The position numbers and the translations under genes were made by a program. Shown here piece by piece: positions 1-64,000 of a stretch of DNA of 64,000 bases (position 1 is the stretch's first letter; every line of letters begins with the position of its first letter). The notes beneath the pieces were generated by a model, which did not search any database, was not told where the DNA came from, and was given only the letters and a program-made list of their open reading frames with translations. The DNA is from an uncultured Lachnospiraceae bacterium (lineage in GTDB: Bacteria; Bacillota; Clostridia; Eubacteriales; Anaerofustaceae): assembly GCA_944381375.1 (NCBI GenBank), contig CALWKX010000014.1, positions 124,001 to 188,000 of the forward strand, given 5' to 3'.

Positions 1-1659
1 GCCGCTTATCGTATCATTCATATGATCTATTGTATAAACAGAGCTTGTCAGCGTATCCGTGCCGGTAGGCGATTCGTATTCTCCGTTAAATATAATGTCA
101 ATATCGCTTTTTAGTACATATGCTGTGGAAATATCGAAATTATAATCCCACATGTATAAAGCGCGTTTATCCTCGTTTACCGGCATTTCGGATTGTATTA
201 AATAGAAATCTCCGCTTTCTCCTAAGATTACGACAGGCATGCCTACAGGTTCGTTGCTCACAACGCCGGACGACCTGTTAGGATCTCTTGATGAGTATTT
301 ATAATACGCCCATGAAGACGTTGAAGGTTCGGAGTAAGCATATGTAACTTTGTTTGTTACGCCTATGGTATATAGGCCATAATCTTTGAATCCCAAATAC
401 TTATCTATTTCATATGCCATTGCAGCAACTTTTTCTCCATGAAAAGGATCTGAAGCATACTTTACATTTATACCGGTTGCTTTGTTTCCGGGGCTGGATC
501 CGAAATATCTGGAATCTCCGGAATATCCTGTTATATAACCTGCAGGCTTATCAGGCACATCGTAATAAGCTGTCCCTTTAGATGAATCAATATAAGCGTA
601 GGCGTCCATATAATACCGGTTCATATACCATTTTGCATGTTGTATTATTCCGTTTTGCGCTCCGGTGTATTCTTCAGCTTGCGAAGGGTCGTAGTCGAAA
701 GCGCCGACGCCGAAAAAGTTATAGTTTTCTATTGCAAAATCGCTTTTTCCGTAAGAAGATTCATGATTTGCGAAAGCAATTTCCATAAGAGCATTGACGC
801 CGTATGTATCCTGTGCCTCCAGAAATGTTGAACCCAGACCAAGATATGCGCATGTGCGGCTTGTCCAATATGTAGAATTTTTATAAGCGAGAAAACTATT
901 GAGTTCGCTTGCCGTATATGTTGTTTGAGTTCTGTAAGATAAATTTTTATAATATATGCAATGAGTGCCTATCGGATTTACTCCGTTTGTCGCATCATAT
1001 GGATCGGTATAATATGTATAACCGTCGGTTGAATAATATCTTACTCCCGTATTCATAAAATCAGGAGCTTTATCTATAATAATTGAACTGAATTCGGTAG
1101 TATTGCTGCTTGAATAGTAGTAGCTTATATAGTGAACGAGATCGCCGCTTGAATTTCTGGTATAATAATCGAATTCGTAACGGTTTGAATTTGCAAGCCC
1201 GTATACGTGATTTGCAGGTATCAAAAGAAGCTGGCTGACTGAACATGTGCCCGTGTAACCGGATATGGTGATGGTGGCCGTAAGATTTGCGTCGGTGCCG
1301 TTGTAGTAAGCCACTAAATTATTTTGACAATAAGCCTGCGTTCCTCCCGGGAATGTTGATGTGAAAATCAATGTGGAAGAAGTAGATCTGGTTATAGCCA
1401 TCCCTTGTTTCATGGCGACAACCTTACCGCTTGCATCATATATGACTAAGGATTTATCACTCATACCCGTAAAGGCCCTGTAGGCGCTGTTGTAGTCGGA
1501 ATAAGTGCTCAAATCAGTATAAGTCATATCGGTGTTCGCTTGAGCAATAGTGTAGGCAGCCGCTGAGACTTTGTTTTGAGGGAAAATAGCGCTTATAATG
1601 CATATTGCGCAGGCAAGAGTAAAAGATATGATTTTCTTTGTCAGTTTTTTATGCTTCAT
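1..1659 (-). CDS. Secreted GH73-type glucosaminidase (partial, C-terminus outside window)
   Basis: At least 553 codons read without a stop from an ATG at 1659; the 3' end lies beyond base 1. The N-terminus is a Sec signal peptide (lysines, then a hydrophobic stretch, then a VSAA-A type cleavage site). The middle carries the glucosaminidase motif ANHESSYGKSDFA followed by NYNFFGVGAFD, which matches the GH73 pattern of a catalytic Glu followed by an N(L/F)FG block; such enzymes cut N-acetylglucosaminyl bonds in peptidoglycan. The last part in the window (LYMWDYNFDISTAYVLKSDI) could be an SH3-like wall-binding segment. Likely acts outside the cell in wall turnover or daughter-cell separation. 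The Shine-Dalgarno is weak (AGG 12 nt upstream). No neighbour shares its strand, so it looks monocistronic. Confidence 0.8.
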   Translation of the reverse strand, partial: MKHKKLTKKIISFTLACAICIISAIFPQNKVSAAAYTIAQANTDMTYTDLSTYSDYNSAYRAFTGMSDKSLVIYDASGKVVAMKQGMAITRSTSSTLIFTSTFPGGTQAYCQNNLVAYYNGTDANLTATITISGYTGTCSVSQLLLIPANHVYGLANSNRYEFDYYTRNSSGDLVHYISYYYSSSNTTEFSSIIIDKAPDFMNTGVRYYSTDGYTYYTDPYDATNGVNPIGTHCIYYKNLSYRTQTTYTASELNSFLAYKNSTYWTSRTCAYLGLGSTFLEAQDTYGVNALMEIAFANHESSYGKSDFAIENYNFFGVGAFDYDPSQAEEYTGAQNGIIQHAKWYMNRYYMDAYAYIDSSKGTAYYDVPDKPAGYITGYSGDSRYFGSSPGNKATGINVKYASDPFHGEKVAAMAYEIDKYLGFKDYGLYTIGVTNKVTYAYSEPSTSSWAYYKYSSRDPNRSSGVVSNEPVGMPVVILGESGDFYLIQSEMPVNEDKRALYMWDYNFDISTAYVLKSDIDIIFNGEYESPTGTDTLTSSVYTIDHMNDTISG

Positions 1660-1702
1660 ACCATTAAAACCTATAATAATACCCAACTGCTTAATTCGTA
1701 TT

Positions 1703-1730
1703 ATTATACTATAATTCTTCAATAAAACAA
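1703..1730 (-). promoter_or_regulatory. Sigma-A-type promoter of the glucosaminidase gene
   Basis: On the minus strand TTGTTT (1730-1725) is followed after 16 nt by a perfect TATAAT (1708-1703). It lies 44 nt before the start codon at 1659. Confidence 0.5.
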
Positions 1731-1794
1731 AATATTTTACGTTTTAAGTATAATTTCGTATAATAAATATTAATTATCAGCAATGTAAAAGCGC

Positions 1795-1824
1795 TTGTAT
1801 ATAAACGGCGCTTTAAAGTATAAT
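1795..1824 (+). promoter_or_regulatory. Sigma-A-type promoter of nfo
   Basis: TTGTAT (1795-1800), 18 nt spacer, TATAAT (1819-1824). An inverted repeat AAAGCGC/GCGCTTT (about 1788-1815) overlaps the -35 box and spacer and could be an operator or the end of an upstream hairpin; which is not decidable from sequence. Confidence 0.55.
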
Positions 1825-1856
1825 AACTAATCAGAATGAAAGGAAAATTACACAAT

Positions 1857-2690
1857 ATGTTGACAATAGGAGCTCATTTATCAATATCGCAGGGTTATGC
1901 AAAAGCGGCTGAGCAGGCTGTAAGCATAGGGGCTAACTCATTTCAGTTTTTTACAAGAAATCCGAGAGGCGGCAGTGCAAGAGCCTTCGATGAAGCGGAT
2001 GTTAATAATCTTAGCAGAATAATTTCCGAGAATGAATTTGGCGAACTTTTAGCTCATGCACCATATACGATAAACATGGCGAGCGATGATGAAAGAGTAC
2101 GAACCGGAGCCGAAGAACTTCTTGCAGGTGATTTATCCCTTATGAATAAACTTCCTTGCCGTCTGTATAATGTACATCCGGGCAGCCGCAAAACCGCCGG
2201 CGTAGAGGAAGGAGTTAAAAGAGTAGCGGATATAATAAATAAAGTTCTAAAGCCTGAACATGATTGTTTCTTTCTTCTTGAAACAATGAGCGGCAAAGGC
2301 AGTGAGCTCGGGGTGACATTTGAAGAAATTCAAATGATAATCGAACGTATTGATCTTAAGGATAAAATAGGCGTATGCATGGATACCTGTCATTTGTTTT
2401 CGGCGGGTTATGATATAGTTAATGATATTGACGGCGTAATGACTTCGTTTGATAAAATTATAGGTATCAGTAAACTTAAAGCTGTTCATATAAATGATTC
2501 GATGAACCCTTTTAATTCGCGCAAAGACAGGCACGAAAAATTAGGAAAAGGTTTGATTGGCATTGACGCAATAGTGAATTTTATTAATCACCCTGCAATA
2601 TGTTCTCTGCCAATGCTTTTGGAAACTCCTAATGATATTAAAGGCTATGAAGAAGAAATATCTGTTATAAAAAGTTTATACAGGCATTAA
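1857..2690 (+). CDS. nfo: Deoxyribonuclease IV (AP endonuclease, Nfo family)
   Basis: 277 residues, the usual size for this TIM-barrel, zinc-dependent family, which cuts 5' of abasic sites in base-excision repair. Typical blocks are visible: IGAHLSIS at the N-terminus, FFTRNPRGG, the NVHPGS strand, LLETMSGKG with a metal-binding Glu, CMDTCHLFSAGYD with Asp and His ligands, HINDSMNPFNSRKDRHEKLGKG, and LLETP near the end. I chose ATG 1857 because the family starts ML-IGAH and AAAGGA lies 12 nt upstream; an ATG at 1836 would place the Shine-Dalgarno inside the gene. It has its own promoter and stands alone on this strand before the lipoprotein gene. Confidence 0.93.
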   Translation: MLTIGAHLSISQGYAKAAEQAVSIGANSFQFFTRNPRGGSARAFDEADVNNLSRIISENEFGELLAHAPYTINMASDDERVRTGAEELLAGDLSLMNKLPCRLYNVHPGSRKTAGVEEGVKRVADIINKVLKPEHDCFFLLETMSGKGSELGVTFEEIQMIIERIDLKDKIGVCMDTCHLFSAGYDIVNDIDGVMTSFDKIIGISKLKAVHINDSMNPFNSRKDRHEKLGKGLIGIDAIVNFINHPAICSLPMLLETPNDIKGYEEEISVIKSLYRH

Positions 2691-2725
2691 ATTTACTTTT
2701 TTCAAAAAGCATATAAATTTTATAC

Positions 2726-2754
2726 TTGTGCAAGACTTACATAAGTGATAAAAT
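2726..2754 (+). promoter_or_regulatory. Promoter of lipoprotein gene, 12 nt from its start codon
   Basis: TTGTGC (2726-2731), 17 nt spacer, TAAAAT (2749-2754). Predicted transcription start is about 2761, giving a leader of only about 6 nt before ATG 2767, with no Shine-Dalgarno. Confidence 0.5.
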
Positions 2755-2766
2755 ATAAAAATCTTA

Positions 2767-3345
2767 ATGAAAGATAAAAAAAGAAAACAACGGTTATTTA
2801 TCATTTGCATATTATGTCTGACGATTTTGTCAGGATGCGTTCCTAAGGCGACTTATACCAGTGAAAATTTAAAGCTGGCCTTCGTTTATCCTTCGGGATA
2901 TGCTGTAAGTGAAGATGAATCTTCATTGACTTTTAATTTGTCTGAGAAGGTGAAAGTCGCTGTTTTTTCACATGATGTAAGCGCTGCGGCCGATGAACGA
3001 TATTTGCAAATATACAGCAGGGAAGAATTAGGTCTCAACAGCGGTGCATTTGAAACGAATTACAATAATACTTTATTCGTATCTCAAATGTTCGAATATA
3101 TACTTTCCGGCGCCAGCGCAGAATACAGCGTATACGGCGTAAATAAGGATAAATTCGGCAGTTATGATGCATGGTGCGCAAGGTTTGTCTCCTCTGATAG
3201 TCAAATAAACGGATATTTGTATTTATGCGTGGAAAATCTGAGATGCTATATTATTGTTATTTATGTTAAAGATGCTGACATACATACGGATGACAAAATA
3301 ATAAATAATTTTATAGAGAGTTTTTCGATTCTGAAAGGAAGTTGA
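2767..3345 (+). CDS. Predicted lipoprotein of unknown function
   Basis: 192 residues. A lysine/arginine-rich N-terminus, a hydrophobic core and the lipobox LSGC (Cys23) mark a lipoprotein anchored in the outer leaflet of the cell membrane. The mature part (LKLAFVYPSGYAVSEDESSL...) resembles the general style of small beta-sandwich lipoproteins, but I do not recognise a family. An in-frame TAA sits just upstream, so ATG 2767 is the earliest possible start, yet there is no ribosome-binding site and the -10 box is 12 nt away. The stop is 3 nt before the DUF1015 gene, so the two are probably cotranscribed. Confidence 0.75.
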   Translation: MKDKKRKQRLFIICILCLTILSGCVPKATYTSENLKLAFVYPSGYAVSEDESSLTFNLSEKVKVAVFSHDVSAAADERYLQIYSREELGLNSGAFETNYNNTLFVSQMFEYILSGASAEYSVYGVNKDKFGSYDAWCARFVSSDSQINGYLYLCVENLRCYIIVIYVKDADIHTDDKIINNFIESFSILKGS

Positions 3346-3348
3346 TAT

Positions 3349-4584
3349 ATGGTTGTATTTAAACCCTTTAACGGTTTGAGGCCTAAAAAAGAATATGCTT
3401 TTGAAGTTTGCTGTCTGCCTTATGACGTGATGAACAGGGAAGAGGCATTGGAAATGTCTAAGGGTAAACCAAATTCATTTCTGCACGTTATAAGAAGCGA
3501 AATAGATCTTGATCAAAAAATAAATCCGTATGATGAATGTGTTTATCAGAAAGCTTCTGAAAATTTGAATTCGCTTATTGACAGAAAAATTCTTAATCGC
3601 GACGAAGAGCCGCATTTTTATGTTTATTCGCAAATAATGGACGGTCGCGAACAAACTGGAATTATAGGCTTAAACAGCATAGATGATTACGAAAACAACA
3701 AAATCAAAAAGCACGAACATACGCTGCCAAAAAAAGAACAGGATCGGATTAATAATTTTATATATTGTAAAGCGCATACAGAGCCTATTATGCTTATTCA
3801 TAAGCGCTGTGAAGCAATAAATGCAGTAATTGCAAAAATAAAGCAAAACCCTGCAGAATATGATTTTACCGACGAGCAGGGCGTAAGGCAAATGCTGTGG
3901 GTTGTGGGCGGCGATGATTGTGCGGCTATAGAGAGTGCGTTTGCCGGTATGGACTGCGTTTATATAGCGGACGGTCATCATCGTGCGGCTTCATCATACA
4001 GAAGCGGACTTATTATGAGAGAAAAAACTCCCGGCTGCAAAGGGACTGAAGAGTTTAATTACATAATGTCTGCTATTATATCGGAAGACGATCTATACGT
4101 TATGGACTACAACAGGCTTGTGACAGATCTGGGAAGTTACAGCGTAAGCGGTTTTATCGAAGCGTTACGCGAAGATTTCGAAATAACTGAAAAAAATCAA
4201 ATGTACATTGCTGACAAAAAGCACGTATTCAGCATGTACGCGGAAGGCAGGTGGTACGCTATCGAGGCAAAGTCCGGCTCATTTGATGAGAATGATCCGA
4301 TCAAAAGTCTCGACGCTTCAATCCTTCAGGCGAATGTGTTTGATAAACTGCTTTCTATAAAAGATCCGCGTACTTCAGACAGACTCCAATTTATCGGCGG
4401 AATACGCGGGTATGAGGAACTAAAACAAGCAGTTGATTCAAACCGCGCCAAAGCAGCATTCGGCGTTTACCCCGTTTCGATAAACGATTTAATAAATGTG
4501 GCGGACAAAGGATTAATAATGCCGCCTAAATCAACATGGTTCGAACCTAAATTACGGAGCGGACTGATTGTTCATCAATTTTGA
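3349..4584 (+). CDS. DUF1015 family protein, neighbour of a SerC-like aminotransferase
   Basis: 411 residues, full length for DUF1015, a soluble family of unknown biochemical function. The start MVVFKPFNGLRPKK.. and LPYDVM near residue 25, NSFLHVIR, and the signature ADGHHR (residues 207-212) are family hallmarks. The ADGHHR block resembles the G-x-R/H-R-type motif of ParB/sulfiredoxin-fold enzymes, some of which phosphorylate or hydrolyse small substrates; that similarity is my inference. The gene is 3 nt after the lipoprotein gene and 16 nt before a class V aminotransferase, and DUF1015 genes are often seen beside serC/serA in Clostridia and Thermotogae, which points to serine metabolism. 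No catalytic activity is shown by the sequence alone. Confidence 0.85.
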   Translation: MVVFKPFNGLRPKKEYAFEVCCLPYDVMNREEALEMSKGKPNSFLHVIRSEIDLDQKINPYDECVYQKASENLNSLIDRKILNRDEEPHFYVYSQIMDGREQTGIIGLNSIDDYENNKIKKHEHTLPKKEQDRINNFIYCKAHTEPIMLIHKRCEAINAVIAKIKQNPAEYDFTDEQGVRQMLWVVGGDDCAAIESAFAGMDCVYIADGHHRAASSYRSGLIMREKTPGCKGTEEFNYIMSAIISEDDLYVMDYNRLVTDLGSYSVSGFIEALREDFEITEKNQMYIADKKHVFSMYAEGRWYAIEAKSGSFDENDPIKSLDASILQANVFDKLLSIKDPRTSDRLQFIGGIRGYEELKQAVDSNRAKAAFGVYPVSINDLINVADKGLIMPPKSTWFEPKLRSGLIVHQF

Positions 4585-4600
4585 GGAGGAATTAAATTAT

Positions 4601-5671
4601 ATGCATAAAAAATTATTTATACCGGGTCCTATAGAGACAAGAAAAGAAGTTTTGGAAAAAATGGCTACTCCTATGATTGGCCACAGAACGAAAGAAGCAA
4701 GCGCTTTGCAAAGAGGAATCAGCGATAAATTAAGAAAGCTGTTTTATACGAAAAATGAAATATTGCTTTCCACCTCTTCCGGAAGCGGTTTGATGGAGGG
4801 TGCGATAAGGTGCGCTACAAAGAAAAGAGCCGCCGTATTTTCTGTAGGTTCATTCGGAAAAAGATGGTATGAAATGGCCGTTGCAAACAATGTTCCTGCT
4901 GATATATTTGCAGAAGAAGACGGATTTCATACAGATCCGAAAAAAGTAGACGAAGTGCTCAGTACGGGGAAATATGACTGCGTGACCGTAACGCATAATG
5001 AGACGTCCTCCGGCCTTACGAACAGATGTGATGAGATAGGAGAGGTAATAAAAAAATATCCCGATGTAGTTTGGTGCGTAGATGCAGTGAGCAGCGCCGG
5101 CGGAATGAAAATAGAAGTTGACAAATGGGGTATTGACGTTTGCGTAACCTCCACGCAGAAATGCTTGGGGCTTCCTCCAGGACTTGCCGTTTGCACATTT
5201 TCCGATAAGGCTTTGCAAAGGGCAAAGCAGATAGAAAACCGCGGTTTTTATTTGGATCTTTTGAAATTATACAATGTAATTCAAAAGAAAGATTATCAGT
5301 ATCCTTCCACACCAAGTCTTCCGCATATGTTCGCTTTGGATTATCAGCTTGACTGCATATTAGAAGAAGGACTCGAAAACCGCTTTGCACGTCACAAGGA
5401 AATGGCCGATTACGTGCGTGCGTGGGCAAAGGAATATTTCGCGCTTTTCCCTGAGGAGGATTACGCCTCTGATACGCTTACATGCGTGAAGAACACTCGT
5501 GACATTGATGTTGCGGCGCTGAGAAAAGCTCTCAATGAGCGCGGGCTTGAAATATCCAACGGTTACGGTGATCTTAAGGGCAAGACTTTCCGTATCGCTC
5601 ATATGGCTGATCTTAATATGTCCGATATTAAAGATTTGCTTGAGCAGATAAACGATATATTGAAGTTCTGA
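4601..5671 (+). CDS. serC: Class V aminotransferase, probable phosphoserine aminotransferase
   Basis: 356 residues. A PLP-dependent fold type I enzyme of the alanine-glyoxylate/phosphoserine branch: MHKKLFIPGPIETRKEVLEKM, IGHRTKEAS, SSGSGLMEGAIR for phosphate binding, NETSSGLTN, VDAVSSAGG and the Schiff-base lysine in TSTQKCLGLPPG (Lys187). It should convert 3-phosphohydroxypyruvate and glutamate to phosphoserine, feeding serine synthesis together with the dehydrogenase at 52879; alanine-glyoxylate or serine-glyoxylate activity cannot be excluded. Start ATG 4601 follows GAGGAGGA at 4583-4590; an upstream ATG at 4568 lies inside DUF1015 and lacks a site. Cotranscribed with DUF1015 and ended by a strong terminator. 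Confidence 0.82.
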   Translation: MHKKLFIPGPIETRKEVLEKMATPMIGHRTKEASALQRGISDKLRKLFYTKNEILLSTSSGSGLMEGAIRCATKKRAAVFSVGSFGKRWYEMAVANNVPADIFAEEDGFHTDPKKVDEVLSTGKYDCVTVTHNETSSGLTNRCDEIGEVIKKYPDVVWCVDAVSSAGGMKIEVDKWGIDVCVTSTQKCLGLPPGLAVCTFSDKALQRAKQIENRGFYLDLLKLYNVIQKKDYQYPSTPSLPHMFALDYQLDCILEEGLENRFARHKEMADYVRAWAKEYFALFPEEDYASDTLTCVKNTRDIDVAALRKALNERGLEISNGYGDLKGKTFRIAHMADLNMSDIKDLLEQINDILKF

Positions 5672-5703
5672 ATTAATACGGATATAGTAATTTTATAATA
5701 ATG

Positions 5704-5749
5704 AAAGACAGCAATGAACAGTTTTGTTTCAAAGCTGTCTTTTATTATT
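5704..5749 (+). terminator. Terminator of the DUF1015-aminotransferase operon
   Basis: AAAGACAGC (5704-5712) pairs with GCTGTCTTT (5734-5742), followed by a T-rich tail. Confidence 0.75.
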
Positions 5750-5767
5750 GATTATGGAGGGGATTTT

Positions 5768-5798
5768 ATAATAAATGAGCCGCCTGTAACAGACGGCT
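5768..5798 (-). terminator. Terminator of tRNA-Gln
   Basis: On the minus strand AGCCGTC (5798-5792) pairs with GGCGGCT (5784-5778), one G-U pair, 7-nt loop, followed by a U-rich stretch. Confidence 0.65.
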
Positions 5799-5808
5799 TA
5801 TCATTCAA

Positions 5809-5884
5809 TGGCAGGGGTAGAAGGATTCGAACCTACGAAGTGACGGAGTCAGAGTCCGTTGCCTTACCGCTTGGCGATACCCCT
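5809..5884 (-). tRNA. tRNA-Gln (anticodon CUG), CCA encoded
   Basis: 76 nt on the minus strand. The acceptor stem AGGGGTA/TACCCCT (5884-5878 with 5819-5813), a G discriminator and encoded CCA are clear. The anticodon arm ACGGA-loop-TCCGT has loop CTCTGAC, giving anticodon CUG. D arm (CGCCAAGCGGTAAGGC) and T arm (GGTTCGAATCC) fit tRNA-Gln. It has its own promoter and terminator. Confidence 0.95.
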
Positions 5885-5947
5885 GTATAAAGTTGTTTGC
5901 GTATGCTTAACTTATATCGCACGATATCTAATGCAGAAAACTATTTT

Positions 5948-5976
5948 ATTCTATCATGCAAGTCATTAAATTGCAA
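5948..5976 (-). promoter_or_regulatory. Promoter of tRNA-Gln
   Basis: Minus strand TTGCAA (5976-5971), 17 nt spacer, TAGAAT (5953-5948). A perfect inverted repeat ATATCG-CA-CGATAT (5914-5927) lies between it and the tRNA. Confidence 0.55.
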
Positions 5977-6212
5977 GTTATTCATATAAAAAATTCTTTC
6001 AAATGGAATCGTACAAATTAGGCACCATTTTTGTTTGGTAATTGATGACTTTTTTCGGCAAAAGCGCATAGAAAAGTATGCTTATGCTTAAAGCACTTTA
6101 TCCGCCTGAAATCGCATATTTTCGTCTGCATTATAAATTCTTCGTCGTCATAAGCGTATTGATAGACAGTGCCGTTTGCAAAGCGAAAATTTGATAATGA
6201 ATTCAAAATTTT
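5977..6212. other. Spacer between two tRNA genes, nothing supported
   Basis: About 235 bases between the tRNA-Gln promoter and the tRNA-Arg terminator. The only reading frame (minus, 6236-6018) would start inside the terminator hairpin without a ribosome-binding site and resembles nothing I know. Confidence 0.5.
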
Positions 6213-6248
6213 GATAATAATAAAAGCCCCTATCAATTACAAGGGCTT
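6213..6248 (-). terminator. Terminator of tRNA-Arg
   Basis: Minus strand AAGCCC (6248-6243) pairs with GGGCTT (6229-6224), followed by TTATTATTAT. Confidence 0.6.
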
Positions 6249-6319
6249 AGGCGTAAAACTTTGAAGCATTGCAGTGTTTACATATGTAATTAACAAGCTT
6301 TTCAGCATTGATAAAATCA

Positions 6320-6396
6320 TGGCGCGCCTGAAGGGATTCGAACCCCTAATCCCGCGGTCCGTAGCCGCGTGCCTTGATCCATTGGGCCACAGGCGC
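6320..6396 (-). tRNA. tRNA-Arg (anticodon ACG), CCA encoded
   Basis: 77 nt on the minus strand. Acceptor GCGCCTG pairs with CAGGCGC, discriminator G, encoded CCA. The anticodon stem CGCGG/CCGCG encloses CTACGGA, giving anticodon ACG (read as ICG after editing). T arm GGGGTTCGAATCCC is standard. Confidence 0.96.
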
Positions 6397-6423
6397 ATAT
6401 AAATATTACTAAAGTGCTAGATC

Positions 6424-6451
6424 ATTATAGCATGCTCCTGTAAAAATTCAA
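6424..6451 (-). promoter_or_regulatory. Promoter of tRNA-Arg
   Basis: Minus strand TTGAAT (6451-6446), 16 nt spacer, TATAAT (6429-6424), about 27 nt before the mature tRNA. Confidence 0.65.
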
Positions 6452-6468
6452 TATAAAAATAAATATTT

Positions 6469-7155
6469 TTAAGGATCGATATCAAAAAACTCGCATATAC
6501 CAGTATAAATGGCGGTTGCTACTTTTAATTGATAATCTTTTGAAAGCAGCAGTTGTTCATCATATTGATTAGAAAGAAATCCACATTCTACAAGCGCTGA
6601 AGGCATAGGGTTATCCTTTAAAATTTTTAAATCGTTGTCTATTAACAGTATCCTGTCATTTTGTTCGCCTATCTTTATCATTTGTTGTTGAATAAGTTTT
6701 GCTATGATTTCATTTTCCTCAATGCAGTCGCTGTAAAATACCTGCGCTCCTCTGACCCTTGAATCTGTGTATGAATTTTGATGAATACTTATTACCATCG
6801 AGGCGTTTGAATTAATAATTATATTTTTACGCTCATTCATATCTGCTGTTTTATCCCATGAGGTAGCGCCCTGCGGGTATAATCCATCATCTGTATCGCG
6901 TGTCATAATAACGTTAAAACCGTTTTCGACTAAAAGTTCTTTTAAAAGCATAGCTATTTCCAGATTTATAACCGATTCGTTTTTTACATTACCGGTTTTC
7001 CCGCCGTCTTGCCCTCCGTGCCCGGGATCGATCACTATTGTAATCACATCATTATTTGTTTTGACAGTGTTTTTATTAATGCAAATATAAAAGGCATAAA
7101 TAATAAACGCTGCTGACAATGCTAATATTAAAACGATGAATATCGAACGCTTCAT
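6469..7155 (-). CDS. cwlD: N-acetylmuramoyl-L-alanine amidase, CwlD-like
   Basis: 228 residues: an uncleaved-looking N-terminal membrane anchor (residues 4-25), then one Amidase_3 domain. Zinc ligands are visible as His46 (DPGHGG), Glu60 (NVKNES) and His125 (ISIHQNSY), and the catalytic Glu190 in ALVECGFLSN. Size and single-domain anchored layout fit CwlD, which removes peptides from muramic acid so that muramic-delta-lactam can form in the spore cortex. A general amidase remains possible because no GerD/PdaA partner is adjacent. AAGGAG lies 9 nt upstream of the start. It follows the XRE gene on the same strand by about 100 nt. Confidence 0.78.
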   Translation of the reverse strand: MKRSIFIVLILALSAAFIIYAFYICINKNTVKTNNDVITIVIDPGHGGQDGGKTGNVKNESVINLEIAMLLKELLVENGFNVIMTRDTDDGLYPQGATSWDKTADMNERKNIIINSNASMVISIHQNSYTDSRVRGAQVFYSDCIEENEIIAKLIQQQMIKIGEQNDRILLIDNDLKILKDNPMPSALVECGFLSNQYDEQLLLSKDYQLKVATAIYTGICEFFDIDP

Positions 7156-7251
7156 TTTGTATTCTCCTTTTTGAATTTATATTTCTGTTTTAGAAACATT
7201 ATTCATTAATGATGCAGATATTGACAAGCGAAAGTATGATTTTGAATTATA

Positions 7252-7488
7252 TCAGCGCCTTGTAGGGATATCTGATAAACCCAAAAGATAATCCGTGCTC
7301 ACATTGTATAATTCCGAAAGTTTAATCAAGAGTCTCAGCGGCATTTCACGCTCATTGCGTTCGTACTTGGAATACAGTGATTCATCGCATTTTAATTTCA
7401 TTGCCACATAAAATTGTTTGTAGCCGTAATGAAGGCGTATTATTCTGAAACGATTATTTCTCGTCATATATATTATATTTACAAACAA
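7252..7488 (-). CDS. Small XRE-family HTH regulator
   Basis: 78 residues, almost only a Cro/C1-type helix-turn-helix: NRFRIIRLHYGYKQFYVAMKL, then LYSKYERNEREMPLRLLIKLSELYNVSTDYLLG, the typical XRE core ending in the DYLLG motif. Start is TTG at 7488, chosen because AAGGA lies 9 nt upstream; the internal ATG at 7467 has no site. Regulates unknown targets. It is divergent from the MFS transporter gene, with two direct CGTTAA repeats 12 bp apart (7528, 7540) in the shared spacer that could be operator half-sites. Confidence 0.8.
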   Translation of the reverse strand: MFVNIIYMTRNNRFRIIRLHYGYKQFYVAMKLKCDESLYSKYERNEREMPLRLLIKLSELYNVSTDYLLGLSDIPTRR

Positions 7489-7620
7489 ACCCCAAATTCC
7501 TTTTTTATTTTTTAATTTTTTTATAAACGTTAAATTATCCGTTAATTAAAACTTGCATACAATAACAGAAAAGATTTTTTTATTGGTTGATTGAGATAAT
7601 ATTGTTTTTTTAAAATAATT

Positions 7621-7648
7621 TTGTATTTAATATAAAAAGGTGTAAAAT
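7621..7648 (+). promoter_or_regulatory. Promoter of the MFS transporter gene
   Basis: TTGTAT (7621-7626), 16 nt spacer, TAAAAT (7643-7648), 41 nt before ATG 7689. Confidence 0.5.
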
Positions 7649-7688
7649 ATAAAATACGATTATATTAAATCTTAATGGAGCGATTGTA

Positions 7689-8990
7689 ATGCTAGCAAGA
7701 AAAACCAATAAAATATTTTATGGTTACATAATATTGGCAATAGGGTGGTTTATTTATTTTACGAATGTGTCATTCTTATTATATGGCGTTACTGTTGTTA
7801 ATTCACACATGGTTATAGCCACAGGATTTGATGAGTCAAGCGTAGGATTTGCTGTCAGTCTTTCCACCGTGATTCAGGGATTGTTGGGTGTTGTGGTTGG
7901 ATTTGTCGTTTCAAAAAAAGGAACGAGGATACCTTGCGTGGCAGGAAGCCTGCTTTTAGCCATTGGATGCATTCTTATCGCTACAATGAGTTTGTCCGAA
8001 GGCTTTTTTGTATTTTTTTACGGAGTGATTCTTGGCGTAGGAATGGGTTTTGCAGGTATGCTTACCGTGCAGGTTATGGTAAATGAATGGTTTAATAAAA
8101 ATAAACCACTTGCAATGGCTATTGCTCTTACTGCGGGAAGTATTGGCGGATTTTTGTCGCCGCTTCTTCTTGAATGGGTCGTCTCCATATCAAATTGGAA
8201 GATAGCTTGGATAGTTACAGCTTTTGTGTGCTTATTATCAGCAGTGATATCTTTTTTATTTCTGGCTGATAAGCCTGAAGATATAGGTGAGGTTAAAGAT
8301 GGCGCTAAGGCGCACAGAAATGATAATGAAAATGAAGAAATTAAAGAATATGCGCCTGAAATCACTATAAAAAGTTTATTTAAGCAGCGTTCATTTTATA
8401 GAATATGCCTTAACTATTGCGGCAAATCTCTCATATATTATGCTGTAGTCGGCTACCTTGCAATTTTTTTAGTATCTTCAGGGATAGAATCGTCAGCTGC
8501 GGCAAAATCAATATCGCTTTTGTCTTTGCTCAGTCTTTTCGGCAGGGTTATATGCGGATTTATAAAAGAAAATTTTATCAAGCCTAATTGGCTGATAACA
8601 TTTTGCAATATCTCTATGGCAGCGGGATTGCTTGTAATAATTACGCTTCCAAATATTGATATTATCTATATCGCCTCAGGTATAATGGGCTTTGGTTTGG
8701 GAATAGGTCAAGTGGCAATGCCTTTAACCATATCCAGATTTTTTGGCTCGGCTAATTTTGCGAAAGCAAACGGAATTATTTGGCCAATAAATTATGTAAT
8801 AGGAGCTATAGGTCCTATAATAGTCGGAATTATGGCTGGAAGCATGGGAACTTATGCTTTGCCTTTTATGATTATAGCAGCTGTTGCAATAGTGTGCGGC
8901 CTGCCTGTAGCCTTTACAAAGCTTCCTGATTTTAGTCGGCCTCCAGAAGAAGAAAATAGAAGCGCTATTCTTATAGAAGATGAAAACTAA
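7689..8990 (+). CDS. MFS transporter, OFA-like (oxalate/formate antiporter family)
   Basis: 433 residues with about 12 membrane helices in two halves separated by a charged cytoplasmic loop near residues 195-235 (DKPEDIGEVKDGAKAHRNDNENEE). The N-terminal FYGYIILAIGWFIYF and GVILGVGMGFAG..VNEWFNKNKPLAMAIALTAGSIGG are typical of the monocarboxylate/OFA branch, which moves small carboxylates; the real substrate is unknown. GGAG 8 nt upstream supports the start. It stands alone, divergent from the XRE gene that may control it, and ends at a shared terminator. Confidence 0.82.
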   Translation: MLARKTNKIFYGYIILAIGWFIYFTNVSFLLYGVTVVNSHMVIATGFDESSVGFAVSLSTVIQGLLGVVVGFVVSKKGTRIPCVAGSLLLAIGCILIATMSLSEGFFVFFYGVILGVGMGFAGMLTVQVMVNEWFNKNKPLAMAIALTAGSIGGFLSPLLLEWVVSISNWKIAWIVTAFVCLLSAVISFLFLADKPEDIGEVKDGAKAHRNDNENEEIKEYAPEITIKSLFKQRSFYRICLNYCGKSLIYYAVVGYLAIFLVSSGIESSAAAKSISLLSLLSLFGRVICGFIKENFIKPNWLITFCNISMAAGLLVIITLPNIDIIYIASGIMGFGLGIGQVAMPLTISRFFGSANFAKANGIIWPINYVIGAIGPIIVGIMAGSMGTYALPFMIIAAVAIVCGLPVAFTKLPDFSRPPEEENRSAILIEDEN

Positions 8991-8991
8991 T

Positions 8992-9028
8992 AAAAAAATC
9001 CGGCGTCCGTACAAAAGGAGGCCGGATT
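8992..9028. terminator. Bidirectional terminator between MFS and DUF1858 genes
   Basis: AATCCGGC (8997-9004) pairs with GCCGGATT (9021-9028). On the minus strand it is followed by seven Ts, so it mainly serves the DUF1858 gene; the + direction has only a weak T tail. Confidence 0.75.
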
Positions 9029-9035
9029 ATTCTGC

Positions 9036-9227
9036 TTATGCGATTGCTTTATTTAAAGCTTCCATAAGAGCTGGAATATCCATTCCGTGGGCGTTGGCGC
9101 CCTGTTCAATGCTTTCATAGTGTGCGGCAGCGCATCCTATACAGCCCATGCCGAATTGCTGAAATACAGGGATAGTTTCCGGATACTTTTGCACTACTTC
9201 CATGATGCCCATTTCTTTTGTAATCAT
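9036..9227 (-). CDS. DUF1858 domain protein (CxxC, hybrid-cluster-associated type)
   Basis: 63 residues, the length of a free-standing DUF1858 domain. It starts ITKEMGIMEVVQKYPETIPVFQQFGMGCIGCAAAHYESIEQGANAHGMD, with the conserved Cys-x-x-Cys (GCIGC) of the family, often found in anaerobes next to hybrid cluster protein or in ScdA-like iron-sulfur repair proteins. Biochemical role unknown; a redox or metal-handling role is inferred from the cysteines. AGGTGG precedes the ATG, and it has its own promoter and terminator, so it is a single-gene unit. Confidence 0.88.
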   Translation of the reverse strand: MITKEMGIMEVVQKYPETIPVFQQFGMGCIGCAAAHYESIEQGANAHGMDIPALMEALNKAIA

Positions 9228-9266
9228 TTTTATACCACCTTTTTGAATTAAACATTTGTAACTTAT

Positions 9267-9295
9267 ATTATATTACCCGCCGTGTGATTTTTCAA
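9267..9295 (-). promoter_or_regulatory. Promoter of the DUF1858 gene
   Basis: Minus strand TTGAAA (9295-9290), 17 nt spacer, TATAAT (9272-9267). Confidence 0.65.
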
Positions 9296-9415
9296 CGCAT
9301 AATATGCGTCATATCAAGAATTATTAATTTAAATTTAATTTGCGTCGTTCTTTTGGTGAAAACATACATGCATACAGAATAAAGGATTATAAAAATAAAA
9401 TTATAAATAATTAAG

Positions 9416-9444
9416 TTGACTATTTGATTTAATTAGTGTATCAT
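9416..9444 (+). promoter_or_regulatory. Promoter of the V-type ATP synthase operon
   Basis: TTGACT (9416-9421), exactly 17 nt spacer, TATCAT (9439-9444); about 65 nt leader before the first gene. The rest of the 9228-9516 spacer shows nothing else. Confidence 0.7.
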
Positions 9445-9516
9445 TCTCTCGATTACTTTTATTAAGATAATTTTAAGTCTCTTTTTTAAACAACATTCAA
9501 TTTTGGTGGTGTGATT

Positions 9517-9825
9517 ATGGCTCAGGAAACTATTCAGGCAATTAAAAATGCCGAAATTAAAGCAGATCAGATTGTTAAAGATGCAAATGCTGAAGCAAAA
9601 AACATTATTGAAAGTGCGAAAAATAATGCATCAAAATTGATAGCCGAAGCTGAACAAAAAGCAGCGAAAGATAAGGCTGATCAAATTGCTATGGCGAAAG
9701 AAGAACAAAGCAACCGCTTTAATGATGTCGTTAAGGAAGCTGAAAGTATTATAGCTGATATGAAAAAGCTTGCCAGCGACAAAGAAAAAGAGGTTGTTTC
9801 TTTGTTGTTATCGCAAATAATTTAA
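9517..9825 (+). CDS. V-type ATP synthase peripheral-stalk subunit (G/H type)
   Basis: 102 residues, almost entirely alpha-helical coiled coil rich in Ala, Glu and Lys (IKNAEIKADQIVKDANAEAKNIIESAKNN..), as in the small subunit that pairs with subunit E to form the outer stalk (NtpF in Enterococcus, AtpH in archaea). It is first in the operon, the usual place for this subunit. Start ATG 9517 follows GGTGGT by 6 nt. Sequence alone is low complexity, so the call rests on position as much as on similarity. Confidence 0.8.
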   Translation: MAQETIQAIKNAEIKADQIVKDANAEAKNIIESAKNNASKLIAEAEQKAAKDKADQIAMAKEEQSNRFNDVVKEAESIIADMKKLASDKEKEVVSLLLSQII

Positions 9826-9841
9826 GGAGGAAAATAGGTAT

Positions 9842-12339
<2,498 letters not shown>

Positions 12340-12389
12340 ATCCTTATTTTCGATTGCAGTATTGTTGAGAATAATAAGGAGAGCTTAAT

Positions 12390-12980
12390 ATGACAGGATT
12401 GGATAAAATAATTAGCCAAATTGAAAACGACGCGCAGAAAACGGCTGATGATATCATGGAACAAGCTAAGCGTGAGTCTGACGATATATTAAAAGAAGCC
12501 CAGCTTAAAGCGGACGATATTATAAAAAGCATCTCCGATGAAACTGCCCGCAGTATAAATGAACTTGATAAGCGTTCTCAATCAGCTGCTCAACTTAAGA
12601 AAAAACAAAATATTCTTGCTGCTAAACAAGAAATCATCGACGGTATAATTGAAAAAGCAAAAGAACGTTTGGTTGAGTTAGATGATGCGGAATATTTCGA
12701 TACTTTGATAAAAATTGCAAAGAAATATGTATTGCCGCAGGAGGGCGAAATTATTCTTTCAAAGAAAGATACCGCCCGTATGCCCGAAAACTTTGAGAAA
12801 CTTTTAAATGATTCCATATCAGACAGTTCGGCTAAATTGACAATTGCAAAACAAACACAGGAAACTAATGGCGGCTTTATCCTTAATTATGGCGGAATGG
12901 AAGTCAATTGCACATTTAATGCTTTGTTTGCTTCCGCCAAGGAAGAAATGCAGGACAAAGTGCGCGAAATGCTGTTTTGA
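12390..12980 (+). CDS. atpE: V-type ATP synthase subunit E (peripheral stalk)
   Basis: 196 residues: an N-terminal coiled coil (GLDKIISQIENDAQKTADDIMEQAKRESDDILKEAQ) and a globular C-terminal part (IILSKKDTARMPENFEKLL...TNGGFILNYGGMEVNCTFNALF) typical of subunit E, which holds the catalytic head still together with the small stalk subunit. AAGGAG lies upstream. Order between K and C is the standard bacterial one. Confidence 0.9.
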   Translation: MTGLDKIISQIENDAQKTADDIMEQAKRESDDILKEAQLKADDIIKSISDETARSINELDKRSQSAAQLKKKQNILAAKQEIIDGIIEKAKERLVELDDAEYFDTLIKIAKKYVLPQEGEIILSKKDTARMPENFEKLLNDSISDSSAKLTIAKQTQETNGGFILNYGGMEVNCTFNALFASAKEEMQDKVREMLF

Positions 12981-13015
12981 TATGTGTGTTGTTTAAGGAA
13001 AGGAGATTTGCGACT

Positions 13016-13978
13016 TTGGATTATATTTTTGCGGTTGCCCGAATCCGCTATAAAGAAATGTCGTTGCTCACTTCACAGTTTTTGGAACGTTTGATTGCGT
13101 GTGAAACATATAAGGAATGCTTGAGCCTGCTTAATGAAAAAGGATGGACAGAAGCCGAAAGCAATAAAGATATTAACGCTTTGTTGCAAGCTCAAAGAGA
13201 TCAAACATGGGCTTATATTGCAGAGCTGGTAGATGATACTTCAAAATTTGATGTTTTTAAATATGCTAATGATTTTCATAATTTAAAAGCAGCTATTAAG
13301 CTTGCTTGCACAAATGTTGAAGTCGAAAACGTATTTAATTATCATTCGAGTATTTCTCCTGATGTAATATATCAGGCAGTAAAACAGCAGGATTATTCAT
13401 TATTGCCTGAGTATATGGCAAGCGCTGCTCAAAAAGCTTATGATGAGCTTTCAATAAATAAAGATGGTCAGATGTGCGATGTCATTATTGATAAAGCAGC
13501 TTTGGAAGCTATTTTGAAAGCCGGCGGCGAGGCGGATGATGAAGTTATAGCTTTTTACGCCGAAACTACAGTTGCCTGTGCTGATATAAAAATCGCGGCG
13601 CGTTGCGCAAAAATGTCAAAGCCTGCAAGCTTCATTACTCAAGCCTTAGCTGAATGCAATACACTTAATATTGCAGAATTGTCATCAGCGGCGACAAAGA
13701 GTTTTGATGATGTATGTGCTTATTTATCTACTACGATTTATTCTGAAGCGGCCAATGCGCTGAGATCTTCTTTTTCAGAATTTGAATGTTGGTGCGATAA
13801 TTATATCATTGAGCGCATACGCGAACAGAAATATAACAGCGATACTCTGGGTCCTATAGTTGCATATATGATAGCTAAGGAAAATGAGATAAAAGTCGTG
13901 AAAATCATTCTTTCAGGCAAGCTTAATGAGTTAAAAACTGAGTCTATTAGAGAAAGATTGAGGCAGATGTATGTATAA
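13016..13978 (+). CDS. atpC: V-type ATP synthase subunit C
   Basis: 320 residues, all-helical, of the V-ATPase C/d family that sits as a funnel on the rotor ring and joins it to the central stalk. The start DYIFAVARIRYKEMSLL and the C-terminal NYIIERIREQKYNSDTLGPIVAYMIAKENEIKVVKIILSGKLN are characteristic. I place the start at TTG 13016 because AAAGGAGA ends 10 nt upstream and the protein then begins at the family position; another TTG at 12977 would overlap subunit E and has no site. Its 3' end overlaps subunit F by 8 nt. Confidence 0.88.
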   Translation: MDYIFAVARIRYKEMSLLTSQFLERLIACETYKECLSLLNEKGWTEAESNKDINALLQAQRDQTWAYIAELVDDTSKFDVFKYANDFHNLKAAIKLACTNVEVENVFNYHSSISPDVIYQAVKQQDYSLLPEYMASAAQKAYDELSINKDGQMCDVIIDKAALEAILKAGGEADDEVIAFYAETTVACADIKIAARCAKMSKPASFITQALAECNTLNIAELSSAATKSFDDVCAYLSTTIYSEAANALRSSFSEFECWCDNYIIERIREQKYNSDTLGPIVAYMIAKENEIKVVKIILSGKLNELKTESIRERLRQMYV

Positions 13979-14303
13979 AATAGCTGTGATTGGAGATTAC
14001 GACAGTATTTACGGTTTTGCGGCTGTCGGGCTTGATACCTTTCCTGTAAAGGATCACACTCAGGCCGTCAAGCAGCTAAGGCAGCTTGTCGGAGAGAATT
14101 ATGCGATTATTTATATAACAGAAGCCTTGGCAGGCGATTTGACTCAGGAATTAGACAGATATAGTTCTGATATGCTGCCGGCGATCGTGCCTATACCCGG
14201 TGTTTATGGAAATACGGGGGCAGGCATGGCCAACGTTAAGCGTTTCGTTGAACAGGCTGTAGGATCAGATATCATTTTCAATAATGAAAATCAGACAAAG
14301 TAG
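13971..14303 (+). CDS. atpF: V-type ATP synthase subunit F (NtpG type)
   Basis: 110 residues, the usual size for this small Rossmann-like central-stalk subunit. The start YKIAVIGDYDSIYGFAAVGLDTFPV and the middle YAIIYITEALA.. with IPIPG-like IVPIPGVYGNTG are family features. It binds subunit D in the rotor axle. The gene overlaps the end of C by 8 nt and is followed 12 nt later by subunit A. Confidence 0.92.
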   Translation: MYKIAVIGDYDSIYGFAAVGLDTFPVKDHTQAVKQLRQLVGENYAIIYITEALAGDLTQELDRYSSDMLPAIVPIPGVYGNTGAGMANVKRFVEQAVGSDIIFNNENQTK

Positions 14304-14315
14304 GTGAAGTTGGTA

Positions 14316-16085
14316 ATGAGCAAAGGTATCATTAAAAAAGTAGCCGGTCCGCTTGTTATCGCCGAAGGCATGCGTGATGCGAATATGTTCGACGTTGTGC
14401 GTGTAAGCGAGCAAAGACTTATCGGTGAAATAATAGAAATCCACGGTGATCAAGCCTCAATACAGGTTTATGAAGAAACCTCCGGTCTTGGTCCCGGAGA
14501 ACCCGTTGAGTCCATGGGCGTGCCGTTGAGCGTTGAGCTCGGCCCCGGACTTATTGGAAGTATATATGACGGTATACAGCGTCCTCTTGATGACATTATG
14601 GCTGTAACCGGTAACAATTTGAAAAGAGGGATAGAAGTTCCTTCTCTTGTCAGGGATAAGAAATGGCATTTTGTGCCATTGAAAAAAGCTGGAGACGAAA
14701 TCACTGCGGGAGATATTATTGGAACCGTACAGGAATCCGATATAGTGGAACATAAAATCATGGTTCCTTACGGAAAGGAAGGAATCATAGAAAAAATTGC
14801 TGAGGGTGATTATACAGTTGAAGATGTTGTAGCAGTCATCAAAAAAGACGATGTTACAGAGAGTATAACTCTGATGCAAAAATGGCCTGTAAGAACAGGA
14901 CGTCCTTACAAAACTAAACTTTCGCCGGATATGCCTTTGATAACTGGTCAAAGAGTTATCGACGGTTTGTTTCCGATAGCCAAGGGCGGCGTTGCAGCTG
15001 TCCCAGGTCCTTTCGGCAGCGGCAAAACAGTTGTTCAGCATCAGCTTGCAAAATGGGCGGAAGCGGATATCGTCGTGTATATAGGCTGCGGCGAACGCGG
15101 GAATGAAATGACCGATGTTCTTAATGAATTTCCTGAATTGAAAGACCCTAAAACCGGCAAATCGCTTATGGAAAGAACTGTGCTTATAGCAAATACTTCA
15201 GATATGCCGGTTGCTGCCCGCGAAGCGTCCATTTATACAGGTATAACTATTGCTGAATATTTCCGCGATATGGGTTATTCCGTTGCCCTTATGGCAGATT
15301 CCACATCGCGTTGGGCTGAAGCTCTCCGTGAAATGTCGGGACGTCTTGAGGAAATGCCGGGTGAAGAAGGTTATCCCGCTTATCTGGGAAGTCGTCTTGC
15401 TCAGTTTTATGAAAGAGCCGGGCGTGTTATTACATTAGGAAACGAAGACAGGGAAGGAGCACTTTCTGTTATTGGTGCAGTATCGCCTCCTGGAGGAGAT
15501 ATATCTGAGCCGGTATCTCAGGCGACTCTCAGAATTGTTAAGGTATTCTGGAGTTTGGACAGCGCTCTGGCTTACAGCCGTCATTTCCCCGCTGTGAATT
15601 GGCTTACAAGCTATTCGCTTTATGCTGATTCCATGGCTAATTGGTTTAATAACAATGTTGCAAGCGATTGGATGGAGCTTAAGGGCCGTATAATGATGTT
15701 GCTTCAGGAAGAAGCTGAATTGGACGAAATCGTTAAACTTGTCGGTATGGACGCTCTTTCAGCGCCTGACAGACTTAAACTTGAAGCCGCCCGTTCTATT
15801 CGTGAGGACTTTTTGCATCAGGATGCATTCCATGATGTAGATACGTATACCTCATTGAATAAACAATACCTTATGATGAAGCTTGTGCTTGATTATTATA
15901 ATGTTGCAAATGAAACACTTAATGCAGGCGTATCTATAGAAGCGCTTGTAAATATGAAAGTCCGTGAAAAAGTCGGCCGTTTCAAATATGTGGGCGAAGA
16001 AAACCTCAAACGTGAATATGATTCCATATTTAATGAATTGAAAGCAGAAGCTGATGAACTTTTGCAGACTAAGGAGGTATTCTGA
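14316..16085 (+). CDS. atpA: V-type ATP synthase catalytic subunit A
   Basis: 589 residues. N-terminal beta-barrel ([16 protein letters not shown]), the inserted non-homologous region typical of V/A-type A subunits, then the nucleotide-binding domain with P-loop GPFGSGKT (about 231-238), GERGNEM, the Walker B region [34 protein letters not shown]. This subunit hydrolyses or makes ATP. ATG 14316 is preferred over GTG 14304 because AGGTGA lies 8 nt upstream of it and the family starts with GxIxKVAGP. Stop overlaps the B start by 1 nt (TGATG). Confidence 0.97.
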
Positions 16086-17458
16086 TGCCTAAAGAATATA
16101 AAACGATAAAAGAAGTTGCAGGTCCTTTGATGCTTGTAGAAGGCGTTGAAGGCGTGACATATGACGAACTCGGAGAAATAGAGCTTGCAAACGGCGAGAC
16201 GAGACGCTGTAAGGTTCTGGAAATAGATGCAGGAAATGCGCTTGTACAGCTTTTTGAGAGTTCTACAGGAATTAACCTTTCAGAAAGTAAAGTGCGTTTT
16301 CTCGGAAAATCTATGGAATTGGGCGTTTCTGAGGATATGCTCAGCCGTATATTTGACGGTTTGGGACGTCCTATAGATGACGGACCTGAAATTCTTCCTG
16401 AAGCAAGGAAAGATATAAACGGTTTGCCGATGAACCCTGCTGCAAGAAACTATCCGCAGGAATTCATCCAGACAGGCGTCTCCGCAATAGATGGCCTTAA
16501 TACTCTCGTAAGAGGTCAGAAACTGCCTATATTTTCCGCAAGCGGTCTTCCTCATGCTGAGCTGGCTGCGCAAATAGCGCGTCAGGCTAAAGTGCGCGGT
16601 ACCAATGAGCAGTTTGCCGTTGTCTTTGCCGCTATGGGAATTACGTTTGAAGAAGCCAATTTCTTTATAGAAAGCTTTCGTGATACAGGCGCCATTGACA
16701 GAAGCGTAATGTTTGTAAATCTTGCTAACGACCCTGCCATTGAGCGTATTGCTACACCAAAAATGGCTTTGACTGCTGCTGAATATCTTGCGTTTGAGAA
16801 AGACATGCATGTATTGGTTATTATGACCGATATAACAAACTATGCTGACGCTCTGCGCGAGGTTTCTGCTGCGCGTAAGGAAGTTCCTGGGCGTCGTGGA
16901 TACCCCGGATATATGTATACCGACTTAGCTTCTCTTTATGAAAGAGCAGGTCGTCAAAAGGGAAAAACAGGCAGCATTACACTTATACCAATACTGACCA
17001 TGCCTGAAGATGATAAAACTCATCCTATTCCTGACCTTACTGGATATATTACTGAAGGACAGATAATCCTTAGCCGCGAGCTGTACCGCAAAGGAATTGC
17101 GCCGCCTGTGGACGTGTTGCCTTCTTTGTCGAGGCTTAAAGATAAAGGTATCGGCGAAGGGAAAACACGTGCGGATCATGCCAATACAATGAATCAGTTG
17201 TTCGCTGCGTATGCAAGAGGTAAAGAAGCGAAAGAATTGATGGTTATACTCGGCGAGGCAGCGCTTACTGATATGGATAAGCTCTATGCTAAATTTGCCG
17301 ATGCGTTTGAACAGGAATACGTTTCCCAGGGCTATGATACAAACAGGGAAATAGAACAGACGCTTGATTTAGGCTGGAAGCTTTTAAAGATTCTTCCTAG
17401 AAGCGAACTTAAAAGAATCAAGGATGAATTCCTTGATAAGTATTATGGAGAAGAATAA
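16085..17458 (+). CDS. atpB: V-type ATP synthase regulatory subunit B
   Basis: 457 residues, normal length. It has the alpha/beta ATPase fold ([48 protein letters not shown]) but lacks a P-loop lysine, as expected of the non-catalytic subunit. The block [23 protein letters not shown] and [30 protein letters not shown] are conserved. Alternates with A in the hexamer head. Preceded by AAGGAGG in the end of atpA. Confidence 0.97.
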
Positions 17459-17487
17459 ACAAAAATTACGTATAAAGGGGTGATATT

Positions 17488-18141
17488 TTGGCGTCAACCC
17501 AAATTAATCCAACCCGTATGGAGCTTACCAGACTTAAACGAAAACTGGTAACTGCCAGAAGGGGGCATAAACTGTTAAAAGATAAACGTGATGAACTTAT
17601 GCGCCAATTTCTTGATATGGTCAGGGAAAATAAGGCTTTAAGAGAGCGCGTTGAGAAAAATATTGCAGATGCTAATAAGAATTTTGTTCTGGCGAGCGCG
17701 AGCGCGTCTGTTGAGGTTTTGAAAGTGGCTTTAATGGCGCCCAAACAGCAGGTATCCCTGAGCTGTTCCAAACGCAATGTAATGAGTGTTGAAATACCTG
17801 TGTTTGAAACTAAAATGAAAACCTCTGATGCAAACGACATATATTCTTACGGCTTTGCCTTTACATCAAGCGACCTTGACGATGCAGTAAAATCATTGGC
17901 TGATATTCTTCCCGATATGCTGCTTTTGGCCCAGAAGGAAAAATCATGTCAAATGATGGCTCAGGAAATAGAAAAAACACGCCGCAGAGTTAATGCTTTG
18001 GAACATGTTATGATTCCTGATCTTGAATATAAAATCAAGTATATTTCAATGAAACTTGATGAAAATGAACGAAGCACTCAAGTAAGGCTGATGAAAGTTA
18101 AAGATATGATGCTGAAAAGAGCGCATAATTATCATTATTAA
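17488..18141 (+). CDS. atpD: V-type ATP synthase subunit D (central shaft)
   Basis: 217 residues: long N- and C-terminal helices forming the antiparallel coiled coil of the rotor shaft. The start INPTRMELTRLKRKLVTARRGHKLLKDKRDELMRQF and the C-terminal RRVNALEHVMIPDLEYKIKYI are diagnostic. Start codon is TTG with GGGGTGA upstream. Last gene of the operon, ended by a strong terminator. Confidence 0.96.
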   Translation: MASTQINPTRMELTRLKRKLVTARRGHKLLKDKRDELMRQFLDMVRENKALRERVEKNIADANKNFVLASASASVEVLKVALMAPKQQVSLSCSKRNVMSVEIPVFETKMKTSDANDIYSYGFAFTSSDLDDAVKSLADILPDMLLLAQKEKSCQMMAQEIEKTRRRVNALEHVMIPDLEYKIKYISMKLDENERSTQVRLMKVKDMMLKRAHNYHY

Positions 18142-18173
18142 AAAGCAGCGGAAATTGTATCCGCTGCTTTTTA
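18141..18173 (+). terminator. Terminator of the V-type ATP synthase operon
   Basis: AAAAGCAGCGGA (18141-18152) pairs perfectly with TCCGCTGCTTTT (18160-18171), 7-nt loop, T tail. The stem begins at the last base of the atpD stop codon. Confidence 0.9.
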
Positions 18174-18228
18174 ATATATTCAAGTATTTTGTTTTTAATG
18201 TGCATTATTATTTGAAAAGCTTCATATT

Positions 18229-19836
18229 TTATTTTATCCACATCGCTCCATGCGATAATATGATTAATTGAAACAGAAATGCTTTTACTGCTGCATTTAT
18301 TCCTGTTGGGCTTTTGAAACAGTTTAATATCTTTTCAATTATCAGTAGTAAAATAATAAAAATAAACATTCCGCAAAGTTCGAGAAACGTATCTGAAAGT
18401 CCTAATATCAGCATGAATATTGGAGCGATTATGCAGCCAAGATAATTTACACATATCAGTTTGATATTGTCTTTAATGTTTCTGCATTTTATTTTTCTTT
18501 CTTTTTCGTCAATAAAGAATATTACTCCGCAAAGCAGCGTGAATATTATTATCCAAGGCCACCTTGATTTTACGGCAAATATCGAAGATATGCCGCTAAG
18601 AGATATAAGCGAGAATAAAATGCAATATGCCGCTAAAATTATAATGCCGGCATATTTATAAGTATCTTGCTCTTTTCTGAAAAAGCTTTTGCCTATATTG
18701 TTATCAAAATTAGTGAATTTATAAACGATAAGCATTAATATGCCGTATGAAATTAATAATGTTGCTTTAAGAATATCATTATAAGGATAGCTGATTGGCA
18801 GCAAATATAATACTAAAGGTATAAGGCACATCAAAATTAAATTAGGAAGCCAGAATATCAACTTTATCCGAATAAACGCGTTAAGTTTAGCATCAGACGC
18901 TGTCGCTGTATTCGTAGTCTTTTCTCTTATCATCAAGTAAAATACATATGATGCTGCAAACACTAATGCGTAAATGGAGTATTTCAATATATTTTTGATA
19001 AAGGATATATTGTTGTAAGTATATGATATATCGGAAATTTCCGTTATTTTATTTATGATCGCTTTAGTAACTTTATTGCTGCTCATAAGCTGTGAATGTG
19101 ATACCCCTCTTACAGTTGTATGCGTAACTGTATTTGAGTTTGCATTAACAGCAATAGACGTGTCAGAAAGTTTCTGCATTAGATTTATATTGTCTTCATT
19201 GGTGGATACATTATCCATGGATGAAGATATTAGATGATATTCGCACCCTCCTGTGTAACCGTTTATATTTTCAACCCAGCTTAAAGTATTGTCTACAGAG
19301 TAATTGAGAAAATCGTATTGTGTTTTTCCGCTCAGATTCAAAGCGCAGCCTACAAGCGTTATACTTTTGGGTGTTATAAAGCCGAGTGATGCTGTTTGCA
19401 ACGCCGCTCTGGCTCCTTGTCCGTAAGCGATAACGTGAATATTTTCTATTGAGATATTTTCAAGCTGTGAATATGATACTGCTGCGCAATAAAATTGCTC
19501 CGCCAAATAACTGCCTGTATTTAAATGAAAGGGAAGGCTGCCGGCGGAATTCCCATGGGAAGGAAAATCAAATATATATACCCCGTAACCGGCTTTTGTC
19601 AATTCATAAACAATTGCTGTAAGTTCGCTTTTATCATGGGTAATATCAGTTGCTATAAGCACGCCCTCTCCGTTTTTTGATTCGCTGTAACGTGCGCTTA
19701 ACTGAAGCCTGTCCAAATTTTGAAATTCTACTGCGTCTAAACTGTAATAAGGTATGCTGAAAATAAAGTTAGCCAATATTAATATTAGCAATAACGCGCA
19801 TATAACGATAAAAGTTTTCTTATAAGGCCGCTGCAT
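18229..19836 (-). CDS. Membrane protein with a degenerate alpha/beta-hydrolase domain
   Basis: 535 residues. One N-terminal membrane anchor (8-29) is followed by an extracytoplasmic alpha/beta-hydrolase-like domain (about 40-270: GVLIATDITHDKSELTAIVYELTKAGYGVYIFDFPSHGNSAG, then VIAYGQGARAALQTA, and a late GVSHSQL with a His in the usual catalytic place). The nucleophile elbow G-x-S-x-G reads A137-Y-G-Q-G141, so the serine is Gly139. The C-terminal half has about seven membrane helices. It is therefore probably not a classical hydrolase; binding, sensing or a different chemistry are open. AGGAAA precedes the ATG. It stands alone on the minus strand. Confidence 0.72.
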   Translation of the reverse strand: MQRPYKKTFIVICALLLILILANFIFSIPYYSLDAVEFQNLDRLQLSARYSESKNGEGVLIATDITHDKSELTAIVYELTKAGYGVYIFDFPSHGNSAGSLPFHLNTGSYLAEQFYCAAVSYSQLENISIENIHVIAYGQGARAALQTASLGFITPKSITLVGCALNLSGKTQYDFLNYSVDNTLSWVENINGYTGGCEYHLISSSMDNVSTNEDNINLMQKLSDTSIAVNANSNTVTHTTVRGVSHSQLMSSNKVTKAIINKITEISDISYTYNNISFIKNILKYSIYALVFAASYVFYLMIREKTTNTATASDAKLNAFIRIKLIFWLPNLILMCLIPLVLYLLPISYPYNDILKATLLISYGILMLIVYKFTNFDNNIGKSFFRKEQDTYKYAGIIILAAYCILFSLISLSGISSIFAVKSRWPWIIIFTLLCGVIFFIDEKERKIKCRNIKDNIKLICVNYLGCIIAPIFMLILGLSDTFLELCGMFIFIILLLIIEKILNCFKSPTGINAAVKAFLFQLIILSHGAMWIK

Positions 19837-20006
19837 GATAATTTCCTATCTGTGTTTAATTGTCTCTTTTTTGTAACTAAATTATTATAGCATAACATAA
19901 TAGAGTAAACAACTTTAAAACATAGTAAAATTATTGATTAATAATTTCGAAATCGGGCTGCCCACTAATTTGTTTTCCATGTTTGATAAGCGCAGAGGCT
20001 TTTTTC

Positions 20007-20035
20007 TTGAATTGAACATGTCTGATTGCTATAAT
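20007..20035 (+). promoter_or_regulatory. Promoter abutting the trkH-like start codon
   Basis: TTGAAT (20007-20012), 17 nt spacer, TATAAT (20030-20035). The predicted transcription start (about 20042) is next to ATG 20043. Confidence 0.6.
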
Positions 20036-20042
20036 ATTAAAT

Positions 20043-21374
20043 ATGATTAAAAAAGGTTTATCATCCCTAAGCAAGCCTTTTATATTTGCTTTATATGTTG
20101 TTTTTATTACAGGTTTGGGAACAGTTTTGCTTGTTATGCCGTTTTCATTGCTGCCGGCGTCTGAGCCTTCTTTTGTCACGGCCTTGTATACGTCAATATC
20201 AGCATTTTGCTGCGCAGGTTTTACACTCGTACCCATAGGAACATATTGGAATACAATAGGACAAGCTGTAATTATGCTAATAACGCAAATAGGCTCAGTA
20301 AGCTATATAACCTTGTTTTGTCTTATACTGCTTCATTACGGCAAAAAAATCGCATATATTAATTCGAAGCTTGAGATGACTGTTTTTGGTTCGGGAAATA
20401 AAGTTTCCTTTCTGTTCATGTTTTCGAGGGTTTTAATGTTTGTGTTTATTACAGAACTTATCGGAGCAATACTTTTGATGGGGGTATTTATTCCTTTATA
20501 TGGCTGGGTCAGAGGAATTTTTACTAGTATTTTTTTTGCTGTTTCAGCTTTTTCAAATGCGGGATATATTTTAACATTGTCAGGATCAGTTTCATTTTTA
20601 TCGGCAAACATTTTGTTCAATATCGCCATGTTATTTGTTATGATAATCGGCAGTATCGGCTTCGCTGCCGCTGTTGATATTCTGACGAAGCGAAGCTTTT
20701 TTCTGTATGAAATTAATACAAAGCTTGTAATTTGGTGTTTTGTTATAAGCGCTGTTTTAGGGGCCTTTTGTCTTTTTATATCACGTGTTGTTAGCGGAGA
20801 CGGTTTTAATGCACATACTGCAGCCTCTTCCTTATTTTTGTCAGTCTCAGCAAAGGGCGCCGGTTACTCTGTGGTAAATATTATGTCGCTGAGTGAAATT
20901 TCAAAAGTTGCTTTGATATTGCTGATGTTCATCGGCGCTTCGCCGGCTTCATCGAGCTTGGGAACAAATTCTCTGAGCATTATAATTTGCTTTTTATTGA
21001 TAATAAAGCTTTTGCGCAAAGATAAAACAGTGAGTGTGATGGGGCGATTTATAGATGTGAAAACGATCAGACGAGCAGTGTGCTACTTTTTGTTTTCGCT
21101 GTTTTTTTGCATTGTGCTTTCGATTTTATTAAATTTATTAAGCAAAGCGGCATTTATAGATTGTATTTTTGATGCCGTATCTGCATTTATGTGCTGCGGA
21201 TTATCTACAGGGGTTATTACGCAAATGGGTATTACTGGAAATGTGATCTGCTGCGCAGGAATATTGTCAGGTCGCTTCGGAATTATTTTCGCAGTTTATT
21301 GTATCAACAAGCTGCCTGTGAAATACACGCAAAATCAATTTTCATACATGAATGATTCAAATTTACTGATATAA
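20043..21374 (+). CDS. TrkH/KtrB-type potassium (or sodium) uptake membrane subunit
   Basis: 443 residues, four M1-P-M2 repeats. The four selectivity-filter loops are visible: TSISAFCCAGFT, FAVSAFSNAGYI, LSVSAKGAGYSV and DAVSAFMCCGLST, each with the conserved Gly. This is the ion-conducting subunit that normally works with a regulatory TrkA/KtrA RCK protein in the cytoplasm; none is encoded next to it here. Start ATG 20043 has no Shine-Dalgarno and lies only 7 nt after a perfect -10 box, so the mRNA may be leaderless. Followed 9 nt later by the rRNA methyltransferase gene, so probably cotranscribed with it. Confidence 0.88.
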   Translation: MIKKGLSSLSKPFIFALYVVFITGLGTVLLVMPFSLLPASEPSFVTALYTSISAFCCAGFTLVPIGTYWNTIGQAVIMLITQIGSVSYITLFCLILLHYGKKIAYINSKLEMTVFGSGNKVSFLFMFSRVLMFVFITELIGAILLMGVFIPLYGWVRGIFTSIFFAVSAFSNAGYILTLSGSVSFLSANILFNIAMLFVMIIGSIGFAAAVDILTKRSFFLYEINTKLVIWCFVISAVLGAFCLFISRVVSGDGFNAHTAASSLFLSVSAKGAGYSVVNIMSLSEISKVALILLMFIGASPASSSLGTNSLSIIICFLLIIKLLRKDKTVSVMGRFIDVKTIRRAVCYFLFSLFFCIVLSILLNLLSKAAFIDCIFDAVSAFMCCGLSTGVITQMGITGNVICCAGILSGRFGIIFAVYCINKLPVKYTQNQFSYMNDSNLLI

Positions 21375-21383
21375 GGAAATAAT

Positions 21384-22121
21384 ATGATTACTTCAAAAGA
21401 CAACGATATATACAAACAGCTTTGTAAACTTTTTTCAAAAAAAGGCAGAGATAAAAGCGGATTATACGTTCTGGAAGGCGCAAAATTCGTCAATGACGCC
21501 TCTGAAATGGGTATTACGGCGGAAATGGTTGTTTTGACTCAGTCAAATGCAGATAAGATCTACCGTACAAAAAAAACAGTAATAATGGATAAACGTTTAA
21601 TTGATCGTTTATCTGATACCGTTTCGCCGCAAGGCGTTATAGGAGTATACAGAAAAAATTCATATCAGGCTGAAGAATTTGTATGCATGAACCGTATTTT
21701 ATGCCTTGATGGCGTGCAAAACAGTGAAAATGTAGGAGCACTTATACGCTGTGCGGTTTGCGCAGGATATGAGGGGGTATTGTTAATAAACGCTTGCGCG
21801 GATTATTATTCGCCCAAAGCTGTCAGAGCGTGTGTAGGAAGCATTATGAAAATAAAGATTTTAAATACGGATATTCAAATGCTTACACGCCTTAAATCAG
21901 AAGGTTTCAAGGTGATAGGCGCAGATGTCAATGGAAGTGAGACTGCTTGTCTTGATTACACCAAGCAGGTTTTGATTATCGGAAGCGAAGCTAATGGTAT
22001 CAGCATTGAAGCTGAAAAATTATGTGATGAGCTTGTAAGAATACCCATATATGGAAAATGTGAATCATTAAACGCCGCTGTAGCCGGCGGTATTCTTATG
22101 TATAAATCAGTTGGATATTAA
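21384..22121 (+). CDS. SpoU/TrmH-family RNA 2'-O-methyltransferase
   Basis: 245 residues. N-terminal substrate-binding part (ITSKDNDIYKQLCKLFSKKGRDKSGLYVLEGAKFV) and C-terminal SPOUT knot with LCLDGVQNSENVGALIRCAVCAGYEGVLL, VIGADVNGS, IIGSEANGIS and IPIYGKCESLNAAVAGGIL, the three SAM-binding motifs. Methylates a ribose in rRNA or tRNA; the exact nucleotide (RlmB-like versus TsnR-like) cannot be told. AAGGAA lies before the ATG. Followed 11 nt later by nusB. Confidence 0.9.
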   Translation: MITSKDNDIYKQLCKLFSKKGRDKSGLYVLEGAKFVNDASEMGITAEMVVLTQSNADKIYRTKKTVIMDKRLIDRLSDTVSPQGVIGVYRKNSYQAEEFVCMNRILCLDGVQNSENVGALIRCAVCAGYEGVLLINACADYYSPKAVRACVGSIMKIKILNTDIQMLTRLKSEGFKVIGADVNGSETACLDYTKQVLIIGSEANGISIEAEKLCDELVRIPIYGKCESLNAAVAGGILMYKSVGY

Positions 22122-22132
22122 AGGAAGTTAAT

Positions 22133-22546
22133 ATGAAGAGAAGCGAAGCAAGAGAGATAGTTTTTAAAATAATATTTCAAAAAGATTTCCACGATGATTT
22201 TGAAACAATTTATCCTCGCCTGATAGAAGAATCATTAGTAAAAGGTGTGCAGAAAGAATATGTAGTGCAAACCCTTAAAGGTATTTTGGATAATTTTGAT
22301 GTAATAAATGGTGTTATAGCGTCAAATTTGAAACAGGACTGGTCAATGGAAAGATTGCCCAAAATAGCTGTTGCACTTTTAAGGCTCGGGGTATATGAAC
22401 TTTTGTTCAGCGATAGTATACCGGATATAACTGCCATAGATGAAGCGGTCAAATTGGCGTTTGCTTACTGCGATTCGAAAGACGCGACTTTTATTAACGG
22501 AGTTCTTCATAAAGTATATGAACAGAAAAAAGGAAAATCACAATGA
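22133..22546 (+). CDS. nusB: Transcription antitermination factor NusB
   Basis: 137 residues, all-helical RNA-binding protein that joins NusE/S10 on rRNA boxA. Start MKRSEAREIVFKIIFQKDF and the C-terminal block LPKIAVALLRLGVYELLFSDSIPDITAIDEAVKLAFAYCDSKDATFINGVLHKV are diagnostic. AAAGGAAG precedes the ATG. The stop overlaps xseA by 4 nt. Confidence 0.95.
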   Translation: MKRSEAREIVFKIIFQKDFHDDFETIYPRLIEESLVKGVQKEYVVQTLKGILDNFDVINGVIASNLKQDWSMERLPKIAVALLRLGVYELLFSDSIPDITAIDEAVKLAFAYCDSKDATFINGVLHKVYEQKKGKSQ

Positions 22547-23769
22547 GCGCAGAAGAGTATTTGACGGTAAGCCAGCTTAATAATTATATAAGCCGAATGT
22601 TTGAGCTTGATGAAGTATTGTCAGGCGTTGCAGTGGAGGGCGAAATATCTAATTTTAAATCTCATGCATCAGGTCATTATTATTTTTCTGTAAAAGACGC
22701 ATTTTCCAGAATCAATTGCGTGATGTTCAAAAGCGCTGTTCAGCGTCTCAAATTTGTACCATGCGATGGAATGAATATAGTAGCGTATGGTTATGTAGGT
22801 GTTTATGAAAAAGCCGGAAGCTATCAATTATATGTTTCGGCTTTAAAAAAGCAGGGCGTTGGTTCATTGTATGAAAAGTACAGGAAACTGCTTTCCGAAT
22901 ATGAAAAACAAGGCTATTTCAGGCAGGAAATAAAGAAAAACATACCTTTTCTTCCTAAGAGCATAGCTCTTGTAACGTCTCCGACGGGAGCCGCTGTAAA
23001 AGATATGATCTCTGTAATAACACGACGCTGTCCTATAACAAAAATTATAGTATGCCCCGTACTCGTCCAGGGGGAATCTGCAGCAGATGAGATAGCAAAT
23101 ATGATTGATTATATAAACAAGCATAATGTTGCAGATTTGATTATTGCAGGAAGAGGCGGCGGGTCTATAGAAGAGCTTTGGGCATTCAATGAACCTCAGG
23201 TAGCGGAAAGTGTGTTCAAATCAAAAATCCCTATTATATCAGCAGTAGGGCATGAGGTCGATTTTACTATATGTGATTTTGTCGCAGATATAAGAGCTGC
23301 TACGCCGTCCGCCGCCGCCGAAGTAGCCGTGCCGGATATAAAAGATTTGAAATTTACGCTTGATAAATATATTTCTTCTCTTAAAGATAGTCTTGGTGCC
23401 GAAATAAAACATGAAAAACAAAAATTAGATTATCTTTGCATGAGCCATAAATTCAAAAATCCAATGCTGATTGTAGATGAAAGACGAATCAATATGGACG
23501 TATTAGTAGAAAATGCTGAAAAACTTGCCGCTGCTAAAATCAATGAATCAAAAAAGAGATTAGAATATAATATAAATCTGCTTGAATCTCTCAATTATGA
23601 AAATATTTTGAAAAGAGGTTTTTGCATAATATCTAAAGACGGCAATTTTTTAACAGAAAATGATGTTAGTTTAGAAGAAACTTACGATATCTTGACGAAG
23701 AAAAAAATATTCAATGTAAATATAAAAAATATTTCAGAAAGGCAAAAAAATGAAAACTTTCGAAGATAA
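22543..23769 (+). CDS. xseA: Exodeoxyribonuclease VII large subunit
   Basis: 408 residues: N-terminal OB-fold (LTVSQLNNYISRMFELDEVLSGVAVEGEISNFKSHASGHYYFSVKD), then the catalytic core with SPTGAAVKDMISVITRRCP, IIAGRGGGSIEELWAFNEP and SAVGHEVDFTICDFVADIRAATPSAAAE, then a long coiled coil that carries XseB subunits. Degrades single-stranded DNA. Overlaps nusB and xseB (20 nt). Confidence 0.96.
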   Translation: MSAEEYLTVSQLNNYISRMFELDEVLSGVAVEGEISNFKSHASGHYYFSVKDAFSRINCVMFKSAVQRLKFVPCDGMNIVAYGYVGVYEKAGSYQLYVSALKKQGVGSLYEKYRKLLSEYEKQGYFRQEIKKNIPFLPKSIALVTSPTGAAVKDMISVITRRCPITKIIVCPVLVQGESAADEIANMIDYINKHNVADLIIAGRGGGSIEELWAFNEPQVAESVFKSKIPIISAVGHEVDFTICDFVADIRAATPSAAAEVAVPDIKDLKFTLDKYISSLKDSLGAEIKHEKQKLDYLCMSHKFKNPMLIVDERRINMDVLVENAEKLAAAKINESKKRLEYNINLLESLNYENILKRGFCIISKDGNFLTENDVSLEETYDILTKKKIFNVNIKNISERQKNENFRR

Positions 23770-23980
23770 AATGCATCGGCTCGAGGAAATTATAGAGATG
23801 CTTCAGTCCCCGCAAACAGGCCTCAAAGAATCAGTAAAATTATTTGAAGAAGGAAGAAAGCTGGCTGACGAGTTATATGCAGAGCTGAACAAAGCACAGG
23901 AAAAAATTGAACTTTTAACGGTAAAAGATAACGAGCCCGAATATACGGATTTTGTGGGTACGGGTGGCATTGATGAATAA
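23750..23980 (+). CDS. xseB: Exodeoxyribonuclease VII small subunit
   Basis: 76 residues with the family pattern FEDKMHRLEEIIEMLQSPQTGLKESVKLFEEGRKLADELYAELNKAQEKIELL. Binds the coiled coil of XseA. Starts 20 nt inside xseA and ends 8 nt inside ispA, so the three are translationally coupled. Confidence 0.93.
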   Translation: MKTFEDKMHRLEEIIEMLQSPQTGLKESVKLFEEGRKLADELYAELNKAQEKIELLTVKDNEPEYTDFVGTGGIDE

Positions 23981-24842
23981 TCTTGACCAATTAGCTTGTG
24001 AATTTGATGTAATACTCAAAAAATATCTTCCGTCAAAAAAATCTCCTGAGATTATTTATGAAAGTGTCTTTTATTCTCTTTTCGCAGGAGGCAAACGCAT
24101 AAGACCTATTTTGTTGCTGCAATCATGCAGTCTTGCTTGCGGCGATTTGAATTTTGCGCAACCGCTTGCCGCTGCAATCGAAATGATCCATACTTATTCA
24201 CTTATACACGATGATCTGCCGTGCATGGATAATGATGATTATCGCCGCGGAAAACTTACAAACCATAAAATGTTTTCTTATCCGGTTGCCGTGCTTGCAG
24301 GCGATGCATTGCTTAATATGGCGTATGAAACCATAATGAACGGATATTTCGGAGTGAAGGACAAAGATAGTTATATGAAAGCCGCGTTTATAATAGCGAA
24401 AGCTGCGGGAATTGACGGAATGATAGCAGGTCAAACAGCGGATATAACATTAGAGGGAGCGGAGCCTGATAAAAAAGCTGTGGATTTTATACACAAACAT
24501 AAAACGTCAGCGCTTATCGAAGCCTCTATTCATGCAGGAATGCTCAGTGGGAAATTGGATGATGAACAACAATTGCATCTTTTGGAATACGCTTCATGCA
24601 TAGGAATGATGTTTCAAATAGTTGACGACATCTTGGATGTAGTCGGAGATGAAGGTGTAATGGGTAAAGATACGGGCAAAGATGACAATAAGATGAGTTA
24701 TCCGCGTGCATATGGTTTGGATGAGTCTTACGCGAAAGTTGAATATCTTAAAAATAAAAGTATCGAATCGTTAAAAATTTTCGGTTCCAAGGCCGATTTT
24801 TTCAAAAATTTAACGTTGTTTTTATCTGAAAGAAACAAATAG
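23973..24842 (+). CDS. ispA: Farnesyl/geranyl diphosphate synthase
   Basis: 289 residues. Both aspartate-rich Mg-binding motifs are present: DDLPCMDNDD (first, DDxxxxD type) and DDILD (second), along with GGKRIRPILLL and GDALL. It condenses isopentenyl diphosphate with allylic diphosphates for undecaprenyl and quinone/isoprenoid synthesis. Start ATG 23973 overlaps xseB by 8 nt and follows GGGTGG. The usual downstream dxs is absent; the next unit is glycolysis with its own promoter. Confidence 0.93.
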   Translation: MNNLDQLACEFDVILKKYLPSKKSPEIIYESVFYSLFAGGKRIRPILLLQSCSLACGDLNFAQPLAAAIEMIHTYSLIHDDLPCMDNDDYRRGKLTNHKMFSYPVAVLAGDALLNMAYETIMNGYFGVKDKDSYMKAAFIIAKAAGIDGMIAGQTADITLEGAEPDKKAVDFIHKHKTSALIEASIHAGMLSGKLDDEQQLHLLEYASCIGMMFQIVDDILDVVGDEGVMGKDTGKDDNKMSYPRAYGLDESYAKVEYLKNKSIESLKIFGSKADFFKNLTLFLSERNK

Positions 24843-24851
24843 CGATTAATG

Positions 24852-24879
24852 TTGTGTAAATTTTATATTTTGGTATAAT
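24852..24879 (+). promoter_or_regulatory. Promoter of the gap-pgk-tpi-gpm-eno operon
   Basis: TTGTGT (24852-24857), 16 nt spacer, TATAAT (24874-24879), 35 nt before the gap start codon. No CggR gene or obvious operator is seen. Confidence 0.65.
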
Positions 24880-24914
24880 ATTTATGTTAAAAAATTATTT
24901 AATGGGGGTACTCT

Positions 24915-25916
24915 ATGAGTATAAAAGTTGCCATCAATGGTTTTGGCAGAATCGGCCGATTGGCTTTCAGACTGATGTTCGGAAGAGATGAGTTTGAACT
25001 TGTGGCGATTAACTGCACATCGGGTCCGGACACGGTGGCGCACCTTTTAAAATACGATTCATGCCATGGCGTATACAAAAAAGACAGTATAACCGCTAAG
25101 GAAGATACAATCGAAGTCGATGGTATACCTGTTAAGGTTCTGGCAAAGCGAGACCCAATTGATTTGCCATGGAAAGAGCTTGGCATAGACGTAGTTATTG
25201 AGTGTACGGGTAAATTCAATAAAAAAGAGGACGCTCAGAAGCATATAGCGGCCGGAGCTAAAAAAGTTCTTCTTTCCGCTCCGGGCAAAAGCGATGGCAT
25301 TAAAACAATAGTTTACAACGTCAACCATGATACTCTTGACAGTACCGATACGATAGTTTCAGGTTCTTCCTGCACTACGAACTGCCTTGCGCCCGTAGCG
25401 AAAATTTTAGATGAAAATTTTGGGATAGAAAAAGGCTATATGACGACTGTTCATGCGTATACAAACGACCAGAGAATTCTTGACGGTACTCATAAAGATT
25501 TAAGAAGAGCCAGAGCTGCTGCTGAAAATATCGTTCCGACAACAACCGGAGCTGCGAAATCAGTTGGAATCGTACTGCCTAAGCTGCTCGGCCGGCTTGA
25601 TGGATATGCGCTGAGAGTTCCTGTAAAAACGGGTTCCCTGGTAGATCTTACTTGCGAATTGCGTACTAAGGTTACAGCGGAACAGGTAAACGAAGTATTT
25701 GTAAAAAATCAGAGTGAAACTATCGGCGTTACGAATGATCCTATTGTTTCATCAGACATAATCGGATTAAGCTATGGCGCTTTGGTGGATCTTAAACTTA
25801 CTAAGATAATGGATGTGGACGGCAAACAGTTTGTGAAAATAGTAGCTTGGTATGATAATGAAATGTCGTATACTAACCAGCTTGTAAGACTCGCATCATA
25901 TATGGCGACAATGTAA
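24915..25916 (+). CDS. gap: Glyceraldehyde-3-phosphate dehydrogenase
   Basis: 333 residues. NAD(P)-binding INGFGRIGRLAFR, catalytic Cys153 in SGSSCTTNCLAP, then HAYTNDQ and the C-terminal WYDNEMSYTNQLVRL. It makes 1,3-bisphosphoglycerate. The position that carries Asp32 in NAD-specific enzymes (VNDLTD) reads INCTSG, with Cys34 instead, and DPIDLPWKELGIDVVIECTGKF resembles the NADP-using GapB group, so cofactor use is uncertain. GGGGGT lies upstream. First gene of the glycolytic operon. Confidence 0.95.
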   Translation: MSIKVAINGFGRIGRLAFRLMFGRDEFELVAINCTSGPDTVAHLLKYDSCHGVYKKDSITAKEDTIEVDGIPVKVLAKRDPIDLPWKELGIDVVIECTGKFNKKEDAQKHIAAGAKKVLLSAPGKSDGIKTIVYNVNHDTLDSTDTIVSGSSCTTNCLAPVAKILDENFGIEKGYMTTVHAYTNDQRILDGTHKDLRRARAAAENIVPTTTGAAKSVGIVLPKLLGRLDGYALRVPVKTGSLVDLTCELRTKVTAEQVNEVFVKNQSETIGVTNDPIVSSDIIGLSYGALVDLKLTKIMDVDGKQFVKIVAWYDNEMSYTNQLVRLASYMATM

Positions 25917-25955
25917 AAAAGATATAAGCAATATTCACATATTTAAGAGGTAGAA

Positions 25956-27140
25956 ATGAAATCTATTAGGGACGCAGATCTGAACGGTAAAACGGTTTTG
26001 CTCAGAGTCGATTATAATGTTCCTCTCAGCGATGAAGGAGAAATCGAGAATAATATGAGGATAATATCAACTTTGCCTACTATAAAATATATCCTCGAGC
26101 ATAACGCCAAAGTAATTTTGTGTTCACATCTAGGCAGACCGAAAGGAACGCCGCAAAAGAAATTTTCATTGGCACATGTGGCTGAAATTCTTTCAGCATA
26201 TTTGAAAGAAGAGGTCGTATTTGCTGATGATGACGAAGTTGTTTCGGAAAAAACAAAAAAACTTGTTGAACAATTTAAAGCTTCTGATAAAAAGGTAATG
26301 CTGCTTCAAAATACTCGTTTCAGACCGGAAGAAGAAAAAAACGATCCGAATTTTTCTAAGGATTTGGCTTCATTAGCCGATATATTCGTATTGGATGCAT
26401 TCGGAGCCGCTCACAGATCCCATTCTTCTACGGTAGGAGTTGCAGAGTTTATACCTGCGTACGGAGGCTTTCTTATTGAAAAAGAAGTTAAGTTTTTAAA
26501 GGAAACCACAAATGATCCCAAAAGACCGTATACTGTGATACTTGGCGGTTCAAAGGTTTCGGATAAAATAGATCTGATAAAATGTCTTATGTGTAAGGCC
26601 GATAAACTAATTGTTGGCGGAGCTATGGCTCTTACATTTCTTAACGCAAAAGGCATTAATACAGGAGCGTCAAAGGTAGAAAAAGACAAGCTTGGGTTGG
26701 CCAGAGACTTGATTAATTCCGTGGCTGACAAAAACGTTGAGTTGTTTCTGCCCGTAGATATAGCAGGCAGCACTGAATTCAGCGATGAGATTCCTAAAAA
26801 AATTTATGATGTCGAACATATCCCGTCTGATGTTATGGGGCTCGATATTGGCCCGAAAACTTGTCTGATGTATAGTGAGGCAATTAAAGACAGTGCAACT
26901 ATCGTTATGAATGGACCGATGGGCGTATTTGAAATGTCTCAATATGCAGACGGTACGAAGGCTGTTTTGCAGGCCATGTCGGAAAGCGAAGCCGTTACTG
27001 TTGTAGGCGGCGGCGACAGCGCGGCGGCGGCCATTAAATTTGGATTTAATGATAAAATGTCTCATATATCAACGGGCGGAGGAGCATCATTGGAGTTGCT
27101 TGAGGGAAAAACTCTGCCTGGAATTGCTATTTTAATGTAG
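25956..27140 (+). CDS. pgk: Phosphoglycerate kinase
   Basis: 394 residues, monofunctional length. VLLRVDYNVPLS, CSHLGRPKG, LLQNTRFRPEE, DAFGAAHRSHSST, the ADP-binding GGSKVSDKI and the hinge GPMGVFE and GGGDSAAA are all present. It makes ATP and 3-phosphoglycerate, the latter also the substrate of SerA encoded at 52879. Preceded by AAGAGG; 12 nt from tpiA. Confidence 0.97.
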   Translation: MKSIRDADLNGKTVLLRVDYNVPLSDEGEIENNMRIISTLPTIKYILEHNAKVILCSHLGRPKGTPQKKFSLAHVAEILSAYLKEEVVFADDDEVVSEKTKKLVEQFKASDKKVMLLQNTRFRPEEEKNDPNFSKDLASLADIFVLDAFGAAHRSHSSTVGVAEFIPAYGGFLIEKEVKFLKETTNDPKRPYTVILGGSKVSDKIDLIKCLMCKADKLIVGGAMALTFLNAKGINTGASKVEKDKLGLARDLINSVADKNVELFLPVDIAGSTEFSDEIPKKIYDVEHIPSDVMGLDIGPKTCLMYSEAIKDSATIVMNGPMGVFEMSQYADGTKAVLQAMSESEAVTVVGGGDSAAAAIKFGFNDKMSHISTGGGASLELLEGKTLPGIAILM

Positions 27141-27152
27141 GAGAGCAAAAAA

Positions 27153-27896
27153 ATGAGAAGAGAGCTGATTGCCGGAAATTGGAAAATGTATAAAACGCAA
27201 AAAGAGACAAAAGCGTTTTTTGACAACAATCTCGCGTTATTCAGCCAGAATGATAAGGATGTTGTATTCTTTGTCCCTTTTACTGATTTGAATCAAGCGG
27301 TTCAATCAGTAGAAAAAAGCAATATCGAAATAGGGGCGCAAAACGTTCATTTTGAAAATGAAGGCGCTTATACAGGTGAAATTTCCTGCGAAATGCTCAA
27401 AGAAACAGGTGCAAAGTATGTTTTGATCGGTCATTCTGAAAGACGCAAATATTTTGGTGAAACCGATCAAATGGTTAATAAAAAACTAAAGGCCGTGCTT
27501 AATGCCGGCCTTTGTCCGATAATATGCGTCGGAGAACAATTGAGCGCTAGACAATCGGGAGAATATTTGGAGGTTATAAAAAATCAGGTATTTAACGCTG
27601 TCGAAGGGGTGGCGTTGGATGAACGCACCGCTATTGCTTATGAGCCTGTTTGGGCTATCGGAACAGGTAAAAATGCAAGCAGCATGCAGGCCGAAGAAGT
27701 ATGCTCTTTTGTAAGAGGCCTGATTTCTGAAATATCTAAAGAGGCCTCGGAAAAAATAAGAATACTGTACGGCGGCAGCGTTAATCCGAATAATATTAAA
27801 GATATTATGAAGATGAAGAATATTGACGGCGTACTTGTTGGAGGTGCAAGTCTCAAACCTGATTTTGTAAAAATAGTTCAATATGACAAACAATGA
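27153..27896 (+). CDS. tpiA: Triosephosphate isomerase
   Basis: 247 residues. GNWKMYK (substrate lysine), GAQNVHFENEGAYTGEIS, LIGHSERR (catalytic His), AYEPVWAIGTGKNA (catalytic Glu) and LYGGSVNPNN..DGVLVGGASLKPDFVKIV. Interconverts dihydroxyacetone phosphate and glyceraldehyde-3-phosphate. Overlaps gpmI by 14 nt. Confidence 0.97.
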   Translation: MRRELIAGNWKMYKTQKETKAFFDNNLALFSQNDKDVVFFVPFTDLNQAVQSVEKSNIEIGAQNVHFENEGAYTGEISCEMLKETGAKYVLIGHSERRKYFGETDQMVNKKLKAVLNAGLCPIICVGEQLSARQSGEYLEVIKNQVFNAVEGVALDERTAIAYEPVWAIGTGKNASSMQAEEVCSFVRGLISEISKEASEKIRILYGGSVNPNNIKDIMKMKNIDGVLVGGASLKPDFVKIVQYDKQ

Positions 27897-29406
27897 TAAA
27901 ATCAATAAAGTAATGCTGGTTATATTAGACGGTTACGGTCATAGTGATGATAAATACTTTAATGCCGTCGCCGCAGCAGATTCTCCGACTCTTGATATGA
28001 TAAAAGCCGATTACCCCAATGCTCTTATAAACTGCAGCGGCCTGAGCGTAGGACTGCCTGAGGGAATAATGGGCAATAGTGAAGTTGGCCATTTGAATAT
28101 AGGGGCGGGAAGAATCGTATACCAGGATTTGACCAGAATATCTAAGTCTATAGACGATAAAGATTTTTTTGATAATGCGGCGTTTAAAAAAGCGGCTGTG
28201 AACTCTAAACGCAATTGCGGGGCATTCCATATTATGGGACTATTGTCGGATGGCGGTGTTCATTCGTGCCGTAAGCACTACGAAGCGTTAATTCGCTTTG
28301 CTAAAGAAAACGGTCTTAAAGATGTATACATACATTGTTTTCTTGACGGAAGAGATACACCTCCGAAATCAGGAATTGATTATGTGAAAGACCTTGAAAG
28401 GTTTTTGGAACAAGCTGGTGTTGGCAAAATTGCAACGGTCAGCGGCCGTTATTATGCAATGGACAGAGATAAGCGCTATGAACGTGTAAAAAAAGCATAT
28501 GACGCAATTGTATGCGCCGAAGGCTTATCGGCTTCAAGTCCTTTAGCGGCGGTTGAAAATGCTTATGCAAATGATTTGAGCGATGAATTCATCCTTCCTA
28601 CAGTAATTAAGGGCGTTGACGGAAGAATCAAAGACGGTGACAGCGTAGTTTTCTTTAATTTCAGAGCTGACAGGGCAAGGCAGATAACTAGAGCTTTGAC
28701 GGAAGAGTCGTTTGACGGATTTGTCAGAGATGTCTTCCCAAGGGTATATTTTGTTTGCATGACCGAATATGACGAGAGCTTGAAGAATCTTGATATTGCA
28801 TATGCTCCTCAGCTTATTAAAAATACAATCGGAGAATATTTGAGCTCAATCGGTTTAAAGCAATTGCGAATCGCTGAAACTGAAAAATATGCTCATGTAA
28901 CTTATTTTTTCAATGGCGGCATCGAAAAAGATTATGAAGGCGAAGACAGGGTCTTGATACCATCGCCAAAAGTTGCTACATATGATATGATGCCTGAAAT
29001 GAGCGCGAAGGCAGTAACTGATAAGCTGATAGAGAAAATCAATCAAACGCCATATGAATTCGTCTTGGTTAATTATGCAAATTGCGATATGGTAGGCCAT
29101 ACGGGGAACTATGAGGCCGCCGTGAAAGCTGTGGAAGCCGTTGATAAATGCGTTGCGCGTTTGTACAGCGAGGCGTTAAAACTTAATTATACTATGATCG
29201 TTACTGCTGATCATGGCAACGCAGAACAAATGATGCTTAATGATATCAAATTTACAGCGCACACAACTAACAAAGTAATGCTGGCCGTTGTAGATAAAAA
29301 ATATAAATCTGTCGATGAAGGAAGTTTGTGCGATATAGCGCCAACGGTTTTGAAAATTATGGGCGTTAAAGCTCCTTTAGAGATGAGCGGCAAAAGCTTG
29401 GTATAA
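27883..29406 (+). CDS. gpmI: Cofactor-independent phosphoglycerate mutase
   Basis: 507 residues, the Mn-dependent alkaline-phosphatase-fold type. LVILDGYGH holds the first metal Asp, GIMGNSEVGH the phosphorylated Ser66, and HCFLDGRDTPP, GRYYAMDRDKRYERV, FNFRADRARQ and TADHGNAEQM complete the active site. Mn dependence makes this type sensitive to pH in spores of related bacteria. The 14-nt overlap with tpiA implies coupling. Confidence 0.97.
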   Translation: MTNNDKINKVMLVILDGYGHSDDKYFNAVAAADSPTLDMIKADYPNALINCSGLSVGLPEGIMGNSEVGHLNIGAGRIVYQDLTRISKSIDDKDFFDNAAFKKAAVNSKRNCGAFHIMGLLSDGGVHSCRKHYEALIRFAKENGLKDVYIHCFLDGRDTPPKSGIDYVKDLERFLEQAGVGKIATVSGRYYAMDRDKRYERVKKAYDAIVCAEGLSASSPLAAVENAYANDLSDEFILPTVIKGVDGRIKDGDSVVFFNFRADRARQITRALTEESFDGFVRDVFPRVYFVCMTEYDESLKNLDIAYAPQLIKNTIGEYLSSIGLKQLRIAETEKYAHVTYFFNGGIEKDYEGEDRVLIPSPKVATYDMMPEMSAKAVTDKLIEKINQTPYEFVLVNYANCDMVGHTGNYEAAVKAVEAVDKCVARLYSEALKLNYTMIVTADHGNAEQMMLNDIKFTAHTTNKVMLAVVDKKYKSVDEGSLCDIAPTVLKIMGVKAPLEMSGKSLV

Positions 29407-29428
29407 ATCAAATGGAGGAATTTTATAG

Positions 29429-30724
<1,296 letters not shown>

Positions 30725-30735
30725 CGGAGACAGCT

Positions 30736-31662
30736 ATGAAGATAGCTTCGTCACTGATAGATTTAGTTGGTAATACTCCGCTTTTGAGCATGAAAAGATT
30801 AAGCGCTGCAGAGGGATTGAAATATCCGTTAACGGCAAAGCTTGAGTTTTTTAATCCTCTGTCGTCTGCAAAGGACAGAGTAGCTGTAATGCTTATAAAA
30901 GACGCCTATGACAGCGGCTTAATAAACAGTGATACCGTTATAATAGAAGCGACCAGCGGAAATACGGGGATAGGACTCGCTTTTGTATCTCGCATTTATG
31001 CAAACAGGCTTATTCTGACAATGCCCTCAACCATGAGCAGTGAAAGAATCAAATTGCTTGAATTTTTGGGCGCGGAGGTTGTACTTACGGATGCAGCCGA
31101 CGGAATGACCGGCGCAGTGAAAAAAGCGGAGGAGCTCAAAGAAAGTATCGGCAACGCTTATATACCGGATCAATTTTCTAATCCTTCAAACCCGTATTCT
31201 CATGAATTGACCACTGGCCCTGAAATATGGCGGGATACTGACGGTAATATCGACTGTTTTATTGCTTGTATAGGTACCGGAGGCACGATAAGCGGCGTCG
31301 GAAAATATCTGATAGAAAGAAATGATAGTATAAGCATCGTTGGCGTTGAACCAGCCGCATCTCCATTGCTAAGTTGCGGCTGCAGCGCTCCTCATAAAAT
31401 ACAGGGAATAGGCGCCAATTTTGTCCCTCATACGCTTGATATGAATGTGGTGGATGAAATCGTAACAATCACTGACGAAGAGGCTTTTGAGTATTCTAAA
31501 AAAGCTGCTTTATGCGAAGGGTTATGTGTAGGAATTTCATCGGGAGCAGCAATTTGCGCCGCCGTAAAAACAGCTAAAAAATATCAATATGAAAATATTG
31601 TCGTATTGTTAGTTGACAGCGCTGAAAGGTACATGTCTACAGAATTGTTTGATTGCAAATAA
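30736..31662 (+). CDS. cysK: Cysteine synthase (O-acetylserine sulfhydrylase), PLP-dependent
   Basis: 308 residues, fold type II. PLP lysine Lys46 in PLSSAKDRVA, TSGNTGIGLAF for the substrate carboxylate, and GTGGTISGVGKYL for the phosphate; GIGANFVP and VGISSGAA follow. Makes cysteine from O-acetylserine and sulfide; cystathionine beta-synthase-like activity cannot be excluded. CysK enzymes normally read NPxxSxKDR; here it is NPLSSAKDR. Its position 11 nt after eno on the glycolytic transcript is unusual. Followed by terminators. Confidence 0.9.
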   Translation: MKIASSLIDLVGNTPLLSMKRLSAAEGLKYPLTAKLEFFNPLSSAKDRVAVMLIKDAYDSGLINSDTVIIEATSGNTGIGLAFVSRIYANRLILTMPSTMSSERIKLLEFLGAEVVLTDAADGMTGAVKKAEELKESIGNAYIPDQFSNPSNPYSHELTTGPEIWRDTDGNIDCFIACIGTGGTISGVGKYLIERNDSISIVGVEPAASPLLSCGCSAPHKIQGIGANFVPHTLDMNVVDEIVTITDEEAFEYSKKAALCEGLCVGISSGAAICAAVKTAKKYQYENIVVLLVDSAERYMSTELFDCK

Positions 31663-31685
31663 AATTTCTTAAAAAAAAGCATGGT

Positions 31686-31720
31686 TTTTGGCAAAGGAGC
31701 ATAAAGAAGTATTGCCAAAA
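31686..31720. repeat. Inverted repeat after cysK
   Basis: TTTTGGCAA (31686-31694) and TTGCCAAAA (31712-31720), 17-nt loop, no T tail. Purpose not clear; may be part of the transcript end or an operator. Confidence 0.35.
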
Positions 31721-31752
31721 TACTGACTTATGCCAAGTGAGAGGGAAATAAG

Positions 31753-31798
31753 AAAACTCTATGTGAATGGATAAACCATTTGCGTAGAGTTTTTCTTT
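31753..31798 (+). terminator. Strong terminator of the glycolysis-cysK operon
   Basis: An 18-base arm (31753-31770) pairs along its whole length, allowing G-U, with 31776-31793 around a 5-nt loop, followed by TCTTTTG. It marks the end of native sequence before the accessory region. Confidence 0.8.
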
Positions 31799-31816
31799 TG
31801 CTTATTTCAAATTTCA

Positions 31817-31942
31817 TCATCCGCAGAATGCACAGCCGTCACTGAAGGTGGCGATCTTGGGGCTGTGGGGGGGGTATCCTTCAACAAGCATTTTGGCCAG
31901 TGCAATCCGGGTAAAATTGCGAAACATGTACGTGTTTCGCAT
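31817..31942 (-). pseudogene. Short frame ending in a CAFCG motif, possible gene remnant
   Basis: 41 codons from ATG 31942 to TGA at 31817. The frame stays open upstream of the ATG to about 32000, so this is more likely the C-terminal end of a lost gene than a real small protein. It ends ...KIATFSDGCAFCG. No ribosome-binding site. I do not recognise the family. Confidence 0.25.
31919..31940. repeat. 22-bp near-perfect palindrome
   Basis: Arms GCGAAACATGT and ACGTGTTTCGC match in 10 of 11 pairs. Could be an operator left from a lost regulator. It lies within the short CAFCG frame. Confidence 0.5.
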
Positions 31943-32077
31943 TGCTTGTCAAATCAAGATAACTGGTTAAATGTTTTATTTTTTTTGCAAAGTTAGTATT
32001 TTTTTTCTCTCAAAATTGCAGGAATTGAAATCTTATAAATAGACAAAAGACTTTGCAAGAAAGGAGGGAATCACCAA

Positions 32078-34063
32078 ATGAAAATTTTAAAGCGCGTTTT
32101 ACCTATGGCGCTTGCGAGCTTGCTGGTCTTGAGTTCAGCAATTCCGGCTTTTGCCGCCGAAACATCAGGCACAGCCCCCTCAAAAAAAGAAGAGGTTATT
32201 TATATCACACTGGACGCAGGCGGAACGCTGAAAAGCAGTTATGTGGTCAATAGCTTTTCCGGTGGGAACATTACCGACTACGGCGATTATGCTTCTGTGA
32301 AAATGCTGAATACCAGCGATCTCATTGAACAGAATGGAGATACCATTACCTTTTCTACATCTGCCCCTAAAGCCTATTATCAGGGGGAATTGACGGATAC
32401 AGAAATACCCTGGAACATCTCTCTGCGTTACTACCTGGACGGGTAAGAATACTCTGCGGATGAGATCGCGGGGAAAAGTGGAAAACTGGAAATACGTTTC
32501 CAGATCACAGAGAACACAGCCTGCTCCGGTACATTTTTTGATAATTACGCCCTGCAGGCCTCCTTTACTTTGGATACAGAACAGTGCAGCAATATTTCCT
32601 CCCCGGACGCGACTATCGCCAATGTAGGAAGTAATAAGCAGCTTACCTACACGGTTTTGCCTGGAGAAGGAATTGATACCACCATTACTGCAGACGTGAC
32701 CGATTTTGAGATGAGCGCCGTTTCCATCAATGGCATCCATCTCAATCTGAATGTGGAAATCGACGATACAGAACTGAAAGATAAGGTAAATGAGCTGATT
32801 GATGCGCTGGAGCAGCTGGACGATGGTGCGGTAGAACTTTCCGACGGTTCTGCAGAGCTATTGGATGGCAGTTCTGAATTGAAGGACGGAGCATCTTCTC
32901 TGCAAAGCGGAGTCGCCTCTTTAGATGAGGGCGTGGTCACGCTACAAAATGGGCTTACCACAGTACAGAGCGGGCTGGATGCCTTGAATTCACAATCAGA
33001 AACTCTGACTGCCGGTTCTTCGGAATTTAAGGCGGCGCTGATTACAATCCAAACAGCTGTCAATTCTATCTCTGTGAACAACGAAGATCTGATCGTGCTT
33101 ACAGAGGCTTCCGGCCAGATCAGACAGGCTATCAGCGACCTTTACGATGGCGCAGTCACTTTGCAGGCTAACCTTGGGTACGCTCAATATAAGGCGCTGA
33201 TGTCTCAAAATGGATTGGATATTGATGCTTTGAAAGCTGGAAACTCACAGGCGATCTCAGATTTGCAAGCGCAGATTTCAACGCTCCAAAATGAATTGGA
33301 TCAAATCACAGGCGTCTCTGGAATGGAAGAACAGGCTGCACAGCTTCAGGCGCAGATCGGCCAGCTCTCTCAGATTATCACTTTGCTGCAAGGCAATAAC
33401 GCCGCAATCGGCGGGATGGAAACCTATCTGAATGAGATCTCTGCGCAGCTTCCTGCACTTACCCAAGGTCTGGCAGAATTGAAGGCTCAGTATGAGACCT
33501 TCGATGTTACAATCAGCCAGCTTGTAAATACCCTCGTTAATATGAGCAGAGATCTTTCTGCTTTGGCAGAGGGAATCAATCAGCTTGTGGCAAGCTATGA
33601 AGAACTGGATTCCGGGATCAATGACTACACTGGCGGTGTGGCTCAGATTGTGGCGGGATACAGCCAGGTAATGGACGGAATATCTTTTTTGGCGGAAGGA
33701 AGCAAGGAACTGGTGTCCGGTTCCGAAGAGTTGTATAACGGAACCGTGGAATTGTACGATGGCGTTGTATCCCTTTGCGATGGCGCTCAGAAGATGGCTG
33801 ACGGAACCGGCGAGTTCCGTACCGAAACAGCAGATATGAACGACCAAATTGATGAAGAGATCGACAGGCTTTTGGAGTCCATCAGCGGCAGCATGGATGA
33901 TCCTGTTTCCTTTGTTTCTGAAAAGAATACCAATGTAGAGTCGGTACAGTTTGCCATTCAGACAGAGGCCATTGAAGTGGAAGAAACGGATGAAGTAGAA
34001 GTCGCCAAAGAGGAGAAACTTTCCTTCTGGCAAAAATTACTGCAATTGTTTGGCCTGTATTAA
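32078..34063 (+). pseudogene. Secreted heptad-repeat (LxxG) protein interrupted by one in-frame TAA
   Basis: A single open frame of 662 codons broken only at 32444-32446 (TAA). Part 1 (122 residues) has a signal peptide (KILKRVLPMALASLLVLSSAIPAFA-AE) and ends ISLRYYLDG; after the stop the same frame goes on with EYSADEIAGKSGKLEIRF, the expected continuation in this family, where a Lys codon (AAA or AAG) would be one substitution away. The centre holds repeats such as LSDGSAELLDGSSELKDGAS, then a long coiled coil, more LxxG repeats, and a C-terminal FWQKLLQLFGLY. Such proteins are secreted or wall-associated, often next to MMPL exporters. AAAGGAGGGA precedes ATG 32078. Base composition is more GC-rich than neighbours, suggesting transfer. 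Recent inactivation or stop read-through are both possible. Confidence 0.8.
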
Positions 34064-34143
34064 TTGGATTTTTAAGGAAAAAAATGCAGTCATGTGATCA
34101 TATAGGGAATTAGCCGTGTTTGGTTTGTGAGATTCCGGCAGGA
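34064..34143. other. Spacer after the repeat-protein gene
   Basis: AT-rich, no gene and no clear terminator. Confidence 0.4.
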
Positions 34144-34331
34144 GAATTAGTGAAAAGCTGTTTGCCCTGCTTTCTCCCCATCAAAAGAAGGAGCTGGCTC
34201 AGTTTGTTCGTGACTATGAAGAAAACACTAGTAGCGTCCATCGAATCGGAGCAGATGTCCTCCATTATCTCATCCTCCGCCAGGAGCGTATGACTGCCGA
34301 CAGGCAGTACAACAGCCAACTTTGTCTGTGA
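34144..34331 (+). pseudogene. Gene remnant of unknown family
   Basis: A frame reading RISEKLFALLSPHQKKELAQF and ending ...ADRQYNSQLCL with stop at 34329-34331. The amino-acid pattern looks like real helical protein, and the base composition is like the repeat gene, but there is no start codon or ribosome-binding site and an in-frame TGA lies just upstream. Probably the C-terminal part of a lost element gene. Confidence 0.4.
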
Positions 34332-34377
34332 TGAGTAAGTGAACCCTTGGAATAATTTTAGAAAGATTCGCTACGTC

Positions 34378-34406
34378 TTGCTCGCTCCCGGCCTTATGTG
34401 TATAAT
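34378..34406 (+). promoter_or_regulatory. Promoter of the acetyltransferase gene
   Basis: TTGCTC (34378-34383), 17 nt spacer, TATAAT (34401-34406). Confidence 0.5.
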
Positions 34407-34452
34407 GAATAAGATAATATATATAATTTGGTCATCGAACGGAGATATAATA

Positions 34453-34950
34453 ATGTTATTGAGACAAGCTAAAGAAAATGAGATAGATGTTGCGATGGCA
34501 ATTATAAATATGGCAAAAGTTCACCTTAAAACACAGGGCATTGACCAGTGGCAGAAAGGATATCCAGACTACGATTGCATCAAGGCAGATATCGAGCATG
34601 GAAAAGGATTTTTTGTTGTAGACGAAGATATAATAAATGGTTATCTGTGTATTGATTTTGACGGAGAACCCGTTTATGATTGCCTGAATGGAGAATGGAC
34701 ATCATCTGAGGAATATGTTGTCGTTCATAGGATGGCATTTTCAGACAGCGCGAGAGGAAAGGGCGTTAGCGACAAAGTTTTTCAAATGGTTGAAGAAATG
34801 AGCCGAAATAAAGGTGTCACATATTTCCGTATAGACACCGATGCGGATAATCATAAGATGCAACATATCCTTAAAAAGAATGGCTTTGTCTACTGCGGCA
34901 CGATTTGGTTTGACAATAGCGAAAAGATTGCCTTTGATAAGTTGTTCTAA
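34453..34950 (+). CDS. GNAT-family N-acetyltransferase
   Basis: 165 residues. The start MLLRQAKENEIDVAMAIINMAK is typical of GNAT enzymes, and VVHRMAFSDSARGKGVSDKVFQMVEE carries the acetyl-CoA pyrophosphate loop (R-G-K-G-V in the R/QxxGxG/A place); NHKMQHILKKNGFVYCGTIWF is the usual C-terminal motif. Transfers acetyl from acetyl-CoA to an unknown amine. GGAGA lies 7 nt before ATG 34453. It is the one intact gene in the decayed region, with its own promoter and terminator. Confidence 0.88.
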   Translation: MLLRQAKENEIDVAMAIINMAKVHLKTQGIDQWQKGYPDYDCIKADIEHGKGFFVVDEDIINGYLCIDFDGEPVYDCLNGEWTSSEEYVVVHRMAFSDSARGKGVSDKVFQMVEEMSRNKGVTYFRIDTDADNHKMQHILKKNGFVYCGTIWFDNSEKIAFDKLF

Positions 34951-34977
34951 AATCCTTTTTTCAATAAAGTACAATGA

Positions 34978-35016
34978 GATGTGCGGCAGCACTTTGGGCT
35001 GTCGCACATCTTGTCT
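34978..35016 (+). terminator. Terminator of the acetyltransferase gene
   Basis: GATGTGCGGCAGC (34978-34990) pairs with GCTGTCGCACATC (34998-35010), one G-U, 7-nt loop, followed by TTGTCTTT. Confidence 0.8.
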
Positions 35017-35459
35017 TTCCGTCAGTAGGACGGTCAGCAGCGGTAGAGATCGGGCGTAAGCCCGTTTATTTTAACCTTGACGGGTTGTCCGTTCTGCTAC
35101 TCTCTGGCTTGTATCGTCCTTTTCTGCCCGTTGCCATTCTACCACAAATGAGTCGCCAGTCATTTTGTTGTAGATGGCAAAAACCACCCTTTAATAGTAT
35201 ATCTTAGAAAGCTCTGCTGAATAAATATGCAGCCAACCATGGATTTTGGAATATCCGGTTCTTTGTCCATAAGCGTAGAAATTCCTGCTTTTTACAGAAA
35301 TGTGTACCTTTGCAAATTATAAAAAAGTTACAAATTGAACCCATAATTTTCGGTTCAACACCTTAAGCATTGCCGAATATTGGAATATAATATATATGTA
35401 TGCTTATGCATACCCCGATTTGTAAAAGTACACGATTAAAAACCGAAGGGGGCAATGCT
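35017..35459. other. Degenerate spacer, no gene
   Basis: About 440 bases with scattered short frames only. The last part holds a TATAAT (35386-35391) and GGGGG Shine-Dalgarno that serve the SPFH-like stub. Confidence 0.4.
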
Positions 35460-35510
35460 ATGGCGAAAATTTCCGACATAATTAAATATGAAGGCGATAA
35501 CAGTACCTGA
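35460..35510 (+). pseudogene. N-terminal stub of an SPFH/virion-core-like protein
   Basis: 16 codons, MAKISDIIKYEGDNST, then TGA. This is the well-known N-terminus of SPFH-domain proteins (MAKISDxIKYEGDNSTxxWK). The promoter-like TATAAT and the GGGGG site are kept, but the rest of the gene has been replaced by unrelated sequence, indicating a deletion junction at about 35508. Confidence 0.55.
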
Positions 35511-35632
35511 CGCCAAGTCTTTCTTCCGCAAAAAGTGCAAAGGACAAAGCGATTGCACCTATCCAAGCTGAAATCTCCAAGTTGCAGAATCGCATTAAAG
35601 AAATTGATGCTGAACTGACAAAAGACCGTTAA
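35510..35632 (+). pseudogene. C-terminal coiled-coil tail of an unidentified protein
   Basis: Frame reading SSAKSAKDKAIAPIQAEISK..ELTKDR then TAA at 35630, in a different frame from the SPFH stub it abuts. Strong heptad pattern. It has no start of its own. Followed 6 nt later by a terminator that probably belonged to it. Confidence 0.4.
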
Positions 35633-35638
35633 CTTGCT

Positions 35639-35672
35639 AGTGCGCCGGAGCTATCGCTTCGGCGCACTTTAT
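35639..35672 (+). terminator. Intrinsic terminator in the accessory region
   Basis: AGTGCGCCGGAGC (35639-35651) pairs with GCTTCGGCGCACT (35656-35668), one G-U, TATC loop. Confidence 0.8.
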
Positions 35673-35809
35673 AGGAGAAAATATGGCAGTATATGTTGAC
35701 CGAAATGCACCTTGGATGCAGTAGGATTGCACCAAAGAGATTTGCTGATAATGAGCTCTTTAGAATAATTACCTTTTTCGTGTTTCATTTACTGTGTGCT
35801 GAACTTTCG

Positions 35810-36123
35810 TCCATGTGCAGGTCGTTAGAAGAATATGGATGGGCAACACCATGGAGAAAGCCTTTTCATCTAAACAAACAGCTAAAACAGGCAGCAACAA
35901 ATCAGCAATTATTATTCTCGGCACAAAACTATAATGTATTAGAATCGGCGTTGGATAAGGCAAATCTCAAGGGCAACTTTCCATCTGATTTTTCTACAGA
36001 GCGCATTTGTATCTACGATAATATGAACAACCAGTTTCTAAGTGTTTTTATCACTTTAGAAACGCATTTGCTCATTTTAAGTACCGGCTGTCAGACAGCA
36101 TGGAATACTCCCTGCCAAATGGC
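35810..36123 (+). pseudogene. HEPN-like protein gene with a one-base deletion
   Basis: One frame gives EEYGWATPWRKPFHLNKQL..YNVLESALDKANLKGNFPSD..ERICIYDNMNNQFLSVF; the next frame continues YHFRNAFAHFKYRLSD. Adding one T to the run at 36045-36049 joins them as FLSVFYHFRNAFAH. R-N-A-F-A-H (36058-36075) fits the RX4H motif of HEPN domains, many of which are RNases in abortive-infection or toxin systems; the identity is my inference. The 5' limit is uncertain: the frame is open from 35693, but the first 40 codons look like unrelated junction sequence, including a 13-codon stub MAVYVDRNAPWMQ at 35684. The 3' end runs into the recombinase fragment. Confidence 0.45.
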
Positions 36124-36336
36124 CAAGAATATGAGAAGGAGCAGGCAGAGATTGAGCAGCTTTCCGATGTATTGGGACGGGAAATTGAGGCACAGGCCGG
36201 ACAGGTTTCCGATGTAAACGAGTTTCTCTAGCTGGTGGATAAGTACCTGGATATTCCGGAACTTGACGCTGCTATTCTCAATGAGCTTGTGAGTAAGATC
36301 GTGGTACACAGTCCGGTAAAGGAAATTTCTTTATGA
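36124..36336 (+). pseudogene. C-terminal fragment of a large serine recombinase (DUF4368 part)
   Basis: Reads QEYEKEQAEIEQLSDVLG.., an in-frame TAG at 36229-36231, then LVDKYLDIPELDAAILNEL and VSKIVVHSPVKE, stop at 36334-36336. The YEKEQAEI coiled coil and the 'KY.DI.EL...IL.E.V.KIVVH' block are typical of the C-terminus of TndX/Tn4451-type transposon recombinases. The catalytic N-terminus and zinc ribbon are missing, so the element cannot move by itself. Confidence 0.65.
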
Positions 36337-36372
36337 GACACTGTCATTAAACCGTGTCTTTTTTTATTTTTT
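36336..36372 (+). terminator. Terminator after the recombinase fragment
   Basis: AGACAC (36336-36341) pairs with GTGTCT (36354-36359), followed by a run of Ts. Last piece of the accessory region. Confidence 0.65.
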
Positions 36373-36412
36373 GATATTAGCTTTGCTGTTCAATGTTTTC
36401 TTATTTTAAAAA

Positions 36413-36442
36413 TTGACAGAAATATATGCTTTGATGTAATAA
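36413..36442 (+). promoter_or_regulatory. Promoter of the division and cell-wall cluster
   Basis: TTGACA (36413-36418), 18 nt spacer, TAATAA (36437-36442). Predicted transcription start about 36449, giving an 89-nt leader to mraZ. Confidence 0.6.
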
Positions 36443-36480
36443 TATTCATTTCCTGGCTAAAATATCAAATAAATATTGCA

Positions 36481-36520
36481 TGTTATGGTATGAAGTGGTA
36501 TGATATGGTTAAAAGTGGGA
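36481..36520 (+). promoter_or_regulatory. Four phased TGG repeats, candidate MraZ operator
   Basis: Four consecutive 10-base units each carry TGG at the same place (36486, 36496, 36506, 36516), two of them as AAGTGG. MraZ proteins bind TGGG/GTGG-type repeats with 10-bp period upstream of mraZ and repress their own operon. The array lies in the leader between promoter and Shine-Dalgarno, as in E. coli. Confidence 0.65.
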
Positions 36521-36537
36521 AAATTGGAGGCTTTTTA

Positions 36538-36978
36538 ATGCTCGGTGGAGAGTTCAAGCACACCGCGGATGACAAAGGAAGAGTCAGTATCCCCGCTAAA
36601 TTCAGAAATGAATTGGGGAGTGTGTTTGTTATATCCAAAGGCATAGGTATAGATGAAAAATGCTTGTATATATTCCCGCTAAGCGAATGGAGAATCATTG
36701 AAGACAAAGCCAGAGCAATGCCTCTTGCCAATAAGGACGCAAGAGACTTCAGACGTTTTTTTATCGGAGGCGCAAGCGAATGTGAAATAGACAAACAAGG
36801 CAGAGTCATGATACCTCAATACCTGAGAGAATTTGCGGGGATCAAAAAAAACGTAATAATGCTTGGCGTAGGAGGCCGAGTGGAAATATGGGATGCGGAT
36901 ACATTAAACGATTACAGAAATCCTGATAAGGAAGGGTATATAGACATATCTCAAAGAATGCAGGATTTAGGTATTTAA
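36538..36978 (+). CDS. mraZ: Transcriptional regulator MraZ
   Basis: 146 residues with two AbrB/MraZ-fold repeats: MLGGEFKHTADDKGRVSIPAKFRNELG and RRFFIGGASECEIDKQGRVMIPQYLREFA, each with the D-x-x-G-R-V/I-x-I-P DNA-binding signature. Forms rings and represses the division cluster. ATG 36538 is chosen because GGAGG lies 8 nt upstream and the family begins ML-GE; an ATG at 36490 lies within the operator repeats. Directly followed by rsmH. Confidence 0.93.
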   Translation: MLGGEFKHTADDKGRVSIPAKFRNELGSVFVISKGIGIDEKCLYIFPLSEWRIIEDKARAMPLANKDARDFRRFFIGGASECEIDKQGRVMIPQYLREFAGIKKNVIMLGVGGRVEIWDADTLNDYRNPDKEGYIDISQRMQDLGI

Positions 36979-36979
36979 A

Positions 36980-37912
36980 ATGGCTCATATACCTGTTCTC
37001 TATAAAGAATGTATTGATGGGCTCAGGATAAAGCCTGATGGCATATATCTTGATATGACGCTCGGCGGTTTTGGACACGGACGCGGCATATGTGAACAAC
37101 TTTCTTCTGAGGGCATATATATTGGCCTTGATAAAGATGATGAAGCGTTATCGCGCGCCAAAGCGCTGACGGGAGGTCTTAACAACAAAATAATCCTAAG
37201 GCAATGTGATTTTTCAGACTTTAGCAATGTGCTATCTGAACTTGGGATAAATAATATAGATGGATGTCTTATGGATTTGGGAGTTTCTTCCTTTCAGTTA
37301 GACGATGCGCAAAGAGGTTTTTCTTTTCTTCATGACGGACCGCTTGATATGCGGATGAATCGCTCAGCATCTCTCACATGTGAGAATGTTGTTAATGAAT
37401 ATAGCGAAAAAAAACTGGCTGAGATTATTTATAAATATTCCGATGAAAAATTTGCAAGACAAATCGCTAAAGCAATCATCAAAGCAAGAACAGTAAAACC
37501 TCTGAAAACTACTTTGGAGCTTTCAGAAATAATTAAAAACGCTATTCCGTTGAAATATCGTTTTCAGGGCAAAAATCCGGCGACAAGAACATTTCAGGCA
37601 TTGCGCATAGAAGTAAACGATGAGCTTAGTAAGTTGTTTGAAACTATATCTTCGGTAATCGAAAGACTTTCTCCTGGCGGCAGAATAGCTGTCATATCTT
37701 TTCATTCATTAGAAGACAGAATCGTAAAAGAGGTATTCAGAGAAAAAGCGAAAGGCTGTATTTGCCCGAAAGATATTCCTGTATGCGTATGTGGAGTTAA
37801 ACCAAGTATAAAAATAATGACAAATTCTCCCATCACACCAAAAGAAGGGGAGATAAGCAGAAATGCCAGAAGTAGAAGTGCTAAGCTGCGTATAGCTGAA
37901 AAGCTGGCATAA
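36980..37912 (+). CDS. rsmH: 16S rRNA (cytosine-N4) methyltransferase
   Basis: 310 residues. HIPVLYKECIDGL, YLDMTLGGFGHGRGI (SAM motif I), GIDG-type NIDGCLMDLGVSSFQLD, RGFSFLHDGPLDMRM and VISFHSLEDRIVK are diagnostic of RsmH/MraW, which methylates C1402 in the ribosomal decoding site. Starts 1 nt after mraZ ends; only a weak AGG precedes it, so translation probably depends on coupling. Confidence 0.96.
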   Translation: MAHIPVLYKECIDGLRIKPDGIYLDMTLGGFGHGRGICEQLSSEGIYIGLDKDDEALSRAKALTGGLNNKIILRQCDFSDFSNVLSELGINNIDGCLMDLGVSSFQLDDAQRGFSFLHDGPLDMRMNRSASLTCENVVNEYSEKKLAEIIYKYSDEKFARQIAKAIIKARTVKPLKTTLELSEIIKNAIPLKYRFQGKNPATRTFQALRIEVNDELSKLFETISSVIERLSPGGRIAVISFHSLEDRIVKEVFREKAKGCICPKDIPVCVCGVKPSIKIMTNSPITPKEGEISRNARSRSAKLRIAEKLA

Positions 37913-37952
37913 ATTACTTAAAAATAAAATATAATGAAAGGAACGCATAATT

Positions 37953-38342
37953 ATGAAGCGTGATATACGCAAAAAAAAGAAAATTCGGATAAAGAAAAGC
38001 CAAATCAAAACCAGCGGTATGATTTTTATTTGCTTTGTTGTATTTTGCGCGTATTGCGTTTCAATGGTATGGCAGAGTAATTCCATAATCAGCATGGACT
38101 CTGAAATACGCGCACTTCAGGAAGATTATGAAGCAGTTGTAAGGATTAACGATGATTTGCAGGGACAAATAATGCAGGCAAAAAATCTTACGGAAGTGGA
38201 TGATTACGCGACAAATGTTTTGGGAATGGTTAAAGCTGATAACAGTAATATCGGCTATGTTTCCTTTAATACGAATGACAGCGCAACGGCTGTTGCAGAT
38301 CAATCCGGTTTTATGTCATGGTTATCGGATTTGATTAATTAG
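37953..38342 (+). CDS. ftsL: Cell-division protein FtsL/DivIC-like
   Basis: 129 residues: a very basic cytoplasmic tail (MKRDIRKKKKIRIKKSQIK), one membrane helix (about 22-41) and an extracellular coiled coil with the septum-formation-initiator pattern (EIRALQEDYEAVVRINDDLQGQI..YATNVLGMVKAD). Position between rsmH and the transpeptidase gene is the ftsL position. Joins DivIB and DivIC at the division site. AAAGGAACG lies upstream. FtsL and DivIC cannot be separated by sequence alone. Confidence 0.8.
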   Translation: MKRDIRKKKKIRIKKSQIKTSGMIFICFVVFCAYCVSMVWQSNSIISMDSEIRALQEDYEAVVRINDDLQGQIMQAKNLTEVDDYATNVLGMVKADNSNIGYVSFNTNDSATAVADQSGFMSWLSDLIN

Positions 38343-38361
38343 TAAAAGAGGTCTGGCCGCG

Positions 38362-40509
38362 ATGAATAGCATGCAAAAAAAACAAGTTTATAAAAGAATT
38401 ATCATTGCTGTTGTAGTAATCGCGGCTTTTTTTTGTATTTTGGCTGTGCGTCTTGTTATTATTCAGATATTTCAAGCGGAAGATCTTGCTAGCAGGCAGG
38501 AGTCTTATATGACAAGAAATATAGAAATAACAGCTAAGCGCGGTACAATATATGACAGTGAAATGAATGTATTAGTGCAGGATGCGTCTTGCAGCAAAAT
38601 AAGCGTATTTCCGAACAGTATTGAAGATCCGCAGGCTACAGCTTCGTTTCTGGCGGAAACTTTAGGGCTTGATTACGATGATGTATATGCTGATGTCACT
38701 AATACTGAAGCCAGCTACATAACTATAAAAAAAGGCGTTGATAACGCTACAGCGCTTAAAATCAAAGAGGCTGATCTTGCAGGCGTAGATATAACTGAAG
38801 ACACCAAGCGGCATTATAGCGACAGTACGTTTGCACAGTACGTATTGGGCTTTACCGGTACGGATCATACAGGTCTTTATGGTCTTGAAGCAGTTTTTAA
38901 TGATGTGTTAGGCGGTGAAAACGGATCAAAAACTGTATTGACGGATTCGGCGGGAAGAATTATTGAATCAGCTTCTGTTGTGCAAAAAGAAGCGACAGCC
39001 GGCAGCAACCTTGTTACGACAATAAATAGCGTAATACAGTATTACGCGGAAAGCGCCGCCTATGATGCATATCTTACATATAAGCCTCAAAGGGTTCTTA
39101 TACTTGTAAGCGATCCCAATACCGGCGATGTTCTGGCAATGGCGGCTTATCCGGGATATTCCCTTGATGATCCGTGGCAGATTCCTTCTGATTATGCAAC
39201 AAGTTTTTCGTCTACTCTTGAAGGCATGGATACTGCAAGCGTGCAGTTGGAAATGTGGAAAAATCCTTTTACATCTTTATTGTATGAGCCCGGCTCAACT
39301 TTCAAAGTGATCACGGCTTCAAGCGCCCTCGAAGAAAATGTAGTGAGCCTTGATTCGTCTTTTTACTGCAATGGCTATTTGGAGGTTGGCGGCGTCAAAA
39401 TAAAATGCCATGTATATCCAAACGGACATGGCTCTCAAAATCTTACCGAGGCTGTTGTAAATTCATGCAATCCTGCTATGATGAATGTGGCTATGCAAAT
39501 GGGACCTGATGTATTCTATAAATATATTTATGATTATGGCTTTGGTGAAGCTACGGGCATTAACTTAGACGGTGAAGAAAGCGGTATTCTTACTGTAAAT
39601 CAGGATATAAATGTCGTTGATTATGTGACATTAGGATTTGGGCAAGGGTTGGCAGTTACTCCTATACAAATGCTTCAAGCCCTTAATGCCGCTATAAACG
39701 GAGGCGAGTTGCTTTATCCGAATATAGTAAAGTATATATTGGATCCTGAAACGAATGATATAACTTATACATACGAAAAACAAGTTGTCAGACAGGTTAT
39801 AAGTCAGGAAACATCCCAGACAATGCAGCAAATACTTTATGCGACAGCGCAAAATATATACAGTATATCTGATTATAAAGATTTGCCGATAGGAGGCAAA
39901 ACAGGTACAGCGCAAAAATTTATTAATGGCCAATATACTCAATCTCTGTATGTATCCAGCTTTTATGGTATGATACCTTATAATGATCCACAGCTTTCAG
40001 TATTGGTTATAGTGGATGAGGCGAGCGGCTGGAATACAACAGGCAGTGCTGTCGCAGCTCCGATTGGCGCCAGGGTGCTTTCCGAAGCGTATAGTTATTT
40101 GCTGACAAAACAGGATGTTCCAACAAGCGCTGATGTTGAATCCGGGATTAAAATACCCGATGTAAGAGGACGGCAGCTAAGCGAGGCTGAAAATATTTTT
40201 AAAGCTTTTGGAATTGATTATAGTATAACGGGAGATCAAGAAGGCATTGTTACGGCTCAGAGTGCAGTGCAAAGTGAATATCAAAGCGGCATGACGGTTG
40301 TGTTGACTGTCACTTCACAAAACTCTGATCAAATAACAGTACCGGATCTGAGCGGAATGAGCGTGCAAAAAGTCAACAGCATGCTTACTCAGCTCGGCCT
40401 TTCGCTGAATGTGCAGGGCGGAGGTATTGCAGTATCGCAGGATGTAAAAGCCGGCAGCGTCGTTGATAAGGGTACAACGATCACTGTTACTTTTAAGTAT
40501 ATAGAATAA
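38362..40509 (+). CDS. Class B penicillin-binding protein (FtsI/SpoVD type) with two PASTA domains
   Basis: 715 residues. One N-terminal membrane helix (about 13-33), a dimerisation domain (ITAKRGTIYDSEMNVLVQD), and the transpeptidase domain with Ser312-T-F-K315, Ser368-C-N370 and Lys513-T-G. The C-terminus has two PASTA units (IKIPDVRGRQLSEAENIF.. and ITVPDLSGMSVQKVNSML..) that bind wall fragments. It cross-links septal peptidoglycan with FtsW. Position suggests the vegetative division enzyme, but a SpoVD-like sporulation role is possible because B. subtilis carries both at this place and here there is one gene. AGAGG precedes the start. Confidence 0.93.
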   Translation: MNSMQKKQVYKRIIIAVVVIAAFFCILAVRLVIIQIFQAEDLASRQESYMTRNIEITAKRGTIYDSEMNVLVQDASCSKISVFPNSIEDPQATASFLAETLGLDYDDVYADVTNTEASYITIKKGVDNATALKIKEADLAGVDITEDTKRHYSDSTFAQYVLGFTGTDHTGLYGLEAVFNDVLGGENGSKTVLTDSAGRIIESASVVQKEATAGSNLVTTINSVIQYYAESAAYDAYLTYKPQRVLILVSDPNTGDVLAMAAYPGYSLDDPWQIPSDYATSFSSTLEGMDTASVQLEMWKNPFTSLLYEPGSTFKVITASSALEENVVSLDSSFYCNGYLEVGGVKIKCHVYPNGHGSQNLTEAVVNSCNPAMMNVAMQMGPDVFYKYIYDYGFGEATGINLDGEESGILTVNQDINVVDYVTLGFGQGLAVTPIQMLQALNAAINGGELLYPNIVKYILDPETNDITYTYEKQVVRQVISQETSQTMQQILYATAQNIYSISDYKDLPIGGKTGTAQKFINGQYTQSLYVSSFYGMIPYNDPQLSVLVIVDEASGWNTTGSAVAAPIGARVLSEAYSYLLTKQDVPTSADVESGIKIPDVRGRQLSEAENIFKAFGIDYSITGDQEGIVTAQSAVQSEYQSGMTVVLTVTSQNSDQITVPDLSGMSVQKVNSMLTQLGLSLNVQGGGIAVSQDVKAGSVVDKGTTITVTFKYIE

Positions 40510-40523
40510 GGAATAAGCCTGTT

Positions 40524-41897
40524 ATGAAGGAATACTCATTACAAGAACTTGCCCGTGCGGTAAACGGACAAATAATTTATGACGGTAAGACAAAATATTA
40601 CGACTCTGTTGCGATAGATTCAAGAGACGTTAAGGACGGGGGAATTTTTTTCGCCTTAAAAGGTGAAAATACAAACGGGCATAATTATGTAAGAAATGCA
40701 TGCGAAAATAATGCGGGCGCAGTGATTGTGGAGCATGAATTCGAGGGGATTAGCGCTGCGCAGATTATCGTTGATGATACATTTCAAGCTCTCAAAATGC
40801 TTGCTAAGCATTATATTAATAAATTCAAGATACCGTTTGTCGCTATAACAGGAAGCAGCGGGAAAACGACCACAAAAGATATTGTTGCCGGAGTTTTGAG
40901 CGCAAGGTATTGTGTGCATAAAACCAAAGGCAACCTGAACAGTACCACAGGAGTCCCTCTTACGATTTTTGATCTTGAAGATAAGCATCAAATTGCCGTT
41001 ATTGAGATGAGTATGAGCCATCCTAAAGAAATACTCGGAAATGCCGATATAGTGAGGCCTGATACTGCTCTTATAACAAACATTGGCAATAGTCATATTC
41101 AGTTTTTGAAATCAAAAGAGAATATTTTTAAAGCCAAATGTGAAATATTAGAATATTTAAATGAAAATAATTGTGCCATTTTGAATGGCGATGATGAATA
41201 TCTTAATAGAGTTTGCAGCGATAAATACAATATCGTCAGAGTAGGTATTGATAGCGGGGATTTAAGAGCTTATGATATTATACAATCAGATAATGGAATA
41301 AGTTTTTCATGTGTTATTAACGGTAAACGCGAACGATTCGAATTCGTGTTGATGGGCGCGCATAATGTATTAAATTGCCTTATGGCTATTGCCGTTGGCC
41401 TCAGATACAATTTGAGTGCCGAAGAAATACGAATAGGACTAAAGCTATGCCGTTTTAGTGCGAACCGAATGGAAACTGTACGTTTGAAAGGCATTACCTT
41501 GATAAACGATACTTATAACGCAAATCCTGATGCGGTCAAAGCTGCTATAAATGCGCTGTGCGCTGCAGGAGAAGGAAAAAGAAAAATCGCAGTGTTTGGA
41601 GATATGCTTGAACTCGGTGAATATTCAGCGCTGATGCATGAGGAATGTGGGGAGTATGCCGCCGGACAAAAAGTGGATTTGCTTTTAACATTTGGTGAAT
41701 TTGGCAATAATTATCTTCGTGGATATGAAAAAGTTAATCCAAAAGGTAAGTGCATAGTGTTTGACGATGCTAAGGCTGTTTGCGAATATCTTAAACAAAT
41801 TGTTAATTCAGGCGATGTTGTATTGTTTAAAGCCTCTCGTTCTGTTAAACTCGAAGAAGTATTTTTATCATTAAAAGGAAGCATTGCTGATGAATAG
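40524..41897 (+). CDS. murF: UDP-MurNAc-tripeptide-D-alanyl-D-alanine ligase
   Basis: 457 residues. SIDSRDVKDGGIFFALKGENTNGHNYV (substrate domain), ATP loop AITGSSGKTTTKD, NLNSTTGVPLTI, EMSMSHPKEI, NDTYNANPDAVKAAI and VFGDMLELGEYS. Adds D-Ala-D-Ala to the peptidoglycan precursor. AAGGA lies 10 nt upstream. Overlaps mraY by 8 nt. Confidence 0.96.
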   Translation: MKEYSLQELARAVNGQIIYDGKTKYYDSVAIDSRDVKDGGIFFALKGENTNGHNYVRNACENNAGAVIVEHEFEGISAAQIIVDDTFQALKMLAKHYINKFKIPFVAITGSSGKTTTKDIVAGVLSARYCVHKTKGNLNSTTGVPLTIFDLEDKHQIAVIEMSMSHPKEILGNADIVRPDTALITNIGNSHIQFLKSKENIFKAKCEILEYLNENNCAILNGDDEYLNRVCSDKYNIVRVGIDSGDLRAYDIIQSDNGISFSCVINGKRERFEFVLMGAHNVLNCLMAIAVGLRYNLSAEEIRIGLKLCRFSANRMETVRLKGITLINDTYNANPDAVKAAINALCAAGEGKRKIAVFGDMLELGEYSALMHEECGEYAAGQKVDLLLTFGEFGNNYLRGYEKVNPKGKCIVFDDAKAVCEYLKQIVNSGDVVLFKASRSVKLEEVFLSLKGSIADE

Positions 41898-42894
41898 AGC
41901 TATTGTGGCTACGCTGATTTCATTTACCATTGTTGTAGCGTTATGTCCGCTGACTATCCCCATACTTCAAAAACTGCGTTTCGGCCAAACCGTAAGGCAG
42001 CTTGGACCTAAAAGTCATTATAAAAAAGCCGGTACTCCTACAATGGGAGGGGTCGTTATAATATTAGGTATTGTATTATCTGGCGCCTTATTTATCAGAA
42101 GCGGTGATACGACTTTGTTTTTTGCGATTTTGATAACTGTAGTGTTCGGACTGATCGGTTTTTTGGATGATTATATTAAAATCATCCAGCGCAATACAAT
42201 GTCATCCGATAAAGGAGTGTCAGTAGCTTCTTTGGGAATGAGCGTAAAGCATAAATTAGTTTTGCAGTTTAGCGTTGCCATTGCGCTTGCCGTTTATGCG
42301 GCTTATCACAGCAATATAGGTACTGAAATAATTGTTCCGTTTATTTCAAAAACGCTTGATTTGGGCTGGATTTTTATTCCTTTCGTTGTTTTAGTAACAG
42401 TCAGTGTTGTAAATGCAGTCAATCTTACGGATGGATTAGACGGATTAGCTTGCGGAGTTTCAACAATTGTGCTTGTGTTTTTCCTTTATGCAGCTTTTGG
42501 TAATGGTTTCGTATATATGGGCATATTTTCAGCAACCGTTATTGGCGCTTGTATGGGATTTATGTGTTACAATTTCAATCCTGCAAAGGTTTTTATGGGA
42601 GATACCGGTTCCATGGCACTGGGCGGAGCAGTGGCTGTTGTGTCCATTCTAACGCGCACAGAGCTGTTTATTTTGATAGCTGGCGCTGTATACGTGATTG
42701 AGGAACTATCAGTGGCGTTACAGGTAGTATATTATAAACTTACTCATGGGAAACGTCTTTTCAAGATGGCGCCTATTCATCATCACTTCGAGCTGAGCGG
42801 ATGGGTGGAAACCCGTATAGTTGTAGTATTTTGTATAGCGAGTATAATTTGCGTTTTAATATCGCTTTTGGGTCTGAATTTTAAATTTTATTAG
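41890..42894 (+). CDS. mraY: Phospho-MurNAc-pentapeptide translocase
   Basis: 334 residues with about ten membrane helices. GPKSHYKKAGTPTMGG, GFLDDYIKI, VNAVNLTDGLDGLACG, GDTGSMALGG and the cytoplasmic MAPIHHHFEL loop are the conserved MraY blocks around the Mg-binding aspartates. Makes lipid I. ATG 41890 is preferred to TTG 41884 for its spacing to AAAAGGAAG inside murF. Confidence 0.96.
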   Translation: MNRAIVATLISFTIVVALCPLTIPILQKLRFGQTVRQLGPKSHYKKAGTPTMGGVVIILGIVLSGALFIRSGDTTLFFAILITVVFGLIGFLDDYIKIIQRNTMSSDKGVSVASLGMSVKHKLVLQFSVAIALAVYAAYHSNIGTEIIVPFISKTLDLGWIFIPFVVLVTVSVVNAVNLTDGLDGLACGVSTIVLVFFLYAAFGNGFVYMGIFSATVIGACMGFMCYNFNPAKVFMGDTGSMALGGAVAVVSILTRTELFILIAGAVYVIEELSVALQVVYYKLTHGKRLFKMAPIHHHFELSGWVETRIVVVFCIASIICVLISLLGLNFKFY

Positions 42895-42906
42895 GAGATG
42901 CGTTTA

Positions 42907-44271
42907 ATGAATTTGGATAGCAGTACAGTGATGATTATAGGAGCTGCAAGAAGCGGTATCAGCAGCGCATTGTTTCTTAAAGATAGATGCAAGTTGGTTT
43001 ATCTTGCTGATACAAAGCCTTACGAAGCTCTTGAAAAAGACGGATTCGGCATAAGCAAAATAAAAGATATATCAAATATAAAAACCATCTTCGGCTGTCA
43101 GCCTGAGGAAGATATAATAAAATGCTGCGATTTGTTTATATTGAGTCCAGGTATTCCGCCTGAGGCTTATCCTGTTAAAACCGCAAAAAAATACGGTAAA
43201 AAGATAATGAGCGAAATAGAGTTGGCGAACTGCTTTTTCAAAGGACGTATTGTGGCGATAACTGGCACAAACGGAAAGACCACTACTACGACGCTTACGG
43301 GAAACCTTTTGAAAAATGCTGGCTTCGAATCTTATACCGTTGGAAATATCGGGGACGCATTTATAAATTGTGTTCAAAACGCAAGCGAAAACAGCGTTGC
43401 CGCCCTTGAGATAAGCAGTTTTCAATTGTCTATGTGTGAAAAAATGAAGCCGAAAGTCGCTGTCATAACCAATATTACGCCAGACCACTTAGACAGGCAT
43501 AAGACTTTCGAAAATTACGTATCGGCCAAAGCTGAAATATTTAAAAATATGACAAGCGATGATACATTGATACTTAATATGGATGATAAAGTTGTGTCTT
43601 CTTTGGCTGATAGGGCCAACTGTAATATAAAGTATTTCACTTTGACCGACAACCCTTTGGCTGACGCTTATTTCAAAAATAATAGTATAATCATAAATCT
43701 TGATAAATCATATAAATTGATTGATAAGGATCAGCTTAAGCTGATAGGTATGCATAATGTTGCGAATGTAATGTGTGCGGCGCTCGCGGCGTTGATTATG
43801 GGAGCCGACATAGACAGCGTGCGCAGGAGTCTGGAAAGTTTTGACCCAGTAGAACACAGAGTTGAATTTGTCGCAGAAAAAAACGGCGTTGTATATATAA
43901 ATGATTCTAAAGGGACTAATCCCGATGCTTCAATGACTGCCATAAATGCAATAGAAAGGCCAATAATATTAATAATAGGGGGATATGACAAAAAAAGCTC
44001 ATTTGATGAGATTTTTGAGCTTATAATAAAGAAAGTTAAACATATTGTTATACTGGGAGCAACTAAGGATAAGATAGTATCAACAGCTATAAAGCACGGG
44101 TATGTAAATTATACTGTAGTTGATGATTATGAGCAGGCGGTTAATGTATGCGCCCAAAAGGCGGAGAAGGGAGATTGCGTTTTATTGTCTCCCGCCAGTG
44201 CTAGCTGGGATATGTTTGACAGCTATGAAACGAGAGGACGTGTATTTAAAGAGCTGGTAAAAAAATTATAA
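42907..44271 (+). CDS. murD: UDP-MurNAc-L-alanine:D-glutamate ligase
   Basis: 454 residues. N-terminal VMIIGAARSGISSALFL, ATP loop AITGTNGKTTTTTLTGNLL, NITPDHLDRH, HNVANVMCAALAALIMGAD, EHRVEFVAEKNGVVYINDSKGTNPDAS and LLSPASASWDMFDSYETRGRVF. ATG 42907 has AGGAG 9 nt upstream; the ATG at 42898 touches that site and is rejected. Confidence 0.95.
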   Translation: MNLDSSTVMIIGAARSGISSALFLKDRCKLVYLADTKPYEALEKDGFGISKIKDISNIKTIFGCQPEEDIIKCCDLFILSPGIPPEAYPVKTAKKYGKKIMSEIELANCFFKGRIVAITGTNGKTTTTTLTGNLLKNAGFESYTVGNIGDAFINCVQNASENSVAALEISSFQLSMCEKMKPKVAVITNITPDHLDRHKTFENYVSAKAEIFKNMTSDDTLILNMDDKVVSSLADRANCNIKYFTLTDNPLADAYFKNNSIIINLDKSYKLIDKDQLKLIGMHNVANVMCAALAALIMGADIDSVRRSLESFDPVEHRVEFVAEKNGVVYINDSKGTNPDASMTAINAIERPIILIIGGYDKKSSFDEIFELIIKKVKHIVILGATKDKIVSTAIKHGYVNYTVVDDYEQAVNVCAQKAEKGDCVLLSPASASWDMFDSYETRGRVFKELVKKL

Positions 44272-44285
44272 ATCAAGGAGCGGTT

Positions 44286-45449
44286 ATGAAATATTTAGCT
44301 GCATTATTATCAGACTTTAAAAATCAAAGAAAACACCCCATGGATTGGGGACTTGTTGTTATTACGCTTCTTATATCGGTATTTGGGCTTATCATGATAT
44401 GGTCGGCAAGTATGTATAATGCCAGAATAGAGGGCGATGAATACTACTATGTAGGTAAACAGCTGAAGTATTTGCTCTTTGGCGGAGCTATTGCATATTT
44501 ATTATCAATTATAGATTACCGCATTATAAAAAAATTTACTTATTTTTTTATGGCCGTTTCAATAATTTTACTTGTAATTGTACTTTTTCTTCCTGAAACT
44601 GAAAGCGTAGGAGGCGCAGTACGTTGGATAAATATAGGCGGTATTGTTATTCAACCCTCCGAAATCGCTAAGATATGTGTCATTATGCTAGTCGCCGTTG
44701 AAACGGAAAAAAGAATTAATGATATAAAAAAATTTAAAACATATCTTTTGATGTGTATTTTTATCGTGGGTATATTTATGCTCATTTACAAGCAGCCCGC
44801 GCTTAGTGCAGCAGCGATTGTTTCTGCTATAATAGTTGGCATGTATTTTATTGCCGGAGGCAATTTTGGTTATATTGCCATCACATTAATTGGAGGGATT
44901 GCGGCAGGATGCGTATTTATAGCGGGCAGCGAATGGAGACTGGATCGTTTTAAAGCTTATTTGGATCCTTGGTCGGATTTGCTTGATTCAGGTTGGCAGC
45001 CCGCACAGTCTCTAATGGCATTAGGTTCCGGCGGTATTTTTGGTCAGGGTATAGGAAATAGCCGTGCAAAATTGATGTTTTTGCCAGAACCTCAAAACGA
45101 TTATATATTCGCTATAGTAGGAGAGGAACTTGGTTTAGTCGGGTGTTTAGCTTTGCTTGTTGCTTATTTCATACTTATTCTTAAAATAATAAAAATAGCT
45201 TTGCATGCGCCAGACACATTTTCCCGCATGTTTTGTGCTGGGATGGCCGTGTTATTAGCTGTGCAGGTAGTGTTTAATGTAGCTGTAGTAACAAATCTTG
45301 TCCCTTCTACAGGCGTTATGCTTCCTTTTGTCAGCGCAGGTGGCTCTTCACTTGTTTCCTTGATGATCGGTATGGGAATAATGCTTAATATTTCCAGGCA
45401 CCAAAAAAGCTATTCGCGCGACAGGCTTCTGGGAGGAAAACAGCAATGA
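44286..45449 (+). CDS. ftsW: SEDS-family peptidoglycan glycosyltransferase FtsW/SpoVE
   Basis: 387 residues, about ten membrane helices. GLIMIWSASMYNA, GGAVRWINIGGIVIQPSEIAKI, QPALSAAAI, SLMALGSGGIFGQGIGNSRAKLMFLPEPQNDYIFAIVGEELG and VPSTGVMLPFVSAGGSSLVS are hallmarks. Polymerises lipid II at the septum with the class B transpeptidase. CAAGGAG precedes the start. Overlaps murG by 4 nt. Confidence 0.95.
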   Translation: MKYLAALLSDFKNQRKHPMDWGLVVITLLISVFGLIMIWSASMYNARIEGDEYYYVGKQLKYLLFGGAIAYLLSIIDYRIIKKFTYFFMAVSIILLVIVLFLPETESVGGAVRWINIGGIVIQPSEIAKICVIMLVAVETEKRINDIKKFKTYLLMCIFIVGIFMLIYKQPALSAAAIVSAIIVGMYFIAGGNFGYIAITLIGGIAAGCVFIAGSEWRLDRFKAYLDPWSDLLDSGWQPAQSLMALGSGGIFGQGIGNSRAKLMFLPEPQNDYIFAIVGEELGLVGCLALLVAYFILILKIIKIALHAPDTFSRMFCAGMAVLLAVQVVFNVAVVTNLVPSTGVMLPFVSAGGSSLVSLMIGMGIMLNISRHQKSYSRDRLLGGKQQ

Positions 45450-46564
45450 AGATTTTCATAGCAGGAGGCGGCACGGGCGGACATGTTTACCCTGCCGTTG
45501 CAATAGCAAACGAGCTGAAATACCGTCATGCGGATTGGGAAATAGAATTCGTTGGCCGCAGTGATTCCATAGAAGGCCGCGTTGCAAAACAGGAAGGTTA
45601 TTTGCTTCATAATATAGACGTGATAGGATATGAACGTTTTCTTGGCAAAATAGAAAAAACCAGAGTAATACTTAAGCTTTGCAAAAGCATGTTTGAATCC
45701 ATGTCTCTGATACGCAAGCATAAGCCTGATATGGTGATAGGTACGGGAGGATATGTATGTGGCCCTATTGTATACGTAGCAGCGCTTAAGAAGCTTCCAA
45801 CCCTGATAACAGAACAAAATGTTATTCCCGGTTTTACAATAAAAACACTCTCAAAAGTGGCTTCTCGCGTATGTGTGTCTTTCCCTGAGACCGTAAACAT
45901 CATGGCAAGACCTGAGAGATGTATTGTAACGGGAAACCCTGTAAGAAGGGAATTCGGTCTTTTTACAAAAGAAATAGCCAGAAAAACATTAAAATTGAAA
46001 CAATCCGATAAATTCCTTCTTATATTCGGCGGCAGTTTGGGCGCCAGCAGTATAAACGAAGCGGTAAAAACTCTTCTTTGGGCATATAAAGATGATAAAA
46101 ATGTTCATATCGTTCATGTGACGGGTGACGAAACATTTGAAGAATATAAGCGCTCTTTGAAAGAAGAGGGCCTTGACACAGATAAATATAAGAATATTAA
46201 TATACTTTCGTATACAAACGATATGCCGCTTTTATTAAACGCTGCTGATTTGGTGATATGCCGAAGCGGAGCAACTACTATAGCTGAGGTGAATTATGTC
46301 GGAGTAGCGGCTATTTATATCCCTTATCCGTATGCTGCAAACGATCATCAGATGAAGAATGCTATATCAACGAGAGACAAAGGCGCCAGCGTTGTGATAA
46401 AAAACGACGAATTATCCGGTAAAATCCTTGCCACAGCTGTTGAAAGTCTTTTAAAAGATGACAAACTTCTTTCTAAAATGGCATTAAAATCGCGTAGTAT
46501 GGGAATAAGAAACTCAACTCAGCTTTTATGTGATGAGATAGAGGAAATTCTCTCAACCGTATAA
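45446..46564 (+). CDS. murG: Undecaprenyl-PP-MurNAc-pentapeptide GlcNAc transferase
   Basis: 372 residues, GT-B fold. AGGGTGGHVYPAVAIANEL, GTGGYVCGPIVYVA, TEQNVIPGFT, GNPVRREF, FGGSLGASSIN and CRSGATTIAEVNYVGVAAIYIPYPYAANDHQ (UDP-GlcNAc and donor sites). Makes lipid II. GGGAGGA overlaps the end of ftsW. Confidence 0.96.
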   Translation: MKIFIAGGGTGGHVYPAVAIANELKYRHADWEIEFVGRSDSIEGRVAKQEGYLLHNIDVIGYERFLGKIEKTRVILKLCKSMFESMSLIRKHKPDMVIGTGGYVCGPIVYVAALKKLPTLITEQNVIPGFTIKTLSKVASRVCVSFPETVNIMARPERCIVTGNPVRREFGLFTKEIARKTLKLKQSDKFLLIFGGSLGASSINEAVKTLLWAYKDDKNVHIVHVTGDETFEEYKRSLKEEGLDTDKYKNINILSYTNDMPLLLNAADLVICRSGATTIAEVNYVGVAAIYIPYPYAANDHQMKNAISTRDKGASVVIKNDELSGKILATAVESLLKDDKLLSKMALKSRSMGIRNSTQLLCDEIEEILSTV

Positions 46565-46571
46565 GTCACAT

Positions 46572-46619
46572 GCCCCGTATAGATGAATAATATAAAATAG
46601 TTATTCATTTCGGAGGGGC
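46572..46619 (+). promoter_or_regulatory. Leader hairpin that can hide the murA ribosome-binding site
   Basis: A perfect 8-bp hairpin, ATGAATAA (46583-46590) with TTATTCAT (46601-46608), is nested in GCCCC (46572-46576) paired with GGGGC (46615-46619). The latter is part of the Shine-Dalgarno GGAGGGG of murA. Regulation is inferred only. Confidence 0.4.
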
Positions 46620-46620
46620 T

Positions 46621-47874
46621 ATGAGCAGATATATGATAAACGGCGGCAACAGGCTTGATGGAGAAATAAAGATACAAGGTTCCAAAAATGCTGCGCTTCC
46701 AATAATGGCAGCATGCGTGTTGAATGGGGCAAAGACAATTTTACATAATGTTCCAGATATACAAGATGTGAGAATAATGAAAAAAATTCTTACTTCGATT
46801 GGCTGCAAAATCAAAACTGAAACAAATACCCTCATTATTGATTCATCAATGATAAATTCTGCAAAAGTCTCAGAACAGCTTGTGAGCAGAATGCGTTCAT
46901 CTATAATGCTTATGGGGGCGCTTGTTGCCAAGCTTAAACATGCGCATTTTTCTTACCCGGGCGGATGCGATATTGGATTAAGACCGATAGATATACATTT
47001 GAAGGCATTAAAGCAACTGGGCGCTAATATAACGGAAGAGCATGGTTACATAATAGTAGATGGAAAGGATTTGCATGCAGCGGATATCGTATTGAATTAT
47101 CCAAGTGTTGGGGCAACGGAAAATATAATTCTTGCAAGCGTAATGACGAAAGGAGTTACATCTATAGCAAATGCGGCTAAAGAACCCGAAATTATTGATC
47201 TTCAGAATTTTTTAAACTCTCTTGGTGCACGCGTATACGGGGCTGGTTCAAATACAGTATATGTTGAAGGAGTAGATAGGCTTTGTGAGGGCGAATACAC
47301 CATTATGGCTGACAGAATTGCTGCCGGTACATATATGTGCGCAACTCATATATGTTCGGGAAAAGTTTTTTTGAGAGGGTGTTCCCTTGAAAATATAAAA
47401 TCTCCTTATTACAAACTTATCGAAAGCGGTCTGAAAGTGAAGGTATATGCCGATGGAATACAATGCATATCCGCTAAAGACATACAATCTATAGATTCCA
47501 TTGTTACTTTGCCTTATCCAGGCTTTCCGACCGATCTGCAGCCATTATTCGTAGCCATGTTGTGTTATGCAAACGGCATTTCTATTATAAATGAAACTGT
47601 TTTTGAAAGCCGCTACAGATTCACTACCCAGCTTCTCAGAATGGGGGCAAATATAAAAATAGAGGGACGTACTGCAATAATAGCTGGCGTTAATAAACTT
47701 GAAGGGGCCACAGTATATGCTCATGATCTTCGTGGCGGCGCTGCATTAACAATAGCGGCATTAGGTGCGCAAGGGAGTTCTACAGTGGAGGACATTCATC
47801 ATATAAGAAGAGGCTATGAGAATTTTATAGGCGTTTTACAAAATGTTGGTGCGGATATAAAATATATAAATTAA
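46621..47874 (+). CDS. murA: UDP-GlcNAc 1-carboxyvinyltransferase
   Basis: 417 residues. KIQGSKNAALPIMAACVL, the active-site loop SYPGGCDIGLRPIDIHLKAL with Cys116 (target of fosfomycin in the family), VGATENIILASV, ADRIAAGTYM, FPTDLQPLF and DLRGGAALTIAALGAQG. First committed step of peptidoglycan synthesis. GGAGGGG lies just before ATG. Confidence 0.96.
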   Translation: MSRYMINGGNRLDGEIKIQGSKNAALPIMAACVLNGAKTILHNVPDIQDVRIMKKILTSIGCKIKTETNTLIIDSSMINSAKVSEQLVSRMRSSIMLMGALVAKLKHAHFSYPGGCDIGLRPIDIHLKALKQLGANITEEHGYIIVDGKDLHAADIVLNYPSVGATENIILASVMTKGVTSIANAAKEPEIIDLQNFLNSLGARVYGAGSNTVYVEGVDRLCEGEYTIMADRIAAGTYMCATHICSGKVFLRGCSLENIKSPYYKLIESGLKVKVYADGIQCISAKDIQSIDSIVTLPYPGFPTDLQPLFVAMLCYANGISIINETVFESRYRFTTQLLRMGANIKIEGRTAIIAGVNKLEGATVYAHDLRGGAALTIAALGAQGSSTVEDIHHIRRGYENFIGVLQNVGADIKYIN

Positions 47875-47881
47875 TCCTGTT

Positions 47882-48625
47882 ATGAAAAGAAGAATAAGAT
47901 TCAAAAAAAATAGCGGCTGCGGCATTTATGTGCTGCTTGTAGTAATATTTACGGCTGCTATGCTGGTATTTTTACGAAGTGATTTTTTCAGTATTAAAAG
48001 CATTGAAGTAGAGGGCAACAGCTATGTGAGCGAAGAGACTATATTGGCTTGCAGTGATATAAAGATAGGCCAGAATATATTCGATTTTAAAGCTAAAGAT
48101 ATTCAAAATAGTCTGAAAAGCATTGCCAGAATAAAAAATGTATCGATTGTTCGGGCCTATCCTGATACAGTTAAAATTATCATAACTGAACGAAATCCCA
48201 TGATGTATATATATAATGAAGGAAAATATTATACATTGGATGATGAAGGCATTGTATTTGAAGCTGACTGTACAAATATTGCTTCAGGAGCAATAATGGT
48301 TTCTGGTTTCAGCGATATCACTATTCCAGAAGTAGGCAGGGCATTTGATTTCAGTCTTACTGCTCAAACGCAAACAGTTTATGAAGTAATCGATTTCTTC
48401 AAAAGAAATAATCTTATAGAGTACGTTTCGGAAATTTACATATCGCAGAGTGGTTATTATTATATTTATACGACTAAGTCTAATGTAATAAAATTTTATT
48501 CTCTTGCTTCATTTCAAAGCAATGAAGATATGATTAAATATTTTTTGACAAATGAAGAAGGAAATATTATGCTTGAAGTAATAGAAGACAGTAATCCTGT
48601 ATACAAAATTATTGATATTAATTAA
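47882..48625 (+). CDS. divIB: Cell-division protein DivIB/FtsQ
   Basis: 247 residues: short basic N-terminus, one membrane helix (about 13-34), a POTRA domain (FFSIKSIEVEGNSYVSEETILACSDIKIGQNIFDFKAKDIQNSL) and the beta domain (VSIVRAYPDTVKIIITERNPMMYI). Stabilises the FtsL/DivIC complex. Starts 7 nt after murA with no Shine-Dalgarno, so translation is probably coupled to murA. Confidence 0.88.
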   Translation: MKRRIRFKKNSGCGIYVLLVVIFTAAMLVFLRSDFFSIKSIEVEGNSYVSEETILACSDIKIGQNIFDFKAKDIQNSLKSIARIKNVSIVRAYPDTVKIIITERNPMMYIYNEGKYYTLDDEGIVFEADCTNIASGAIMVSGFSDITIPEVGRAFDFSLTAQTQTVYEVIDFFKRNNLIEYVSEIYISQSGYYYIYTTKSNVIKFYSLASFQSNEDMIKYFLTNEEGNIMLEVIEDSNPVYKIIDIN

Positions 48626-48704
48626 AAAAAAATAAAAAGTACTTGTTCTTTAAAAGGTTTGATATTAAAATAAAATATAATACTTGTGGTATACGGAGGA
48701 CGAT

Positions 48705-49775
48705 ATGCTGTATGAGTTTGATACGACGCCGGAGAATTGTTCTGCCAATATAAAGGTTATTGGCGTAGGCGGCGGAGGAAATAATGCCGTAAACCGCATG
48801 ATAGAAAATGGTCTGCGTGGCGCAACATTTTATGCGGTGAATACCGATAACCAGGTTTTGGCCGTTTCGTTAGCGGAAAATAAAATCAATATAGGTGAGA
48901 AAACAACAAGGGGGCTAGGCGCTGGAGCTAATCCTGAGCTTGGAGAACGTTCGGCTGAAGAAAGTCAAGAAGCTATCAAAGAAGCTTTAGAAGGCGCCGA
49001 CCTTGTCTTTATTACAGCCGGTATGGGCGGAGGCACTGGAACTGGCGCGTCCCATGTAATTGCACGTTTAGCAAAAGAAATGGGTCTTTTGGTCATAGGT
49101 GTTGTTACTAGACCGTTTACGTTCGAAGGCAAAGTAAGGAAAATAAATTCAGATCTTGGTATACAGCTTATAAAGGATCATGTGGATGCTCTCGTTGTTA
49201 TACCAAACGACAGATTGCTTCAAGTGGCCAATCAAAACACCACGTTTAAAGAAGCGTTTAAAATGGCTGACGATGTTCTTTTGATGGGCGTAAAGGGAAT
49301 AACAGATCTTATTGCTACTCCCGGGCTTATAAACCTTGACTTCGCGGACGTCAAAACCGTAATTAAAGACGCAGGCATGGCTCATATGGGTATGGGGACA
49401 AGCTCGGGCGCTGATAAGGCGGTTGAAGCGGCGAAACAGGCAATTGCCAGCCCTCTCCTTGAAACGACTATAGATGGAGCAACTGGCGTATTAATTAATA
49501 TAACCGGAGGAGAACAGCTTACGCTTTTTGAGATAGAAAAAATAGCGGAAGTGATTAGGCAGGAAGCTCATCCTGACGCTAATATCATATTTGGAGCCTA
49601 CATAGATCCTGCCTTAGACGATACAATTAAGGTTACCGTAATTGCCACGGGCTTTAATACGGCTCCTAAGCCTGCTGCCAAACAGACTTCAAATCCTCTT
49701 GATTCTTTTGAAGATAAATCTTCCAGCGACGATTCGGGCGGATATGCATGGCCTTCATTTTTGGACAATAAATAG
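48705..49775 (+). CDS. ftsZ: Cell-division GTPase FtsZ
   Basis: 356 residues. [26 protein letters not shown], the tubulin signature [34 protein letters not shown] and the T7 loop region [16 protein letters not shown] short linker leads to the C-terminal peptide AWPSFLDNK, the docking tail for partner proteins. GGAGGA is 4-5 nt before ATG 48705. No ftsA is found in the cluster, so another membrane tether is expected elsewhere. Ends at a strong terminator. Confidence 0.97.
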
Positions 49776-49784
49776 TAATTAGAA

Positions 49785-49815
49785 AAAACGGCATGAAAGC
49801 ATGCCGTTTTACTTA
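49785..49815 (+). terminator. Terminator of the division cluster
   Basis: AAAACGGCATG (49785-49795) pairs with CATGCCGTTTT (49800-49810), AAAG loop. Confidence 0.88.
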
Positions 49816-49987
49816 TTTTCTCTCGTAGTTTAGATATTTACTGCAAAAATCAAAACAAAAACATTGTGAAAACAGTGCGTTTGTTTTTTTATTTGGGAAA
49901 TGTATCGGAAAAAGTTATTGATATAGGAAAAGCTGTCGCCATGCTTTTACAAAATTGCATGTTGATATCGGTTAATATTAATACAGT

Positions 49988-50842
49988 ATGAAGTATGTAT
50001 ATGCGGAAGAAATTTTTTTTGTGAATTACGCAGCAAACTTTTTAATGTCATACACCTTGTGCCGTGTAAAGGCCTATAATAGAAAAATAATTAGATGTGT
50101 TTTTAGCGCTTTAATAGGAACAGTTTATGCTTTTTTTTATCTTTTTGAAGCGGATTTTTTTTACAGTATTTGTATGAAGCTTATTTTTACATTGTTTATG
50201 TCATTCGCATTGTGTTTTAAACCAACTTTAAAAAAGCTTTTCACAGACTTTTTTCTGCTTGTTTTTCTTGCATGTCTTTGCGCAGGTCTTACACTTTTGT
50301 TTTCGCTTTTATTCTCAATGAATAATCCGAATTTCGCTTTTTCAGATGTGAATTATTATCATATGATACTTGGCGTATTAACAGGATGTATATGCGGTTA
50401 CAAGCTTATAAAGTGTATTTTCGGAGCAATAGCTTTTGACAAAATCATTTATGATTGTGAGCTATCATATAACAACAAAACGATAAAAACAAAGATGTTG
50501 GCAGATAGCGGAAATCTTATAACAACGTTTTCAGGGGAACCAGTATGCATTGTAAAAAATGAGTTGTTTTTCTATCTTACGGGAATACAAGCAAAAACAT
50601 TTCTGAACAGTGAAGATTATATTGATTTTATTCAAAATCTAAACTACAAGCTTCAATCAAGAATTTCATTTGCAGGAGCGCAGGGTGTTACGGGGCGCAT
50701 TGTGATGATGATTTTCAGAATAGATAAAATTATTATAGCGGATAAGTGCTTCGATAAGGCTTTTATCGCTTCAAGCGAAAACATCGCAGGCAGTATTGAT
50801 GGAATTTTTAATCCGGCTATGTTAGGAGGAAATAAGTTATGA
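49988..50842 (+). CDS. spoIIGA: Sigma-E processing protease SpoIIGA
   Basis: 284 residues. Five membrane helices in the first half (YAEEIFFVNYAANFLMSYTLCRVKA.., a family landmark), then a cytoplasmic aspartic-protease domain with the motif MLADSGNLIT (Asp173-Ser-Gly-Asn176). It dimerises in the mother-cell side of the sporulation septum and removes the pro-sequence of sigma-E. There is no Shine-Dalgarno before ATG 49988 and an AT-rich -10-like stretch lies a few bases upstream. Overlaps sigE by 4 nt. This gene pair is strong evidence for sporulation ability. Confidence 0.92.
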   Translation: MKYVYAEEIFFVNYAANFLMSYTLCRVKAYNRKIIRCVFSALIGTVYAFFYLFEADFFYSICMKLIFTLFMSFALCFKPTLKKLFTDFFLLVFLACLCAGLTLLFSLLFSMNNPNFAFSDVNYYHMILGVLTGCICGYKLIKCIFGAIAFDKIIYDCELSYNNKTIKTKMLADSGNLITTFSGEPVCIVKNELFFYLTGIQAKTFLNSEDYIDFIQNLNYKLQSRISFAGAQGVTGRIVMMIFRIDKIIIADKCFDKAFIASSENIAGSIDGIFNPAMLGGNKL

Positions 50843-51546
50843 AAAAAATAAAATTGCTATTGTTCAAAGTTGCAATCAAAATCTTTGGCAAAAAGGATAT
50901 TTTTTTTATAAATTCATATGATGTTTTGCCGCCTCCTTTAACCAAAGAAGAGGAAGAAAAATATATTCAAATGCTTAGTGAAGACGAATGTAGCGCTAAG
51001 CAAAAATTAATAGAGCATAATTTGAGGTTAGTAGTTTATATAGCAAGAAAATTCGACGCTAACGTTACAATTCTTGAAGATCTGATCTCTATAGGTACGA
51101 TTGGTTTAATTAAAGCTGTTAATACATATAAATCTGATAAAAAAATTAAGCTTGCTACTTATGCGTCAAAATGTATAGAAAATGAAATTTTAATGTATCT
51201 TCGAAAGACAAGTAAATTAAAAATGGAAATATCATTAGACGAACCTTTGAATATGGATAGAGAAGGCAACGAACTCTTGCTTTCAGATATCGTATGCGAA
51301 CAGGAAAATACTGTTTCGTTTAATATTGAAAAAGAAAGCGAACTTGAAATATTGGAAGAAGCTGTAAATAATTTGAAGGATACTGAGCGCGATATTATTA
51401 ATATGCGATTCGGGGTGAATGGGGTTAAACGTAAGACTCAAAAAGAAGTTGCCGACTCACTTAGCATATCTCAGTCGTATATATCAAGGCTTGAAAAAAG
51501 AATAGTTGGGAATTTAAAAAAAGAGATTCTTCGTTTGATGCAGTAA
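50839..51546 (+). CDS. sigE: Sporulation sigma factor sigma-E (pro-form)
   Basis: 235 residues. The N-terminal pro-sequence MKKIKLLLFKVAIKIFG is the part removed by SpoIIGA. Region 2 (LIEHNLRLVVYIARKFDA..LEDLISIGTIGLIKAVNTYKSDKKIKLATYASKCIENEILMYLRK) and region 4 (DTERDIINMRFGVNG..TQKEVADSLSISQSYISRLEKR) are clear. Directs mother-cell transcription early in sporulation. AGGAGG precedes the ATG within spoIIGA. The sigG gene that often follows is absent; a sortase gene is next. Confidence 0.95.
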   Translation: MKKIKLLLFKVAIKIFGKKDIFFINSYDVLPPPLTKEEEEKYIQMLSEDECSAKQKLIEHNLRLVVYIARKFDANVTILEDLISIGTIGLIKAVNTYKSDKKIKLATYASKCIENEILMYLRKTSKLKMEISLDEPLNMDREGNELLLSDIVCEQENTVSFNIEKESELEILEEAVNNLKDTERDIINMRFGVNGVKRKTQKEVADSLSISQSYISRLEKRIVGNLKKEILRLMQ

Positions 51547-51626
51547 ATATATATGATATACTGATAAAGCAATTAAGAATTACGTTTTATTTCATTGGGT
51601 AATTATTTAATATTGGGATCATAACA

Positions 51627-52412
51627 ATGGTAAAAAAGACTGTGAAAAAAAACAGCAGAAAAACACTTTATAATATTTTGATTTTATTATTTGCAGTAAT
51701 ATTTGTAGTTTCAGCGGTATTTATTCTCAAAGATATAATTCCGAGAATACGCAATATGAGACAAATTGACGAAATACGCAACGTCAGCCCTTTCGGTGAT
51801 TTGAATAATGAAGGAAGCGGCGATATATTTGATATTGAAAATATCTCTTTTGATGAGTTAAAACAAATCAATTCTGATATAAAGGCGTGGATATACATAG
51901 AAGGTACAAATGTCAATCATCCCGTATTGCAGGGCCCTGATAACGAATATTATTTGTACGTATCATATCTTAATGAGTATAGCGGTGCAGGAAGCATTTA
52001 TCTTGATGCGGGCAACAGCGATGATTTTACAGACCAAAATACTGTTGTGTACGGACATGCAATGATTGACAAAACAATGTTCGGGACTTTATCCCGCTAT
52101 AGAGATCAATCTTTTTATGACAGTTATCCTTATATACATATTGTAACTGACGAAGGAATCATCTACTGCTATAAAATATTTGCCGTAAATATCATTGGTG
52201 CTTCATATGATTACCGCAGTCCCGAGTATGGCAGCGATTTTGATAGTTTTATATCTTATTTGCGAGCTAATTCGATTATTACTTCCGATACATCCGTTAC
52301 TGATGAAGATAAAATAATTACACTTTCGACTTGTACTGATGTAAGTGATGAAGCAAGACTTGCTGTATTCGGAGTTCTTATCAATCCAAACGGTGAACGC
52401 GTTGATTTATAA
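51627..52412 (+). CDS. srtB: Class B sortase
   Basis: 261 residues. N-terminal membrane anchor (about 15-35), then the sortase B domain: ELKQINSDIKAWIYIEGTNVNHPVLQGPDNEYYLY, VYGHAM with His144, TLSTCTD with catalytic Cys236 and DEARLAVFG with Arg244. It should link surface proteins to peptidoglycan or assemble a pilus or haem-binding system. No substrate with a sorting signal is encoded nearby, so its target is unknown. Alone between sigE and a small coiled-coil gene. Confidence 0.92.
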   Translation: MVKKTVKKNSRKTLYNILILLFAVIFVVSAVFILKDIIPRIRNMRQIDEIRNVSPFGDLNNEGSGDIFDIENISFDELKQINSDIKAWIYIEGTNVNHPVLQGPDNEYYLYVSYLNEYSGAGSIYLDAGNSDDFTDQNTVVYGHAMIDKTMFGTLSRYRDQSFYDSYPYIHIVTDEGIIYCYKIFAVNIIGASYDYRSPEYGSDFDSFISYLRANSIITSDTSVTDEDKIITLSTCTDVSDEARLAVFGVLINPNGERVDL

Positions 52413-52482
52413 ATTTTAAAAAAATAACTTGCGAAAAAATGAAAAAATGGTACAATAAAATGAATGAAGGGAGATTAATAAA

Positions 52483-52674
52483 ATGAGTGCTGAAAGTTTA
52501 ATAGCGGCTAAAAAAGAGCTCAGAAAGCTTCAAAATACTCTTGGCAAAGAAATGTCCATGGGAAAATATAAAGATACTGAAAAAATAAAAGGTTTAAAAC
52601 GCGAAATCAAGGAAAAAAAGCTGAACATAGGAGACATTACAAAACAGATGATCTCACAGCTTTCAGCAGATTGA
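52483..52674 (+). CDS. Small coiled-coil protein of unknown function
   Basis: 63 residues, about one third Lys and Glu, predicted entirely helical (LIAAKKELRKLQNTLGKEMSMGKYKDTEKIKGLKREIKEKKLNIGDI). Start supported by GGGAGA 9-10 nt upstream. No cysteine, no membrane segment. The family is not recognised. It lies 70 nt after the sortase gene and before the structured serA leader. Confidence 0.65.
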   Translation: MSAESLIAAKKELRKLQNTLGKEMSMGKYKDTEKIKGLKREIKEKKLNIGDITKQMISQLSAD

Positions 52675-52727
52675 CTGCCGAAAGCTTGATATATATCCTT
52701 ATATACATAAACGGGATTTCATTCTTC

Positions 52728-52819
52728 AAGTCCGGCAGCTATTGATATTATAAGAACCGACAGAAAATATGTTTTATAATCCGTCAGTTCTGTTTTTAGT
52801 GATATCATAGCCCGGACTT
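52728..52819 (+). promoter_or_regulatory. Nested hairpins in the leader of the 3-phosphoglycerate dehydrogenase gene
   Basis: Outer arms AAGTCCGG (52728-52735) and CCGGACTT (52812-52819) extend inward through CTATTGATATTA against TGATATCATAG with small bulges. The inner hairpin AGAACCGAC (52753-52761) with GTCAGTTCT (52783-52791) is followed by TTTTT, like a terminator. Together a roughly 92-nt structure 60 nt before serA. It matches no riboswitch or T-box I know. Confidence 0.5.
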
Positions 52820-52878
52820 AATCATTATTAAATTGTTTTTATAAAAGCTAAAAATATACGAATACGAAGGGAGAAAAC

Positions 52879-54039
52879 ATGTATAAGGTAAAAACGTTTA
52901 ATAAAATAGCAAAAGAAGGCCTTGACAGATTGCCTGATAATTTTGCGATAACAGAGGATATGGATTACGACGCCATAATTTTAAGAAGTTACAAAATGAG
53001 CGAAGCGGAGCTTACGGATAAGCTGTGCGCTGTAGGACGTGCAGGCGCCGGTGTGAATAATATCCCTGTCGATATGTATGCTGAAAAAGGTGTGGTCGTT
53101 TTTAACGCTCCCGGAGCTAATGCTAATGCTGTAAAAGAGCTTGTAATCCTTGGTATGCTTTTGACGACAAGAAAAGTTGTAGCAGGCATAGAATGGCTTC
53201 AAAGCCAAAAAGATTCTGATATTGATATAGAAAAAGAAGTCGAATCTCACAAGTCCGCATATGCCGGACCGGAGATTTTAAATAAAAGTGTAGGCGTTAT
53301 AGGTCTTGGTGCAATCGGCGCAAAAGTTGCCAATGCGCTTAATGCTTTGGGAATGAATGTTTACGGTTATGATCCATTTATTTCTGTAGATGCTGCATGG
53401 TATATTGACAAGGATGTAAAAAGAGTTAATAATATTGATTGGATATTGCAAAATTGCGATTTTGTAACAATCCATGTGCCTTTGAATGACAAAACCAGAG
53501 ATACGATTAATAAAGAGAATCTTAAAAAAGCAAAAGACGGAATACGCATAATCAATCTTGCTCGCGGCGGTCTTTGCAATGATGAAGCTATACTCGAAGG
53601 TATTCAAAGCGGGAAGGTAGGTTGCTATGTTACTGACTTCCCGAATGAAAAACTTTTGGGCAACGATAAAATTATTGCTATACCTCATCTTGGCGCGTCC
53701 ACACCAGAATCCGAAACGAATTGCGCTATAATGGTTGCGGATCAGGTAACAGATTATATGGTAAATGGGAATATAAAAAATTCCGTAAATTATCCTGCTT
53801 GCAATATGGGCGCTCGTTCTGCAAAGACGCGTATAACTCTTTGCCATAAAAATGTACCCAATATGGTTGGTCAGATAACAGGAACGCTTGCAAATGATCA
53901 AATAAATATATCTGACATGATAAACAAAAGCAAGGGCAATTATGCATATACCATGATTGATGTTGACGAAGACGTAAATGAAAAGGTTATAAATGATTTA
54001 AGCGCTATCGACGGCGTACTTAAAGTTAGAAAACTTTAA
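52879..54039 (+). CDS. serA: D-3-phosphoglycerate dehydrogenase with ACT domain
   Basis: 386 residues. Substrate domain LRSYKMSEAELTDKLCAVGRAGAGVNNIPVDMYAEKGVVVFNAPGANANAVKELVI, NAD domain GVIGLGAIGAKVANAL, catalytic Arg in LARGGLCNDEAI and His in PHLGASTPESE, and a C-terminal ACT domain (NVPNMVGQITGTLANDQINISDMINKSKGNYAYTMIDVDE) that senses serine in the family. First step of serine synthesis from 3-phosphoglycerate. The partner aminotransferase gene is at 4601, 47 kb away. GGGAGA precedes the ATG. It may be controlled by the hairpin leader. Confidence 0.93.
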   Translation: MYKVKTFNKIAKEGLDRLPDNFAITEDMDYDAIILRSYKMSEAELTDKLCAVGRAGAGVNNIPVDMYAEKGVVVFNAPGANANAVKELVILGMLLTTRKVVAGIEWLQSQKDSDIDIEKEVESHKSAYAGPEILNKSVGVIGLGAIGAKVANALNALGMNVYGYDPFISVDAAWYIDKDVKRVNNIDWILQNCDFVTIHVPLNDKTRDTINKENLKKAKDGIRIINLARGGLCNDEAILEGIQSGKVGCYVTDFPNEKLLGNDKIIAIPHLGASTPESETNCAIMVADQVTDYMVNGNIKNSVNYPACNMGARSAKTRITLCHKNVPNMVGQITGTLANDQINISDMINKSKGNYAYTMIDVDEDVNEKVINDLSAIDGVLKVRKL

Positions 54040-54085
54040 TATATACCTGAAATAATAAGACCGAAAATCTGTTGTTATTTAAAAT

Positions 54086-54130
54086 AAAAAGGCAGCTTAT
54101 CTTTCTGAATAAGAACGGCTGTCTTTTTGT
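54086..54130 (+). terminator. Terminator of serA
   Basis: AAAAAGGCAGC (54086-54096) pairs with GCTGTCTTTTT (54118-54128), one G-U, with a second small stem CTTAT/ATAAG inside. Confidence 0.82.
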
Positions 54131-54204
54131 ATATTACATTTGTTGATGGCTAATTGCATAATAAAACAAAATCACGTTAAAATAATTTTATTTGTATATT
54201 TAAA

Positions 54205-54678
54205 ATGCGCGTAAACCACAATAATAATATGCAAAAAAGATTTTCCAAACTTGAATTATTTTTATATATCGTCGTTATTTTGTGCGTGATTAGTTTATTA
54301 GCCGTCAATCTTTTTTTTACTTCGTTTTTAAGCGTTGATAAAGCGGCCTTGTCAGATAACAGTGATATTCTTCTTAAAGATTCAGTTTTATACCGTGAAA
54401 AGTATTTCATAAAACTTTCAATCTCAGATATTGAAAATTGTGATATTTTGATAAACGGCAGTGTGAGCGACGTTCAGCCGGACGAGCATGGGTATATAAC
54501 GATTGAAGTGTATAATAATGATGTCGTTCATTTGGATATGAGGCGATCTATGGATGAAAGTGTGTCAGTGTTTGTAGAAGAAGTGAGCAATGGTCTTGTC
54601 GTTCCTGAGCAATCCAGCAAAATTATAGTCGAAGGCGGAATAAAAAAAATATTCACTGTAGAAATCAAACAAGATTGA
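54205..54678 (+). CDS. Single-pass membrane protein of unknown function
   Basis: 157 residues: short cytoplasmic N-terminus, one membrane helix (about 18-40: LFLYIVVILCVISLLAVNLFF), then an extracytoplasmic domain rich in beta-forming residues (YFIKLSISDIENCDILINGSVSDVQPDEHGYITIEVYNNDVVHLDM). No family recognised. Neither ATG 54205 nor ATG 54229 has a Shine-Dalgarno; TTGCAT-18-TAAAAT (54154-54183) may be its promoter. It stands between serA and cmk and is not obviously cotranscribed with either. Confidence 0.6.
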   Translation: MRVNHNNNMQKRFSKLELFLYIVVILCVISLLAVNLFFTSFLSVDKAALSDNSDILLKDSVLYREKYFIKLSISDIENCDILINGSVSDVQPDEHGYITIEVYNNDVVHLDMRRSMDESVSVFVEEVSNGLVVPEQSSKIIVEGGIKKIFTVEIKQD

Positions 54679-54686
54679 TTTAAGTA

Positions 54687-54715
54687 TTGTTTACAGTAAT
54701 ATTTTAGGATAAAAT
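54687..54715 (+). promoter_or_regulatory. Promoter of cmk-plsC-ispH/S1
   Basis: TTGTTT (54687-54692), 17 nt spacer, TAAAAT (54710-54715), 38 nt before the chosen cmk start. Confidence 0.5.
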
Positions 54716-54753
54716 ATATTTTTAGATTGAAGCGTTTATTTAAGGTGGAGCGT

Positions 54754-55416
54754 TTGGAAAATAAAGTCATTCAGATAGCCATAGACGGCCCCTCAGGGGC
54801 AGGCAAAAGTACCCTCGCTAAATATCTGGCGGGGAAGCTTGGTATCTTATATCTTGATACAGGCGCTATGTACAGATCTTTTGCCTACCATGCGGAGCAA
54901 AACGGCGTTAGCGGAAGCGATGACGCCGCTATTGTGAAATTATTTGATTCATTTCATTTGGATTTTGATAAAAGCAAAGTTCTTCTTAACGGAAAAGATA
55001 TAACAGCTCAAATACGCACCCCCCATATGGACAAAAAAGTTTCGGAATATGCTGTTAATCCTTTAATAAGAAAACATCTTGTTGAAATGCAGCGTAATAT
55101 AGGGTCAAAACAAAGCATTGTTATGGAGGGACGCGATATAGGTAGTGTTGTGTTAAAAGATGCTCCTTATAAGTTTTATATTGACGCCAATTTGGATGAA
55201 CGCGCTAAAAGAAGATATCTGCAAAATTTAGAAAAAAATCCTGACGCTGATTATGAGTACATAAAAAATGATATTATAAGGCGTGATAAAGTCGATTCTC
55301 AAAGAACCGATTCGCCTTTATGCGTACCTTTGGGCGCGCATGTGATCGATACGTCTAATATCAGTGTAGACGAAGTAGCCGAAATAATTATAGGTTTAAT
55401 TAAATCTGAGGAATAA
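54754..55416 (+). CDS. cmk: Cytidylate kinase
   Basis: 220 residues. IAIDGPSGAGKSTLAKYLA (P-loop), YLDTGAMYRSFA, the CMP-binding insert, IVMEGRDIGSVVL, RAKRRYLQ and DSQRTDSPL. Phosphorylates CMP and dCMP. Start is TTG 54754: AAGGTGGAG lies just upstream and the protein then begins at the family position. The TTG at 54727 further upstream has no site. Followed directly by plsC with no gap. Confidence 0.94.
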   Translation: MENKVIQIAIDGPSGAGKSTLAKYLAGKLGILYLDTGAMYRSFAYHAEQNGVSGSDDAAIVKLFDSFHLDFDKSKVLLNGKDITAQIRTPHMDKKVSEYAVNPLIRKHLVEMQRNIGSKQSIVMEGRDIGSVVLKDAPYKFYIDANLDERAKRRYLQNLEKNPDADYEYIKNDIIRRDKVDSQRTDSPLCVPLGAHVIDTSNISVDEVAEIIIGLIKSEE

Positions 55417-56004
55417 ATGCTTTATAAAATTTTGAGAGCCATTGTCGTAGTTTTTCTAAAAGTAATATATGGGCTTAAAACAGAAGGGCAGGAAAATATT
55501 CCGGTTGAAGGGAAAGCAATAATATGCTCGAATCATATTCATGCTTTGGATCCTTTAGTGATAGCGGCTTCAACCAAACGAAAAATATCTTTTCTTGCAA
55601 AAAAAGATCTGTTCAGCAGTAAGCTTGTCGCACTTTTTTTTAAATTTATGAATGTGATTCCAGTGCATCGTGACGGCAATGACGCCTATACATTTAAAGT
55701 TTCAATGCGCGTATTGAAAAACGACGGTATAATAGGATTGTTTGCAGAAGGAACAAGAGAAGGTAAAGACAGAAATCTTTTGCCTTTCAAGCAAGGGATA
55801 AGTATGCTGGCGATCAAAACGCGTTCGGTGATAGTTCCCGCATATATAAGCGGTGAATACAAATGCCGAGGCAAACTGCATGTAAAATTTGGCAAGCCTT
55901 TCTGTTTGGAAGAATACTATAATAAAACTAACGCTCAAATGGATTTTTCAGCAATAGCCAACAATGAAGTTGCGCCGAGGGTAGCGGAACTTAAAAACAG
56001 CTAA
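55417..56004 (+). CDS. plsC: 1-acyl-sn-glycerol-3-phosphate acyltransferase
   Basis: 195 residues. A hydrophobic N-terminus, the catalytic NHIHALDPL (H-x4-D), KKDLF, VIPVHRDG, FAEGTREGK and VPAYISG, the four acyltransferase blocks. Makes phosphatidic acid at the membrane. The ATG directly follows the cmk stop codon; order cmk-plsC-ispH is common in Clostridia. Confidence 0.94.
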   Translation: MLYKILRAIVVVFLKVIYGLKTEGQENIPVEGKAIICSNHIHALDPLVIAASTKRKISFLAKKDLFSSKLVALFFKFMNVIPVHRDGNDAYTFKVSMRVLKNDGIIGLFAEGTREGKDRNLLPFKQGISMLAIKTRSVIVPAYISGEYKCRGKLHVKFGKPFCLEEYYNKTNAQMDFSAIANNEVAPRVAELKNS

Positions 56005-56010
56005 GAGGTT

Positions 56011-58008
56011 ATGATGATAATTAAGGCTAAAAGCGCGGGATTCTGTTTCGGAGTGAAAAACGCCGTAAATATGGTGTATGCCGCCGTTGATCAATATAAA
56101 AATAAAAATATATATACGCTGGGGCAGCTTATACATAATCCTACAGTAGAACAGGATTTTGAACGTCTTGGAGTAAAAAAGCTTGATGATATATCGCAGG
56201 CTGAGGATGGCGTTATTGTTATACGTTCGCACGGCGTAGGAAAAAATGTATATGGCGCAATTGAAAAAAAAGGGCTTAAATATATTGATGCAACATGTCC
56301 TTATGTAAAATCTATTCAAAATAAGGTTGAAAAATATTTCAAAAGAGGCTATACTATAGTGGTTGTGGGTGATTGCCTGCATCCGGAAGTTATAGGCGTA
56401 AACGGATGGTGTGACGACAGCGCACTGATAGTCGGCAGCATTGAAGAGGCTGAAAAAATATGCACTGATAAACCAATTTGTGTTGTAGCGCAGACGACTA
56501 TCCGTGAGCCGTTTTTCATGCAGGTCAGCGATGTTATAAAAAAACATTATCCGCAATCACTAATATTTAATACAATATGCTCTGCTACCTCCATAAAACA
56601 AAAGGAGGCGGGTGAAATAGCTTCAGCTGCGGATGCAATGGTCGTAATAGGAGGCTATAACAGCTCCAATACGAATAAGCTTGCGGACATATGCAGACAA
56701 AATTGTTCAAAGGTTGTACGCTGCGAAAGCGCGAACGACATAGATATAAACTTATTCGTCGGATGTAAAACCATTGGCGTCACGGCGGGGGCTTCGACGC
56801 CTGAACAGATAATATTGGAGGTAATCAGCAAGATGGAAAATTCGGTTGAAAATTTGGAAAAATCACTGGACGATTTTAAAACATTAAAGGTAGGAGATAT
56901 AGTAAAAGGCGAAATAATAGCCGTGAATGATAACGAAGTATACCTGAATATAGGCTATAAATCTGACGGTATTATTAAGAAAAGTGATTTTTTAATGGAT
57001 CTTTACAGTGAACTTACAAGCATTGCAGCTGTCGGGGATGAAGTAGAAGCTATGGTTATAGATACGAATGACGGCACTGGCAATGTTGCGCTTTCCAAAC
57101 TTAAGGTTGACGAAATTGCCGCTCAGAAAATAGCGGAAGAAAAATACAATTCAGCAGAAACTATAAAAGGCAAAATAATAAAAATAGTCAAAGGCGGAGT
57201 AATGGTCGATCTGGGCTTTACGAAAGCTTTTATGCCGGGCAACCAGTATGCTCTTAAATATATAGAAGATCTGAATACGCTTTTAGGCAAGGAAGTAGAA
57301 GGCCGAATCATTGAATATGACGCAAGCAAAAATAAAATAATATTTTCACGTAAAATTTTATTGCAGGAAAAACTCAATGAAAAAAGAGCTGAGCAAGCGC
57401 GTATCAGAGATGAAGCAATGCAGAAGCTTGAAGTTGGGATGGTTGTCAACGCTCCTGTTAAAAATACGACTGATTTCGGAGTATTTTTGGACCTTGGCGG
57501 GGTAGACGGTTTTATTCATGTGTCTGATCTTTCTTGGAAAAGGGTTGCTAATCCGAAAAATTTCGTAAAACCGGGAGATGAGATCGAGGCTAAAATAATA
57601 GATATCAATCCGGAAACTTATAAAATAAAGCTTTCTATAAAAGATATGACTGAAGAGCCGTGGGAAGTATTTCTCAAGCAGTATAAAGTCGGAGATGTTA
57701 TTGAAGGTCAGGTAAAAGGTACGGTAAAATACGGAGCATTTGTGGAAATCATTCCCATGGTAGAAGGGTTAGTGCATATTTCTAATGTTTCACACGAAAA
57801 AATCGATAATATAGAAAGCGCTCTCCAGCTTGGTCAGACAGTAAAATGTAAAATAATGGATATAGATAAAACTAAAAGAAAAGTCGGGCTGAGTATTAAG
57901 GATCTGACGCAGGCGCCTCGCAAGAAGATCGAATCTGAAAAGCTGTATTATAAAGAAGACAGCAAGGCGACATTAGAGGAAGCATTCAAGAAATATTTAA
58001 ATCAATAA
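56011..58008 (+). CDS. ispH: HMBPP reductase (IspH) fused to ribosomal protein S1
   Basis: 665 residues. Residues 1-280 are IspH, the 4Fe-4S enzyme ending the MEP pathway, with its three iron-sulfur cysteines in AGFCFGVKNAV, DATCPYVKS and NTICSATSIKQKEA, plus RSHGVG and GGYNSSNTNKLA. From about 290 there are four S1 RNA-binding domains (KVGDIVKGEIIAVNDNEVYLNIGYKSDG; ETIKGKIIKIVKGGVMVDLGFTKAF; GMVVNAPVKNTTDFGVFLDLGGVDGFIHVSDLSW; GDVIEGQVKGTVKYGAFVEIIPMVEGLVHISNVS). This fusion is known in Clostridia. GAGG is close to ATG 56011, so ATG 56014 may be the real start. One protein supplies both isoprenoid synthesis and ribosome function. Confidence 0.95.
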   Translation: MMIIKAKSAGFCFGVKNAVNMVYAAVDQYKNKNIYTLGQLIHNPTVEQDFERLGVKKLDDISQAEDGVIVIRSHGVGKNVYGAIEKKGLKYIDATCPYVKSIQNKVEKYFKRGYTIVVVGDCLHPEVIGVNGWCDDSALIVGSIEEAEKICTDKPICVVAQTTIREPFFMQVSDVIKKHYPQSLIFNTICSATSIKQKEAGEIASAADAMVVIGGYNSSNTNKLADICRQNCSKVVRCESANDIDINLFVGCKTIGVTAGASTPEQIILEVISKMENSVENLEKSLDDFKTLKVGDIVKGEIIAVNDNEVYLNIGYKSDGIIKKSDFLMDLYSELTSIAAVGDEVEAMVIDTNDGTGNVALSKLKVDEIAAQKIAEEKYNSAETIKGKIIKIVKGGVMVDLGFTKAFMPGNQYALKYIEDLNTLLGKEVEGRIIEYDASKNKIIFSRKILLQEKLNEKRAEQARIRDEAMQKLEVGMVVNAPVKNTTDFGVFLDLGGVDGFIHVSDLSWKRVANPKNFVKPGDEIEAKIIDINPETYKIKLSIKDMTEEPWEVFLKQYKVGDVIEGQVKGTVKYGAFVEIIPMVEGLVHISNVSHEKIDNIESALQLGQTVKCKIMDIDKTKRKVGLSIKDLTQAPRKKIESEKLYYKEDSKATLEEAFKKYLNQ

Positions 58009-58017
58009 TTTGATTCG

Positions 58018-58049
58018 ATCCCGTTTGCTTTAAACGAACGGGATTTTAT
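58018..58049 (+). terminator. Terminator of cmk-plsC-ispH/S1
   Basis: ATCCCGTT (58018-58025) pairs with AACGGGAT (58037-58044), followed by TTTATA. Confidence 0.75.
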
Positions 58050-58067
58050 AAAGCGTAAAATAATATT

Positions 58068-58460
58068 ATGTCCAATAATATAATAAAAATATCAGCAGCC
58101 GTTTTATGCATTATAATTTTTGCTGCATTATTACCTTTGATTATTGTGCAGTCAAGCTACTTGTCTTTGGGTGTGGCCGAGAAAAATATAGTAAGTTTTG
58201 AAATAGTAGAGTATGAAAACGAGCCTTTCTATTCGCCGACTGTATCCCGAACCGTATACAGTGATCCGAATACAGTACTCTTGCTGCAAACAAATATTAA
58301 TAATGAATCCGCAGCATATATTGAAGGCAATAAGTCTAATAAGATGATTTTCATTTTTTATGACGATGAAACTATTCTTAATGGTTATATCGACGAAGAA
58401 AAAATTGGTCTCGATTATGGACGTGTTTGGATAAAGGTAGATTGGGATAATATTATTTAG
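58068..58460 (+). CDS. Small single-pass membrane protein of unknown function
   Basis: 130 residues: one N-terminal membrane helix (about 7-29: ISAAVLCIIIFAALLPLIIVQ) and an extracytoplasmic domain (SYLSLGVAEKNIVSFEIVEYENEPFYSPTVSRTVYSDPNTVLLLQ..). Not recognised. No Shine-Dalgarno before ATG 58068; a TAAAAT ends 6 nt upstream. Layout is like the 54205 gene, but I see no convincing sequence similarity between them. Confidence 0.6.
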   Translation: MSNNIIKISAAVLCIIIFAALLPLIIVQSSYLSLGVAEKNIVSFEIVEYENEPFYSPTVSRTVYSDPNTVLLLQTNINNESAAYIEGNKSNKMIFIFYDDETILNGYIDEEKIGLDYGRVWIKVDWDNII

Positions 58461-58505
58461 AAAAGAAATACGGGTGCTTTTTCTTAATAAATATATAAAA
58501 AGCAG

Positions 58506-58533
58506 TTGAATTATTTAATTAGCATGATATAAT
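58506..58533 (+). promoter_or_regulatory. Promoter of tig
   Basis: TTGAAT (58506-58511), 16 nt spacer, TATAAT (58528-58533), 28 nt before the GTG start. Confidence 0.65.
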
Positions 58534-58561
58534 AAAAAAGTTCACACCGGGAGGGAAAACA

Positions 58562-59878
58562 GTGAGTTATCAGGTTGAATCCAAAGAAAAAAATGTAGCT
58601 AAAGTTAAACTTATTATTTCAAAGGAAGATTTTGAAAAAGCCATAAACACAGCCTATCAAAAAAAGAAAGGGATGTTTGTCATTGATGGCTTTCGCAAAG
58701 GCAAAGTGCCCAGAGTTATGCTTGAAAGACGTTACGGCAAAAATTTGTTTTATGAGGACGCTTTAGAGGAAGCTTTTCCTGAAGAATATAAAAATTGCCT
58801 TGAAGACTCCGGATTTAAGGCTGTTGCATCTCCAAAGCTTTTAAGTGTTGATGAAATAGGTGACAACGGAGCTGAGGTTACAATAGAAATATCTTTGGAA
58901 CCTGAATTTGAGCTTAAGGATTACAAGGGGATCAGTATAGGCTCCCAGCGTGTGAGCGTTAAAAAAACGGAAATAGAAGAAGGTTTAAAGCAGATACAGC
59001 AGCAGAATGCCCGTGCCATTACAATAGATGACGGACAGGCTGAAATGGGCGATACCCTTACTATAAATTTTGAAGGCTTTATGGACGGGACGGCTTTTGA
59101 AGGAGGTAAGGGAGAGTCTTATCCGCTCGTGCTTGGATCTCAAAGCTTTATTCCCGGGTTCGAAGAACAGCTTGTAGGGGCTAAAAAAGGACAAAAACTC
59201 AGCATTAATGTAAAGTTCCCCGAAAAGTATCATGCAGAAGCTTTAGCAGGCAAAGATGCAGTATTTGAAGTAGAAGTCCTTAGTATCTCGAGAAAAGAAC
59301 TTCCGGAAATCGATGACGAATTTGCCAAGGATTTGGGATATGATGATATTGAAGCACTCAATAAATCCGTTAAAGCGAAATTGAAAAAAGAGAAGGAAGA
59401 TAAGCTGCGCAGCGAAGCGAGGCATACGATTATGGATAAATTAATCGAAGATACATGTATTGATCTTCCGCCTCAGATGCTGAATGAAAAAGTAGAGGAA
59501 ACTAAAAAGGGGTATGAATCCCGCATTAAAGGCAGCGGAATTGATCCGAACACATATTATAAATATATATTTAATATAGAAGGCGACAAGGACGAGTCAG
59601 ATACTATAGATAAGCTTATAAAACAGCAAGTAGAGAAAGATATCAAAACGGATCTGATTTTAAGAAAGATAATCGAGGCTGAAAATATACAGGCGAGCGA
59701 AGAAGATTTGGAAGCTGAATATAAAAATTTAGCAGCAGCATACAAGCAGCCCTTGGAAGAGTTTAAAAAAGGCGTAAATGATTATCTTAAGGAATATTTA
59801 AAAGATATCATAGCTCAAAATAAAGCTTACGATTTTCTTGTCGACAATGCAGATACTACAGTAAAAAAAAGCAAATAA
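58562..59878 (+). CDS. tig: Trigger factor
   Basis: 438 residues. Ribosome-binding N-terminal domain with the signature GFRKGKVPRVMLERRYG, FKBP-type prolyl isomerase domain (EMGDTLTINFEGFMDGTAFEGGKGESYPLVLGSQSFIPGFEEQLVGAKKGQ) and a helical C-terminal chaperone domain. Folds new proteins at the ribosome exit. GTG start after GGGAGGG. Precedes clpP-clpX in the widespread tig-clpP-clpX order. Confidence 0.96.
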   Translation: MSYQVESKEKNVAKVKLIISKEDFEKAINTAYQKKKGMFVIDGFRKGKVPRVMLERRYGKNLFYEDALEEAFPEEYKNCLEDSGFKAVASPKLLSVDEIGDNGAEVTIEISLEPEFELKDYKGISIGSQRVSVKKTEIEEGLKQIQQQNARAITIDDGQAEMGDTLTINFEGFMDGTAFEGGKGESYPLVLGSQSFIPGFEEQLVGAKKGQKLSINVKFPEKYHAEALAGKDAVFEVEVLSISRKELPEIDDEFAKDLGYDDIEALNKSVKAKLKKEKEDKLRSEARHTIMDKLIEDTCIDLPPQMLNEKVEETKKGYESRIKGSGIDPNTYYKYIFNIEGDKDESDTIDKLIKQQVEKDIKTDLILRKIIEAENIQASEEDLEAEYKNLAAAYKQPLEEFKKGVNDYLKEYLKDIIAQNKAYDFLVDNADTTVKKSK

Positions 59879-59888
59879 TGTAAAAATT

Positions 59889-59915
59889 CTTCCCGTCTTT
59901 ATATAAGGCGGGAAG
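59889..59915 (+). terminator. Hairpin between tig and clpP
   Basis: CTTCCCGTC (59889-59897) pairs with GGCGGGAAG (59907-59915), one G-U. No T tail follows, so it may be a processing or weak termination site. Confidence 0.45.
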
Positions 59916-59936
59916 TGTGTATAAAAGGAGGAAATA

Positions 59937-60521
59937 ATGAGTTTAGTTCCGGTAGTTGTCGAACAAACGTCAAAAGGCGAGCGTTCATATGATATTTATT
60001 CTAGACTTTTGAAGGATAGAATAATCATGCTTACAGGTGAGATTAATGATCAGGTAGCGGATCTTATCGTTGCTCAAATGCTGTTTTGCGAAGCCGACGA
60101 TCCTTCGAAAGATATAAGCCTTTATATTAATAGTCCGGGTGGTTCGGTTTCGGCGGGTTTTGCTATATTTGATACGATGAATTTAATCAAATGCGATGTA
60201 TCTACAATATGCATAGGGACTGCCGCTTCTATGGGTGCGTTTATTTTGGCGGCAGGCGAAAAAGGTAAAAGATTTGCGCTTCCGAACAGTGAGATTATGA
60301 TACATCAGCCTTTGGGCGGCATGCAGGGTAAAAGCAGCGATGTTGCAATTTATACGAAAAGGCTCTTGCGCACACGTGAAAAACTTAATGCAATTTTGAG
60401 CGAAAGAACGGGAAAGCCCATTGAAGTGATTGCAAAAGATACCGATAATGATTATTTCATGGAAGCGGAAGAAGCGCTCGAATACGGACTTATAGATAAA
60501 ATCATAACTAAAAAACAATAA
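59937..60521 (+). CDS. clpP: ATP-dependent Clp protease proteolytic subunit
   Basis: 194 residues. [30 protein letters not shown], catalytic Ser98 in GTAASMGAF and His123 in MIHQPLGG. Forms the proteolytic barrel used by ClpX. AGGAGG precedes the ATG. No CtsR operator is seen upstream. clpX follows after 9 nt. Confidence 0.97.
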
Positions 60522-60530
60522 GAGGGATGA

Positions 60531-63130
<2,600 letters not shown>

Positions 63131-63150
63131 ACTGATAAATCAAATGGTAT

Positions 63151-63194
63151 ATAAAAATAAAATGGGTGGTTTAAACCACCCATTTTATTTTTAT
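63151..63194. terminator. Bidirectional terminator, 44-bp perfect palindrome
   Basis: Arms 63151-63172 and 63173-63194 are exact reverse complements; the core AATGGGTGGTTT/AAACCACCCATT is flanked by A runs on one side and T runs on the other, so it works for gdhA and for the convergent LysR gene. Confidence 0.88.
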
Positions 63195-63237
63195 TTTATT
63201 CATTATTCTTTTCTTAAACAGCCTCCATTTAGATCAT

Positions 63238-64000
63238 TTACTCTGTAATAGAATAATTAATATTTGTATGATTTCTCAAAAATGCACGGCAATGCTCTAA
63301 AAACATTTGAGAGACTTTTGATAATCTTGCATCTCTGAGCGTCATAAAACATCTGACTGTAGCCAGTGTGCCGTCTCCTATCGGTTTCCATATGAGTCCA
63401 TCGATATTTGTTTTATGACAAGACAGCGCCGGCAGTATGGCTGCTGCGCACTGATTTTGAGCCCACATAAGCGCACATTTCCTCGATGAGCTGACACTGA
63501 AAAAATTGGGAGTAATGCCCGCGCGCAAAAAAACTTCATTGACTATTTTGCGGTATCCTTTTGTAGTACTGATAGGTATATCGTTGAATTTCTCTATTGA
63601 AATCGTTTCTTCGCTGTCAAACCAATTAGTCGATTTATGATAAACAGCCGTTATCTTTTCATTCAGAGTAATAACGGGTTTTAACAATGGATATGTATAC
63701 TTTTTAGAGCGGATAATTGCTACATCAATAATTTTCTTTTGTAGAAGTTCTGCCAATGGATCTGCATTTGCTTCATAAATTTCATAAGTTATATCAGGGT
63801 AGCTTTGATGAAATTCAAGCAGCAGATTATTTATAAATGGATCCGGACTGACAAGAGACATGCCTAAACGAAGAGTTCCTATACGGCCTTTCGCACAGTC
63901 GGATACCTCTTTTAATGCAGCGTCCTCTATGGCGAGCATATCTTTTGCTCTTCTGTATAATATCATTCCTGCATCTGTTACGGATATTTTTTGAGCTCCT
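63238..64000 (-). CDS. LysR-family transcriptional regulator (partial, N-terminus outside window)
   Basis: At least 254 codons, open through the right edge of the window. The part nearest the edge reads GAQKISVTDAGMILYRRAKDML, the end of the LysR helix-turn-helix and linker helix. The rest is the LysR substrate-binding domain (RIGTLRLGMSLVSPDPFINNLLLEFHQSYPDITYEIYEANADPLAELLQKKIIDVAIIRS). Ligand and targets unknown; the gene is convergent with gdhA, so control of gdhA is not implied. Ends before the 44-bp palindrome. Confidence 0.9.
   Translation of the reverse strand, partial: GAQKISVTDAGMILYRRAKDMLAIEDAALKEVSDCAKGRIGTLRLGMSLVSPDPFINNLLLEFHQSYPDITYEIYEANADPLAELLQKKIIDVAIIRSKKYTYPLLKPVITLNEKITAVYHKSTNWFDSEETISIEKFNDIPISTTKGYRKIVNEVFLRAGITPNFFSVSSSRKCALMWAQNQCAAAILPALSCHKTNIDGLIWKPIGDGTLATVRCFMTLRDARLSKVSQMFLEHCRAFLRNHTNINYSITE

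Follow-up and report, generated by a model that had tools for sequence, protein, structure and literature searches.

A stable palindrome enclosing a terminator-like hairpin ahead of serA in an uncultured Lachnospiraceae bacterium

Architecture and stability of the palindrome

Is a striking fold directly ahead of a biosynthetic gene a metabolite sensor? The question is raised by the window analysed here (the whole stretch of 64,000 nucleotides, 64 kb, from the genome of an uncultured Lachnospiraceae bacterium), in which an imperfect palindrome of 92 nt lies at 52728-52819, inside a gap of 204 nt that separates an ORF of 63 amino acids from serA. A preliminary description had taken it for an unrecognised structured leader of serA that could sense serine, glycine or another metabolite, or for a small mobile hairpin element. 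The features of the region are:

52483-52674, plus strand: 63-aa ORF, function unassigned, directly upstream (ORF list, homology search)
52728-52751, plus strand: left arm of the outer stem (folding, inverted-repeat search)
52753-52791, plus strand: inner imperfect hairpin, terminator-like, -8.2 kcal/mol (folding)
52793-52797, plus strand: T tract (TTTTT) 3' of the inner hairpin (sequence)
52799-52819, plus strand: right arm of the outer stem (folding, inverted-repeat search)
52879-54039, plus strand: serA-like gene of the phosphoglycerate dehydrogenase family with a C-terminal ACT-like stretch (TIGR01327 and ACT hits, below curated cut-offs)

The structure is closed by exact 8-bp inverted repeats, AAGTCCGG (52728-52735) and CCGGACTT (52812-52819), and inner pairing lengthens the arms to 52751 on the left and from 52799 on the right. 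A single G stands between the inner hairpin and the T tract. When 52727-52820 was folded, the plus strand reached -31.9 kcal/mol (z -6.52) and the minus strand -36.9 kcal/mol (z -8.07), and on either strand none of 200 dinucleotide shuffles was as good. This confirms the proposed architecture, an outer stem with extended inner pairing around a terminator-like hairpin and TTTTT, together 92 nt: the stable palindrome before serA is real and better than chance. In a GC-corrected scan of the 64 kb with segments of 94 nt the element ranks 10th among the non-overlapping peaks on the plus strand and second on the minus strand; eight other scan peaks were folded too, and according to the ORF list six of these lie at or just past gene ends and two within ORFs.

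Wobble pairs, taken from the union of both folds, are possible at two positions on the plus strand only (52749/52801 and 52751/52799) and at three on the minus strand only (52727/52820 at the edge, 52758/52786 and 52762/52782). As they fall on both strands, they do not clearly point to selection for an RNA on either strand, though the minus-strand fold is the stabler one.

The start of the small ORF (52483-52503) resembles, by eye, the bases over its stop (52671-52691) at 16 of 21 positions, which may be chance.

Searches for relatives of the element

At gathering score, Rfam recognises only two tRNAs in the whole 64-kb window; at E-values up to 10, two models match near the element in the region 52400-53000, His_leader (on the minus strand) and MIR8008, both far below the gathering score. 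A T-box (RF00230) was found neither in the window at gathering score nor in 52400-53000 at E-values up to 10; this model detects T-boxes in all 13 family genomes. Neither the glycine nor any other riboswitch of Rfam 15 matches at the element. The preliminary description, which had seen no T-box or known riboswitch signature, was right in this respect.

Known leaders of serA resemble the element in part. In Paenibacillus polymyxa, according to the accessible part of PMC8002221, serA is preceded by a serine T-box; like the element, that leader holds an intrinsic terminator before serA, but it measures 280 nt as opposed to 92 nt, and the window has neither a T-box match nor any sign of tRNA sensing. 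A glycine riboswitch before serC/serA is reported for a single Clostridium species (PMC3766115, as far as its accessible text goes): the likeness lies in a cis-regulatory RNA placed before serA or serC, the difference in the lack of any Rfam match for the element of the window. The literature that our search reached held no description of this leader or of a serA leader peptide, which does not imply their absence from print.

When the whole gap served as a DNA query, 8 of 60 other related genomes showed short and weak matches (E <= 0.01); with the element alone, such matches came from 2 of the 66 other genomes searched in the order. These matches span 22-43 bases and were taken as chance. Two covariance models, R1 for the structure on the plus strand and R2 for that on the minus strand, were each built from one sequence, as two identical rows. 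R1, run with strict filters, matched 4 of 41 genomes at E <= 1, with the own copy at 8.3e-32 and the next at 0.046, and none of the matches in the 40 others was convincing; R2 matched 7 of 40 genomes at E <= 0.5, with the own copy at 2.6e-34 and the next genome at 0.0215, and again none was convincing in the 39 others. Three of the other covariance matches were inspected: one lies within a long open frame and two lie between convergent genes.

All genomes compared are from outside the source genus, and among them we found no conserved sequence and structure before related genes of the kind expected of a new riboswitch class. The idea that the element senses serine or glycine is thus unsupported, given that no conservation before other serA genes was found. 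Of the leader interpretation, the stable fold, the terminator-like hairpin and the missing Rfam match stand, and serine or glycine sensing does not; the placement in the serA 5' UTR holds if transcription starts upstream of the element.

The terminator-like hairpin behind the small ORF

As this case shows, a conspicuous fold upstream of a biosynthetic gene is not necessarily a sensor. A better guide than the fold is what occupies the same place in relatives in which the next gene is an unrelated one. The 63-aa ORF has no Pfam or NCBIfam family above cut-off; its homologues (50-67% identity) are present in five other genomes, so that 6 of the 13 family genomes, including the own genome (G000), possess it. 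In G001 and G005 the small ORF is followed by serA and then by a gene for a HI0933-type flavoprotein, in G003, G006 and G009 it is followed directly by the flavoprotein gene, and in G000 the flavoprotein gene is elsewhere (G000:C2). A T-tailed hairpin (a tail counted as T-rich with at least 5 T in 7 bases) follows the small ORF in all six genomes, and this position after the gene is kept even though the hairpin sequences differ and the next gene is serA in three and the flavoprotein gene in three. The hairpins have energies of -8.2 (G000), -15.0 (G005), -10.5 and -9.0 (G001), -19.9 (G009), -23.2 (G003) and -11.2 (G006); of the two in G001, the stronger one (-10.5) is further downstream than the one near the small ORF (-9.0). 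Since the hairpin is also found where the flavoprotein gene comes next, a terminator at this place is not tied to serA. In G000, the inner hairpin of the palindrome occupies the position of the relatives' T-tailed hairpins. In three of the five relatives, by eye, the small ORF is preceded by a gene with an end resembling that of the sortase-like gene of the window.

We put at roughly one half the probability that the element is a weak intrinsic terminator, or a fixed and unregulated attenuator, within a lineage-specific palindrome ahead of serA. We infer that the inner hairpin with its five T would end most of the transcription arriving from the 63-aa ORF, and that this terminator would sit inside a 92-nt imperfect palindrome peculiar to the lineage. 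Transcription of serA would depend on read-through or on a promoter situated shortly before the element. Once a message extends past the T tract, the outer stem would form, so that the serA 5' UTR would retain a stable hairpin with a possible role in protecting or processing the serA message. As the outer stem can form only once the polymerase has cleared the T tract, it would presumably be unable to block the terminator in that round.

With typical intrinsic terminators the element shares a hairpin followed by a T tract between co-directional genes, and a counterpart 3' of the same small ORF in five other family genomes. It differs from them in its weak and imperfect stem, with one base before the T tract, and in a long outer stem that is exceptional among the terminator-like sites of the contig. 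The T tract itself is as expected of an intrinsic terminator (G, then TTTTT at 52793-52797). The inner hairpin has only -8.2 kcal/mol alone and -9.3 when the flanks are included (z -2.09; 7 of 200 shuffles equal it), it carries two A-C mismatches, and a strict terminator scan listed no plus-strand terminator at the element. Also counting against a terminator is the distance to the small ORF: the inner hairpin starts 78 nt past the stop codon, compared to 11-12 nt in G009, G003 and G006.

Furthermore, the terminator reading leaves the outer stem unexplained. In G005 the gap contains a terminator whose outer pairing, at -16.9 kcal/mol, is weaker than that of the window; there is no significant sequence similarity between the two, and this pairing before serA may hint at a serA-linked feature. 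Folding of this gap as a whole gives z -1.77, with 12 of 200 shuffles doing as well, and z -3.03 over 300 nt including coding sequence; the gap of G001 (z -0.45) folds no better than shuffles. The similarity of the window's gap to those of G005 and G001 is no better than that of shuffles either (25 and 26 of 200); its similarity to the gap of G010 is reached by 2 of 200 shuffles and is confined to the 29 nt that directly precede the start codon, which the element does not reach. The outer pairing of the window's terminator was equalled by none of 500 shuffles and that of G005 by 5 and 7 of 500, while the other terminators, behind the small ORF or in G010, had 27, 369, 157, 69, 459, 189 and 39 of 500 shuffles as good; by these counts, only the window and G005 stand out.

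We also considered nested terminators as a general class of this genome and rejected the idea. Over 224 kb, the contig has 404 terminator-like sites, many of them probably within coding sequence, and around these there is no overall excess of outer pairing: the mean is -9.37 compared to -9.02 in permuted data, with 89 sites at or below -12 (81 permuted) and 33 at or below -15 (27 permuted). The site in the serA leader, with -26.3, is the second strongest of the 404.

The main rival reading is a regulated attenuator of serA, which we regard as possible with the odds against it. The positions 52734-52738 would be the switch: left free, they would allow an antiterminator and serA would be read; bound by 52675-52680, they would give way to the terminator. 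The decision would be taken by ribosomes ending on the 63-aa ORF (stop codon at 52672-52674), by a protein or by a metabolite. The relevant features, all on the plus strand, are:

52671-52699, plus strand: promoter-like site TTGACT-17-TATCCT (9/12), the nearest listed upstream of the element (promoter scan)
52675-52738, plus strand: alternative upstream stem (CTGCCG/CGGCAG and inner pairs), in competition with the left arm (predicted)
52735-52793, plus strand: antiterminator-like hairpin, predicted to preclude the inner hairpin as long as 52735-52737 are free (folding)

The predicted flip is sharp: in folded transcripts ending at 52798, the inner hairpin has a probability of 0.01-0.12 if the RNA is free from 52722-52734, of 0.97-0.99 if it is free from 52738-52752, and of 0.01 from 52756 on. 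A nested terminator also precedes serA in G005, and in relatives other modes of regulation seem to act on the serA leader (a serine-rich leader peptide with terminator in G010 and a T-box match in G011, see below). However, neither sequence nor structure of the element is conserved, and terminators 3' of the small ORF are also present in relatives that have no serA next. Fold flips of such kind are frequent in random sequence, and the competing folds here hinge on the start site: in run-up transcripts the terminator probability is 0.98 for an RNA that starts at 52675, 0.06 for 52706, 0.03 for 52640 and 0.48 for 52463. This dependence also counts against the plain-terminator reading. Promoter-like sites are at chance level in the region, with 15 found and 12.3 expected. 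We think it unlikely that the window holds a newly arisen attenuator, with translation of the small ORF or a ligand selecting between the stem 52675-52738, which would allow the terminator, and the antiterminator from 52735. In this scenario the order would keep re-inventing the control of serA, with a T-box in G011, a serine leader peptide in G010 and a conserved serC-serA hairpin in family f3.

It is improbable that a small mobile or repeat-derived palindrome, similar to a MITE, landed in the gap and that the terminator is incidental. Such an origin would be consistent with the near symmetry and the exact 8-bp ends, with wobble pairs on both strands (two on plus and three on minus, one of them at the edge) as in a decaying DNA palindrome, and with the fact that the palindrome is not recognised at the same place in relatives. 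Mobile elements of this type are expected in several copies, but this one has a single full copy in the genome (the other matches are 14-22 nt, at E 0.49 or worse), the 66 other genomes of the order yielded nothing beyond the two short weak matches, no target-site duplication is clear by eye, and there was no match to the element in plasmids and phages and none to an exact 22-mer of it in viral contigs. The repeat or mobile-hairpin option of the preliminary description is therefore disfavoured.

Attenuation by a serine leader peptide in the window itself is highly improbable. The frame in question runs from TTG at 52671 or 52686 to TGA at 52745, ends with ISFFKSGSY and, counted from TTG 52671 where it overlaps the stop of the small ORF, has four Ser in 24 codons, the last two of them in the left arm. 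As in ribosome-mediated attenuators with a leader peptide (general mechanism in the accessible part of PMC1183508; serA of G010 below), a terminator before serA competes with a predicted antiterminator, but the window has no leader peptide with a clear ribosome-binding site (none by eye) or serine run, and the predicted ribosome positions give the wrong on/off pattern. Stalling on serine codons should favour the antiterminator: in the folding this fits one of the three late Ser codons, at 52719, where the ribosome frees the RNA from 52734 and the terminator falls to 0.02, but not the other two, 52731 and 52737, which at equal spacing favour the terminator (0.99 and 0.99), and a ribosome at the stop codon removes the terminator (0.01), the reverse of what is required.

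A small RNA on the minus strand, opposite the serA leader, is very unlikely: the better fold on that strand (-36.9, z -8.07), with an inner stem of 12 unbroken pairs that include two wobble pairs, speaks for it, but a palindrome will fold on either strand, the minus strand lacks a T run after the structure, and model R2 has no convincing relatives. Of minus-strand promoter-like matches, the 1 kb on that side holds just one, at 52831-52804, and this one overlaps the element.

serA control elsewhere in the order

serA was found (E <= 1e-60) in 51 of 61 genomes and in 10 of the 13 family genomes, the own genome counted. A search of contigs for relatives of this serA gave 26 loci (three of them distant), none close, with 53% identity at best. 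At 26 of 30 oriented serA loci, judged by eye, a serC-like gene ends 4-186 nt upstream; the four without it are those of the window, G005, G001 and G010. No serC is recognisable (TIGR01364, E <= 1e-20) in the serA-containing genomes of these four loci, the own genome among them, and as these genomes are 92-95% complete, the second step may use another aminotransferase. Rfam recognised only one tRNA at gathering score in 20 serA loci of relatives. In G011, serC-serA is directly preceded by a T-box match that, with 83.7 bits, misses the cut-off of 93.

The closest SerA, with 64% identity, is that of G010, where 560 nt lie between serA and the next upstream ORF of at least 60 aa. The leader there, quite unlike that of the window, has a promoter-like TTGAAA-16-TATAAT, then AAAGGAGG and a frame of 31 codons, MRHLTLTSVSSSSSSSCSCMACLSLKLRTVR, in which seven serines follow one another. 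Downstream of the frame stands a hairpin (-14.8 kcal/mol) that has the tail TATTTTTA and lies 243 nt ahead of serA. The promoter-like site, the good ribosome-binding site and the strong terminator fall within 1028-1264 of the locus L009, in which serA starts at 1501. When the leader was folded codon by codon, the predicted terminator was off (0.05-0.32) with a ribosome on codons 7-11 and 15-19, intermediate to on (0.54-0.94) on codons 12-14, and on (0.96-1.0) on codons 4-6 and from codon 20 onwards; save for the three serine codons in the middle, the modelled pattern would be that of classical attenuation. Short serine-rich frames are common: across 783 kb of DNA (overlapping loci counted repeatedly), 851 have four or more Ser among 8 residues; runs with 7 of 8 Ser are listed at no fewer than four places, two of which are the G010 frame itself. 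These features, together with an antiterminator that is predicted while ribosomes occupy most of the Ser codons, make a serine leader-peptide attenuator of serA likely in G010. The apparent presence of a regulated attenuator ahead of the gene for the closest SerA counts against a plain terminator in the window. An interpretation of this gap in G010 as coding DNA, which would have placed serA 75 nt behind a gene, proved wrong.

In the family f3, a conserved hairpin of 53 nt is found just before serA in the gap between serC and serA, at 7 of the 30 oriented serA loci (L023, L024, L025, L027, L031, L033 and L036, in the last at 1421-1473) and weakly at an eighth (L028). Its loop is conserved, and three of its 13 pairs are changed on both sides, each in one sequence, a result that 4 of 500 shuffles reach; the serC-serA gaps of f3 fold at z -0.31 to -3.09. 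The hairpin has no match in Rfam, and a model of it (R3) does not match the window at E-values of 1 or below; R3 also had 0 matches in 398 genomes of the phylum, a search that shows little, given strict filters and a set without a known positive. The f3 hairpin is a candidate cis-regulatory RNA. The notion of unlisted serA leaders in the order is borne out elsewhere, in G010 and in f3, and both are more interesting than the window element itself. The likely attenuator of G010 and the conserved f3 hairpin suggest that one bacterial order may use several RNA devices for serA.

Two further observations concern a distant part of the window. At 31745-31808, downstream of a gene of the PALP family (cysteine-synthase-like), a terminator-like hairpin with a T tract is nested in an 8-bp outer stem, GAAATAAG/CTTATTTC. 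Beyond it, at 32078-32640, a frame resembling that of a secreted protein stops at 32444-32446 and seems, by eye, to resume in frame after the stop codon.
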